Assembly: GCF_032854445.1 (NCBI RefSeq)
Contig: NC_088295.1
Span: 49,277,385-49,341,384, forward strand
DNA: 64,000 nt
Origin: Liolophura sinensis
Lineage: Eukaryota > Mollusca > Polyplacophora > Chitonida > Chitonidae
Reading direction: 5' to 3'
Below, in pieces: positions 1 through 64,000 of this stretch. Numbering within the stretch: the first letter of the stretch is position 1; the number at the start of each line of letters is the position of its first letter. The notes under the pieces were generated by a model. It made no database searches and had not been told where the DNA came from. It saw only the letters and a program-made list of their open reading frames with translations. The translations under genes and the position numbers were made by a program.

Positions 1-182
1 TTGTGGATACTACCAACGCATAAAATAGAGCATGGGTCGACACAACAATCGTACTGTGTGAACGCAGCTTAACGGAGTTGCCTTGGCGTTTTACTTTATA
101 CAGATGCAGGTGTTAAGTTGCCTTTCCACTCTACGATTTGTCGAATTCGTTCTCATACCACGAATGGATATACAACCAGTCT

Positions 183-313
183 CTTTTATAAGCGGCGTTC
201 ACACGATGCGATTTTTCAGTTGCTACGAAATCGTGTGAAATAGTGTTTGTCCTATTTACTGATTGAATTCGACGAGTCGATACATCAAATCGCACCGTGT
301 AAACCCGGTTTTA
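183..313. mobile_element. MITE-like short inverted-repeat element
   Basis: Imperfect terminal inverted repeats of about 30 bp face each other: AAGCGGCGTTCACACGATGC near 187 and, inverted, CATCAAATCGCACCGTGTAA near 285. Related GTGTGAACGC(A/G)G motifs occur at 56-70 and 9360-9377. There is no coding capacity, so this is a non-autonomous element or remnant. No target duplication was confirmed. Confidence 0.4.
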
Positions 314-314
314 A

Positions 315-2150
315 GTGAACGTCATGAAAAAACCTTTTAAATACTCGAAGACAACATACTGGGACTAAATTTCCATGAAGTAATAAAATCATTAAACAGA
401 ATGTAACGTTCTTCATATTCACATACAGAAAATGCTTCATTTTCAGATAAATTCGACACTTACCTGTTATCAATAGCAAAACGGCGAATCCAGTTGTGAC
501 AGAAATATGACCCATCGTTCTTCACTGGTGTGTTATGACAAATTACAAAGAAAGATGCTGTAGATTAACACAGGCTTCTTTTCCTGCTATTGAACCACGC
601 CTTAATAATGCTGACTCTCTGTGACGTGGGTTTGTCCATCCGAAACCTTCCCTGACATGGAGAGAGGTAAACTCGAGCTAATATCTTGACACCGGCACTC
701 CATCCTCAATGTTTGATAGTACAGCAAACATATAACATGCATAAGACATAGCGCCCCACAGGTCTTGGGGAGCCATGTTTATCTCAACAATGACCAAAGG
801 GTATAACTCTTGTTAAAAAATTAATACGCTTTAACCTTACATTTGTTGGTAAAATGGCGGCAATTCGCAACAGAGAATGTTTTCGAAGTTAAGCTTTCTC
901 ACTGAATTAGAGATACCTGTTATTTTGCTAGGGTGTAGTAATTGTAAGTGATATGATTTACGGTTGATAAGGAAAGTACAATAACTGTTTAAAAGTCAAG
1001 CCCACAAATACTTATCTCGATGATAGGGCGAGACCATATTTTCACCATGATGGCGGATCAAGTGCCATTAGTGCTGAAGAACCTGCTCACGCTATTCGGT
1101 TTTAACACTACTCCGCCCAGTATTGCATACATTAGTCTTTTGTCTCTGCGTGGTATGAACATGAAATTATTTTCACGAAGATGAATTTAAACGCAAAAGT
1201 CCGATTTCACGCAGTGTCTTTTGGTTTCAGTCAAAATCCAAACATTTTGACATATTATTTAGTTTTTTGTTTCATAAATCCAGCTGAAAACGTATTGTCA
1301 CAACGGAGCTCTTACTGAGTGTCCACAGTTTAATCTCATATAATATAAGCGTAAGTGTTCAGGCCACTTTTCGAATTTCTGCTTAAGTCAAAACTGGATT
1401 TGTACATGGAATTGGGACCGATTTAGTAAAGGCATTTGTGTGAAATGTGAAATATGATATGTTAAAGCTTATGTTTAGAGACTAGAAATTAATTTAGTGA
1501 CCGTCTCATAAACATTATCTTCAGATAAATGCGTAAAAAACCTAAAAAGGCTGTGACTAGGCGTTTTAATTTTGACTTCAATAAGACATGGCTTTATGAA
1601 ATAGCCCTTTGGTTCCTATACTTTATGAAGTTGAGGGAATTAGAAATGTTGTCTCTTATTATATTTGCTCCCGTATATGGATCGTTACAAAATTTTTCAA
1701 ATGATTTTTTTTTTTCATTCATAATCGATGATTGACTTAAAGCCTCTCTTCAGAAACTTCTAATGTACTTCAAGTGCTAACTTGTATATTATACAAATGT
1801 TTGAGTATGGTCAGCTGCGGACGTGCTGGGTTTACTTTCAAAGAAAAATGCACAAAAGTCTACACTGAAATGAAATCCTTCACCAGTGACGTTCATACTG
1901 CATTTTGAGCAGATTCGCTGATACTATACATCGAATGCCTCTATACCTTACCAGTCCAAAGTCCAAACATTGATTACTCGTCACTACATACACTGGGACT
2001 ATCTGTGAAGGATGCAACTTTACGATATAGCTTTCTAAACATGCACTAACTTAACACATAATCTTTATACTCTACCCATGTTCGATCGTTCAATTTTGAT
2101 TTCTCCGCTGACATCACCGATTAAAGCTGACATGTGACTGCATTCGTTCA
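315..2150. other. No gene recognised
   Basis: AT-rich sequence with only short, low-complexity open frames. No splice-bounded exon, conserved motif or clear repeat was seen. Confidence 0.5.
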
Positions 2151-2167
2151 GGGTCTCATGGTCTCAA

Positions 2168-2333
2168 CCTCTCCGGTCGTAAGTTGGAAGGTCTGCCAGC
2201 AACCCGCGGATGGTCGTGGGTTTCCCCCGGGCTCTGCTCGGTTTCCTCCCACCACAATGCTGGCCGCTGTCGTATAAGTGAAATATTCTTGAGTACGGCA
2301 TAAAACACCAATCAAATAAATAAATGAAATAAA
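2168..2333 (+). mobile_element. SINE family A, 5'-truncated
   Basis: Matches the body and tail of the family A SINE seen whole at 13416-13674: the CCTCCCACCA block, GTATAAGTGAAATATTCTTG and a (AAAT)n tail. The tRNA-like head is missing. Confidence 0.85.
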
Positions 2334-2339
2334 TCACAG

Positions 2340-3975
2340 TCTCAACTGGCAATCATTTGGGCCAGCGAGGTCCCACTTTCATATGTAAGAATATGTAAAA
2401 TCAATTCAGCGATGAAATCTGTATGTGTATCTATAAATTTAATACCATAATATATAGAACTGCCAACAACATCTATTTCATTACTGTCAAAAGTTTTAAT
2501 TCAGAACGACATTGTACTTGAAAAAATATGACAATTTCACACTTGGAATTATTGAGACGATAAGCCAGCTATCATGCATACCTGGTAATAAAACTGTATC
2601 GATTTTGATTAAAACTGATGGCATATTGTTTAATGTAAAATTCATAATGCTAACTACACGAAAATGAGTGTAGATAGTCAATCGCTCGTTTTCTCTTTTA
2701 AAACTTTCGTGCAGGAAATCAGATTTTAACTCCACTTTTAAGCGTACAGAATATAATACCATTGTACTTACACTTGTTAATAATAAACTGAAGAATCTTG
2801 CAAATGATCCTAGAGGCTCTTAATTTATTCAATAATGCAATCATACAAACGGAATCGAACTCCACTTTGCAATCGATGCAGACACAACATAAATTTTTCG
2901 ACAGCTAAGAAAAGTATCAGTGATAGATTTAAGTAAAAATATTTGGTTATTTCCTGCTTGTTTATCTGAAATCAAGTTCTCCATAGAGCATAAGTGTTTG
3001 TCTACATGTTGTTCTCTGAATTGATGCATTTGCTTAGCCAGTTGTTTTTCACCTATATTTAATGAAAATGGGGGGGGGGGGGCATTCATGGAAGACACGG
3101 CGCCACAAACCACTCGCACTTAAAGAAAGCAATTCTAAGACACAGTTGTAGTTATATTGTGTAGTTGGAGTTTGTGAATGTTGAGCCTTCCCTCTAAGAT
3201 TTTCCCATCCTCACCTTCGCTAATACCTATGAAATCTGTCCTTTAATGTTGTACATTAAAACGCAGCATTTTAGTAATTCCAGACCAGCAATTCCATTAA
3301 ACTGCAGTTAAGGACACCTACATGTAATTCTGTTTAAGCCATGGTTGCTTAATTGACAGGAGACCGTATTTCACCGGTTACGTGTGACTATTTGCCAATT
3401 ATCACATTGTCGTGTTGCCTGGTTTTACGCTCTACGCTGCACGTCATTTATTACATTGATATTCCCCACGTATTAAGTTCAATTTGACACATCGTATACA
3501 CAGTGAGGATCAACTTACGTCTTTTATACATTAACCAGACCTTTTTTTACAAAAACATCCGCTAGCTTGTTGAAGTGCGTGTCTGTTTTAGCCTTAGTTA
3601 ATTTCACTTCTATTAGTGAGGTGAGTTGATTTTCAGTGATATTATCTAAGTGTTACCTGTTCGGTGAAGTTTCTGTGAATCTCAGTGAATAAGACTGCGC
3701 ATGCGCATTCGCGAGGAAAGTGAGTGATTATCGTGATAGGAACAGTTGAATCGACAGAGCCTTTTGTAGCCTGGTGCAAAAATACTCTGATTTGCATGTT
3801 GAGAAGTATGTTTAAGATGTGTATGACTAAAATAATTTCAATAAATTACTACTAATGATTTTCTTCATTTCATCATTTGATCATTGTTTTCCATTGTGAT
3901 GATACGTTTATGTCTCTCCTCTACTTTTTTCTGGCTTTACCAAGGTGAAATAATACAAAAAAAGACTTCAGGATA
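2340..3975. other. No gene recognised
   Basis: AT-rich. Contains a short G homopolymer near 3070 and a palindromic TGCGCATGCGCA at about 3695, which resembles an NRF-1 binding site. No exon could be attached to it. Confidence 0.45.
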
Positions 3976-4075
3976 GAGAATAAAACCAGAGCACTGACGA
4001 CATTGTGATGACTAGCAAATGGTCACACATAACCGGTGAAATACGTCCACTTCAATTTACCTCAGGCTTTTTCGA
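3976..4075. repeat. Dispersed repeat D, copy 1
   Basis: Shares an ordered set of blocks (ACCAGAG..., TGACGACATTGTGA, AAATGGTCACACATAAC, GTGAAATACG) with copies at about 6136, 20545 and 25015. This copy lies just 3' of the gene ending at 4248. Confidence 0.5.
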
Positions 4076-4247
4076 GGTTGTTCAGGCTTTTGAGATTTTC
4101 CAGAAGCAGACTGAAACGGAATATACCAAACTGAATGCATGTCAACTTGGAGAGGAATCTTTTGTTTTTAATCGAAACAGCTCCCAACAGAATGTCACAG
4201 TCGTATTGTAGACAATACTATATTCACAAACACAATAAAGAGTTAAG

Positions 4248-5112
4248 TCAGAGATTGTCGTGTCGATGTCCAACGGTGCCGACTACATACAGGCCGGTTT
4301 TAGCCCCGGGGAAAAAGATTGGTGGCAGGATCGCAGGTTGGGCCTTCTCGCATCCCGATGCTGATCTTCCTTTCAGGACAGTTTTCAATTTGTTGGTTTC
4401 TAGTTTCTGTATTTCCTCTGATTTATTGCCTTTTCCTTCAAGAGGCACGCCGCCGTCTCTCCACTGGTTACCAGGTTGAAGACGTGTGGTACTTTTATCG
4501 TTACTCTTGAGCCGATTGTGTTTAGGTGCAACACGAACATGAAAATCTAGACGACGTTTCGAAACCAACCCTCTTGTGAGCGGCTGATTTGCCAAGCTTA
4601 GTTTTTCTTTCTTGCTTTCCGATCCATCACAGCCTGGCCAACTTCCCACCGTCTTCGACACATGCTCTTTGGTAGTTTGAATGTCGCTCTTTGCGGTTAC
4701 ATTGTAATAACCAGTGTTACTTTTTTGATGGCGGTCCATTGGGGCAGAGATTTTAGGGTTGACTGTGGGCACGCCCGTGTTCACGTCCAATGTACTTAGG
4801 CAATAGATAGGCTCGTCTACAGGATGTCTTCCAGCAAAATCTCTTGTCTGAACGTTTTCACTGGTTTGCTCGTCTCTCCTGTCATTAGTGTAGATGATAG
4901 GATGGACGACAGGTAAGTTTGCATATTTAGGGGAATGGTTATCAACCAGTCCACGGTTGTCACTCGGACGCCTGGCGACAGCGGTAAGAGTTGTCCGGTC
5001 CACAATGGTAGAAAGATCCGGCACGCGGGCGAAAAGCCTTCTTAAGGTTTCTCTAATGCGACACAGGCAGTTGTTTAGTGTTATCCACGCCTGATCCAAC
5101 TTCTTTTTCCAC
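4248..5112 (-). CDS. Receptor 1 last exon (cytoplasmic tail)
   Basis: Acceptor TTTTTGTAG precedes the exon at 5113-5114. The frame is entered at phase 2 (the split codon gives Trp) and stays open for 288 codons to TGA. This is the longest non-repetitive open frame in the window. The tail is rich in Ser, Thr, Lys and Arg. Confidence 0.65.
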
Positions 5113-6443
5113 CTACAAAAATTAGAGTTACCATGGTAACAAACTGAGTGATTAACGATTTACCAAAGATAAATGAACTTTCAATTTAATGGTGCGCCTA
5201 TTGTGATTTCTTCCGATGCAGCAGCTATTTATGGTTTATTTGTTTACAAATAATGGACCCAGTTATTTTAATTTTGATCATTAAAATGGGTACTTTAAAG
5301 AGACTCAAATCAATCATTTACGCTTGAACATCCCAATACAATCAGTTTAGCGAACATACTGAAGGATTCAAAATGTAAGGTAGTACGCATGTTACCAGAC
5401 GCTCGTGTGGCAAAATAAGGTACAGTCAAGATTTCAAGTCTCTAGGATTAGCTTAATGGACTGTTCACACATGTCCAGTGTTCCGCAGCCGATTATCAGA
5501 AGAAAGCAATGGGGGAACACAGCCCATCTAAGTTGGTCCAATAAAGTGACTTACCCTGTTGTACTTGTAACGTTTGTAATACGTAACTGTGTCTAGTTTT
5601 ACTCGTTAAAAAAGAGTTAGTCCATGAGCACTGACGAGAATCGTGTGTTCTTGTAAATCTTGGAATTGAAACTTGCCCCTATCGTGACTTTATGGTATTA
5701 AGGAGAAACTGCGACATCCAACTAAAGCTTGGGGTATCCGGTTGACCTATTTACAATAATATGGTTTATGACTGTCCCGAAGATTAACAGGCTGGAACGG
5801 TCTACAGTACGTGACTTACCAGGCTCTTTTGTGAAGATACATTGTAACATTCACGGCTATAACCAGGAAGACAAGGAAACCGAACAACTCGCCAACAAAC
5901 TTGCCTACAACAACAACGGTATAACTGTGGATTCAATGTTCATCTCAGACATAAGTTATTTTATGCTTTCACTTTCGTGATGATGACAGCACTTGGCGAA
6001 TTGATGCTTGTGTCACGATTATCTTGAGGAACAAGTCATGTTGCATTGCAAACCGAATAAAGCTTTCCTAGTGATAAGCATGGATTATTAAATTCTTTGT
6101 TAGCATATAACAAAAGACATACATTACATGACGGTAGAGTAAGTCCAGAGCAGGGACGACAGTGCACATGATCACACATGACCTGTACACTAAATACGGC
6201 CTCATTTTAATTTACCTCAGTTCAGGATTTATCCTAACTGTTCATGTTAATGCTTAAATAGTAACAAATTACATTTTAATTAACAATTACTGAAAATGCT
6301 GTGCTCTCAGAGCATTTAACATACAATAACATAGACATCCACCGGTTTCATGTTTAAGCATATGTGTAGGAAGTAAACTCACCTGCACCATTCTCACTAC
6401 CTGGCGTAGTGATAGAGACTTGAGTAGTACTGTTTGTCATCAC
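4248..6443 (-). CDS. Partial type I membrane protein gene (receptor 1): stalk, TM and cytoplasmic tail exons
   Basis: Three exons join in frame on the minus strand: 6383-6443, 5820-5904 and 4248-5112. The first encodes a short Ser/Thr-rich stalk. The second encodes a single hydrophobic helix (FVGELFGFLVFLVIAVNV) followed by basic residues. The third encodes a tail of about 288 residues ending at TGA 4248-4250. The tail starts Trp/Lys-rich and has a few tyrosines, including YANL and IYCL, but no canonical ITIM. The TM exon is 85 nt with entry phase 1 and exit phase 2, identical to the TM exon at 17506-17590, so I infer this is a paralogue of the lectin/SMB receptor downstream on the same strand. 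Ectodomain and signal-peptide exons were not identified; a strong donor at 10376/10377 may mark one. Protein function is unknown. Confidence 0.6.
5820..5904 (-). CDS. Receptor 1 transmembrane exon
   Basis: 85-nt exon with acceptor TTGTTGTTGTAG and donor GTAAGTCAC. It encodes a helix of about 20 hydrophobic residues and then HKRAW. The phases (1 in, 2 out) join both neighbours without a stop. Confidence 0.65.
6136..6345. repeat. Dispersed repeat D, copy 2
   Basis: Longer copy that also shares the downstream block TTCATGTTAATGCTTAA(A/G)TAGTA with the copy at 20545. It lies in the intron between the stalk and TM exons of receptor 1. Confidence 0.5.
6383..6443 (-). CDS. Receptor 1 stalk exon (5' boundary uncertain)
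   Basis: Donor GTGAGTTTAC is clear. Two acceptors fit: at 6444-6445 (good pyrimidine tract, phase 0) or at 6497-6498 (weaker tract, phase 1, which extends the exon to 6496 and matches the all-phase-1 layout of the paralogue). It encodes a Thr/Ser-rich segment. Confidence 0.4.
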
Positions 6444-6702
6444 CTTCCAGTAAAAACAGGGATAAACTGTTAGCAGAATACATGCAGTGAATTCACCTGT
6501 GTGTATAATTCTCTGTGAGTAAAATCGTCACACAACTAAGCTGTTTTTTGGAGCAGCCTGGCAACCCTGGCGGTATTACTGCAACTGATATCCACCATAA
6601 CTGCTAACTGACATCATCTGGGTATGTTCTTCGATTCCTCGTTGTATGTAGATTAAGTTTACTAAGTAACTGTTGCATCGTGAGCATGTAAGCGCGAACT
6701 GA

Positions 6703-6775
6703 CCAGGAGTGAAATATTCTGGAGCTCTGTGTAAAACACCAATCGAACATAAATAAATAAATAAACAAAATAAAT
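6703..6775 (+). mobile_element. SINE family A tail fragment
   Basis: A diverged GTGAAATATTCTGG...AAACACCAATCGAA block followed by (AAAT)n. Confidence 0.6.
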
Positions 6776-7129
6776 TTTCATGTCGTCAACAGTGAGACAT
6801 CTACATACATAGTTATGACAACATACTGAGAGGACATGAATACCGTTACACATACGACTACGCTTGCCGAGTAACATGTAGGCCATATTATGTTACTGAC
6901 ATCGTATACGTGAAAAAAGTATTTTAACGATAAACAATAATCACACAATTAAATGAATATTCTGTGGCTGAGGGATTAGTTTTGGTGAGCATCATTCTTT
7001 GGTGGATGAACATGTTATAAGAATTTGTGATAAAAAAAAAGATAGCTGTTCAACTTCGGCTTTATTTATTTGATGTGGATGGCTTCCAGCAAATTTACTC
7101 TTCTGTCATTCTGTTTTGTGGATAGCCAT

Positions 7130-8320
7130 TTTGTGAGAAGTTGAGTGGCTGCCTAATGGATGGTGTTGTCTGTATTAATGATAGTTGGGGGTTAAGTGCC
7201 TACAGGATGGCGTGATAGCCAGTGGTTGAGTGCCTACTGGATCGCGTTGTCTGTTTTGCTTAGAGCCAAGGCTTGAGTGTCTACATGATGGCGTGGTCTG
7301 TTTTGTTGATAATCATGGGATGAGTGACAGCCTACTGGATGGTGTCTTATGTTTTTATGATAGCCAGAGGTTGCGTGCCTACTGGATGGCGTTGTTTGTT
7401 TTGATGATAGCAAGAGGTTGAGTGCCTATTGGATAGCGTGGTCTGTTTTGTTGAGAGCCAAGGGTTAAGTGTCTATAGGATGGCGTTGTCTGTTTTGTTG
7501 ACAGCCAGGGGGTGAGTGACAGCCTATTGGATGGTGTGGTCTGTTTTGATGATAGTCAAAGGTTGAGTGCCTACTGGATGGTGTGGTCTGTTTTAATGAT
7601 AGAGGTTAAGTGCCTATAGGATGGCATGGTTTGTTTTGTAGGCAGCCAGAAGATGAGTAACAGCCTACTGGATGGCATTGTCTGTTTTGTAGGCAGCCAG
7701 AAGATGAGTAACAGCCTATTGGATGGCGTTGTCTGTTTTGTAGGCAGATAGAATTGGGGTAACTGCCTACTGGATGGCGTTGCCTGTTTTGTAGGCAGCC
7801 AGAGGATGAGTAACAGTCTATTGGATGGCGTTGTCTGTTTTGTAGGCAGCCAGAAGATGAGTAACAGCCTATTGGATGGCGTTGCCTGTTTTGTAGGCAG
7901 CCAGAGGATGAGTAACTGCCTATTGGATGGCGTTGTTTGTTTTGTAGGCAGCCAGAAGACGAGTAACTGCCTATTGGATGGCGTTGCCTGTTTTGTAGGC
8001 AGCCAGAGGATGAGTAACAGCCTATTGGATGGCGTTGTCTGTTTTGTAGGCAGCCAGAAGATGAGTAACTGCCTACTGAATGGCGTTGTCTGTTTTGTAG
8101 GCAGCCAGAGGATGAGTAACAGCCTACTGGATGGCATTGTTTGTTTTGTAGGCAGCCAGAAGATGAGTAACTGCCTATTGGATGACGTTGCCTGTTTTGT
8201 AGGCAGCCAGAGCATGAGTAACAGCCTATTGGATGGCGTTGTTTGTTTTGTTGGCAGCCAGAGGATGAGTAACAGCCTATTGGATGGCGTTGTTTGTTTT
8301 GTTGGCAGCCTACTACATTG
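7130..8320. repeat. 51-bp minisatellite
   Basis: About 23 tandem copies, degenerate from 7130 to 7620 and well conserved from 7640 to 8300. The unit contains GTAGGCAGCCAGA(A/G)GATGAG and TGGATGGCGTTG. Because 51 is divisible by 3, long frames stay open on both strands. These are periodic artefacts, not genes. Confidence 0.95.
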
Positions 8321-8654
8321 GCTTCATCAGTGGTTTATCAGGATACCTTATGAAAGGACGATGATATCGTTCATCATTCGTTCAAGCTTTATCAATCAAA
8401 TAATAAAATATATAAATAAGTAATAAAACTTGATGGTCATGGTGAAATGGTTCATAGTTGGCGTCTAATAATTGATATGTATATACGTAAACTTACCCAG
8501 CGCACGATAACATGGGTGTCATCGCCTATATACCGTATGTAATACTGCCAGCTCAATAAATAAAGCTTAATACAAGCTTATACTTCCCGGAAGTTGATTT
8601 AAATAAAATTATTTAATTATATTGCTCATAGAGTATATTGCTCATACAGTATAT

Positions 8655-8995
8655 TAGCGGTCCCGATGGCTCAGTTATTAGAGCGTCCGCTTCGGGACTG
8701 GTAGATCCAGTGTTAATCTTGGATTGGGTCACACCTAAGACTTTAAAAAAAGAAAGTTGCAGCTTTCTCGCTTGGCGTTTAGCATTAACGGGATAGTGCA
8801 ACGACTGGTTGACCTTTTATCAGTACAATGGCTCGGATTGGGTGGCTTTCTTGCCTTCAGTAAGTCGTCTTAGTGAAGCAACACTAGATAAAAGAGAGGT
8901 GGAAATCCGTCCAACAAGGAGGCTCATTACATACACCCTAAGGATTCATTCGTAGTCGTATGACTGAAAAATTGTTAAGTACAACGTTAAACCCC
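8655..8995 (+). mobile_element. SINE family C, tRNA-like head, near full length
   Basis: Begins with a tRNA-like head (GATGGCTCAGTTATTAGAGCG as an A-box region) and ends in TTGTTAAGTACAACGTTAAA. That tail also occurs near 48797, attached to a different body. The head is too degenerate to be a functional tRNA. Confidence 0.55.
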
Positions 8996-8999
8996 AAGC

Positions 9000-11065
9000 A
9001 TTCACTGATGAACTAACGCTTGACTGAAAATCAGTCTGAAAACATGCATGATTTCCTCGATGTGCCCGACTTTGCCAACGCGGAATGACATCTCGGTTAT
9101 ACAACAGCACAACAAAAATGAAAAAAGGAAGGCTTTTTAAATTTTGTGAGGGTACTCTTTCAGTATACATGTACATTTGATCTATTGTTTTTTCCTTTAT
9201 AATGAACGTAGATAGGTTGGATTCCAACAAGTGCGATCTCATTGGTCAAAGGGTGCCATACAGAATAACAATTAGGGTGTGTAAAGCGAGGCAATGTGTT
9301 AAATGCTAAATTGAATGACATATTTAAAGCATTTCCTATTCAACGATCGCAGTTTAATCAGTGTGAACGCGGTTTAATCAGGTACGTCAGAAACAAATTA
9401 TTGTGGAAAGCTCTTCAGCATTGCGCTGTATATCGACTTCTTTTTTCGACTCTTTTCCTTTCATTTTGCCTCCTTTCTTCCGACCTTTTGCCAATGTTTT
9501 TCTCTGCTCAATACAGCTTTCAGCAAACAACTTTCGGTGTCCCTTCCAGGAAGACATGTATACTTAGTGTATCTGCCACCAAATGACTTTCGAATTCACT
9601 TATATACAGATTGAACTAATGGCTTTTTGCTATTATCTTAGAATAATCAAAATAATTATCATTCCCAAAATACAAGAGTTGCCTGTGGAATTTTAACGCT
9701 CAAAATCTGTTATAAAATTCCTACAAATTATAAAGCGGGTTGCAATATAATTTTTTCAAACTTCAGAATCATTTTAACCCTACAACTAGTACAGGCATGA
9801 GTCTGTTATTTACTGAAAGGCAATGATTCGAACTATTCTTGGCAAACACAGATTAGTGAAATGGATTTTTTGTCCTAAACCTCAGTTATATGGACTCTTT
9901 TAAACAGAAATACATATATTTTTAGCTGACGGAAAATACAATTTTCATGCCAGCTCCTTTGTATATAACTTAACATATGATATATAAAACAGTGAATGGG
10001 GCAGCTGTCCATGTATATTATAGGCGGATGCAACTAATTTTGCTATTTTAGCACAGGAAAACAACTTATATTACAAGTTTACTTGCCTATTTATTTATGG
10101 CTTCAGACTTGAGGAGACATGTAACCATTGTAATACCTCATTATATATACCACAACGGCTGCCAGGCAATGGGAAATCTCCGCACCGAAATATCAAACTG
10201 ATACTACTGTTATGTGAACACGGGTCCATCTCACAAATTGTAAATCTCGCGCTAGAACATGATTTAGCCTCACATGAATTTCAAACACGACCAGCATATA
10301 AGACAAGTTAACTTTCATTGGTTGTATACATGGATTTTCAAAACATTCTTCACTAAAGTTAGCAGATAACACTTACCGCCATAATTCACACAGCGTGTAC
10401 AATTTGCACGGACTTCTTCGTCGATTGTGATGTAAGATTTCCGACAACGCAGTGTTTGTCAGGGATGCTGTCTACATAAAAAGCTATAGTATTAGTGTAT
10501 CAAACGACGGACTACATAACAAATGCAACAGCTGGCGGTGGAGCCGGAACATAAAGATATTGAGTGTGCTTTAATTGTTAACAATGTATGCGATTCGGCT
10601 GAAATATTTCCGTTTTAATGCCAAGTGTATAAATCGCGTGCTATTAAAAACGACAGTGTCAAGCATAAGTGTGTCATTGCACATCTGCACATGAGGAAAT
10701 ATAAACCTAGCCATTGTGGCAAACTCTCTATATTTAACGCACTGAAAGCTGGGTAATATGTAAAGGAAACCCTAATAACCTTATAGTGTATTTTAATATA
10801 GGAATACAGAAAAAAAAATACAGAAAGGGATTAAAGCATGATAAGGCAAGAGGTTTCAAAACAAATTTGACGAATAAATATATGTCCATAGCATATAATT
10901 TCATATAATAAGCTCAAAAATTCGGCTTGTAATGTAAAGAAAGCCATTTGGAAACTACAAATTATAGGTGAGAAAAGTCAGGGCAAGCTCCGGTGAGCAA
11001 GCTTTTAGATCAACCTTATCTGAAGTCCAGTACCACAACAAAATAGTTAACGTCCGACGAACATT
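9000..11065. other. No gene recognised; possible isolated exon at about 10377-10460 (-)
   Basis: AT-rich. On the minus strand a strong donor (GGCG|GTAAGTG at 10376/10377) ends a Cys-containing frame with phase 1 out. That phase would suit an ectodomain exon of receptor 1, but the frame meets a TGA before any usable acceptor, so it is not called as CDS. Confidence 0.35.
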
Positions 11066-11071
11066 AAAACC

Positions 11072-11326
11072 CATTTATTTATATGATTGGTGTTTCTCAA
11101 GAATATTTTCACTTTTATGACGGCGACAGCATTATGGTAGGAGGAAACCGGGGAAGAGCCGGGGGAAACCCTACGACCATCCGCAAGTTGCTGGCAGATC
11201 TTCCACTTACGGCCGGAGATGAAGCCAGCATGAGCTTGGCTTCAACTCACAGCGACCGCTTTCGTGTGGGGCTCCTGGGTCATTACGCTGCGCTAGCGCG
11301 CTAACCAACTGAGCAACGATGGCCTC
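11072..11326 (-). mobile_element. SINE family A, near full length
   Basis: Tail at the left (TTTATTTATATGATTGGTG), body in the middle, and the tRNA-like head with GCGCTAGCGCGCTAACC at the right. Reverse orientation. Confidence 0.85.
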
Positions 11327-11339
11327 AACATTAAAACTA

Positions 11340-11935
11340 GTTAAGGCCAATAACTGTACAGATGATTCATAGCCACTTTCTACCTGCGATATATTTATTA
11401 AAGTTAATGTGTACGTTTTCATGGATTTGAAGCCGCGACTATTTTGTACATACTAGATAAAGTTCCAGCATGAAGATTCGTAGTTTTAGGCCTCTGCTTT
11501 AAATTTTGTAAACCAACATCAGTCAAGCTCAACCACACAGCTGAACCTGTGTTTTGGCAGAAGCAATGTTTTTACAGATAAATTATTCAAAATATTGATT
11601 CACAATGAATCGCTAGATGCCTTTTATCGTACTGTATCACCCATCTTATTATATCAGCATTAGTGCTTTCATGGACAAATGGAATTAAAGTGCTACTGAG
11701 ACATCTATGTATAAACAGCGCAAAGAAAGTTCCCTCCAAAACGTGGCGGGAACTTGCACACACTATCCGTTGATACACGCGGTACATCAACGTGCAGTTG
11801 CAGTTTTGCGCTAAAGGGCATGCGCAAACTGAAAATCGATCGATTTTGAAAATTTCATAAAAGGAGTCAACCAGACTTTCCAACGGCAGTTCTTTATTTT
11901 ATAACAGAATTCGATCATTTTCACTCGATGACTAG
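11340..11935. other. No gene recognised
   Basis: Contains a small hairpin (CAGTTTTGCGC / GCGCAAACTG at about 11800-11832). Terminal repeats of the adjacent transposon were looked for here and not found. Confidence 0.4.
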
Positions 11936-11939
11936 TAAT

Positions 11940-12774
11940 TATCAATATCGTGCGTAGCCGCCACGAAATTGTATCACATTTCGACAACGTGCTCGCATTG
12001 TGTTGATGAGGCTTGCGATCCATCGTTGCGGGATGGCTAACCACTCTTCCGAAAGGAGGAGTTTCACATTGTCAAGCGTGGACTCCATCCCAACTCGACG
12101 ACAGACTGACTGTTTCAACTGATCCCAAAGATGTTCGACAGGGTTGAGATCCGGAGAACAAGCGGGCCACTGGATCCCGTCAATGCCTTCAGTTTGGAAG
12201 AAGTCATTCATAATCCCTGCACGATGTGATCGCGCATTGTCGTCCATGAAGACAAATCCATCCCCAACGGCGGCTACTTACAGTAAAACTTGCTGTCTGA
12301 GAGCTTGACCAACGTAGCCAGCAGTGTTCAAGTTTCCCTCAGTAGGAACCAGATCGGTCTTGCCTGTCAAAATCATGCTTGCCCAGACCATTACGCTGCC
12401 ACCAGCAAAGTCCGTTACTGGCTACTGGCTGCACGCAGCACTCTTCATGGTGTTCACCCTGCCGACGCCACACACCTCTCCAAGAGTCGACGGAAAAACA
12501 CACGCGTTTCGTCAATGAAAAGAGCGTTGCCGCATTGCCGTCTAACCCATCGCCCACTGCTATCTTATGACGGCGGAACAAAACGACTTTCTTCACCAGC
12601 CGCCTGAGACGTACCCCGCGGGCTTGTAGGCGCCTCCTGATTGTTTGGGCACTCAATTGTCTCGACCCGGCATCTGCTCTAAGATGATCTCGAATCCCTG
12701 GTGCTGAAATTCAGAATGAATGTTAAGTGACATGACGAGCGAGTTGAATCCGCGAGTCGAAAATGGCATTCGTT

Positions 12775-12806
<32 letters not shown>

Positions 12807-13090
12807 TGGTTTGGTTTTTTTTGTGGCACACTCAGACCCTCATACCTGATGTCTTTCTACTCCTTAGTGCGTCGTTTACGATTCGTGGATCTTGTCTTTG
12901 TGTGGTTGCCCTGGGCCTTCCACTTCTTGACAGGTCCTGAACATCTCCTGATGCGAGAAATTTCGCTCGCAATTTTCGAATGGCGTTTGGTGTCACCCCC
13001 ATTAGACGTGCAGTCTGTTTTACAGCGGTGTTAGCCTCCAAAAGGCCAATTGCAATCGCCCTGTCCGTATTGCATAATCCAGACATGGTA
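11940..13090 (-). mobile_element. Tc1-type DNA transposon, decayed
   Basis: Three minus-strand frames give successive parts of a Tc1/mariner transposase. 12832-13086 is an N-terminal helix-turn-helix region (TARLMGVTPNAIRKLRAKF). 12339-12656 is the central region. 11942-12247 is the C-terminal catalytic part with MDDNARSHRAG and the hallmark CSPDLNPVEHLW, followed by residues typical of the family end. The fragments are in different frames, and a run of T then G (about 12785-12807) separates the first two, so the transposase cannot be made. Flanking inverted repeats were not identified. Confidence 0.85.
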
Positions 13091-13320
13091 TACCACAGTC
13101 ACAGAACGTGCAACAATGAATGTTTATGACTTATGGACAGTAAATTTAGTTGCTCTTTGTTTTGTTTTGCTTTGCAGAGACTTCTGTCATTCAACCCATT
13201 TTGGAGAGATGTTTAGCCATTGTCTCTTCTGCACACCATGCACACCATGCCTTTTCTACAGCGTTAATGACGTGAGTATTTTTAGTCAATAGAGATCTTC
13301 AGTTAATAATAGTACAAAGG

Positions 13321-13370
13321 TGTAACTTCGAATCAGAACTAGTTTCTCTATTCTAGTTTGAAGTTACACG
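13321..13370. repeat. Hairpin
   Basis: GTGTAACTTC at the left is perfectly inverted as GAAGTTACAC at the right, with an inner AACTAG/CTAGTT pair. It could be a relic transposon end or a small foldback. Confidence 0.5.
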
Positions 13371-13415
13371 TTGAACTTATAACGTCACTTATAACAAAGG
13401 CCTCTATTGTCAACA

Positions 13416-13674
13416 GAGGGGCCTCCGTGGCTCAGTCGGTTAGCGCGCTAGCGCGGCGTAATGACCCAGAAGCCTATCACCAATGCAGTCGCTGTGAGTT
13501 CAATTCCATCTCATGCTGGCTTCCTCTCCGGCCGCAAGTGGGAAGGTCTTCCAGAAACCTGCGGATGGTCGTGGGTTCCTGCCCGGTTTTCTCCCACCAT
13601 AATGCTGGCCGCCGTCGTATAAGTGAAATATTCTTGAGTACGGCGTAAAACACCAATCAAATAAATAAATAAAT
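13416..13674 (+). mobile_element. SINE family A, full length with 12-bp target duplication
   Basis: The tRNA-like head (CCTCCGTGGCTCAGTCGG), conserved body and (AAAT)n tail are complete. The 12-bp sequence CTATTGTCAACA occurs at 13404-13415 and again at 13675-13686, a perfect target-site duplication, so insertion is recent. Confidence 0.95.
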
Positions 13675-13689
13675 CTATTGTCAACAACT

Positions 13690-14915
13690 TCACGTCTGCG
13701 CTCATTGGAGAAATTGCGCCATCCCGAAGAATATAGCTCTCAATGTAGCCCAGTAAATAATTACTCAATGGCTTATATTAAACGACAAAAGCTGCAATAT
13801 CGCTTCATGTACATATATATCGACACATGAACTTAAGAACGCAGTAATAAGATCTAAACTATTAATTTGCATTACAATGTTTTGGTTGTATTTTCATCGT
13901 CTTTAAAAATAACAAATGTATTTTATACATGTGAAATCGAATACAGAAAAAATACTGTATTAATACATAAGCCATAAATTGATTGTGGAGTTACATGCGT
14001 CAGAAACAGTCGGCAGTAAAGTGGGAAATGCAAAAGGGTAAATTAGCCATTGTGATGAAAGCCTTATTGACACAACATGGAGGAAAATGTTCGACGAGAC
14101 GTTACCAGCATGGAAATACCACGGTTCAATACCTCTTTTAGAAGTTAGAGATTCCGTATCATATATCAACGAGGAATATAATCAGAAAATACTTTCTGGA
14201 GAGAACACAAAGTTGAACTGGATTAAATATTCACAGAAGAAACATGAATTCTTTAAACAAACGTTTCAAAAAAATCTGTAAGTAGATTGCAAATAATGCG
14301 GTAGGAATCTTACACTGACGGAATATAACGTAACTGTGGTGTCCATGCATTAGGGACGAAATGACACTGATCCTGGTAATTCCCTGATGACCTTCAAATA
14401 TGACGAAATCAGATTTTAAAGTCAAGTTTGGTTAACAGATAACTTATACTGAACAATGTAGAAGATAAGATCCATTGGAGATTTAGAACAAAAAGAACTA
14501 TTTAATGCTGAAGCCCGATGAGTAAATGGAAATAAACACGAATCCCATTTATTAAGCGCTTGTTATGACGTCACTCTATTCAGAAAACCGTACTTTCTTC
14601 GTCAGAAAAGTACTTCATCCGTATATTCCTATATTCGTCTGGCAGATTAGATAATACGTGTAATACATTCTTTGTGTAAGACGAATCAATCAGTGTCCCA
14701 TATTTAACCTGGAAAGGGAGACCACTGTGTTCACCCAACTAGCAACACCGATGTCGTCATTGGATGCTCGGGCCATAGCTAAACAATCATAGCATACTGA
14801 ACAAATATCTTACGAGAATCCAACATTGTGGCTTCGCTCTTATATAGGCCTAGCTGTCAAGGGACAGTTTTTTACACAAACTTCCAACAAGTGAGCATCA
14901 AGTTTGGCTCTCCAT
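13690..14915. other. No gene recognised; 3' flank of the lectin/SMB receptor gene
   Basis: AT-rich with short uninformative frames. A minus-strand AATAAA lies at 14548-14553, about 370 nt past the receptor stop codon, and is a candidate poly(A) signal. Confidence 0.4.
14548..14553 (-). terminator. Candidate poly(A) signal of the lectin/SMB receptor gene
   Basis: AATAAA on the minus strand, about 370 nt downstream of the stop. Chosen by position only. Confidence 0.25.
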
Positions 14916-14919
14916 GCTG

Positions 14920-15469
14920 TCACCTGTTGGGGATAACTTGAGCATACTCATAACCTGACCCGGTGTCATCAAAATAAGGGGCTAGGGTCACTCTATCTGT
15001 CTGTACGTCCATGTGTCCGTCCGGATGCAGGTCACGGTTCAGTGTGTCATATTCAGCGTCATCCGGTGGCTTGTTAACGTCAACATTATTTCCAGGCAGC
15101 AGTCTGTTTAACCTGTCGTATTCCGTCTCGGCTGTTGGCTTCGGCTCCTCCTCCTTCGCGGCCTCTGTCAAACCGGAGTCTTGAAGGGTGTTGTAGTGAG
15201 CATCTGGAGATGTCGTAAAAGTCGATGACCGTTCAGGAATATGGTCGTACGTTTGCAAACATGACACCTCCGGCAGAACCGGAACTTGCTTTCGAGGTTT
15301 GTGTACAGAAGCGTACTGTACGCTCAGGACGTCATTAGTGACGTCACTCTCGTCAGATTGGAACATAATGTCAGCATACGTCACCGCTCGTGACCCGCCT
15401 TGCGTCTGGACAGCGTTGACTTCTTCTGATACAGGGATTCCTTGGGCAGCCTGTTGCTTCCGGTATCTT
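14920..15469 (-). CDS. Lectin/SMB receptor exon 6: cytoplasmic tail
   Basis: Acceptor TATTCTCTTAG; the split codon gives Arg. The open frame runs to TGA 14920-14922. It contains all seven YxxPhi motifs and an acidic stretch EEEP. Confidence 0.88.
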
Positions 15470-18400
15470 CTAAGAGAATAAAAAAGAACAAAAAGGAAAA
15501 GAATCACAAAGGTAAACAATCTAGCACACTTACTGACACAAAATGAAGTTGATCATAAAACTTTCACTTTCAATTTTTTTTTAAAATAACGTTGTCTAAT
15601 TGCGCTGATAGGTTGTCTGATTACAACGCTGCGATGCCTGATCATGCTGCTAGGTTGTCTGAATACATTGATATGGTGTCTGATTATAATGCTACATTGT
15701 CTGATTCCACTGCTCAGTCTCATTACACTACTACTTTGTCTGATTATCCTGCTAGGATGTCTTATTACACGGCCAGTTGTCTGATTACACCATCACATCG
15801 TTTGTTCATACAGTTACGTTGTCTGATGATAATGCTACCTTAATTACAGTCGCACTATAATGCCACATTGTCTGATTACTCAGTCAAATAGTTTGATTAC
15901 ACCGTCACACAGACAATGTGACTGTTTAATCAAATGTGATGATTACACATTCACACAGACAATGTGACTGTTTAATCAAATGTAATGGTTACACTGTCAC
16001 ATTGTCTGATTACACTGTCACTCTGTCACATTGTCTGATTACAGTGTCAAATTGTCTGATTATACTGTGACATTGTCTGATTACACTGTCACACTGTCTG
16101 ATTCTACTGACAATTTGTCTGATTATACTGACTCTTTGTCTGATTATACTGACACTTTGTCTGATTATATTGACACTTTGATTATACTGACACGTTGTCT
16201 GATTATACTGTCACATGGTCACACTGTCTGATTGCACTGTCACACTGTTACATTGCCTGATTATACTGACACTTTGATTATACTGACACATTGTCTGATT
16301 ATACTGTCACATTGCCTGATTATACTGACACTTTGTCTGATTATACTGACACATTGTATGATTATATTGTCACATTGCCTGATTATACTGACACTTTGTC
16401 TGATTATACTGACACATTGTCTGATTATATTGTCACATTGCCTGATTATACTGACACTTTGTCTGATTATACTGACACATTGTCTGATTACACTGTCGCA
16501 TTGCCTGATTATACTGACACTTTGTCTGATTATACTGACACTTTGTGTGATTATACTGACATTTTGTGTGATTTGTTTACAAAGCCATTTGCAGCGTAAT
16601 CAATGTGACAATATAATCAGACAATGTTTCAGTATAATCAGACAATGTGACAGTGTAATCAGACAATGTTTCAGTATAATCATACAATGTGACCTTTGTG
16701 TGATTATACTGACACTTTTTCTGATTATATTGTCACTTTGTCTGATTATACAGTCACATTGTCTGATTATACTGACACTTTGTCTGATTACACTGTCACA
16801 CTGTCTGATTACACTGAAACATTGTCTGATTATACTGACACTTTGTCTGATTACACTGTCACACTGTCTGATTACACTGAAACAATGTCTGATTATACTG
16901 ACACATTGTCTGATTATACTGACACATTGTCTGATTATACTGACACTTTGTGTGATTATACTGACACTTTGTCTGATTATACTGACACTCTGACTGATTA
17001 TACTGTCACTTTGTCTGATTACACTGTCACATTGTCTGATTATATTGAAACATTGTCTGATTATACTGACACTTTCTCTGATTACACTGACACAGTCTGA
17101 TTATACTGTCACATTGTCTGATTACACTGTCACATTGTATGATTATACTAAAACATTGTCTGATTACACTGTCACATTGTCTGATTATACTGAAACATTG
17201 TCTGATTATATTGTCACATTGATTACGCTGCAAATGGCTTTGTAAACAAATCACACAAAGTGTCAGTATAATCACACAAAGTGTCAGTATAATCAGGCAA
17301 TGTGACAGTATAATCAGACAATGTGTCAGTATAATCAGACAAAGTGTCAGTATAATCAGGCAATGTAACAGTGTGACAGTGCAATCAGACAGTGTGACCA
17401 TGTGACAGTATAATCAGACAACGTGTCAGTATAATCAGACAAAGTGTCAGTATAGTCAGACAGGCCTGATATATGTGTACTAGTATATCAGGCAGTTAGA
17501 CTTACCTTCGCTTGACAAAAAGGCAAAGGAGGACGACAACGACAACAAGGATGAAGACACCAGCAATAACAGGGCCGATAATAATAGCATCTGCAATAAG
17601 AAGAATCACTCTCTTTGTCTTATGGAAATTTAAATACTCCACATGTCTCCATTAAATGTATATCCAATGGCGAAAATGACAAAATGTTAAACGAACACAG
17701 AAGCTCTGAAAACCTTGAAAATTTTGAATAGCTGGTCCCTCCATACATCTTAAACTGCTCATTGTGACACCTCGTTAATCCACAGGCTTACAACGGCTAT
17801 GAAAATAGTACTTGATAACGTATGTCAAAAGCTTAAGGCTAATATAACAATACTCAGATCTATATTGAAATGCCTATAACTAGATCAGGAGAACCTGGTT
17901 TCCGTCCACCATAATGCTGGCCGCCGTTGTATAAGTAAAATAGTCTTAGGTACGGCGTAAAACACCAATCAAATAAATAAATAAGATAAGGAGAAATGCA
18001 TATAGGCTACTCTCAGACTGCCATTTGATGGTTCAATGGTGTTCATGCTTCCTTATTTTAAAATGAATCCATGAGTCGCAAAAAGCATTCGTATATCAGC
18101 CGTCAACAGAAATTAATGTTCCAGATCAATAACCGCAAGGTCAATTACCAAAACGACGTATATACACGAACCACCGCAGAACTAAGAAAGTATGTGAAGA
18201 ACGAAACTAGGACGGAATCAAGCAAATAAAAGCTTAGCAGTCAGCAGTTTACAAGGACGTTTGAAAGATGCTAGGTTTGTTCCAGACGAATCAGTATTAC
18301 ATCGTGTACCATACTGGTACATAAGTTGTCGATAATAAAATAGTTGCGCTTTGATGGCAAGTCATCATATACCCAACGTGGGGCGATCTAGTTCAACTCG

Positions 18401-19009
18401 ATGAAAATACAGCCCGTCATGTGGGCTACTGTGGTTCTTTTTGTACCCTTACGGCTTTACACCTAAGCTCGTAGGAATACAGCTACAACTAGAAGTTCGC
18501 GTGTATTTTGGGCTAATATATTAGTTCCACCGCTTAGGTTTAGGCCATACAGGGCCGGAAGCGAGATAATGAAGCCAGTCGGCGAGTCTGCTATGCAGCC
18601 GCGGAGCGAGTTTGCGAGGCAGCCGCGGAACGAGTTAGCCAAGCGAGTTAGCCAGACAAGCGAGACAGCAATATAACTTAGCATAGCAAGGTAGTAAGCG
18701 AGACAGTGAGATGGTTCACCTAGCTACTTGGCTGTCTAGATGCCTCGTTTGGCTGCCTGTCTTACACAAGGCGAGGTTGCAAGCTATGGAAAGGTCATCT
18801 GACGGTGACGGGAGTCTTACGAAAAATCGAGGTGCAAAACAACTTACTAGTACTCTCAGTCTCAGGGGACGCAACTCTATTGTCTCCGGATATTAGGTCG
18901 TCTCCAGCGCACTCCGATGGACAGTCTACAAAGCAGCAACCAGCAAAAGTCAGACACACAGGCAGGCTGCTTCACAGACTGGTTGACTGAATGGCGGTGT
19001 GTGTGTGTT

Positions 19010-19043
<34 letters not shown>

Positions 19044-22000
19044 GAGGATCCAAAATCTTCTCTTTCAGGTTATTCAGAAGAAAAGAAAAAATAACTGACA
19101 TCTTAAAATCTTCCAGAAGACACAAATAACTCGACGGTATTCCAGCCCTGTTCTTTTCTTGAAGGACGTGTACTGAAGGGTGTTTCACCCCAAGTCGGGT
19201 TACCCACTGTTGCGACCTAAACAGAGATTGCCTATGAAGTTTTCACATCTAAGTAAAAAATGATTCACAGATTCATCCACTTGGCAATGGTCACACAGTC
19301 GTGTATGGTGTAAAGTTATTTTACACTCGCATAATATCGTGGCAACATATTTAAGAAAAAAATCTCAAAATGGTGGGGGGGGGGGGAGGGGGCATGATTG
19401 TTTCCTGTGAGGTATAAAAACACCGAAAATATTTTACGACCGTTAAATTCGCAAGACCAATCGTTAGCACGCTATTTACTCAGGAGCCTCCCACCAATGC
19501 GGTCGCTGTAAGTTCAAGTCCATTTCATGCTGGATTCCTCTCCAGCCGTACATGGGAAGGTATGTCAGCAACGTGCGGATGGTATCGGGCATTCCCAGGG
19601 CTCTGCCCGGTTTCCACCCACCATAATGCTGGTCGCCGTCGTATAAGTGAAATATTCTTGAGAATTGCGTAAAACACCTATCACGTAAATCGTAAGACCA
19701 ACACTCACACTTTTCATTTTACATGCAACTATTTCCTATAATACACCTACGTAGTTTGTACTACCTTGATTAGAATTTAGTGGTATTGGACATTTCGCAA
19801 AATACGCCCAACCTTGTACGTCACCGGTCAACAGCCGACAAATAGCGTTCTATTCATGACCCTGAAACATCCGTACATCGTTCTATCAGGGCGGTGGCAT
19901 GGTATTGCTTGCTGTTACCTTGACAAAGCTCCTTATAATCCGGACAACAGTTGTCATACAACGTGCAATTCTGGTCACAGTGACATGGACGCCCACTACC
20001 GGGCTGAAACTTTTCAAAACAACGACCCCAGCAAGTCGCTGAAATGAAAGGAAAAATAGCAATACAACACATGTACTCGTTACATATCGCACTGAGTACA
20101 TAAGTACATATACAGTACAACATCGCACGTTTACCTACTGAGCTTACGCTTTTGTGAAGTCAATATTGTAGTATATCACATCTTATAAACACTTATTCTC
20201 ACTTAAACATCAACATCCAGTGCCATTATGTACAAAAAACGAAATAAAGCAGCAAATATCAAATACTGCGAAAATACTCTCCACTATTTGTAGCCGTCGT
20301 AAAATTATTTAAACACACAAGTTGCCTTCGGGTCCTCGACACACTGGTAGCCATAGTCCGGACAACAGTCTTTGCGTCCAACACAGTCTGAGACGCACTC
20401 GCAACTCAGACCATGGACATGTTCCCCACAATTACCCTCGCAGCTGCCCACCGATTCTACAGTCAAAGGTTTAATGAAAAACAAAGTGTGGTTAATAACA
20501 CATAAGGGATCACCGGACCAAACCGATAATCTCTTTTATACAAAAGACAGCATGGAGGCTAATAACAGAGTTGCCACGACATTGTGACAGTTGACAGTCA
20601 CACATAAACAGTGAAATTCAGCTCAGTTAAGAATTGTTTTCATGTAAATGCTTAAGTAGTAGCGATTTACACAGCTCCGTAGGACCATGGTGTAAGCAAA
20701 ATTTGGTTTTAACAAATATACAGCTTCTTAGACGTCACTGGTCTAGAATTGCTCAACATGTTATGTTGCCATCAAATTTAATACACAATAACATGAAAAA
20801 AAGAATATATAATGTATGTATGTATAGGAACTTAGATGACGAATACCTGTATGGTTCCAGCAGACATAGTGTACAGTGATGTCTCCTACCGCTACCAAAG
20901 GCAGTTCACAGTGCCCTGCAGTATGCTTCATGAGATCACATCCGTGCTGTAGGCTAGCTATAACGCTGCTATTTCCTTTCATAAAACATAGGTCCTCCTC
21001 ATTCTTCTTTTGCTGGCGGCATTTCGAGCTGCTATCCGCGCAGGTGACGTTGTTGTAGTATTGCCTGACCTCAGTCAGAACGATGACGTCATTAGATTTG
21101 CATTTCAGTCGAAGTTGGCCGGAATCACATATAACCGCTTTCTTCTCTTCAAAACCAAAGATAGTGTCTTCAATGAGAAAGAAAAAACACAGTATATCAA
21201 AGTATTTCCGGATCAGCACCAAATGAAACATCTGGATTGGTGATTGATAAAAGACAAGAAGTTGTGGATATATAGGCCTACATATATGTTCTATTTTGTG
21301 AATAAATATAAATTCAGTAATTTTTATTTCAATACTGAATACACAAAAAGAAAAACATTCCATGATTTTTTATTCAGTAGTGATTGGTTGCATGCTTCAG
21401 TCGCGGTATTTGCCAACAGGATCTGTGGTAACAACAAAGTGGAAGATTTCTGATTTTTCTCTCAGTTGAGAACTACTTTAATTGGCTAGTGATCTTATGC
21501 TAAGAATTACAGAATGCTCTTGGAGGTTTTAATGTTCTCCAAATACTCATGTGTTTCGATGTCATTTCCGTAAAGTTAGCCCACTCACATGGAGACAATC
21601 AAAGATGCGAGTTCTTGAGCGTCGGAAATGCATGCCTAGATAGACTGATACATATATGTATATACTCCTTACAGCGCATGTGCCGCTCCCTATGCTCATT
21701 TTACATCACTGTCCCCACTAGACAAGCTTGACCTTTGGAGTGATTATAAAGCGAACGTAGAGAGCAGCGCATGCGCTCTACCGTGTATGAGACTGATGAT
21801 ATGAACTCGCATATCGTGGTGATATGAACTCAGATGGTCACATACATTAATGCAATGTATATAGGCTTAACTGTAAATTTCAGGTTGAATTTAAGATATA
21901 GAGGATATTGCACAGTGAAGGTTGAATACCATAAATATTGTTCGAGTGAGAGGTGGAAATGATAACCCATGAGACGCGAATATTCTATTTATTATTTATA

Positions 22001-24702
22001 TATTGACATTTTCTCTGCATGTATATAAATGCGCATCAGTTTAGCTGTTGCATCCGTGAAGAAAATAAGCAATGTGCCATCTTCGTCATATTTCTGATTT
22101 TATTCATAAGCCCTGCAATTTCGTTCACGTCCGCGCTCACAAAACCTGTTTAGAGTTTTAAACAAAGTCTATATGTAATTGTACATTCTACATCTGGTGC
22201 TTAATGCTAATGCAATATAGGTATTTACGTAAATTAAGCACATGAGGAATTTCTACTTCCTTTTTTGGCGAATTATATATTTCACGGAAGTGAACGGCCT
22301 TGTAATGCGGTCCACGAAGGGTCAAGATCTCCAGAAGCATTTTTATCAGTGAAGGAAATAATGGAATTTCACTGATGTATAAATAATAAATTCATGTGTC
22401 CAGAACGTGTTTCCAACCAGACAACAAAAACAGTAGGTGTGAGATAATGTGAACAAGTTATACAGGGATTAAATGCTCCAAAAAATGAACAATATACACA
22501 ACGATAACATGCAAACCAGAATCTCTTCATGATAACTGTGTGTAATTCAGTTTAACCCAGGGCTAGGGGGCTGAACATTCATCGTCTTGAATTATATCGC
22601 CACTTTGAATATATGAACACTTGCCGTAGTATATTGCCATGTTGGATATATGAACACTTACTTTGGTATATCGCCATGTTGGATATATGAAAACTTGCTT
22701 TGGTATATCGCCATGGTGGATGTATGAACACTTGCTGTAGTATATTGTCACGTTGGATATATGAACTCTTGCTTTGGTATAAAGCCACGTTGGATATATG
22801 AACACTTGCTATCAAAACACAACTGTATCAGAGTTTTATTACCTTTGACTGCTTCTCTTTGCGTGATTTCGACCTAATTTCATATCTACTATTCTCTCTT
22901 AGTCCTTTGTATGATGGTTTGTGTTAAGTGTCGTTTTGGGAATGGGCTTTGTCATTATTAACGGGGAACGTCCATTTTGGTTGACGGCTGGCATACGAAT
23001 GTTTTGATATAATGAGATATGCTTAATTATAGTTTTCATTAAACTTTCACTTTCATTCTTTTTAAAAAAAAAAAGTTTTTCGACCAACACCTACATTTCA
23101 AACGTTAAAATTCTTATATCGCATCCCTTTTAAGCCTATATGTTTACTCAGTTAACATCGGTTTATAGCTTATTTCATTTTCACTCTGGAGGCCTGTATA
23201 TCAGAAATATTTAACTTCCTGTCTGAAAGGTTAAGCTGTATTCCCAAATTTATTCACCCTATAATCATGAATATAGGGTATAGGGTACAAATTCTTGTCA
23301 GATATCTGCCCGCATTGAATCGTCCTTTGCTTGTGTATGTTATGAATAGGAATATGATGGGACAAGGAATAGGGAATGAAGGATAGATCCAAAATTTTGC
23401 GAATAAAAACGAACTGGAATTACAAAGGGACTCGTCCAGATAGTCCACCGAGAGGATTCTACATGTGTGTTGTTAATCGACATGACGAGCAATGAACTGC
23501 TTCAGCACAATCCACATGTGTTTTCTGGATGAAGAACAAAAAATGATTAAATAAAATAAAGCTACCTGCTTTAATTGATCAACATGCTAAAGTTTTAACT
23601 CACGTGACATTTTAGGGTTCATTCTATGTGTTTTTCAAGCTAACGGCATATCGAAATAGGCCTATTATATTTATCGCTTTCTGGGCAAATGACAGCCGCC
23701 ACCCTTCATGGTTAAGCATAGACATCTCTTCTCCCAGCTGATTACATTCTGTAAAAATTTGACAAGTTCATTTTTTCCTGTTGCGGTATTTTTACCTCTG
23801 TTATATATAGTGGATTCGAAAACATAATTTTCCAGGTAATTTTGTCTCTATTTTCTCCTGTTGAACTCTTTCGGTATGTTTCAGAGTTGCGGGGACAATA
23901 AAGTTGGTCCAATAACATAGTACATACAGGGTTACTCCTGTTTCTAGCTTGAAACACTAGGGCTGAGCAATCTTACATGGTCCTATAATATATAAATCTA
24001 AACCCGGATTCGGTCTATATATTAAATGATATACATGCAGCCCATTTTGGCCATTAGGCTCCTGTGTATATGTGAATATATACACAGAACATGAAGGCTA
24101 TGTACAAACATCAGGCAGATATGTAGGTCGCTGGTGTAGCTATGCTGATTCAGAAGTGTGTTCAAATTGCACATTTAGAGAAAAATGACCTTTGAGATGG
24201 TCGCCCCCACACACATATGCAAATAGTGTATACTACATGTTTTTAGTACGTGTTACGAAATATATATTTAGGACTGTAGATGAAGTGCTATATACATTAC
24301 GGAGCATAAATAATGTATTACTGGGCAAAACCAATTTCACTTCATTTTTATGACTACACTGTATAAAAGAAGAATGACAAATGAAATGGGCACTATACGT
24401 GTAGCTGTTTGTTTAAATAAGTCCATTCGTACTGGGTTATACAAGCTAACATGTACCCTGTAATTATAATAGGCCTACAGTACGCTGTTTGGTTCCATAA
24501 TTGTTATCCGCATACAGCCTACCTTACGGTGCCAAAACGTTATAGGTAACACAAATCTCCAGAATACTACATTGTCGGTAATTCTTGATTTCATATTCAA
24601 CAGCATATATGACGTGAACTAATACTTACCATTATAGCCCGAGATACAGCTGAATAGCTTTATGATTATCACAAAACTGAAGACTGTCCTTATCTCCGTC
24701 AT
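14920..24702 (-). CDS. SUEL-lectin / double somatomedin B transmembrane receptor with ITIM-bearing tail
   Basis: Six exons (24630-24702, 20847-21167, 20319-20456, 19919-20038, 17506-17590, 14920-15469) join in frame to 428 residues. Residues 1 to about 23 are a signal peptide. Residues 25-131 form a diverged galactose-binding lectin (SUEL) domain with eight cysteines ending VHYVCW. Residues 132-177 and 178-217 are two somatomedin B domains of eight cysteines each, with the CCPDY signature. About 219-242 is a transmembrane helix, followed by KRRR. The 180-residue tail has YxxPhi at Y277, Y298, Y320, Y338, Y363, Y386 and Y421. VTYADI and VQYASV fit the ITIM consensus, and TEYDRL is ITSM-like. 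By family knowledge such tails recruit SH2 proteins after phosphorylation, so an inhibitory-type sugar-binding receptor is inferred. Ligand and cell type are unknown. All ectodomain junctions are phase 1, as expected for shuffled modules. I do not know a named orthologue. Confidence 0.85.
15595..17460. repeat. 21-bp minisatellite with internal orientation switches
   Basis: Tandem units of TCTGATTATACTGACACTTT plus G fill most of the intron between the tail and TM exons. Early copies (15595-16020) are degenerate. Orientation flips at about 16597, 16693 and 17220. Both inverted blocks carry the same non-repeat 25-bp segment (core CAAAGCCATTTGCAGCG). Plus-strand SDYTDTL frames and their antisense are artefacts of a unit divisible by 3. 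Confidence 0.95.
16567..17255. repeat. Large inverted repeat inside the 21-bp array
   Basis: 16567-16693 and 17129-17255 are reverse complements over 127 nt with about one mismatch. The arms continue outward as array sequence (left to about 16200, right to about 17460). The loop is about 435 nt of array. Confidence 0.85.
17506..17590 (-). CDS. Lectin/SMB receptor exon 5: transmembrane helix
   Basis: 85 nt, phase 1 in and phase 2 out, with donor GTAAGTC. It encodes AIIIGPVIAGVFILVVVVVL and then CLFVKRR. Same length and phases as 5820-5904. Confidence 0.88.
17595..17880. other. Intron sequence, nothing recognised
   Basis: Intron between the TM and second SMB exons. No exon or repeat seen in this part. 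Confidence 0.5.
17893..17978 (+). mobile_element. SINE family A, 5'-truncated
   Basis: Only the last 85 bp or so of the SINE (CCACCATAATGCTGGCCGCC onward). Flanked by AGATCAGGAGA and AGATAAGGAGA, a near-perfect target duplication. Confidence 0.85.
17985..19445. other. Intron sequence: short GCGAG-type repeats and a poly-G tract
   Basis: 18590-18700 has irregular short repeats of GCGAGTTAGCC and GCAGCCGCGGA. 19012-19042 is an uninterrupted run of 31 G. 19374-19392 is a second G-rich run. No exon recognised. Confidence 0.6.
19463..19687 (+). mobile_element. SINE family A, slightly 5'-truncated
   Basis: Body with CACCAATGCGGTCGCTGTAA and a tail ending AAACACCTATCACGTAAATC. Flanked by CGCAAGACCAA and CGTAAGACCAA, a target duplication with one difference. 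Confidence 0.85.
19919..20038 (-). CDS. Lectin/SMB receptor exon 4: somatomedin B domain 2
   Basis: 120 nt, phase 1 at both ends. Eight cysteines in SMB spacing, including CHCDQNC and CCPDYKELC. Acceptor TTTCATTTCAG, donor GTAACAGC. Confidence 0.9.
20319..20456 (-). CDS. Lectin/SMB receptor exon 3: somatomedin B domain 1
   Basis: 138 nt, phase 1 at both ends. Eight cysteines, including CECVSDC and CCPDYGYQC. Donor GTGTGTTT is weak but is the one that keeps phase with exon 4. Confidence 0.85.
20545..20800. repeat. Dispersed repeat D, copy 3
   Basis: Shares AACAGAG, CGACATTGTGACAG, GTCACACATAA, GTGAAAT and TTTTCATGTAAATGCTTAAG with the copy at 6136. It lies in the intron between the SMB1 and lectin exons. 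Confidence 0.45.
20847..21167 (-). CDS. Lectin/SMB receptor exon 2: SUEL-type lectin domain
   Basis: 321 nt, phase 1 at both ends. Acceptor after a TTTTTTCTTTCTC tract; donor GTATTCG. Encodes a domain starting AVICDSGQLRLKC and ending VHYVCW, with eight cysteines and an Asn glycosylation site (NNVT). The lectin call rests on this cysteine and hydrophobic pattern. Confidence 0.82.
21170..22595. other. Intron 1 of the lectin/SMB receptor, nothing recognised
   Basis: AT-rich. No exon, SINE or tandem array recognised in this part. Confidence 0.45.
22600..22812. repeat. 37-bp minisatellite
   Basis: Six copies or so of ATATATGAACACTTGC..., GTATATCGCCATGTTGG, in intron 1 of the receptor gene. Confidence 0.9.
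22815..24629. other. Intron 1 remainder, nothing recognised
   Basis: AT-rich sequence without supported features. Confidence 0.45.
24630..24702 (-). CDS. Lectin/SMB receptor exon 1: start codon and signal peptide
   Basis: ATG at 24700-24702. Encodes MTEIRTVFSFVIIIKLFSCI and then SGYN, with a hydrophobic core and a plausible cleavage region. Donor GTAAGTATT, phase 1, matches exon 2. An upstream 5' UTR is assumed but not delimited. Confidence 0.8.
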
Positions 24703-25014
24703 TCCTGGAATGGATCAACGACAGTCTGTCTTGACCGATGTGTATGGTTTGTCAAATATAACCCGGTACTAACCTCACACACCGTCTATACGTATAATCA
24801 ATTGTAACACTAGACGAGCTGACGAAGAACTTCCTGATAGCCCTGAGTAAACGTTACATTTTTGTGGGCACCTCGTTCAGTATGGAAGTAAATTTAGTAC
24901 GTGTCCCATTTGGGCGAGAGTCGACGTAAGCCAGTTTGCAATCTCGCGGCTCAACTGCATGGCTGCAAGTTTCATCGAATATATGAAAGACTAGAATGTT
25001 TATGAAGTACAGAG

Positions 25015-25270
25015 AGTAAAACCAGAGTAGCGACGACAGTGTGGTACTTGGCAAATGGTCACACGTAACGGTTGAAATACGGCCTCTCGTCCATTTACCG
25101 TATTTGGGGCGTTTTTGCAACTTATACCTCCCCTTGCAGAAGACATTAGATAAGAAAACAAGCGCAGTGACATGACAGTTATACTAAAATTTCAGCCTAC
25201 GTTGGTCTGGAAATGCTCAAAGTGCTCTATTGTCTTCACAATTAGGTTAATAAACACATACCATCGTACA
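25015..25270. repeat. Dispersed repeat D, copy 4
   Basis: Blocks AAAACCAGAG, CGACGACAGTGTGG, AAATGGTCACACGTAAC and GTTGAAATACGGCC match the other copies. It lies 5' of the receptor start. Confidence 0.5.
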
Positions 25271-25271
25271 G

Positions 25272-25400
25272 CATGGAATTTATTTATTTAGTCATTTGAT
25301 TGGAGTTTTACGTCACACTCAAGAATATTTGACTTATACGATGGCGGCCGGCTTTGTAGTGGGAGGAAGCTGGGGAAACACATGACCATTCGCAGGATCA
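25272..25400 (-). mobile_element. SINE family A, diverged partial copy
   Basis: Tail and body in reverse: TTTGATTGGAGTTTTACG, CTCAAGAATATTTGACTTAT, GGCGGCCGG, GTGGGAGGAAGC. Confidence 0.75.
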
Positions 25401-25679
25401 GCACAAAATTAACACAGGCTGGAAGCGTGTGTGAGGAGGTGGGAGAGAGGTCCTCGTTTTCCAGTGTGACCAGTAGAGTACGCCCAGGCACCATAGTCAC
25501 ATGTAGCTACTACATGCACGATCCAATCAGAATACAATCTACAGAGAAAACTCAGAAGTTCTGCGGTATTAAACCACTCCAGCTGTTATTAATCTCGTTC
25601 TGCAGACGGAGGGAAGTAGGACAGTTGGTCCTAGCTTGGGTGGCTGATACGACTCTTATCTGGCTGGAAGGAGCCTGGA

Positions 25680-25995
25680 AGTGTGTTCAGAAACTGCACT
25701 GTGAACAAGTGGGTCTTGAAATCGCACTGTGAGGGATCTGGAGGTGTGGTCGGAAATTGCGCTGTGAGGAGCCTGGAAATGGGTCTGGAAATTGCACTGT
25801 GAGGTGCATGGAAGTGGCTCTGTAAATTGCACTGTAAGAAGCCTGGAAGTGGGTCTGGAAATTGCACTGTGGAAGTGTGTTTGGAAAATGCATTGTGAGG
25901 AGTCTGGAAGTGTGTCAGAAATTGCACTGTGGGGAGTCTGAGAGCGTGTTCGGAAATTGCACTGTGAGGGGTCCGGATATGCATTCGGAATGCAA
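25680..25995. repeat. Roughly 34-bp minisatellite
   Basis: About nine imperfect copies of GAAATTGCACTGTGAGGAG plus CTGGAAGTG(G/T)GT(C/T). Open frames across it are artefacts. Confidence 0.85.
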
Positions 25996-25999
25996 TGTG

Positions 26000-27890
26000 G
26001 TTGACAGGTACATGTAGGGGGTCATGCACAAGCATTTCAGATATCGCGGTATCAGAACTAGCTTTAGTCTGCTTGCTCCACTGGCAAACTAAGGCTACAC
26101 CTCAATAACTTTTGTTTGTCTTACTACAGCATTATGGAATCTAACTAATATTCAAAGAGTTGTGAAAACCCAGCAAAGCAAATGCATACTTCACAGTTAT
26201 AAAACAAATTGAAATGTACATTTTTTTATTTTGATACACAAAAATAGAATACTATTATCCCAGTGATATATGCTTTAAACTTGCCATAACTTGCTTGGAG
26301 ACGTACGAAAAGAAGTACAAGTTAGCCAAAACTATTTTCTTAATATTAACTTCATTCACAAATCTTATCAACAGGCCTGAACTAGGCAACTGATATTATT
26401 TTAAACACAGAAAAAAGAATTTGAATTCAGAAGAATTTGATGTACAAAACTTTGTGAAAGTGACCCCTTAACTGGCCTGAATTCAGCCACAACACAAAAC
26501 AGCAAATGTTTCATCAGCAATTACACAAACTTGCCCTTTTATTTCATTTTTTTTTCGCATACTTCATGTAGATAATTTCAAAATATTTACATGAACCTAC
26601 ACGTATTTCAGTGGAAAATATATGTGGAGAATGATATTTTAGTAAATCAGATACAGCTTGAGGCTGTCTTTGAATAAACATAAACAAATGGTTCATTTAA
26701 ATTATGGGTACTTATCATATTGCAATATTATAGAATGGAAGACAACTACAAGTATCACCGGAAACAAAATCTTTTTTCTTCTAAACATAGTAAAGTATCA
26801 CTGGATCGTCTTTGAGAAAGGACATCTTCCATTTAATCACAGGTTCCAATATCATAAATCCTACATTTATTGACAACAGATCTACAAATATTATATTATT
26901 GTAAATTGCATAATATACAGTCTTAAATATACCTTAGTGTATATGGATAAGTTGAACACATGATAAATTGAAGAGCAAATATCAAACTGAAAATAAAACC
27001 TCAACACTTACTAGTTAAAGAATACTACAGTAAATTAAAAATCACTCACTGATTATCACAGATAAATAGCACAAACATGTATTTAATTACATATGAAGTG
27101 TGAAATTTAAAATCTTAACTTCAAATAGTATTCAAAGAAAAAGTCTTCAAATAAATGATCAGGTTCTTAGAATGGACATCCTACATGTAAGTTTGCATGA
27201 AAAACAGAATGGAACAATCCTGGACTTAAATGTTTTCAAGAATCATGTAAAAAGTGAAATCTTGTAGAAAACAAAACATAACAAATGCTCTCTAGTCTGA
27301 GGAGTTTAACAAGTAAAATGTTTTATATCATATCACAGTATCATGGACACTGGGAAAGCAGTTAGGCCGACATGCAGAAGTGGGCTACATTAAAGTCTGT
27401 TATTTGTATCCATGTTTGGTGTACAAAACAAAATCTAAGCAGACAAACTGACCAACGTGAGACAAGCTGAATACTGAATAAAATACACCAGAGGGTAAAA
27501 ACCTTATAATTATGTATTATATTTTTATAAATATGTATAAACTATATATTATGTAAACTATATATTATGTACAAACCTTAAGTACATTTAATAAAAGCTA
27601 TAATTCAGCTGTAACTTAGTAAGTTTTATCATGCGTACAGGTCTCCTTAACTGTAAAAGTAAAAATGAAACCTAATGGCACTGCATGACATTTCATAATT
27701 CAGACTCAGTTCCAAGACAATTGGCTCAGTCAAACCAAAACCTTTTGTTTATGGTTCATAACACACATGTAGGTCTACATCAGAGTACATGACTAGGTAA
27801 GACTTTTTGATCTAGAGAAACAGGAAATCCTGATCTGAAATTATAATAATGAGATGAACAAGTCTGATTTTCCAAATAAATTGAACTGTA
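26000..27890. other. No gene recognised
   Basis: Strongly AT-rich intergenic sequence between the receptor start and the 3' end of the SPRY gene. Confidence 0.5.
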
Positions 27891-27894
27891 CATC

Positions 27895-28010
27895 TGATTA
27901 CCAAGAACCAGATGTTCCTGGTAATCAGGAACTGTAGGCTACATCTGATAACCAGGAACCAGATGTTCCTGGTAATCAGGAACTGTACATTTAATTACCA
28001 GGAACTTAAT
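27895..28010. repeat. Short tandem and palindromic repeat
   Basis: AACCAGATGTTCCTGGTAAT with CAGGAACTGTA is present twice. Within it GTTCCTGGTAATCAGGAAC is a near-palindrome that can fold. Confidence 0.75.
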
Positions 28011-28324
28011 TACGTATGCACGGCCCCCAGTAAAAACAGAATATCACTAAGTATGGCAGAGAATATGACTAGGCGAGGTGCCTGGATGTTGAGCTATGTC
28101 TTTATGAAATCTGAATATCTGATGTGGATATAGAGCTGTAATGCCATGAATAGAATTAAGAACTTAAATGCATCTTCAGGTGAATAACCAGCTTGCCCAG
28201 TCTACGGGAGCAAACAACTGGGGGCACTATTCCAGCTAGATGATAGCCATCAACCAGATGTTGAAATGCTCGTCAGCTACAGTTGTATCAGCTGTTGTCC
28301 AATCGGCTCTTAGTCATGTAGTGT

Positions 28325-28990
28325 CCGACGTTGTGCATGAGGAGTCCGATGTTGTGCATGAGGATTTAGATGTTGTGCATGAGGAGTCACATGATGTGCA
28401 TGAGGAGTCACATGTTGTGCACGAGGAGTCATGTTGTGCATGAGGAGTCACATGTTGTGCATGAGGAGTCATGCTCTACATGACGAGTCGCATGTTCTGC
28501 ATGATGTGCACATGTACGAAGAGTCAGATGTTGCACATGAGGCGTCAAATGTTGTACAAGATGGTCAGATGTTGTCTGTGAGGGTAAGATGTTATATGCA
28601 AGTCGGATGTATGCGAGGTCAGATGTTGTATATAAGAGTCAGGTGCATGTAAAGGTGAGATGATGTTTGTAAGTGTGAGATGTTCTATGTAAAGAGAACA
28701 CAAGATGTACGTAAGGGTGAGATGTACGTAAGGGTGAGATGTATGTAAGGGTAAGATGTTGTATGTAAGGGTAAGATGTATGTAAGGGTGACATGTATGT
28801 GAGGTGACATGTTGCATGTGAGGGTTAGATGTAAAGAATGGTCAGATGTTGTATGCAAGAGCCAGATGTAGTATGAGAGGGTCAGATGTTGTGTGAGAGA
28901 GTCAGATGTATCAGAGTCAGATGTTGTATGACAGTCAAATGTTGTATGTGAGCATCAGATGTTGTATGCAAGAGTCAGATGTTGTTCATG
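28325..28990. repeat. Roughly 21-bp minisatellite, degenerate
   Basis: Units like GTTGTGCATGAGGAGTCACA are regular at 28330-28490. They decay to irregular GTCAGATGTTGTATG and GTAAGGGTGAGATGT forms by 28990. Lies just 3' of the SPRY gene and may fall in a long 3' UTR. Confidence 0.9.
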
Positions 28991-29055
28991 GGGAGTCACA
29001 CAAGTGGACTCTTGACATTACAAGTCAGCCATAAGACATACTAAGTCCGTAAAGC

Positions 29056-29061
29056 TTTAAT
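29056..29061 (-). terminator. Candidate poly(A) signal of the SPRY gene
   Basis: ATTAAA on the minus strand, about 115 nt past the stop codon. Positional inference only. Confidence 0.3.
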
Positions 29062-29175
29062 GATTATGACAAGTTGTGTATGAAAAGCTAATTTCCTTTC
29101 AATCAGTTCTTCCCAGCATTTTTACCTTTACAACCTGATTTTTCTTTCTAATCCATACATTTTGCCACTGATGCC

Positions 29176-29720
29176 TTACAATATGACACAGCTTTTGGAT
29201 TGGTACTGGTCAGCTATTGCCTCCTCATCATACAGGTGCTGACCGGATGCCTTCAGCTTCTTCTCGGAACTTTTACCAACGCTGTGTTTCTTCTTAGATT
29301 TCTTCTCCTTCTTCTCAGGTTTGTCCTTGTATTTCTTGTTGCTGCCTGGACTGTCCAACCATCGAGAGGAGCCCTTCCCACGAGATGTCATCCCTTCATC
29401 ATCTGACAAGCCCAGGCTGTTCAAGCTGTATGAAGTGGCATTCAGTTGTTTGCGGGGATCACTGACAGGATCTTTACCCAGAGGGCCCTTCCCTAGGGCC
29501 TGATTCCTGTCCATACCTGGCTGCTTTCCCATGGGAAGATCCCTGCTGATGCCCGGACCCTGGCTGATCACACTGCCCTTTGATGGCCCATACAGCTTAG
29601 CGGACTCCTCCTCTTCCTCAAGATTCTTCTCAGCATCCTCAATCAGTTGCTGCACCTCCTCCGAGGATAGAGGGTCTTCCTCAATACAACAGGCTGCGAA
29701 CTCAAACTTCACTCTGGCCA
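29176..29720 (-). CDS. SPRY gene exon 15: end of domain B2, Lys-rich tail, CAAX
   Basis: Acceptor CTGTTTCTTTCAG. It enters at phase 1, closing the last SPRY strand (ARVKFEFAACC), then runs an acidic segment, a Gly/Pro-rich segment and a KEKKSKKKH run to KSCVIL and TAA at 29176-29178. Confidence 0.9.
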
Positions 29721-32700
29721 CTGAAAGAAACAGATAACATGCTTTAATAAAACTCTGGAAACAAATCGGTCATTTGATCCTTGAGAAGTCTTCTGTAATA
29801 GAATATTCATCACACTGTATTTATGTGTGTGACCTTTTTCCATGGACCATGCTAATGCATCTGCATGTACGTGCACTCATCTGACAGTTTTTTGCGAATT
29901 GGAATTATTCAAATAATTTGGATAATTCCAATGCATGTCCCGTGTGTAATACCCTGGATAGGCTTTACTGCTGAGGTCGACTGTTTTGTTTACATGTATC
30001 TGATATGTGTTTTCAAGAATATTTCACCTTAATGACAGACATGATCTTATAGGAATGTAGATTTTCAGACATCCAGGTTAGTATACCATAAAAGATAACA
30101 CTATAAAACTGTTCTACTGGACAATGTACATTATTTACTGATGTTGCGGCCACAACCTAACGCCTTCAACAGAGTAAGGTGTCAAACAAAAAGAATTCCT
30201 ATTTATATTGAAGTTTTAAACATGAGAAAAAGGAGAAGAAATCTAAGAAGAAACACAGCGTTGGTAAAAGTTCAGAGAAGAAGCTGAAGGCATCCGGTCA
30301 GCACCTGTATGACGAGAAGGCAATAGCTGACCAGTACCAGTCCAAAAGCTGTGTCATATTGTAAGGCATCAGTGGCAAAATGTATGGATTAAAAAGAAAA
30401 ATTAGGTTGTAAAGGTAAAAATGCTAGAAGTTATAACTTCCATATAAATAGGAATTCTGTTTGTTTAACACCTTACTCTGTTGAAGGCGATAGGTTGTCG
30501 CCGCAAGGTCAGTAAATAATATACATTGTCCAGTAGAACAGTTTTATAGTGTTATCTTTTATAGACACCATCTTAGTTTCCAAACAAACCTTAAAACACT
30601 TTCTAAAATCAAAAAAAAATACCAGAATCAGACAGAATCATGAGCCAAATTTTGGCTCATTTTATACTGGAGTTGCCAGTCAGTCTACGGCATAATTAAG
30701 TCTACTCACCTCCTGGGGGTAAAATAACCACAGGATAAAATCCACCAGGTGGCAGCACTAAGACCCGTCGTAAAACCACAGTCCGGTTTAGTGTCAGGTA
30801 ACAGATGACTAGATCCTCCCTGCGTCTTGTCCTTGAAGAGTTGTGTTTAGGAAAGATAATTCCCCAGCCGATAAAATCCCCTTGTTGCACAGAAGATGCC
30901 GCTGCAAGAGTTAGCAAGTTAGAAGTGAATTGTTAAGAACTAAGACAACTAAGAGCTTACTGCATGCACTTTTAGTTACTCCCAGCTCTGCCTGGTTTCT
31001 TCCACCATAAACAAAACTACAATGCTCAATCAAAATATACCTGCCAAGGCAAAGTGAAATATATCAACACACAATCCTGCACACAACATCTCCTTTCATA
31101 AATTCTTTAAGTGAAGCAGTTCTTCAAATACATGTGGGGTATATCAGTCACAAAAAGGGGCATAATTCAGTAAATTTAAATTGCTTTCACTAGACTTCTG
31201 CTCTGGTTGGAGAGACAAAACGTGAACAAATTTTTACAAACGTACGGACGGATCGAACGGACAGAAAGACGGAGTGAACTGACAATGCCATGCCATAATA
31301 AATAAGCTGCATAAAATCGGATACATTTTGATCAACATATACATGTACAAGAGTGTACTAGTACTATATACCTTTTCCTGTCGCCCAAAACCTGATGAAG
31401 TCCTGGGTGTAATGACTGCTAAGTGGAGGATCTCTGGGTGATGCGGCGCAGAGTGCGATCACAGGAGGGGGAGAGCAGTCATCAAACGCATCCACTAGCT
31501 GGATTTCATAGTGGTTAAACTCTGCAAGAGAAACAACACCCCGTGAACAACTTCATAGATACTCTTACAGCCCATATTACACCTAATACATCTGTACCTT
31601 ATTTATTTGATTGGTGTTTTACGCCGTACTCAAGAATATTTCTCTTATACGATGGCGGCCAGCATTATGGTGGAAGGAAACCGAGCACAGCCCGGGGGAA
31701 ACCCACAACCATCCACAGGCTGCTGGAGATCTTCCCACTTACGACCGGAGAGAAAGCCAGCATGACCTGGACTTGAACTCACTGCAACCGCATTGGTGAG
31801 AGGCTCCTGGGTCATTACGCTGCGCTAGCACACTAACGGAGCCACAGAGGCCCCCATCTGTACCTTATCACATGTATGTACACATACATGGGATATATGG
31901 TTCAATCTTCCACAGGCTGGATTCAACTCTGCATGAAAAACAACACCGATTGGGAAACATAATAGTGGTTCTTACAGCCTATAAGACACCTAATGCATGT
32001 GTATCCAGTGTGTCTGATCTATTGAACATACATGGGATATGCGGTTTAGACGGAGAAATGTGCTACATCACTGGTCCAGATATTTGTATGGAGTAGTTTG
32101 ACTAAACCCATAACTTTGTGATTATTTTGGCAGTAGCCCACATGATACATCACAAGCTTTCTGGAATAACCATTCCCAGCCTTGATCGCGGGCCAAATGC
32201 AAACAGGCAAGAAAAAACAAGGTGATTGTTCAGTTTTTAAACAAATTTACTGCACAGTCAAGTTGTTAATAAATGAACCCAGTATGTTCTAGCAGCATTA
32301 TAACTAAGCAAATGTGACTTCGGGCACACTTCGGGCACTTGGCGCTAAAGCACTGACATGTATGTTTTTTTGTTTTTTTTGATTGGTGTTTTATGCTGTA
32401 CTCAAGAATATTTCACTTATACGACGGCGGCCAGCATTATGGTGGGTGGAAACCGGGCAGAGCCCGGTAGGGGGAACCCACGACCATCCGCAGGTTGCTC
32501 ACAGACCTTCCCACTTACGGCCGGAGAGGAAGCCAGCGTGAGCTAGTCTTGAACTCACAGCGACCGCATTGGTGAGAGGCTTCTGGGTCACTACGCTGTG
32601 CTAGCGCACTAACCGACTGAGCCACGGAGGCCCCGACATGTATGTCACAGTACATATAAATATATGTACTGTATATATAGACAGGCAAGTCTTGCAAGCT

Positions 32701-35700
32701 ATTTTCAACGTACGATGTATTACAACTCATTAAAAAAAAACAAAAAAAAAACAAGCATATAATCTTCAGACAAATGGGTCAAACTTTCAACTTCCAGTGC
32801 CCAAAACTAAGAACTGTAATGAGGTCCTTGATTTTAACACAAGTTAGAAATGGCTTGTGGAATCAGCTGCAGGAACTACATTTATCAAAGGTCTTAAGAC
32901 TTCAGCCAAAAATTCAAGCACAGCTACAGTTAAAATGTTTTGCTCTCGGAAGTCTAAAATTTTGACACTGATTCTTTACTGCAGAACAGTATTCCATCTA
33001 CAACTTGTGCTCTTTCCTCTTTTAAGTCTGGCTTTTTATGTTTTCCTAAGCTGCTTAATAAATGAAAACCTTAGTCCTCATTCCAACCTACCTGTGTGTA
33101 AGCTGGAGGCAGCCTGCAATACCTGCACCTTCTTGCTATTAGGCATCACTGAGACAATGTTATCCTCATCAACCATGGACCCTTCAGGAAGACACCAATG
33201 TTCCGGATTTGTCTGCAAGCATTTGAAATAAGAAGATGGAAATGTCTAAAACTATACCAATATCTGACTTCAATATCCTGTCTGAGACATTCTGTGGCAG
33301 TTAGCTCAATTCAGGATGACACACACACACATTCAGACTTTGTGCCATTTTTTTAATAAGACAAAAATGCATACCTGTCATCTTAGTGACTGGAAAACTT
33401 CCACACGGTTTTTTGCATTTACACAAGAAAATTGTGTAACAACCAAAAAAAGCCACATGTTTCTTGGCGTTTCCAGTTACAAAGCTGACAACCTTCATGC
33501 ATCATCATCAAGGGGGCCACAACTCTTGAAAACAATGCACGATGAGATATCAACACAATTTACTTTCTTGCCAGGCCATGACAGCAAAGAGAATGGTTAG
33601 CTATATAGTTCAAAAAGGACAACATGACTTGGTAAAATGTCCAGTAAAGAGAAAATGGAGGTACAAAACCAAATAAAACATAGAGGCAAGACCGTTCTTC
33701 GCGCAACACAGAGAAACTACATGGACTGTAAATGCCTAAATTGCACGAGACTCGAAGGGAAAGAGTCAGTTTGAACTCACTGTGTTCAGAAGGGGTCCCC
33801 TTTCCACCCTGGTCTGCCAGACTATGTTAATATCCACATCATGCCCGTTAGCACATAGGGACACCGTGGGCAGGTAGCGATTCCGCTCCGCTTCGTACAG
33901 GTAGCGCGTGCCGATTGGACGCTCATTCTTGAAGAATAACACCACTGCTACTTTGTCAGCAAAGGCACTGATTTTTACTCCGATTTTATCACCTACAAAA
34001 GACAAACACACTTATGGGATCAGTAAATCGCATAACTAGATGTACATTAAAGCAGCAAATGTAGGCAAATGGAAGTCTGATCCCCCACCAAGCTTAGCCA
34101 TGTATAAAATCACTCAGGAAAGGCTTAGCAATGACCATTAGTGTAGTTATTTAAACACACAACTTGTTATTTTTTCTACACAGGTAGTGTATATTTCACA
34201 AGTATATTTCAGAAGTGTGTTTCACAAGTTTCACATACTTTACACTGTAGCACTGCACAGCAAGTGCTAATCTTGAGCTTAAGTGCAAGTAGAGTTGTGC
34301 TAGACAGAAAGATGAACAGACAAAGAAATGGTCAACATTCTGAAAGTCTTTTCTATTCAGTCTATGTAGTCATGCAAAATAAGAGCAGAGTGTAAACAAA
34401 CCTATTCAAGCACTTTCATTAGACTCAGCACACTAATCATATAAGCTTGTTCTGACCATCAGGCCATTGATCAATGAGGTCGCGAGTTCAAATCCAGTTC
34501 TTGCTGTTTCTGTTACAGCTTTAGGTTTGAGCAATGCATGGCAAAAGTCAGTGGTTCACATTAAGACGTTTCATATCGGCTCAGCCTGTTTGTCAATCCA
34601 GTTCATTTGTTTGAATAAAATATTGTTTAAAAAAAAAATTGCTTACATTGGGCACCCTGGTTTTCTCCCACCCATAACCCTGACCACTGTTTTACAAGTC
34701 AAAATTTCTTGAGCCCAATGTTAAACTCTCATCAAATTAATATATAAATATACTTATGAAATAAAACAGAAGGTTAGGATTATTATTGAGGAATTAACTG
34801 ATCAGGTAATACCTGCAGAGAAGGTCTCTCCTTCCATGTTCCCAGTAGCGCGTGCATTGCTGAGGAGTTGTCCTAGTTTAGAGGACAGACCCACACTGGC
34901 TGGCAAAGACCCAGGGGCTGAGGAAAGGGGCATTTTGGGGCCTGCCACCCCCAGAGACACACTGGACAAGCTGCCTGTAACATGTAGACTTCTTGACTTC
35001 CATGTAGAAGTTTTGTAACACTTAATTGAAGTTTTGTAAATACTTAATGGAGTGTGAACCTATGTAGTTTTGTAACACTTCATTGCTAACTATCTAGAAG
35101 TGTTGTAACACTCACTAAGTGTGTTGACTATGTAAAAGTTTTGTAAAATTTACTGAATTTGTTGATTTTCCTGTAGAAGTTTTGTAAGATTAACTTAATT
35201 TGTTGACCCAGATGTAGAAGTTTTGTAAAATTAACTGATGCAGCAGTTTTGTAAGAGTAATGCAATTTGTTGACATCTATGCTGAAGTTTATTTGTAAGA
35301 TTAACCAAATTTGTTGACATTGATATAGAAATCATACTAAAGTTTTTATTTATTTATTTATTTATTTGATTGGTGCTTTATGCATACTCAAGAATATTTC
35401 ACTTAAACGACGGAGGCCAGTGTTATGGTGGGAGGAAACCAGCCCGGTGGAAACCCATGACCACCCGCAGGTTCAGAAGGGTTTCAGATTATCTGAATTT
35501 ATTGACCTTAACGTAAAAGTTCTGTAACACTTACTGAGTTTGTTGACCTCTATGTAGAAGTACGAACTGTCTATAGTCAATGGATGTAGGAACTGCACGG
35601 CATGAACGCCACTGGCTGCACTCGGTAAAGTCACATGACAGTTATCAGGGGTTATATCCACCTCTAGAGCTTCAGACAGTCTCAGCATGGGTAAGGTCAG

Positions 35701-38700
35701 TCCTGGATAAATCACATGAACGGCTAAAAGATTATGACTGATACATACATTCACAGACTGACAGACTGACAGAGATTTAGGAGTTACAATTCTCAGAAGA
35801 ATGTCAGCTACAGACTGTGCCTGTAATTCACTCTACTTTGTACAGCGAATCAGAGTTTGTACAATTTAAAACATAAAAATTCACATTTTCAAAGCCACTT
35901 GGAATAAATACTTCAAGGTAATAAACCCTAAAGCAATGTAAAACATCCTCATTAGTTGAATTTTTGCATATACATGTACACAGCACTGCATCAACCAAGT
36001 TTAAACATGGAGGAAAATAAATTTCTCCAAGAGAATGTCAGCATAGTGTAAAGACTACGTCAGGTTGGTATCCTCAACAAGCCACTATTAGCGCAACCAA
36101 ATGTATTTGATTTTTTTAATTTTTTATGTATTTAAAGGGATGTCAGATTTTTCTTTCTGTAGACATGGTAATGAAACAAAGATTATGATTGGTGCCATTA
36201 CTGATGTTTGACCTCTCCATTCACAGAGGGCTGGCCAGTGACCTCTAGCTGACCTCTACCACAGAGCCTACCTCAGGCTTTCAGTATTCCACCACCATTA
36301 TACCTACCCTCGACTGGTGCACACCTTTACGACAGTGGTCTACCGATACGGTTGGCCACACTTCTATTTAGCTACCACCAGTGTACACATCCCCATCCCC
36401 CACTCACCCCCCCCCCCCACAAAGTCCAAACGATGGCATATCAGCCAGCACCAAATTGACAGGAAATTTTAGCCTGAAATGAACTGCTGCATATTACATC
36501 TAACACCTGATTAATTCACACATGTAGCAATGGACATACAACCATACACCTTGCACAAAAGCTTGCCCTTACGTTTGTTGACAGCATCAGTCTCCAGCAT
36601 ATCACGAATGTCTGCCAGCAGATCCCTGTAAATCTTGTCAAGTTCCTTCAGTAAACCCGCCTCTACTGTCTTCCCATTCTCAACCTTAATCTTTGATGCT
36701 GGCATAGGAAGAACAAAGACCGAAAATTTTAAAATGCATTGAAATTTAGTAAACATGAATAGTAAAGAATCATTTGAAAACAACCTTCCCAATTTCCTCC
36801 ATTATGCTGACTTATATTCAGTTTGTATGTATATATGGGTGGTCTCCATTGCCTGTGAAGAGCAGTACATCCTGCAGAGCATAGCAGAAATGCATAACCA
36901 TCCATAGGTTGCTGCCAGATGACCAGAGAGAAAAATAAATTTAGGAAGAGTGAAAATCTTCAAGGTCAGAATAATATGTGGCAGGTGTTAATAAATGATG
37001 ATATACATTACAGGTAAAAACATTGGGTCAAAAAAAAGACAAACTATGTGGTACCATTTTGACTGAGCAGCACCATGGGGTAAAAGCCACCTGTTGGCTG
37101 AAGCATCATCTGGAAGCACTGCATCACCCTGTTCTTCACCACATAACACAGGACTATCTGCTCAGCCCTGGGGTCAAAGTCAGGTCTGTCCCTGCGCTCA
37201 GGGGAGTAATGGACACCCCAGCCTATGTGATCTCCAGTCTTCACACTGTTGGCTGAAACAATAAGGAATTGAATCATACTGTTATTAACAAGAATGCAGG
37301 TGTCCAAAATACCTTTTGACTACTTGTTTATTTGTGAAAAAGCATCATTATGGTAAGAACCTGAAGGCAGTAATTTTGTAAATGTGGAACTTATTATCAG
37401 GAAAAATTAAGAAGGAACAAGGTGAGGTCATTCAAAAGATGCATACAAAAAATACATGACACTGTGCAGACAAAATCTCATGTGAACTTCTTTGCACTTC
37501 GACTAGGGTGACTTCATAAACATTGCAATAAATGGCATGAAAATTATGCATGCACAAGTTTTCATCATGGGGAAAGAGGACAACGGACAGAAGGACAGTA
37601 ATGCTAGTATATCTTCTTCTCACCCCTCCTAACTTGGAGGGGTTGCAGGATGTATAATAACTTATGTAAATTCGCCAAACATACATGTACCCAAATCAAA
37701 TAAGGCGTGCACTATTAAATATAGCTTACCTCCCAGCTTATTAAGAAAGACTTATTTTATCTATTCATTTTAATGCCACACTGATCAGTTTCTGTAGCTA
37801 CAAAGTGAAGCTCTATGACAGGATTTCTTGACACTGATAAACAAGTCACTTACTGGGTTCCCACTTTAGATAGTCTCTCAGCAAAACACATGGAGGTGTT
37901 GGCTTCAGTGGACTGACAGTTGCTATGGCAACTGTTGGCCCCACCCCTTCTGCTGTGCACTCCTCCACTTTTACATCATAAAATGGTAAATCTGTGACAA
38001 ATAGTAAGTGGCACTATAAGAGCAATTTATAACCACTTCTTTCTGGTCATTGAACTGAGATATTCAATACAATATTTGCAAATAACAGACTGGATCAATA
38101 TTCCACCATTAAAAATGAATTACTGCTCTTAATTTTCTTCAGACTTTACTTTGATCACCTATGTTTCAAGTAGCTAGTCCTCACCCTAGTCATTCCAGAT
38201 ACCACACCCAGTCCTGCGAGATACCATGCCCAGTCATACCAGTTCACCCACCCAGTCACACCAGGTACACACCCAGTCATAAATGTACTAGGTGCCCACC
38301 CAGTCATATTAGGTGCCCATCCACTCATACCTGTGTGCCACCCAGTCATACCGGATACCCACCCAGTCATACCAGTCCCACCCAGTCATACCAGTTCACA
38401 AACCCGGTCATACCTGATTCCCATCTAACAACACCAGATGCTCATTTAGCCATACCAGTCCCACCCAGTCATACCAGAGACCCACCCAGTCATACCAGTT
38501 CACAAACCTAGTCATAGCAGGTGCCCACCCAGTCATACCAGGTGCCCACCCAATCATATCAGGTGCCCACCCAGTCATACCAGGTGCCCACCCAGTCATA
38601 CCAGTGCCATCGCAGTCATACCTGATACACACCCAGTCATACCCGATACCCACCCAGTCATACCAGTCCCACCCTGTCATACCAGTTCACAAACCCGGTC

Positions 38701-41700
38701 AAACCTGATTCCCATTTAACCATACCAGATGCTCACTTAGTCATACCAGTCCCACCCAGTCATACCAGATGACCACCCAATCATACCCGATGCCCACCTT
38801 ATTATACCCGAGGCCCACCCAGTCATACCAGGTGTCCACCCAGTCATACATGATGCCATCCCAGTCATACCAGATGTCCACCCAGACACACCTGATGCCC
38901 ACCTAATCATAACAGATGCCCCCACAGTCATACCAGATTCCCACCCAGTCATACCAGTTCACCCACCCAGTCATACCGGATGGCCATCGTCATACCAGAG
39001 TCCATCATCTAACATCATAAACCCTGAGCTGGTCAGCCCTTCCTTACACCATCCTAACTCACACTATGACAGAGATCTAACAGTCCTGTGTCAGACAGTT
39101 TCAGCTACTACAGACCTGGTCCCAGAGAGACTGTCCCCTGAAGAAAACCCTCTACATCTTTGTCCTTGGCACACATGAAGATGTTTTCATTTTGGTCAAA
39201 TTTAGTTGCTGGTGAGCGGATCCAGTGTGAAACGTCGGTCTGCAAAAGTGTTTGTTTATTCATTTATTTGCTTACATATTAAATATATAATTACAGGTCA
39301 GCTTCCCTGGTTTAAGAAAGTGGTTAGAACTCCAGACCAGATCTTGCCAGATAACTCACAGATTTCTTGATGTACTACACAGCAACCATCACCAGAAATG
39401 AAGACACAGTTTTCACCTAATAAATTGCAGTTTGTATAAAATGACATTTGCAAGCAGTGATTTGTACTAAATGTGTGAAGACTTACTGACATACAACATA
39501 CAACTTCATAAGGAGACACAACACGAATAGACTTCAGCAGTTTACATATTTAGGGGGGGAGAATTATCTTTGAAAAGCAAATATTACAGCTGTTTGCAAG
39601 CCATTTAAATTTTAAAAAATGTTACAAGCATTTTTTTTTATACAGTCCTGCAACTTTTGCAGCTGTTTGCAAACCCTTTTAATTTTCCAAAAACTGTTAC
39701 AAGCATTTTTTCTATACAGACCTGTGTTATAGGTTGTTTCTCCACAGCAGGTACCAGCCAGATCACCTCCAACTCTATTGGTCCTTTCTCCAGAAAGAGA
39801 CAGGGGAAATATTGACTGTGGTCTGTTTCAAACAGATACCTGCAGAAACGACATACCAACTCATAAATGAGATTATAAACTGATACTTCATTTTTGTTGT
39901 ATCATATTATTACACCTCATAACTGATGTTTCCTTTGTTTGCTTGGGTTTATTAATGAACAAATGCTTTTCAAAATTATTTATTAACATGTCATGACTGG
40001 ACGACTGTGGATTCCTCCCGCTATAATGCTGGCCACCGTCATATAAGTGAAATATTCTTCAGTATGGTGGAAACGCACAAATCAAATATATAATTAAACA
40101 AATTAACATGTTATGACGAGAGTACATGTAATTTCAGTGTAAGACCAGTCTAAATGTTGAAAAACATATTTTTAAGCAAACATCAGCACATTGGAGGTAT
40201 CATCTGAAGAAAACTGGGAGAGGACTTTCACTAGCCATTTGATGAGAGGTGTGTCATGGAATTCCCCATAATTACTGCTAATATGTGAAAATTTAAGTCA
40301 GAACAACATCAGTACTAAGTATGACTGTTCTCTGTCAAATATTCAGTATTATCCAATCACGAGAGGACACATATTCACTGCTCCTACTGTGACTAAATGC
40401 TGGTAGCTGGATCCCACCAATGCTATCTTGGTGAGCATAATGTCATTATTTTTGTGTCAAAAAAATGTCAGCTTTCCGACACAATGTGTCAACGAATATT
40501 AGGGATGAAGTTTTTGAAGGGTGTTCCTTTACTGGAAGATTGTGAAACTATCAAGGCTATACAAGCCACTTACACCAACTGTAGTTTATGGAATATAACA
40601 CAAGCTTAAAAGTTACACGCCACTGATATACATGTACTGTACATACCGGGTAGCAACAGGAAGGCCATTTTTGTAGAAAAAAATAGTTGATGACTTTTTC
40701 CCAAAGTATGACACCTCGACTGAGAGCTTGTCACCTAAGAAAAACAAAACACAAGTTTAATCTTTTGATCATTAAACCAAAACATGTATTAAGGTACGGC
40801 TTGAGACTTTGGGCATATAAAAGAAGGCCTGTATGTGAACGCCGTGCACTTTCCAACGATACAGACTGTTCAGCATGACATTAAGAACAGCTATACAGCA
40901 TGCAACTCATTGTCTGAATTGAAAGTATGCCAGCTCAAACAAAAAAAACCATCTTCCAATTATAGAGATAACCTTCTATGCAATTTCTAATATTACTTTC
41001 TCACCTTAAGTTTGGCATTTCTAAACTCACACACTTTATTTGATTCTGACCGATTCTTAGACCTTATAGCACAACTGAACATTTTTTTTTTGGGGGGGGG
41101 GACTAATTTCTTGTCAAAAACTGTTAACTTATGGCATTAAAGGTATACTTTTATAGCCTATATGTAATTTTGAAAGTGGATTTTTAAATAACAAAATTTA
41201 GGTCAAATACAGTTATTTGTGCCTGTATTTCAATTCATACAAATATTGAAAACACAAAAATAAATTTAGTTTTTGTCACACTTTAATAGAGCCAAGACAA
41301 ATCACCCAGTCATACTGGTGAATGACCCTTTGCATACATTGCTGCTGTACATTTCATCTGGATTCACGCACAGATTTAAAACTCTTTGGTCACTTTCAGA
41401 AAACTAGAAAATTTGATGTAACTTTGATGAAAAAAGTTATGAAATTTTTAGGAAAATTAGGAAGCTTTGTGAAAGTGGCCTCAGTATACAGAAACCAGGA
41501 AGAATTTGCAAAGATTTAATTCTGCATATAGATCTTACCTTGACCAATCACTTCTCCTCCTGTGTTAGCTGTTGAATCATGGGAACTGTAGCACCTGCCC
41601 GTGTTGCTATGGTAACCGACTGTGTTATTCCAATGTCCTGGGGCCCTGTTTTCCTCTATAGCACTTCCAGCGATGCCTGCAACTATTTTGCTTTCAGGAC

Positions 41701-42707
41701 CTAAAATGTATGTAAAATCATCAACATTCTTAAAATCAATGAATTAGTAGAAAAAACTATTAAAAAACTAAAAAAACTATTAAAACATGTTTAGTTTTAC
41801 CAAAAATATGTAGCAAACTATCCTGACATAACTACATGTACTGTACTAAACTTACAAGCATGGTCAGACACTTCAAGAACAAAAAAAATTTCAATGCCTA
41901 TATTTTCATATAACATGCACATTGTGGGTCATTTTCTGACTGACAATGCCTATGGCGGCGTGTAATTAACTTAACAACCTGTAAAATACCTGTACAGTTT
42001 AGTGAGATAATATTCAGTGAAATCATATTCAATAAAATCATATGTAGTGAAATTTATTTATTTATTTGATTTGTGTTTTACGCTATGCTCAAAGGCTATT
42101 TCACTTATACAATGGTGGGAAGAAACCGAGCAGGGCCTGAGGGAAACCCAAGGCCTTCCGCACGTTGCTGGCGAAACTTCCCATGTGCAGTATGAGAGGA
42201 AGGCTAACCACTTTGGCCCCCTGTAGTGAATCATATTTGAAATTTCATTTAGTCAAATCATATTGGTGAAATCATATTCAATGAAATCTCAATCAGTCAT
42301 CTCATATTCAATGAAATCTCAATCAGTCATCTCATATTCAATGAAATCTCATTTAGTCAAATCATATTCAATGAAATCTCATTTAGTCAATTCATACTCA
42401 GTAACATCTCATTCAGTCATCTCATATTCAATGAAATCTCAATCAGTCAAATCATATTCAGTGAAATCTCATTTAATCAAATTACATTTTAACACTGGAA
42501 TCATATTAAGCACTGAAGAAGGCTCTCACCCAGAGACTTGACCCGCAGACAGAAGGAGGGATAAGCTGTTGACAAGGGCTGAAGACTCTGGAGGAAGCTC
42601 CAGGCCTGGCAGCTCTGTGGCAGGTTTACTTTACATTTGCGTCCTCCCCTGGGGTCTTGCTGTGTGTCATACAAGACCTCCCCGGCACAGCGATAGAAAC
42701 GACCCAT
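29176..42707 (-). CDS. Four-SPRY-domain protein with C-terminal CAAX box
   Basis: Fifteen coding exons join without a stop into 890 residues: 42530-42707, 41539-41700, 40647-40734, 39722-39839, 39116-39239, 37854-37991, 37064-37252, 36573-36698, 35535-35702, 34813-34974, 33781-33992, 33092-33212, 31372-31521, 30710-30901, 29176-29720. Two SPRY-like domain types alternate A-B-A-B at about 30-182, 183-333, 380-555 and 556-720. A1 shows the classic GDKLSVEVSY / FFYKNGLPVATRYL core. B domains show GDxIGWG and PxGGFYPxV. Matching exons share phases, and exon 11 (212 nt) equals exons 3+4 (206 nt) fused, so one A-B unit was duplicated. The last 170 residues are charged, with a Lys-rich run, and end in CVIL, a CAAX box whose final Leu predicts geranylgeranylation. 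SPRY domains bind peptides in other proteins; a membrane-anchored cytosolic adaptor is inferred. SPRYD3 is similar at domain level only. No named orthologue recognised. Confidence 0.85.
30088..30565. mobile_element. Inverted-repeat (foldback) element carrying a captured host exon fragment
   Basis: Arms at 30088-30218 and 30444-30565 are reverse complements over about 125 bp at roughly 90% identity (for example AAAGATAACACTATAAAACT near 30091, inverted near 30540-30560). Almost the whole centre (30226-30434) is a plus-strand copy of the end of the SPRY gene's last exon plus about 60 bp beyond its stop, at about 96% identity by eye. This is the layout of a Pack-type transposon. No transposase and no clear target duplication were seen. 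Confidence 0.85.
30226..30434 (+). pseudogene. Captured copy of the SPRY gene C-terminal exon end
   Basis: Encodes the last 46 or so codons, down to KSCVIL and TAA, and continues into the source 3' flank (GGCATCAGTGGCAAAATGTA). One Glu-to-Lys change is visible (LYDEK for LYDEE). Opposite strand to its source 0.9 kb away. No promoter or start of its own was seen. Confidence 0.9.
30710..30901 (-). CDS. SPRY gene exon 14: core of domain B2
   Basis: 192 nt, phase 1 to 1. Encodes QQGDFIGWGIIFPK and PPGGFYPVVILPP. Donor GTGAGTAG. Confidence 0.9.
31372..31521 (-). CDS. SPRY gene exon 13: domain B2 first half
   Basis: 150 nt, phase 1 to 1. Encodes FNHYEIQLVDAFDDC, a typical SPRY opening strand, then PVIALCAASP. 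Confidence 0.87.
31602..31854 (-). mobile_element. SINE family A with 13-bp target duplication
   Basis: Full-length reverse copy. CATCTGTACCTTA at 31589-31601 is repeated at 31855-31867. Intronic, close to exon 13. Confidence 0.95.
32366..32634 (-). mobile_element. SINE family A with 11-bp target duplication
   Basis: Full-length reverse copy with a T-rich left end. GACATGTATGT at 32355-32365 is repeated at 32635-32645. Confidence 0.95.
33092..33212 (-). CDS. SPRY gene exon 12: A2-B2 linker
   Basis: 121 nt, phase 0 to 1. Encodes TNPEHWCLPEG and NSKKVQVLQAASS. The equivalent of exon 5 (124 nt, TDVSHW...). Confidence 0.87.
33781..33992 (-). CDS. SPRY gene exon 11: core of domain A2
   Basis: 212 nt, phase 1 to 0. 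Encodes GDKIGVKISAFADKVAVVLF then FKNERPIGTRYLYEAE. It aligns by eye across exons 3 and 4 of the first half, so one intron was lost or gained after duplication. Confidence 0.9.
34440..34755 (+). mobile_element. Degenerate tRNA-headed SINE
   Basis: B-box-like GCGAGTTCAAATCCAG near 34480, a CTGGTTTTCTCCCACCCATA body and an AT-rich tail. Related to family A in layout but heavily diverged. Confidence 0.45.
34813..34974 (-). CDS. SPRY gene exon 10: degenerate front of domain A2
   Basis: 162 nt, phase 1 to 1, exactly the length of exon 2 in the first half. Ser/Gly/Leu-rich (SLSSVSLGVAGPK), so this copy has lost the HWNNTVGYHS-type core residues seen in exon 2. Confidence 0.85.
34976..35555. repeat. 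Roughly 48-bp tandem array derived from an exon-intron junction
   Basis: Degenerate units (TGTAGAAGTTTTGTAA..., CTTACTGAATTTGTTGAC...) fill 34976-35346 and 35475-35534. The unit nearest the exon contains the 3' end of exon 9 and its donor. A SINE splits the array. Confidence 0.8.
35347..35474 (-). mobile_element. SINE family A, partial, inside the junction-derived array
   Basis: (TTTA)n tail, GATTGGTGCTTTATGC, CTCAAGAATATTTCACTTAA and GTGGGAGGAAACC in reverse. The tRNA-like head is absent. Confidence 0.85.
35535..35702 (-). CDS. SPRY gene exon 9: start of domain A2
   Basis: 168 nt, phase 1 to 1. Encodes CHVTLPSAASGVHAVQFLHP then LTIDSSYFYIEV, a normal SPRY entry. Donor CTCA|GTAAGTG. Confidence 0.85.
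36573..36698 (-). CDS. SPRY gene exon 8: inter-module linker
   Basis: 126 nt, phase 1 to 1. Encodes a charged helical segment (ELDKIYRDLLADIRDMLE). Donor GTAAGGGC. Confidence 0.8.
37064..37252 (-). CDS. SPRY gene exon 7: core of domain B1
   Basis: 189 nt, phase 1 to 1. Encodes KTGDHIGWGVHYSPERR and PTGGFYPMVLL. Donor A|GTCAAA is weak but is the one that keeps phase. Confidence 0.87.
37854..37991 (-). CDS. SPRY gene exon 6: domain B1 first half
   Basis: 138 nt, phase 1 to 1. Encodes LPFYDVKVEEC and TVAIATVSPLKP. Donor GTAAGTGAC. Confidence 0.85.
38170..38990. repeat. 21-bp intronic minisatellite
   Basis: About 38 imperfect copies of CCACCCAGTCATACCAGGTG plus C between SPRY exons 6 and 5. 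Frames rich in MTGWAPG are artefacts of the period. Confidence 0.95.
39116..39239 (-). CDS. SPRY gene exon 5: A1-B1 linker
   Basis: 124 nt, phase 0 to 1. Encodes TDVSHWIRSPATKFD and EGFLQGTVSLGP. Confidence 0.85.
39722..39839 (-). CDS. SPRY gene exon 4: end of domain A1
   Basis: 118 nt, phase 2 to 0. Encodes YLFETDHSQYFPCLFLEKGP then IELEVIW. Parallel to the second half of exon 11. Confidence 0.88.
39995..40100 (+). mobile_element. SINE family A, partial
   Basis: CTATAATGCTGGCCACCGTC, then ATATAAGTGAAATATTCTTC and a degraded tail. Confidence 0.7.
40647..40734 (-). CDS. SPRY gene exon 3: core of domain A1
   Basis: 88 nt, phase 1 to 2. Encodes GDKLSVEVSYFGKKSSTIFF then YKNGLPVAT, a textbook SPRY segment. 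Confidence 0.9.
41539..41700 (-). CDS. SPRY gene exon 2: domain A1
   Basis: 162 nt, phase 1 to 1. Encodes IVAGIAGSAIEE and GHWNNTVGYHSNTGRCYSS, the W..VGYH.ddG pattern of SPRY domains. Confidence 0.9.
42052..42225 (-). mobile_element. SINE family A, diverged
   Basis: (TTTA)n, TTTGTGTTTTACGC, AGGCTATTTCACTTATAC and GTGGGAAGAAACCGAGCAG in reverse. Confidence 0.8.
42250..42485. repeat. 30-bp minisatellite
   Basis: About eight copies of TCATATTCAATGAAATCTCA plus (A/T)T(C/T)AGTCA(A/T)(C/A)T. Intronic, just 3' of SPRY exon 1. Confidence 0.93.
42530..42707 (-). CDS. SPRY gene exon 1 (coding part)
   Basis: ATG at 42705-42707 (MGRFYRCAGEVLYD). An in-frame TGA lies five codons upstream, so this is the only in-frame start. 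The exon extends 5' as untranslated sequence to an acceptor at 42744-42745. Donor GTGAGAGCC, phase 1. Confidence 0.7.
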
Positions 42708-42857
42708 ACTGGCTGACAGGCATCAGTTTTTCATCACCTTCATCTATAGTGAGAAGTCATGAAATTAAAAATTAATAAAAACTGCATCAACATCTGTTGT
42801 AATTACACCTAAACATTACTAGCGAGAAATACAATGTTGACCATATGTTCAACTGTG

Positions 42858-42925
42858 TTTATTTATTTATTTGACTGATGTTTAATGCAGTACTCCACAA
42901 TTTTACATACATGTATTTGGTTGGG
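42858..42925 (-). mobile_element. SINE tail fragment
   Basis: (TTTA)n, GACTGATGTTTAATGC and AGTACTC: a reverse tail with no recognisable body. Confidence 0.5.
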
Positions 42926-43083
42926 AGAAGCAATAGCAGTTGGAGAAAGTCTTCAAAAGTTACAAACTTCCTGACTTTAGAAGGCAATGAAAACAGTTAA
43001 ATTCCAGCACACGTGCATTGGTCAAGCAGAATTAGTCAGTATTATAATTAGTATTATCAGTAAATACAAATCTACATGATGTG

Positions 43084-43265
43084 GTTTATTTATTTATTCG
43101 ATTGGTGTTTTACGCCATACTCAAGAATATTTCACTTATACGACGACGGCCAGCATTATGATGGGAGGAAACCAAACAGTGCCCAGGAGAAACACGTGAT
43201 CATCCACAGGTTGCTGAAGACCTTCTCACATACAGCCGAAGTGGAAGCCAGCAAGACTACATGAT
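43084..43265 (-). mobile_element. SINE family A, head missing
   Basis: GATTGGTGTTTTACGCCATA, CTCAAGAATATTTCACTTAT, GCCAGCATTATGATGGGAGG in reverse. Confidence 0.88.
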
Positions 43266-43295
43266 GTAAGCTGGGTCTATTATATAGGTGAATCC

Positions 43296-43377
43296 TCTCA
43301 CAGTAATACTGGCCACAGTAGTATAAGTGAAATATTCTTGAGCATGGTATAAAACACCAATCAAATAAATAAATATT
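43296..43377 (+). mobile_element. SINE family A, 3' end only, opposite to its neighbour
   Basis: GTATAAGTGAAATATTCTTG and AAACACCAATCAAATAAATA. With 43084-43265 it forms a head-to-head inverted pair about 30 bp apart. Confidence 0.85.
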
Positions 43378-44238
43378 ATATAGATAAAGGGATATGCACA
43401 AGACTACTCCTCTTCCAGTCTCGTTCTGGACTGATTTAAATTTAACGCAAACTTTCTGATTCAAAACTTGTGACCTTTTGACTGACAATTCCTACCAGAC
43501 CATTTATACAACACTGAGAAGAGAATTTAAAAAGTAAACAAAGAATGGAAAAAAGACTTAATAAAAGGGCAAGCCATGTGTGGTGACACCGATACTTAAT
43601 GCTGACCTGCATGCATGTGTACATTACATGTACTTGAAGTATTGCCAGAAAATAGTGTATTTACAGTGTAATATCATAACAATTAGTAACATGGTTACAA
43701 ATGTGCTGAGTAACATACATGTACACGTAAATGCATCATGTTTGCAGAAGAAAAAAAAGATGTCTATTATACATGTAAGTTTACCAATAATAAAAAAAAG
43801 GTTACTAAAACTGGACCAACATTCATAAATGTGCCATTCAATTCAGGATAGAATAAAAAAAAAATCCATGACCGACTTACCTATTGCCTATGAGTTTTGT
43901 TGCTCCGTTCCCGGTAAGGTCCAATAGTACGGCATGCAAAATTAGCTATATAGGCCTTCCGCATGCAATGGCATCAGATTCTTGGAAACACCAGTACAGT
44001 TATGTCAATACAGAGTTTAGCATTAATGTTTGTCTACTGAAAGAGAGATTGTTGTGCATGGGTTGAACCACAAAAGCTGACCACATGCCATGCAGGGACG
44101 AGACCCGTCACGCACAGATGAAGCTACACCGTTACAAAGTGTAATGTGTTCAGACCAGGCCGTTATGAATGAAGACAAGTTTGGGCGCGTGTCTGGCTGG
44201 GGTCGGAATTGTTGACCGTATTTCAGCCCACATCTCAC

Positions 44239-44245
44239 CTGTCAT
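44239..44245 (-). other. Possible upstream 5' exon end of the SPRY gene
   Basis: ATGACAG|GTGAGATG reads as a good donor on the minus strand. Spliced to 42743 it creates an upstream ATG (MTDEGDEKLMPVSQYG) one frame off the main start. Support is the donor and the resulting open frame only. Confidence 0.35.
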
Positions 44246-44249
44246 CCTG

Positions 44250-45180
44250 ACCTACATATCTGACATGCCTAAGAGAGATGTAAATTACAATGCCTAACGA
44301 TACCCTTGATTGATTACATATTCTCCGTGCTTAAGCATATACTGTTGTCAAGCTGCTGTCAAGTAAACGCGTCTAGTAACTGTCCAAACTCCTCAGAGCG
44401 CTATAACCACTGCCTTCATACAGCCTTGTGGACACGTGGTCTTGTTTACATTTCACCTCACCAATAATGGTAACCTCCGTAGGCCTACTGTGTTGACTCC
44501 TCATCTGGCTTTACACAGTTTATCTTTTGCTAACCTCGGATAGAAGTAAACATATAATTTAAAGTTAAAAAAGAAAAAGCACAGCTAAGAAAATGAGTTC
44601 CCTTTCTATCCCATCTGCTGACTCCGACCTTGTTTAACATATTTTTTGGCGTTCATTTGCATGTTTATCATTGACCCATAGTATGTACTGCAGCGTATTC
44701 GCTGTGGGGAGTTTGGTAGCTGACAACCATAAGGCGCACGAGAGCACGTGTATTGCAAATTACATGGCGGATAGACGGCGGATTCATCAGAGCTCCTCAA
44801 AGCCAGTCAAATAACTGATCATAATCATGATCATAAGTTTATCATAACGTTATGTTGTTAGAAATATTGAAGTGTTTAACTATATTATGCCCACATGAAG
44901 ACACAAAATTGCTTTCATATTTACAGAAGAATATTGACATAGATGTACAGCTTCCAGAGGCCAGCTTCGTATCAGTAGGCTAGTTTGTAAGTGATGAAGA
45001 TAATTAACAAACAATGGTCTAAACTTACAAGTATGCATAGAAAAAATACCTTACTGGTACACCAAGAATCTGCCACCATTCTGGACTAACATAAAGCTGC
45101 AGCTACCTGTGACTGGTTTTGAACTCATCAGCATATTGTGCGGCATCCCAGACGGCCCAGGGAAAACTACTGCATAATAA
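44250..45180. other. Probable promoter side of the SPRY gene; no element recognised
   Basis: Lies upstream of the putative first exon. No TATA box or repeat was convincingly seen. Confidence 0.3.
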
Positions 45181-45185
45181 GCCTA

Positions 45186-45500
45186 TTTATTTTATTGTTG
45201 TTTAACACCATAGTGGTACTCTAGAACTTTTCAATCATATGATGGCGATCAATTTTATCGGGGGAGGAAACCAGTGTACCCAGCATAAACCAATGACTTT
45301 TGGATAGTTACTGATGAACTTTCCCACACCTGCACATGATAGTGGTGGAAGATTAGTGGTTTTAAGCAAACGCCAGACTTCGCAAATGGTCATACCATCA
45401 TAACTGCTTATTGTCACCGATGCCCCACAAGCAGTGAGAGCAGGGAGTTTTTTCTTGCAGGGAGAATTTCTTGTCCACTGTCGGATTTGAACTTGCACAT
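45186..45500 (-). mobile_element. SINE family B, diverged
   Basis: TTGTTGTTTAACACC end, GATGGCGATCAATTTTAT, GGGAGGAAACC, CATAAACCAATGAC, then a reversed B-box-like CGGATTTGAACTTGCAC. Same layout as 61668-61940. Confidence 0.55.
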
Positions 45501-45511
45501 TGGAAACAACT

Positions 45512-45630
45512 GTTTATTTATTTATTTGATTGGTGTTTTACACCATACTCAAGAATATTTCACTTATGCGACGGTGACCAGCATTATGGTGGGAGGAAAC
45601 CGGACAGAGCCCAGGGGAAGGTTGCTGGCA
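45512..45630 (-). mobile_element. SINE family A, partial
   Basis: GATTGGTGTTTTACACCATA, CTCAAGAATATTTCACTTAT, GTGGGAGGAAACCGGACAG in reverse. Confidence 0.88.
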
Positions 45631-45699
45631 GACGAAACTACTATATAGTACTCATGTGTAAATGTGTATATATGGATATGGCTGTTTTTCAGTAGACTG

Positions 45700-46490
45700 G
45701 AATTCCTTGTCCAAGGTCGGATTTGAACTTGCACCTTACAAACCACTATACAGTACTCATTTGTATATATATATATCGAGTGGGCATTAAAAAAAATGGA
45801 CCGTACTTTGACACTCAATACCTCCGCAAACCTCTTACATGAGCTGCTAAAAATTTTCACACTCAAAAGCCATTATGTCCTAAGTATACAGACCAGACTT
45901 CAATTTCATTCTTTAAGATTTCTGTTCATGGAACCAAAATCAAAATAGAGTCTAATACGCATATTCCGGACATTTCAAAATGTTGTTCTACATTCCGGAC
46001 ATTTCAAAATGTTGTTCTACCTTGTTTTACTTGAAAAGGTGATCATTTCCTTGTCCGCCGCAGGGAAAACCATCTTCATTCCACAAAACTTGTGCCTATC
46101 TGGCAGAAGGGTTTCTCTGACACTAGAGCCAGACAATTTTTCCAGACAACATTTGATTGACGTGTGTCACACGGATGCAGCACGCGCTCTACTCACAACA
46201 CATGATGATGCAATGTGGGTCACTGGAACATGCGTTTTTGAGGCTATGTTTTCATTTTAACCCTGTGTACAGATTGCTCAAGCTATGACTTTGAAAATTG
46301 GTCAGTATATTAACAAAATCATGCCATTTGAATGTCTAAAGTTTGAAAGGGTTTGAACAAAGGATAATGGAGCAATGCAGCATCAAAGTGTAGCCCATTT
46401 TTTTATGCCCCAAGGGCTTCATTGATATGGATGTTTTTAGTAGGCTGGAATTATTTGCCCAAGGCCGGATTTGAACCCGAACCTTGGAAA
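45700..46490. repeat. tRNA-head remnants and a 29-bp duplication
   Basis: Reversed B-box-like GGATTTGAAC(T/C) remnants occur near 45718 and 46470. ATTCCGGACATTTCAAAATG plus TTGTTCTAC is present twice in tandem (45962-46020). The plus-strand frame 46009-46260 has no recognisable product. Confidence 0.5.
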
Positions 46491-46494
46491 CCAG

Positions 46495-46496
<2 letters not shown>

Positions 46497-46545
<49 letters not shown>
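46497..46545. repeat. Microsatellite (AT)n (AAT)n
   Basis: A TA dinucleotide run followed directly by about seven AAT units. Confidence 0.95.
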
Positions 46546-46546
<1 letters not shown>

Positions 46547-46559
46547 GTAATCCAGTCCA

Positions 46560-48037
46560 GGGTTTCACGAATATGGATGTTTTTTTATGTAAGTTAATAG
46601 GGCCTACTGGATAACTGTATGGCTGTAAGATACTTGAAGCCTTGATCTGGGTTAAACAAGGTAACAAGTGTCCAGTTAGTCCACATAATTACATCATACA
46701 TGTAGCAATAATTATTTATTTGTAACAGTGTATGTACCAAATTTGCCACAGTTAACATTACTGCAATATATAATCATCCTTAAAACAATTAACATAGTTG
46801 CTTTATACATAAGGAATAGCTGGAAGATTGGTTAAGGATTCATGCAGTTTTAATAATGAGTCCTGAGTGGGATAACTGTAACATTGTACAACATCTGAAC
46901 AGCTAACAGTGGCAACTTAACTGTTATGCTACCTTAATGAAAATGTTTGGAACTGTTAAAAGCTGTACCAGTATACAGTAAAGAAATGCAGAATTGATAA
47001 AATGCCAGAACCATTGGAATGCTAACTTTAACTTTTCAGCCTCCACTGTCAGAGACTAAGCAGTTAACTACACTGCAACTTTATCAACATTTCTGGTGTA
47101 CTCAGCCAATGAATGTATTTCCTAGACTGGAAAAAGTAAGAAATCAACAAACTGCTTCGGCACACCTAAAAATGATAAACATTTTATTGAAAGTTTAATG
47201 AGAATTTAATGAACCACGAAAGTCATGGATGACAAAAAAAAATTTGGAACAAAAACAGAAATTTTTTCAAATAGTGTACAATTTATCTACATACATGTAT
47301 ACTGTCTTAACAACATGCTTGAAACTTTATTATTATTGCTTATTTGACAACAAAAACAAAATGTCAGGTTAGATTAACATGTACCAAGAAAAGTTTTTCT
47401 CCCCCACACATCAATGTTTTGATATTTATCTTAAAATCCAGAAGAGAGTGATGATCAGTATTCATGCTTTTTATTCCTGGTTTTTTTTTAATGTGAAAGT
47501 GACAATAACCAACACTAGCCACCATTACGCCAAAACCTTGTATATTTTAGTATTTTCATGGATATGATTTTTGCTTTACATTCATTGTACTTACGAATAC
47601 ACAACCTACCGTATAGTATGAGAACACTGGGAACAGAATTGAAAAAACCACCATATCTGGTACATGTAGGTCCCTGACTTTCAGAAAAGGCAGTTTGAAG
47701 ACAATTTATACACATGGATACCTTAAAACTTATTTATTATTTTAATTATATGTACATTTTCCTTTATTTCTTAACTTTGTTAGGTAATATTCAATTTTGA
47801 GAGTAGAAGATTACGACAATGCAGCCTGAGTGAATTCTCTTTGAGCCAGCACATCACTGTTTTATGCCACAACAGGGTTTACTTAGCTACATGTATCTTT
47901 TAACACAGAGGTTCATGTATCTATGTAAAACTGTTGGCAGAATTCCAATATTTTTGCACCTGGCAACATAGGGACACTGAAGAACATAATGATTATCTAA
48001 GGTTGCTTTTCAATGATTGTATGTACCAACCTATGTG
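46560..48037. other. No gene recognised; 3' flank of PDXK
   Basis: AT-rich. A minus-strand AATAAA at 47733-47738 is a possible but distant poly(A) signal for PDXK. Confidence 0.4.
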
Positions 48038-48047
48038 AAATTTGATG

Positions 48048-48207
48048 CGGCCGTATGTGGTAAGGTCTGTTCGCAACCTGAAGATGGTCGTTGGTTTCTG
48101 CCGGGCTCTGCCCGGTTTCCTCCCACCATAATGTTGGCCGACGTCGTATAAGTGAAATATTCTTGAGTACGGCATAAAACACCAATCAAATAAATAAATA
48201 AATAAAT
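48048..48207 (+). mobile_element. SINE family A, 5'-truncated, with 10-bp target duplication
   Basis: AAATTTGATG at 48038-48047 is repeated at 48208-48217. Body and (AAAT)n tail well conserved. Confidence 0.92.
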
Positions 48208-48486
48208 AAATTTGATGAATTGACCCTACTCTGTTGTGATGTCAAGCCACAAAGAGACATCACATTGCTGACGTATACTGAAAGTCATGTAGTGACAAAA
48301 TTTTAGAGGTGTAATGTTCACAGTTGATCCACCAAATATAATCACTTAATTGAAATTCTCATTCTAAAAATAAATCAACCTACACATGATATGCTTTTTA
48401 GTGGTCTAAAATTTCAGAGGGGTAAAAGGGTATAATAAAAATTTGTAAATCTCAAAACAATTATTAGTCTAACATTATGCTATGTG

Positions 48487-48614
48487 TCAAAGAGGAATGC
48501 TTGAGGCCTTGTAGACTATTGTTGGATTTTCTATGTCAGTTTTACTTTGGACCAGTCTGAGCTCCATGGAATCTGGGGAGGGTTTAGATAATGCTTCATC
48601 GTTCTTGTGTTGGG
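48487..48614 (-). CDS. PDXK: PDXK last exon
   Basis: Enters at phase 1. Encodes the C-terminal [20 protein letters not shown] and ends in TGA at 48487-48489. Confidence 0.93.
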
Positions 48615-51600
48615 CTGAAAATCAAAAAAAAAATCAAATTTTACCTATTTACTTCATTCTTGTTTGACGACACATTCAAGAATTTTGACTTATATGATGA
48701 CATTCAGTTTTGTGGGTTGAGGAAACTGGCATAAACGACTGACCTTTGGCACAGTAGATGTATACACACCTATTGACTCCTCACATGACATGAAAAATTG
48801 TTAAGTACACCGTTAAACCCCAAGCATATGCAATGAACACAACTATTATGAGAGATAAAGGGCAATAACCTGAACAGCTCTGAGAAACAGCAAGAGTTAT
48901 CTCCTCCTACAGCCTTAACTCAGGACATCAGGATAAGGAGGAAAGGATCCTATAATGAACTTCATTCATACTTAATTACTGCAAGCACAACCCTTCTCAC
49001 ATCCTCATTTCACTGCCACTTTTATTCTGGTTAAGCAATGAGCTATAATTCTGAATGTTCAAATGCAGCTGTAAGTGTGAAAGGAAAAGTCCGCAAATAC
49101 TCTGAGTTATCTGAGAAGAGGAGTGAAAACACCTCTTCTCTGGACGGTCAGAGACATTTTTTTTCTGACATGCTTAGTAACTCTTAGTAATCAACTTCTA
49201 TTAAGCAATTCCAAGGCTATGGAAAAGGTTATGTCAGAGCATCCGGAAACATGGTGCTGCATCAGTCGTACCCGTGCAGGCTCATATGGTTAAAAACACG
49301 GTTTAGGTGACATATAAAGCAGAAACAAAAGCGTCCTCAGGCTATAGAAATAACTCGCATCCAATTGGATAAAACTTATGCCATAGCAGTGCTTTTTCAT
49401 GATAATCATGATTTTCCTTACTTTGAACTGCGATGTTGTTTTGTGCAACATCACAAAAATAAAAAGTTATGTCTCCTGAACTTTCTGTGGAATACTTTAT
49501 CAATGCATATGAAAACTTGCTCTTGTCTTGTCTTTTAAGAATTTCATTTAAGTTTAGCAAGAAAACCATTTCACAGCATTCTTGAGCTCACCTTGTGCAT
49601 ACTCCATCGTCCTCTTCACAACTGCCTGTACAGAAGCTACTGTCTTCTCCAGAGCAAGCTGCAAGCAACAAACAACACTGTCAATACTATTAAAACCTAG
49701 GCCTGTTTATAAGGAGGCAGACTCGTGCAGCAGCAGAGAGAGAGAGCAATTTTCATAGAATTATGTGGTCTCTTGTTTAGGACTGACCTCTGTTCACACA
49801 CACAAACAATTCCTCCTGCAGAATGACCTGATTGCTGTTCATAATTGATTCACGTTTCACATCTGACAGTTTAACAATTTTTAGTTTACCGACAAGTTTG
49901 CTCATAGTCACACGCTCTCCAATGAAAGTCACATTTATGAATATAGGGAATATTAGATCATTGCGAGTCCAGGGGGATCCCTTGCACCTCCTTAGTAACC
50001 ATTGCACCTGCTCATTTTGTACAGTGTGGGAAACCATGGCGAAACCACTGCACCTCCTTAAATTGTAAAGCTCATGGGAGCCACTGCACCTCCTCAACTT
50101 GTAAAGATCTGGAGCAATCATTGCACCTCCTTAACCTGTAAAGCTCTTAGGATCCATTGCACCACCTCAACTTCTAAGGATCTAGAGAAACCATACCACC
50201 CTCCACAATTTTAAAGATCTAGATGCACCATTGCAACTCCTGAATTTTTACAGATCTGGAGAAATCACTGCACCCCCTCAATTTGCACAGATCTGGAGAA
50301 ACCATTGCACCACCTCAATTTGCACAGATCTGGAGAAACCATTGCAACCACTCAACTTGTGATGGTCTGGTGAAACCATTGCACCTCCTCAATTTGTAAA
50401 GGTCTGGTGAAACCACTGAACCTCCTCAAGCTGTAAACATCTTCAGAAACCATTGCACCTCCTCAACTTGTAAAAAAAATCTGAAGAAACCATTGCACTT
50501 TGAAGCCATTACAACCCCTCAATTGGGAAATTCCACTAAGCTCTGACCAATGTGACAGGTCATCTGTGGGTTGAGTTCACCATTAATTTGCCAAAGGCTG
50601 GTGGTTTACTGTGAGCCGAAATTACTGAAAATGGCATTTCATAAAAATAAAATAAATGAATAAATGCAAGACACTGCTGTCAATATACCTTCAAGTCATC
50701 ATCTCTCTGCAGCCATGCCAGGAGTAAGGCAGAGAACAAGTCTCCCGTTCCGCTGAAGTACGCTGGTAACAATGGGAACTGTAATTTGTAACATTCACGT
50801 TTGCCATCTGCAGAAGAATCAAAGAAAAAAAAAATGTACAAGTAGTGTGTTTCATGTCAATGGAATATAAAGAGTATGAGAACTGGTAAGACCACAGTTC
50901 AATACTTGCTCTTGCCCACCAAAGAATTGCATTGCTCATGTAGAGATTGCACAGATTAATTCCTTTGAGATATTTTTTGTCCCCAGAGCTACATAAATAC
51001 ATCGAGTGAACTTACAATCCAAATACTTCCCAAAATTGTCCTCATAATGCATTTTTTTTATATAGTGTCTGCTTTTCTAGGTTAGTACCACTAAGACTGA
51101 TATAAATTTACATAATGGCCATATTTCTAAAACTGTGTTGAATTTGCTAAAAAAGGTACTGAAAAATGAAAACTGTAATGTTTGCTCAGAACACCCGGTC
51201 ATCTATTGTTATCATGTCACTGAAAATCATGCTTAAAAACCATACAGCTACTAAACATCGCCAAGCACTAAAGCCACAATTAAATTTCACAGTTTATGTG
51301 CTATTAGTGTGTTTTACTGTATGATGCTTTTGTCTACAGGGATTGAGGGTGGGAACACTTACTCCTGACAGAGCTGGCCATACATAGCAGATGTCCTTCA
51401 CTTCCCAGGTTAGTACTCGAAAGCACTACGGTCTTCGGCCCACACTGATGAAGTTTCTCCATGGCTAACAAGGCCTCAGCCTCTGATGTAATTTTCACCC
51501 CAGACAACAATCTGAATCAAGAAGGTAAATTGGCTCATTTTGAAGATTATTTTGCATGTTGATGCAAGTACACCAGGACATGTATGCAGAATATAATACT

Positions 51601-54600
51601 TGACAAATTCCATGACTTTCCAGGTCATATTCATATAGAATTCCATAGAATTTCCAAGACTTTCATTGCCAGTTCACTGATCATTAGCACAGCCAAATTC
51701 CTTTCCACTTTTTATTTGATATTTGACCACTTAGCCAGTTGTCAATAGTTTGTGGTGCTATCATGCAAATATCAACATCAACAATAAATTAAAATCTTGC
51801 TCCACTTAAATATCAAGAGCTTGAAACATAAAACAAGCAGACTAGACAGTTTGGCAAGTTGTTTGTCATTTTTATCAATTTTTAGGATTTCCAAAGAAAT
51901 TCAATGCCGAAGGCCTGAAAATGTTATTTTCATATCCCATTACTTTCAAAAGTTTTGCAGCACTGCCTGAACCCTGACACTCACATTTATGCATGGGGGA
52001 AACCAGACAGAGCCAAGAAAACATTTATCTACTTATCTGATACTATACAGCATGATTAAATAACTACACAGTTATTACAATACCAAATACTTCAACATGG
52101 ATGATAATCAGAGGTTGTTCCATTTATAACCTCCTTTGATGCATAATGGCTGGTAACTTTTTGCATAATTTCTTTTTTATCAAACCTTTGCTTTATCAAA
52201 AGCCCATGAATAAATGTTTTCTTCACAACCTGTTCTGATTTCTTACTTAATAGTACTTGTTTATTTACTCTATATTATACCTATTTATTTTACCTATTTA
52301 ATCTTTAATCAGTGACAGCAGAGAAAAATATCACCTTTAGTCAGGTGCCTGACAAACTTCCAAACATAAAACCAGAGCTGGGATCATGCAACAGCTGGGA
52401 TCATGCCAGAGCAGGGATCATGCCAGAACTGGGATCATGCAAGAGCTGGGAGCATGCCAGAGCTGGGATCATGCAAGAGCTGGGATCATGCAAGCCTGCC
52501 ACTTCAGTGGTCAGGATCAAATAGCTGCAGTAAGAGCTGTACAATGCTTTAGCTGAACGTGTCAGCAAAAGTACCTTGGCTTGTTTCAGGTTTATATTAA
52601 AAGTTTTCTAATGTGCAATGTTGCTGGACAGCTTCAAAATAAAGGTTCTAACATGGCTGTGATAATCAGTTCAACTCACTCTGCCTCAAACTGATTGGGT
52701 GTGACAATGTCTGCCAGGGGCACCACTTTATCTCTGTACACTGGTAACATCTCAGGCTTTACGTACTGCAGAGCAAAACAAAGAGTGTCATACAGTTCAG
52801 GTCATGAAATTTCTTAAAAGATACATGAAAACGTACTAAAAAACAAAGAGTTTGGTTTTAGCCAAGAAGAAGAAAGAGACGCTCCAAAAAATGAAAAAAA
52901 AATCATTTCTTTTCATTTATACACCATATAGATGAACATTCAGGGAGTGCTGTACTGGCTTAGAGCCCTTAGTTGGGCTCTTTCCCCCAACAAAGTTTTT
53001 TTGACAGCTATCACCATTCATGTCACTACAGCAGCCAGGCTACTTAATGTCTGGCCTTAGAAATGTGGGGCCTTAGAAAAACTGTAGTTTTTTTTGTACT
53101 TTATATTGTATATGAAAAGTGCAATCTTCTTGTGGCATTCATTACAATGAAACACTGAACTTCTGAACATAAAACTGAATGGAACAGCCATATAGATATA
53201 GAAGAAAGATATGCCATATTTCACCTAAGTTAAGCCTCTCACAAGAGACATACTTCTGTTGATCCTGACTGATTCATTCACCTTATAGTGCCACTTAAAA
53301 AGTTTTTGTGAACTTTGATTAATTTCCAATCAGAAAAACCTGTGTTGGCATAAAAACTATAATTTTAAGGTCTAATCTATGTGCCTCTGGAAGTGAATTT
53401 TTACATACCAAACCTGAGGTGAAATACAATATGTTTTTTTACTCTACCAAACCTTACGTGAAATACACTATGTTTTATTGCTCTACCAAACCTGAGGTGA
53501 AATACACAATGTTTTATTACTCTACCAAACCTTAGGTGAAATACACTATGTTTCATCACTCTACCAAACCTTAGGTGAAATACACTATGTTTTATTACTC
53601 TACCAAACCTGAGGTGAAATACACTATGTTTTATTACTCTACCAAACCTTACGTGAAATACACTATGTTTTATTACTCTACCAAACCTGAGGTGAAATAC
53701 ACTATGTTTTATTACTCTACCAAACCTTAGGTGAAATACACTATGTCTTATTACTCTACCAAACCTGAGGTGAAATACACTATGTTTTATTACTCTACCA
53801 AACCTGAGGTGAAATACACCATGTTTTATTACTCTACCAAACCTTACGTGAAATACACTATGTTTTATTACTCTACCAAACCTGAGGTGAAATACACTAT
53901 GTTTTATTACTCTACCAAACCTGAGGTGAAATACACTATGTTTTATTACTCTACCAAACCTTACGTGAAATACACTATGTTTTATTACTCTACCAAACCT
54001 GAGGTGAAATACACTATGTTTTATTACTCTACCAAACCTTACGTGAAATACACTATGTCTTATTACTCTACCAAACCTGAGGTGAAATACACTATGTTTT
54101 ATTACTCTACCAAACCTGAGGTGAAATACACCATGTTTTATTACTCTACCAAACCTGAGGTGAAATACACTATGTTTTATTACTTTACCAAACCTTAGGT
54201 GAAATACACTATGTTTTATTACTCTACCAAACCTGAGGTGAAATACACTATGTTTTATTACTCTACCAAACCTGAGGTGAAATATACTATGTTTTATTAC
54301 TCTACCAAACCTTAGGTGAAATACACTATGTTTTATTACTCTACCAAACCTTACGTGAAATACACTATGTTTTATTACTCTACCAAATCTGAGGTGAAAT
54401 ACACTATGTTTTATTACTCTACCAAACCTTACGTGAAATACACTATGTCTTATTACTCTACCAAACCTGAGGTGAAATACACTATGTTTTATTACTCTAC
54501 CAAACCTGAGGTGAAATACACCATGTTTTATTACTCTACCAAACCTGAGGTGAAATACACTATGTTTTATTACTCTACCAAACCTTACGTGAAATACACT

Positions 54601-57600
54601 ATGTCTTATTACTCTACCAAACCTGAGGTGAAATACACTATGTTTTATTACTCTACAAAACCTTAGGTGAAATACACTATGTTTTATTACTCTACCAAAC
54701 CTTACGTGAAATACACTATGTTTCATCACTCTACCAAACCTTAGGTGAAATACACTATGTTTTATTACTCTACTAAACCTTAGGTGAAATACACTATGTT
54801 TTATTACTCTACCAAACCTGAGGTAAAATACACTATGTTTTATTACTCTACCAAACCTGAGGTGAAATACACTATGTTTTATTACTCCACCAAACCTTAC
54901 GTGAAATACACTATGTCTTATTACTCTACCAAACCTGAGGTGAAATACAATATGTTTTATTACTCTACCAAACCTTACGTGAAATACACTATGTTTTATT
55001 ACTCTGCCAAACCTTATGTGAAATACACTATGTTTTATTACTCTACCAAACCTTAGGTGAAATACACTATGTTTTATTACTCTACCAAACCTGAGGTGAA
55101 ATACACTATGTTTTATTACTCTACCAAATCTGAGGTGAAATACACTATGTCTTATTACTCTACCAAACCTGAGGTGAAATACACTATGTTTTATTACTCT
55201 ACCAAACCTGAGGTGAAATACACTATGTTTTATTACTCTACCAAACCTTAGGTGAAATACACTATGTTTTATTACTCTGCCAAACCTTAGGTGAAATACA
55301 CTATGTCTTATTACTCTGCCAAACCTTATGTGAAATACACTATGTCTTATTACTCTACCAAATCTGAGGTGAAATACACTATGTTTTATTACTCCACCAA
55401 ACCTGAGGTGAAATACACTATGTTTTATTACTCTACCAAACCTTAGGTGAAATACACTATGTTTTATTACTCTACCAAACCTTAGGTGAAATACACTATG
55501 TTTCATCACTCTACCAAACCTTAGGTGAAATACACTATGTTTTATTACTCTACTAAACCTTACGTGAAATACACTGTTTTATTACTCTACCAAACCTGAG
55601 GTGAAATACACTATGTTTTATTACTCTACCAAACCTTACGTGAAATACACTATGTTTTATTACTCTACCAAACCTGAGGTGAAATACACTATGTCTTATT
55701 ACTCTACCAAACCTGAGGTGAAATATACTATGTTTTATTACTCTACCAAACCTTACGTGAAATACACTATGTTTTATTACTCTACCAAACCTGAGGTGAA
55801 ATACACTATGTTTTATTACTCTACCAAACCTTAGGTGAAATACACTATGTCTTATTACTCTACCAAACCTGAGGTGAAAAACACTATGTTTTATTACTCT
55901 ACCAAACCTTAGGTGAAATACACTATGTTTTATTACTCTGCCAAACCTTAGGTGAAATACACTATGTCTTATTACTCTGCCAAACCTTATGTGAAATACA
56001 CTATGTCTTATTACTCTACCAAATCTGAGGTGAAATACACTATGTCTTATTACTCTACCAAACCTGAGGTGAAATACACTATGTCTTATTACTCTACCAA
56101 ACCTTACGTGAAATACACTATGTTTTATTACTCTACTAAACCTTAGGTGAAATACACTATGTTTTATTACTCTACCAAACCTTACGTGAAATACACTATG
56201 TTTTATTACTCTACCAAACCTTACGTGAAATACACTATGTTTTATTACTCTACCAAACCTGAGGTGAAACACACTATGTTTTATTACTCTACCAAACCTT
56301 AGGTGAAATACACTAGGTTTTATTACTCTACCAAACCTTAGGTGAAATACACTATGTCTTATTACTCTACTAAACCTTAGGTGAAATACACTATGTTTTA
56401 TTACTCTACCAAACCTTACGTGAAATACACTATGTTTTATTACTCTACCAAACCTGAGGTGAAATACACTATGTTTTATTACTCTACCAAACCTGAGGTG
56501 AAATACACTATGTTTTATTACTCTACCAAACCTGAGGTGAAATACACTATGTTTTATTACTCTACCAAACCTTACGTGAAACACACTATGTCTTATTACT
56601 CTACCAAACCTGAGGTGAAATACACTATGTTTTATTACTCTACCAAACCTGAGGTGAAATACACTATGCTTCATTACTCTACTCTTCACACCAAAACATA
56701 GGACTTCCTAAGCTGACTCTGCCTTGACAACAAAAACAAGCCGTCATAAACTGTTTACTTTATATTGACTGTTTGAGGTTTTGGAAGTGGTAACATTTCA
56801 AGTACAGTTTTCCAGCAGAAAATAGAGGATTGCACATTAAATTCCTTGAATAATCAATACAGAAGTAACAAAAGATCTTACTAGTTTTCCATTGTCTCCC
56901 ATAACAGGGTCACATGCTGAAAGTGAAGAAGAAAAAAGCAGAAATACTGAATAATCAAAATCAACAAACAATAACAAACATGAGATGTAGAAATGTACAC
57001 TAAGCACCATCTTAACTGAATGGATCGGCAAGGGTTCCAACTTTCTTACATATTTTTTATTGCAGTTATTTGAGGAAAGCTACAAGGTCTAATCCCCATT
57101 TTTCTACTAAAATAAACCACATACATACATGTACATATACCAGTAGTTCCTCTGCCTCTTTAAAAAACCAATTTGTAAAATCTTACCAAATATCAGGTTT
57201 GGATTATGTTTCCGCAAGTCCAACACAATTTCACTGACTTTCTCTAGGAATGAACTGGAGCCAATGTATCCTGATAAAAGCAAAAGGATATAATCAGACT
57301 GAATTTGAAATATTGAGATGAGAAGCAACTGTTCTTTGAATTACTGCATGGACCTGACACACAGCCTTTCTTCAAATATTCAAAGATTGAGCATGCAGTG
57401 AAGTCACACCTCTGATGGCATCACGACTTCTTTGACAACTGACTTTAGGAAATCATCTACAACAGTATTTTTTATATTATTTTAAATATTACCAATGAAG
57501 GGCTGTCCCTGAAGAATAATATTTAACAATCAATTACTGATTACTTTTTCAATCAGAAGTGTGTCCATATATCTGTAAACATTAATACACATAAAATGGA

Positions 57601-60600
57601 AATTAATTTTGATAAAATAAGCCAAAAATATGCCCTTTTGCATGATTGCATATATGAAGAAATATACTGAGTCACACAGGGAATTTCACTTAAAGACAAA
57701 TCACTGTTTTATTTCTTAAATCATGTCGGTCACTTTTAATTCGAAGATCTGCAACTTGTTCAAATGTAGATACAGCATATCACTGTCCGATTGTGGCATA
57801 TGTCAGAAAACTACAAGAACACCACGGAAGGATTATCTTCTCATGCAGTAAACCCTTTATTACAAGGTCCCAAAGATTGCTGGTTCAAATCCCTACAGGG
57901 TCGCAACAATCATTTTGTGTTTTACGGTCATTTGCAAACTCTAAAAAATCCAAAAATTGAAAAAAAAAAATAAAACCATCCTTTCATTTCACTTACCCTT
58001 TATGTGTCTATGACTTTCCTGCTTTCCATAAGCTTTCACATCATGTCAGTACAAGGAAAATTGTCATGTTGCAGCTAATTTTTCACAATATAAGATGATT
58101 TTCAAGTTTTTATTTTCATTTATATACTTTCCTCCGGTATGAAAAAAAGATTTTTTCTGCCCGTAAAGCAACAACTTAAAATGGTGTGGCCTATGAAGTT
58201 ACACACGCTAGTTTCTCACAGCTATAGACCCCCATTACACTCAAAATGGCCTTCTTATCTTGAACAGTCAACTGTGTGTGCTGATAAAGATATGGGTCCC
58301 AGTGTCCGACATTACTTTGTGCATGTTTAGACAGACCTTTTGATCACAGTCTTGTCTGATATCTGGGTTTCATATCGCCACAGATTGACAAGAAGAAATC
58401 CTTCAAGTCACGACAGATTCCCTTCTCTTTTGTTGTAGTGATCAACTTGCTCCTCTTTGTATCAAATTTTAAGAGATTTACTGACATAAAGAATGTCCTT
58501 TTCGGACGTGACAACACATTAGAAAACGTACATGCACCTATAATGGCTGAGTATCACATGACTATGTTACTGTAATTCCTCAACCTTTTCACGTATCTAT
58601 TCAAGCCTAGTGTCAGGGGATTATCATGACATTGTACTATTCATGAAGCCCTGAAACTGGGCAGCACAATCAATGTGGTTTTGTCTCCAAAATCAAATGA
58701 AAAATGTGTGTAAATAGTACTGGAAGTTGTTCTTTCATATGTGAAAAGGTTGAGGAATTGTAGTTTGGCATGGAGGTTTATTTAAAAAAAACCCAGAGCA
58801 AAGCAAATACAGAAAAATGTCTCTGACCTGTAAGAATGTGAGAAAATTTGGTAATGCCATTGAGCTTAAGTCCCTCATACAGATTGGATACTTCCCCTGA
58901 GTGAAGAACTTGGCCTTTAAACGTTTTATAACCTGTAAGATAAAAAGTAATGCATCAAGACAGGTATACGATGGTGTGTAGTTGTCTGAATGAAACATAA
59001 AATAGACAAATTACATAGTATTGTAAGTGGTAACATATGTGTATGCACAGTTCTAAATGGACTGTATGATTTCTTACAGTCAAAAAAACTTGAAGTCAAA
59101 AAAGTGAATTATCAGTGAAATGTTATTTTCGTTAAAAAAAGTGCTACTTGAGTCCCAAGAGAAACCAGGCAGAAAGAATTAAATGATATGAAGAATACTC
59201 TATTGAATATAGTAAGCACCACGGTTCAAAAAACACTATTTAACCCCATGAATAACACTGTTTACCCCATGAATAACACTATTTAACCCCATGAGTGAAG
59301 AGTCCTCAAAAAAAAATCCATGGTAGTTTCTGGAAATTTTCCTGATGTACACAACTGTCATGCTACATAGAGTACCGGTACAGATGTTTTCTTATGTTTG
59401 GAGATAAATGTATTAATGCTGGTTAAATGGTTTAAGAGGGGTTGCATGACATACTTCTGGTAGCCATACTGGAGTAATGTGGCTATAGCAAATCATGTTT
59501 ACAGGACTCCAATATGGCTGACCCGGTATCGTTCTGCCAAGGTAATGATGTCACCTGCAACCACTCCATTAAGAACATTGTCTCCTTGTAGCAATCCATA
59601 CAGTCTTGCTTTATGTCAATCAATAAATTTATGGAGGTGTCACCAAGGAATGCCATTTAAGTCAGCAGAGCCTCAGTGCCAATGAGAAATAAAGAGAGTA
59701 AATCTGTTCGTCACTGTACTTTGCCTTGATCTTTGTTCCCAAACTACAACTCGTTAACATTATAATTCATTTCACTGGTACTTTATGTTGTATTACAGTG
59801 TATTTCACGTCAAAAACAGGAGGTTTGGTTTACCACTGAAATAAACACGGTGAAACCACAAATTGTTGCCGAGCGACTTGTCTGAATTTCTGACTTGACG
59901 CTTGTATCAAACCACTACCAGCTGGAATAAATCAAAAGACAGTACTGGTCAAGGTATTGAGGATACTTAAGGCCCACCCTAAATATTTTAAAAGTCATCT
60001 TTTCCCAGTGCATGTTTTGAGTCATACATGTATGTCCACATATTTTCCCTACGTCATGTAATTCTTATCTCTGAAACAGTTCAAAAAATATATTTCCTGC
60101 CTGGCCTACACAATGACTCACCTCTTGTTACATGTTATTACATAGTACTTTAATAATTCATTAAACTAATTAACAAAAGCGCAAGATTAATTTATCAATT
60201 ACATATATGGTTAATGTTTAGTGCTCTACTCCAGAGTGCAATTATCTCACACCTACTTGTAGTACTGCAGTCAGGTTTATACCTGGAGGGAACTAGAGTA
60301 AACCACTGGCCTTTGGGCAAGTAACTAACAAACTTTCATGACTTTCCCACATGCAACATCCAGATGAATGTGAGATTGGTGGAAGACCTCCGACAAAATC
60401 TGTAAGGTAGACCACCTAACGGCCTATTTATACCACCATGGCCCCAAGAATGGTTAATGAGTCATCAGAATTTATTTAGCTGAAATTCATCTGACACCTC
60501 ATGCAGTCATGCATCCTATTCAGTGAAAACCACTCAACCATCATCTGTTGCTTGCTAGTTGATTATATGCTCATTTTTTTCAAAAAATATTCTCAAAGAA

Positions 60601-63465
60601 TTCATTGCTTGAAAACAATGCTACAAACAGGCCAAATTATTAATAGTGTGGCGTAGTTATTGGTTAATGGTTAGTTATGTTGGATAATAATAACCATGCA
60701 TGGTTACTACACAGTAATTTTTCAGGTGTTTAAACACTGGTAGCGTTTAGATAAATGACATGCATAGCAAGCATATAATGCTTAGTGTTAAAACATGGAC
60801 ATCACAAGCAGGAGGTTCTCAATTACTAACACACTATATAAACTGATTAACGCAATTAACAAAAATTAACCTTCAACATATTGAGGAAAAATGCAAAATG
60901 TATAGTTCCATAAAAACATCATTTTTGTCTCTTAGATTCATCAGTGTGATCGTTGTTCAGCAAGATATAGTTTACAATTTCATACACAGTATACATGTAA
61001 CACTGTGCAGGAATACAGAGATAAACTTTCATTAGTGTTTTAGGAATACATTTGTTGACAGGACAAATAATCTTCTGTACACAGGGAATGTTAAGTCATA
61101 CACGCGTATATAAACCAAACAAGCTCTGGCCACATTATGAAGAACAACGTACATGTAGCTGAGTCCAGATAAGGAAATGGTTGCTTCTTACCACTTGTCC
61201 CTCGACTCCTAGTGCTGCAAGTTGTTTGTCTGATCTGAATTTGCCTGATCAGAGCTTTCCTGATTAGAGTCTGTCTGATTAGAATTTGTCTGATTCAAGT
61301 CGCTTTCAACATTATTTTGGTTGTACCACCATGGTGCTTCCATGTAGAAGGCCTGACCCAATGCTGACACATTTACGATGCTGCCTCACTAGTATACCAT
61401 GCCAAAGACACCAGACACAATGTGACAACATAACAACAAACAACTGACCAGTATTTGGTCCATTCCTCGATGTTGAGCACACCAAGAGAGGTAGTGCCAA
61501 GATTACCCATGTCAATTTAAGTCTTAGATATGACACAATCTTGGACTGAACTCCCAGATCTGCCTTAAATGAGACAGAAGTTATGTTCACTACACAGGAA
61601 TAAACATGAATATCATATGCAAATGTGTCATAGTGACAAATCTCTAATGGACACTCTTACATTCACACTCTGATATTTTTCATATTGTTGCTTAATACCA
61701 TACTCAGGAAATTTTCACTTAAACGACGGATGTTAGTTTAATGGGTGGAGGAAACTGATGTGCTTGGCATAAACCACCAGCCTTTGGTAAGCTTTCCCAC
61801 GTGTAACAAACAGATATGCAAACAACAAATGTTAGATTGCACAAACCTAAAAATTCTCTTTTTATGGCCGGTTTTGAACCTACACCTCATCCTGGTGACT
61901 GAAAAGGCAAGCGCCTCTAACCACTCGGCCACAGACCTCTCCATGCTATTGGCACATCTATTGGCATATGTCCTATCATCACAAAATTCAACACAAAATT
62001 CAATACACACTGTCCTATTATCACAAAATTCAATATATACTGTCCTATTATCACAAAATTCAATACAAAATTCAATACATACTGTCCTATCATCACAAAA
62101 TTCAATATATATCATCCTATTATCACAAAATTCAATATATACTGTCCTATTATCACAAAATTCGATATATACCATCCTATTATCACAAAATTCAATATAT
62201 ACTGTCCTATTATCACAAAAATTGGCCTCACATGTGTCTCTGCCTCTATTTATTAAAACATAAGTCAATTCAAGAAATATGTTATTTTGATTGTCGTTTT
62301 TCTGTGTTTCTTGGTGGAATAAGAATGAAAGATATGCCGGTACCAAAATGAATTGGTAATTATTTATATGATTCATGTTTGGGTAGCTGTGATGACAACA
62401 GTCTCAGGATACAGGTATAAATATATACACAACTCAATGTTTACATTCTGCTGCTGGTGTTACTGTGCATACATCTGACACAGGCAGGTGCGTGGGGTGA
62501 CAAAGGGTAGACAGAAAACAGATACACCTGTATATACACACCTACATGTAACAGGCCCTCCACACCAACATTCCCTGTACATAACAGTCAGGTACAGGAT
62601 ATTCATAAGTACATACACAATTTGATTTAATGAATTCGATTGTTGCTTAATTCCATATTTAATAAACGATACTGTGTTGTTAGCTTAACACTGCTGATTT
62701 GTAGTTAACACTTAATTAATTTGGTTATACAATTAACTATCATGCATGTCTTCAAATATATATATGTGACAACATATAGCCCTATTAACAGTGACTGAAA
62801 TAATGTTGTATTTTAATGTAGGTAAAGGTTTCAAGGGATAATTACAAAACCAAACAGAAAACCACCTACATGCATAATCAGTCAGAAAACAAATTTTTTA
62901 GTCAGTAAAATTACACTGTGTAGAACTATCATACAGAAGATCTGAACCATAATGCTCTGTGCATGCTGGGGTCCTCCATGGCTCAGTTGGTTAGCGCGCT
63001 AGCGCAGCGAAATGACCCAGAAGTGTCTCACCAATGTGAGTTCAAGTCCAGCTCATGCTGGCTTCCTCTCCGGCCGTAAGTGGGAAGGTCTGCCAGCAAC
63101 CTGCGGATGGTAGTGGGTTTCCCCCGGGCTCTGCCCAGTTTCCTCCCACCATAATGCTGGCCGCCGGCGTATAAGTGAAATATTCTTGAGTACGGCGTAA
63201 AACACCAATCAAGTAAATAAATAAATAAATTCGTGCATGCTGATGTCATGTGAAACAGTCAATGTCTAACAGTCAAAATAAAGTTCATGCAGATAGAATA
63301 AATAAGGAGAATTAGCAATGCAAATGTGAAAACTTTTGAATAGTGATCACTACAATAAAACATACAGACCAATGCATGTCTCCAGTAAATCTGCATAAAT
63401 ATGTACTCACCTGTATGATTTGAGAACTGGACAGAGTTAATCGGGCTAACATCAAATCCCAGAAG
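48487..63465 (-). CDS. PDXK: Pyridoxal kinase (5' end outside window)
   Basis: Nine exons (63411-63465, 58828-58932, 57187-57270, 56882-56916, 52680-52765, 51363-51511, 50689-50807, 49592-49658, 48487-48614) join in frame to 275 residues, lacking only about the first 28 of a usual 305-312. Pyridoxal kinase phosphorylates pyridoxal, pyridoxine and pyridoxamine with ATP in the cytosol, giving pyridoxal 5'-phosphate. Family landmarks in order: [11 protein letters not shown]-like [43 protein letters not shown], then [16 protein letters not shown] holding the ribokinase-fold GTGD with the catalytic Asp, [14 protein letters not shown], and the C-terminal [15 protein letters not shown]. All catalytic features seen are intact, so the gene looks functional. 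The missing N-terminal exon would carry the VxGYVGN substrate loop. The intron 52766-56881 contains a large satellite. Confidence 0.95.
48650..48835 (-). mobile_element. SINE family B-like fragment with a GTTAAACCCC end
   Basis: TTGTTTGACGACACATTCAAG and TTGTGGGTTGAGGAAACTGG resemble family B. A TTGTTAAGTACACCGTTAAA block follows, as in the family C tail at 8970. Probably nested or chimeric. Confidence 0.45.
49592..49658 (-). CDS. PDXK: PDXK exon (EKTV helix)
   Basis: 67 nt, phase 0 to 1. Encodes [20 protein letters not shown]. Donor GTGAGCTC. Confidence 0.93.
50030..50520. repeat. 37-bp intronic minisatellite
   Basis: About 13 imperfect copies of GAAACCATTGCACC(A/T)CCTCAA with TTTG(C/T)A(C/A)AGATCTGGA, between two PDXK exons. 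Confidence 0.93.
50689..50807 (-). CDS. PDXK: PDXK exon with catalytic GTGD motif
   Basis: 119 nt, phase 1 to 0. Encodes [20 protein letters not shown]. The Asp of GTGD is the catalytic base in the family. Confidence 0.95.
51363..51511 (-). CDS. PDXK: PDXK exon (LLSGVKI...)
   Basis: 149 nt, phase 2 to 1. Encodes [20 protein letters not shown] then LSSTNL, matching the human HSMGPDTVVITSSDL region. Confidence 0.93.
52375..52498. repeat. 17-bp intronic minisatellite
   Basis: About seven copies of GAGCTGGGATCATGC(A/C)A. The period is not divisible by 3, so the frame cycles through ELGSC, SWDH and RAGIM. Confidence 0.92.
52680..52765 (-). CDS. PDXK: PDXK exon (NQFEAE motif)
   Basis: 86 nt, phase 0 to 2. 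Encodes [20 protein letters not shown] then VTPNQFEAE. Confidence 0.95.
53406..56690. repeat. 39-bp satellite array, about 84 copies, inside a PDXK intron
   Basis: The unit is TCTACCAAACCTGAGGTGAA plus ATACACTATGTTTTATTAC. Main variation is GAGGTG, TACGTG, TAGGTG or TATGTG, and TTTTATT versus TCTTATT. One 2-bp deletion is at about 55575. The rare variant TTTCATCAC recurs at 53551, 54721 and 55501, exactly 30 and 20 units apart, which indicates multi-unit duplications. Long frames ([13 protein letters not shown] and [13 protein letters not shown] types) are period artefacts. Confidence 0.97.
56882..56916 (-). CDS. PDXK: PDXK microexon (CDPVMGD)
   Basis: 35 nt, phase 1 to 0. Encodes [11 protein letters not shown]. 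Begins about 190 nt from the satellite. Donor GTAAGATC. Confidence 0.93.
57187..57270 (-). CDS. PDXK: PDXK exon (GYIGSSSFL)
   Basis: 84 nt, phase 1 to 1. Encodes [20 protein letters not shown] then HNPNLIF. Confidence 0.93.
57840..57975 (+). repeat. Possible tRNA-head SINE remnant
   Basis: GATTGCTGGTTCAAATCCCT resembles a B box. An A-rich end follows at 57957-57970. Nothing else diagnostic. Confidence 0.3.
58828..58932 (-). CDS. PDXK: PDXK exon (KGQVLHSGE)
   Basis: 105 nt, phase 1 to 1. Encodes [20 protein letters not shown] then LKLNGITKF. Confidence 0.93.
58940..60200. other. PDXK intron, nothing recognised
   Basis: AT-rich. The plus-strand frame at 59479-59685 shows no family features. 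A short AACACTATTTAACCCCATGA-type duplication lies at about 59230-59300. Confidence 0.45.
60205..60440 (-). mobile_element. SINE family B, old copy
   Basis: GGTTAATGTTTAGTGCTCTA, ACCTGGAGGGAACTAGAGTA, AACCACTGGCCTTTGGGCAA match the family B layout at 61668, heavily diverged. Confidence 0.4.
60445..61660. other. PDXK intron, nothing recognised
   Basis: AT-rich. 61226-61300 has several CTGATTAGA(A/G)T(C/T)TG-like short repeats. No exon seen. Confidence 0.45.
61668..61945 (-). mobile_element. SINE family B with tRNA-Ser-like head
   Basis: The minus strand begins GGTCTGTGGCCGAGTGGTTA then GAGGCGCTTGCC, a recognisable serine-type tRNA head with B box GGTTCAAAACC. It then runs through CATAAACCACCAGCCTTTGG (plus strand) to a TTGTTGCTTAATACC end. 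Mismatches rule out a functional tRNA. Confidence 0.7.
61975..62222. repeat. 30-bp minisatellite
   Basis: About eight copies of TCCTATTATCACAAAATTCA plus ATATATACTG, some with an 18-bp internal duplication. Starts just past the SINE head at 61945. Confidence 0.95.
62230..62955. other. PDXK intron, nothing recognised
   Basis: AT-rich with no supported feature. Confidence 0.45.
62969..63232 (+). mobile_element. SINE family A, full length with 10-bp target duplication
   Basis: Head CTCCATGGCTCAGTTGGTTA, complete body and (AAAT)n tail. GTGCATGCTG at 62959-62968 is repeated at 63233-63242. Inserted in a PDXK intron about 180 nt from an exon. Confidence 0.95.
63411..63465 (-). CDS. PDXK: PDXK exon (first one inside the window)
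   Basis: 55 nt, phase 0 to 1. Encodes [18 protein letters not shown]. Donor GTGAGTAC. Residues before this must come from an exon past 64000. Confidence 0.93.
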
Positions 63466-63510
63466 CTGGAAGAAATAAACATACATACTCACTGCAGTTT
63501 TGTTTTATTT

Positions 63511-63590
63511 TATTTATTTGATTGTTTTTTTTACACTGTTTTTAAGAATATTTTGTCTTATATGACAGTGGCCAGCATTAGTTTTGTTCC
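63511..63590 (-). mobile_element. SINE family A tail, diverged
   Basis: TTTATTTGATTG, TTTTAAGAATATTTTG, CTTATATGACAGTGGCCAGC in reverse. Confidence 0.6.
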
Positions 63591-63594
63591 TGTT

Positions 63595-64000
63595 TTACTA
63601 ATTTACATATTTCATACCAAAACATAATGCCTCCTATTCTAATATTTCTTTGCATATTTTTACTGGTCTTTTTCACTGGGCTCTAAGGCATTAACATTTA
63701 AATAGTGGATTTATTAATATTCATCATTTATCCAAATACCCACTACTCGAGTCAACACTTGAGTGGACTAAGAGAAAACCTGGAATTACCTGTAATTATG
63801 TTAATTATGTTAACCGTACAATAACATTCCAAAAACCAAGGTTACAACTGCATCACACCGAGAACTTTAGCCAATTTATAGAAACTCCCTTTTAAGGCCA
63901 TCTCTTGCTCATCTATAGTCAGCTAACACGTTCTCCTTGCACCAGCTGATCTGCCACTGCTATATATCCTTGAATTTTAATGTCATACACGTACTTAACC
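63595..64000. other. PDXK intron, nothing recognised
   Basis: Searched on the minus strand for the N-terminal GYVGN region of pyridoxal kinase; not found. Confidence 0.5.

What the first reader, a model, noticed from the sequence alone, without database searches (positions are those of the whole stretch)
30088..30565. Foldback element whose entire centre is a captured copy of the neighbouring gene's last exon
Two inverted arms of about 125 bp enclose 209 bp that match, at about 96% by eye, the last 46 codons, stop and 3' flank of the SPRY gene exon ending at 29176. The copy is on the opposite strand 0.9 kb away, inside that gene's final region between exons 15 and 14. The copied part preserves the CAAX box. 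Transcripts of the host intron would contain an antisense copy of the gene's own 3' end, able to pair with it. Pack-type TIR elements are known mainly from plants; a clean animal case next to its donor would be notable.
Basis: partly seen in the sequence, partly recalled or inferred. Interest (0 to 1): 0.78.

Follow-up and report, generated by a model that had tools for sequence, protein, structure and literature searches.

The report
Penelope-type insert holding neighbouring exon copy
An old retroelement insertion in a gene's last intron carries, at its centre, a mirror-image copy of the end of that same gene, most likely made by a polymerase that switched templates locally; the structure is real and curious, but it belongs to a retroelement class already known to pick up host DNA.

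Summary
In detail: two inverted arms (30088-30219 / 30431-30562, 93%) enclose a 208-bp inverted copy (96%) of 29115-29322, the end of a neighbouring gene's last exon. The reading as a Pack-type TIR/foldback DNA transposon is not supported. The arms are 3' ends of a Penelope-like retroelement (PLE): other copies carry RT and GIY-YIG-type fragments between or beside the same arms, one end bears an extra ~38-nt 'tail', and 22 of 29 two-ended copies show target-site duplications above chance; in the window 30037-30049 / 30563-30575, 11 of 13. Inverted ends, one-sided tail, short TSDs and captured host DNA are all published for Penelope elements (PMC3846280). The capture is unique: donor and copy are the only two matches found in the assembly, and 3 of 29 two-ended copies have a centre the family does not match (this one; a 42-bp unknown; a probable decayed arm). 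Near-equal arms, a 14-bp palindrome at one junction and a repeated dyad sequence suggest a local out-and-back template switch at the centre of a palindromic insert, at or soon after insertion. The pre-mRNA is predicted to form 204 intron-exon base pairs across the last splice acceptor; no effect is shown.

The parts
30037..30049 (.). left target-site duplication AGACATGATCTTA
   Evidence: 11 of 13 match the right copy; 0.74% of 812 mismatched left/right flank pairs score as high
30050..30087 (-). 'tail': ~38-nt extension beyond the left arm, present at one end only of family members
   Evidence: left and right ends side by side; 53 copies of the tail/arm boundary, 0 in the reversed control
30088..30215 (-). 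left arm: antisense copy of the 3'-terminal ~128 nt of the Penelope-like element
   Evidence: the same arm lies ~200 bp downstream of an RT/GIY-YIG-type frame in L068
30210..30221 (+). left copy of the dyad sequence (GAAGTTTTAAAC; right copy GAAGTTATAAC at 30427-30437)
   Evidence: read; most other family arms continue GAAGTTACATAC or a close variant
30218..30425 (+). captured copy of the host gene's last-exon end, sense strand on +
   Evidence: 200 of 208 identical to 29322-29115
30427..30440 (.). 14-bp perfect palindrome GAAGTTATAACTTC at the right junction
30434..30562 (+). right arm: sense copy of the element's 3' end (inverted relative to the left arm)
30563..30575 (.). right target-site duplication AGACACCATCTTA
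29115..29322 (-). donor: last 147 coding nt with stop, and 61 nt of 3' flank, of the host gene
   Evidence: no other match than the capture
29176..29720 (-). last exon of the host gene (weakly SPRY-like protein ending CVIL), coding part
   Evidence: ORF; acceptor TTTCTTTCAG|TGGCC read; SPRY sub-threshold
29721..30709 (-). last intron, which holds the whole insertion (from splice consensus only, no transcript)
   Evidence: read: donor CAGGAG|GTGAGT and acceptor

Best explanation
A Penelope-like retroelement inserted into the last intron of the gene as two head-to-head copies of its 3' end (~128 nt each, one with the tail), flanked by a 13-bp TSD. Shown: family relation, one-sided tail, TSD, uniqueness and nearness of the capture. 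Inferred: the two ends first abutted as a palindrome with the dyad GAAGTTA|TAACTTC. A DNA polymerase completing, repairing or replicating that palindrome left its template at the dyad, copied 208 nt from the opposite strand 0.9 kb away (the same gene's last exon), and returned to the dyad, leaving a second copy of ~11 nt of it. This happened at or soon after insertion. The result is a pre-mRNA whose last intron can pair with the end of its own last exon; whether that matters to the gene is untested.
For: Family: fragments with RT and GIY-YIG-type sequence lie between the arms (Pfam GIY-YIG E = 2.2e-4 at 21.9 of 22.6 bits in L005, RVT_1 0.018 in L024), and beside arms at many loci. In L068 one open frame with both parts is followed ~200 bp later by the arm; its two parts align with a 664-aa frame, L067 (30%, E = 1e-13, and 39%, E = 5e-18), which has RVT_1 above cut-off (3.8e-8). 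TSDs: 22 of 29 two-ended copies above the 95% null, window included. Local capture: only two matches found, 895 bp apart. Dyad: 14-bp palindrome at the right junction; both inner arm ends read GAAGTT-(T/A)TAA-(A)C where most other arms read GAAGTTACATAC; family match stops 128 (left) and 129 (right) nt from the tips. Timing: arms differ at 8 of 128, copy and donor at 8 of 208, so similar ages are not rejected.
Against: 208 nt is long for a small template switch: the great-ape survey reports a median of 12 and a maximum of 128 (PMC7954356, passages). Microhomology at the switch points is at most 3-4 nt and imperfect. No zero-centre palindromic relative with this dyad was found (0 matches within 3 mismatches). 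Near-equal arm ends also occur in copies without an exon capture (L055 81/81, L016 191/191, L036 120/125). The alignment ran the left arm on to 152 with gaps. The age comparison rests on 8 changes each, and the arms may already have differed at insertion. Pfam did not name GIY-YIG in L067 or L068.
Confidence: 0.55

Rival explanations
1. Insertion-coupled capture by the element's reverse transcriptase: while the two cDNA ends were being made at the target, one jumped from element RNA to a transcript of the gene being entered (nascent or spliced), copied 208 nt, and was joined to the other end.
For: Penelope elements are reported to carry captured host sequence between terminal repeats inside TSDs, and self-priming and template jumps were proposed for them (PMC3846280). 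TSD and both ends are intact around the capture. Ages fit. The captured piece lies within one exon, so an RNA template is possible.
Against: The piece stops at 29115, short of the only AATAAA/ATTAAA found in the flank, at 29061, so it does not look like an mRNA 3' end. The palindrome and repeated dyad need extra steps. Only 1 to 3 of 29 two-ended copies have a non-family centre.
Confidence: 0.27
2. Pack-type or foldback DNA transposon with long terminal inverted repeats that captured an exon.
For: Long inverted arms with a host-derived centre.
Against: One-sided tail; arm lengths vary freely between copies; centres of relatives are RT/GIY-YIG-type remnants; the arm sits downstream of an RT-type frame; no mobilised copy of the captured centre found.
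Confidence: 0.04
3. Nested second insertion: a fragment of the gene's transcript was inserted by the PLE machinery into the dyad of a palindromic copy, the ~11-bp duplication being its own TSD.
For: The repeated dyad (~11 nt) is in the size range of the family's TSDs.
Against: No transcript 3' end at 29115; no element sequence on the inserted piece; landing within 1 kb of the donor by chance is very unlikely in 609 Mb (inference).
Confidence: 0.06
4. Assembly artefact (one haplotype folded onto another).
For: Inverted repeats are hard to assemble; no reads were available here.
Against: Arms belong to a dispersed family with TSDs; the insertion has its own TSD; copy and donor differ at 8 of 208 and arms at 8 of 128, more than expected of a folding error.
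Confidence: 0.03

Closest known systems
Penelope-like elements (PLEs) with GIY-YIG endonuclease and inverted pLTRs, e.g. Pen2a_Av of Adineta vaga (PMC3846280, passages)
   Same: RT plus GIY-YIG-type remnants; inverted terminal copies; an optional short tail (31 bp there, ~38 nt here) at one end; short TSD (8-10 bp in the examples there, matched stretches mostly 9-17 here); palindromes at inverted junctions.
   Different: Here many copies are short head-to-head pairs of 3' ends; no full-length element of this family was examined and a direct upstream pLTR was not tested.
Penelope-mediated capture of host sequence: NRPS gene between Pen3a pLTRs, and other unrelated sequences between solo pLTRs with TSDs (PMC3846280, passages)
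   Same: Host DNA lies between Penelope ends inside a TSD without element coding sequence.
   Different: Here the donor is 0.9 kb away in the same gene, inverted, 208 bp of one exon, at the dyad of the pair; there a whole intron-containing gene was copied to a new place.
Local template switching / MMBIR templated insertions (PMC7954356 passages; PMC8421209 search listing only)
   Same: Nearby, inverted, templated insertion at a palindrome-prone site.
   Different: Longer than the events in the great-ape survey, and placed in the centre of a retroelement.
Pack-MULEs / Pack-TIR elements of plants (recalled, from no call)
   Same: Inverted ends around a host-gene fragment.
   Different: DNA transposons with fixed ends; the two of their features tested here are not met.

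Membership tests
Penelope-like element, EN-containing | Reverse transcriptase | tested here: met
   In relatives, not in the window copy. L067 (664-aa relative) RVT_1 E = 3.8e-8, above cut-off; the RT part of family member L068 aligns with it at 30%, E = 1e-13. Direct Pfam hits in the family are below cut-off (0.018; 0.013).
Penelope-like element, EN-containing | C-terminal GIY-YIG endonuclease in the same frame as RT | tested here: inconclusive
   L005 fragment GIY-YIG E = 2.2e-4, 0.7 bit below cut-off; L068 has RT-type and this C-terminal part in one open frame and the part aligns with the C-terminus of L067 at 39%, but Pfam names GIY-YIG in neither L067 nor L068 nor in L017 or L024.
Penelope-like element, EN-containing | Inverted terminal copies with optional tail at one end | tested here: met
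Penelope-like element, EN-containing | Short target-site duplication | tested here: met
   22 of 29 two-ended copies (20 of 26 if the duplicated cluster L043/44/45/57 counts once); window copy 11 of 13
Penelope-like element, EN-containing | Direct pLTR / partial tandem arrangement | not tested
   no full-length copy was examined
Penelope-like element, EN-containing | Hammerhead ribozyme motif in the pLTR (recalled for some PLEs, from no call) | tested here: not met
   no hammerhead among 8 matches in 10 loci (E up to 5), window copy L001 included; recalled as present in many but not all PLEs, so not treated as defining
Pack-type TIR DNA transposon | TIRs of one length at both ends, no one-sided extension | tested here: not met
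Pack-type TIR DNA transposon | Captured fragment mobilised with the element | tested here: not met
   only donor and this copy found in the assembly
Helentron / HINE (considered early) | No TSD (recalled); relatives with Rep/helicase | tested here: not met
   TSDs and RT-type relatives; Rep/helicase itself was not searched for

The most novel reading that the evidence does not exclude
While inserting into a gene, a Penelope-type element copied a piece of that gene's own nascent transcript into its centre, writing into the last intron a sequence that pairs with the gene's own last exon; the resulting cis-duplex spans the last splice acceptor and may modulate terminal splicing, editing or small-RNA output of the gene.
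Probability: 0.15. Interest if true: 0.65.

Novelty: new variant of a known kind. Interest (0 to 1): 0.4.

Why it matters
It shows in one place a Penelope-type insertion in an intron-bearing host gene whose ends, tail and target-site duplication are all readable, with a centre whose source is known and next door. Such cases are snapshots of the still unsettled Penelope insertion cycle (palindromes, self-priming, template jumps), and they show how a retroelement can leave a gene with a self-complementary pre-mRNA without disturbing its coding sequence.

Tried and rejected
Helentron/HINE: my first idea from the one-sided extension (note); dropped when centres proved to hold RT and GIY-YIG-type fragments and TSDs appeared.

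Habit of the family to capture host DNA: not supported. Of 29 two-ended copies, three have a centre of at least 20 bp that fewer than two other loci match: the window copy (218 bp with junctions); L036 (42 bp, whose source was not found); and L047 (43 bp, by eye a decayed arm, not tested). The first, gapped, version of this test flagged only parts of these, and a 14-bp outer stretch of L028. Rows dropped before counts: L002-L004, which overlap other loci; in the column counts also six members of two duplicated clusters. Right tips of L046, L050 and L061 had 11 of 40 mismatches and L059 10, so those pairs are weaker; L043, L044, L045 and L057 look like one duplicated locus.

Zero-centre palindromic relative with the same dyad: none within 3 mismatches. 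Hammerhead: none. Gene identity: Pfam on single exon ORFs gave nothing or only a sub-threshold OxRdtase_C match (0.018 and 0.15); joined exon ORFs gave sub-threshold SPRY (0.034) and OxRdtase_C (0.054); solved structures gave two matches at E = 1 or worse and none for the element fragment. The RVT_1 genome search (150 of 3269 candidates scored) showed no use for this family. GIY-YIG was sought again in L067 and L068 without success.

Literature. In the titles and abstract starts listed I saw no report of a Penelope element holding an inverted copy of an adjacent exon; one search listed 10 of 1,144 papers, and the library is open-access papers only, so absence from print is not shown.

Full report
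OBSERVATION. The inverted arms (30088-30219 and 30431-30562, 132 nt, 93%) and the inverted copy of 29115-29322 at 30218-30425 (208 nt, 96%) are real. The copy is ungapped with 8 mismatches, covers the last 147 coding nt with the stop and 61 nt of 3' flank, and keeps the CVIL end. Donor and copy are the only two matches found in the 609-Mb assembly (one search agrees for the centre).

THE ARMS ARE A DISPERSED FAMILY. Searching with the element gave 106 matches, with 105 first-look candidates of which 40 were scored. I fetched 36 loci. The arm tip is closely similar in most, but one end carries an extra conserved block of about 38 nt outside the arm and the other end does not. A pattern over this tail/arm boundary, with up to 3 mismatches, found 53 places (33 forward, 20 reverse), and 0 for the reversed control. 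I fetched 26 further stretches. Of 63 stretches examined, 29 had both ends within reach (window copy included).

THE FAMILY IS PENELOPE-LIKE. Longer copies (L005, L017, L024 and others) hold broken frames with RT and GIY-YIG-type sequence. Of six fragments given to Pfam, one matched GIY-YIG (L005, E = 2.2e-4, 21.9 bits against a cut-off of 22.6), one RVT_1 weakly (L024, 0.018), four nothing. A genome search with the L017 fragment hit many of the same loci as the arms. In L068 one open frame holds both parts, and the arm lies in sense orientation ~200 bp downstream. Its two parts align with a more distant 664-aa frame, L067, at 30% (E = 1e-13) and 39% (E = 5e-18), and L067 has RVT_1 at 3.8e-8, above cut-off. 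Pfam names GIY-YIG in neither L067 nor L068, so the endonuclease label rests on L005 and on motifs read by eye. In L017 the left arm is followed by the reverse complement of the same C-terminal coding region that precedes the right arm. So the arms are two 3' ends with 3' termini outward and 5' sides meeting in the middle. Target-site duplications: 22 of 29 two-ended copies score above the 95th percentile of 812 mismatched flank pairs; 7 do not. The window copy has AGACATGATCTTA / AGACACCATCTTA, 11 of 13, a score reached by 0.74% of mismatched pairs. The insertion is therefore 30050-30562.

COMPARISON WITH PRINT. In the Adineta vaga paper (PMC3846280; abstract, passages and the Discussion were read), Penelope insertions have inverted pLTRs, a 31-bp tail optionally at one inverted pLTR, TSDs of 8-10 bp in the examples seen, palindromes at inverted junctions, and in some cases host sequence between the ends, including an intron-containing gene. 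PMC8969392 (passages) repeats inverted pLTRs and short 3' extensions as PLE traits. The present case fits this description.

WHAT IS SPECIAL HERE. The captured centre comes from the host gene itself, 895 bp away, inverted. Among 29 two-ended copies three have centres not matched by the family: this one (218 bp including junctions), L036 (42 bp, source not found) and L047 (43 bp, by eye a decayed arm). The family match stops at nearly the same place in both arms, 128 and 129 nt from the tips (in one search the left alignment ran on to 152 with gaps). One search measured 27 other copies (L017 was the ruler): in 23 the two ends differ by more than 5 nt; near-equal ends occur in L055, L016 and L036, and perhaps L051. 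The right junction is a perfect 14-bp palindrome, GAAGTTATAACTTC at 30427-30440; 19 of 63,800 centres in the window have one this long or longer. Most other arms continue GAAGTTACATAC or close to it, whereas both inner ends here read GAAGTT-(T/A)TAA-(A)C. I read this as a former head-to-head palindrome whose dyad was opened, with the exon copy placed between two copies of ~11 nt of the dyad. Possible microhomology is AAC or AAAC on the left and GAAG on the right, neither exact.

AGE. Left and right arms differ at 8 of the first 128 positions, and at each of these one arm has the commonest family letter. Copy and donor differ at 8 of 208: 6 coding (4 synonymous, 2 not) and 2 in the 3' flank. 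A Fisher test entered with 9 of 128 (one arm difference more than the 8 counted) against 8 of 208 gave p = 0.21. The capture could be as old as the insertion. The excess of synonymous changes suggests that part of the divergence arose in the constrained donor; the call printed P = 0.011 for 4 or more synonymous of 5, but there are 6 changed codons, so this is a hint only.

MECHANISM. Most likely a polymerase working on the palindromic insert switched to the opposite strand nearby and came back (0.55). A reverse-transcriptase jump onto a transcript of the gene during insertion is the main rival (0.27). The captured piece ends before the ATTAAA at 29061, which speaks against an mRNA 3' end. Which strand was copied does not decide, since either of the two growing ends could have jumped.

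CONSEQUENCE. Splice consensus places the insertion in the last intron, 29721-30709 (read; no transcripts). Folding the gene-strand RNA over 29105-30710 pairs 204 of 208 copied bases with the donor, MFE -692 kcal/mol against -541 to -552 in 4 runs with the centre shuffled (one search shows the same duplex over a shorter stretch). The acceptor lies in the loop. An effect on splicing, editing or small RNAs is possible and untested.

LIMITS. One assembly, no reads, no relatives, unnamed species. Copy counts are lower bounds. The host gene's SPRY label rests on a sub-threshold match of hand-joined frames (E = 0.034), with an unrelated family scoring about as well.

Noticed in passing
53406-56682: Large minisatellite: period 39, about 84 copies, 94% matches; open reading frames of 725 and 384 aa on the - strand run through it ([13 protein letters not shown] repeats).
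   Followed up: no
7213-8310, 16023-17462, 28330-28982, 38182-38977: Several other minisatellites, mostly of 20-60 bp units, one of them just downstream of the host gene's 3' end.
   Followed up: no
31559-31765, 32349-32546, 43159-43491, 47996-48241: Open frames with similar peptides (such as [22 protein letters not shown]), probably a dispersed repeat present several times in this window.
   Followed up: no
L036 1664-1729: A second family copy with near-equal arms (120/125) and a unique 42-bp centre of unknown origin: a possible second small capture.
   Followed up: partly
L009, L010, L039, L040 (contig C11); L043, L044, L045, L057 (contig C4): Family copies with near-identical flanks spaced about 16-38 kb apart: copies probably multiplied by local duplication, not by transposition.
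   Followed up: no
L067 291-2285: An open 664-aa frame with RVT_1 above cut-off, related to this family's proteins, with many equal-scoring matches elsewhere in the genome.
   Followed up: partly
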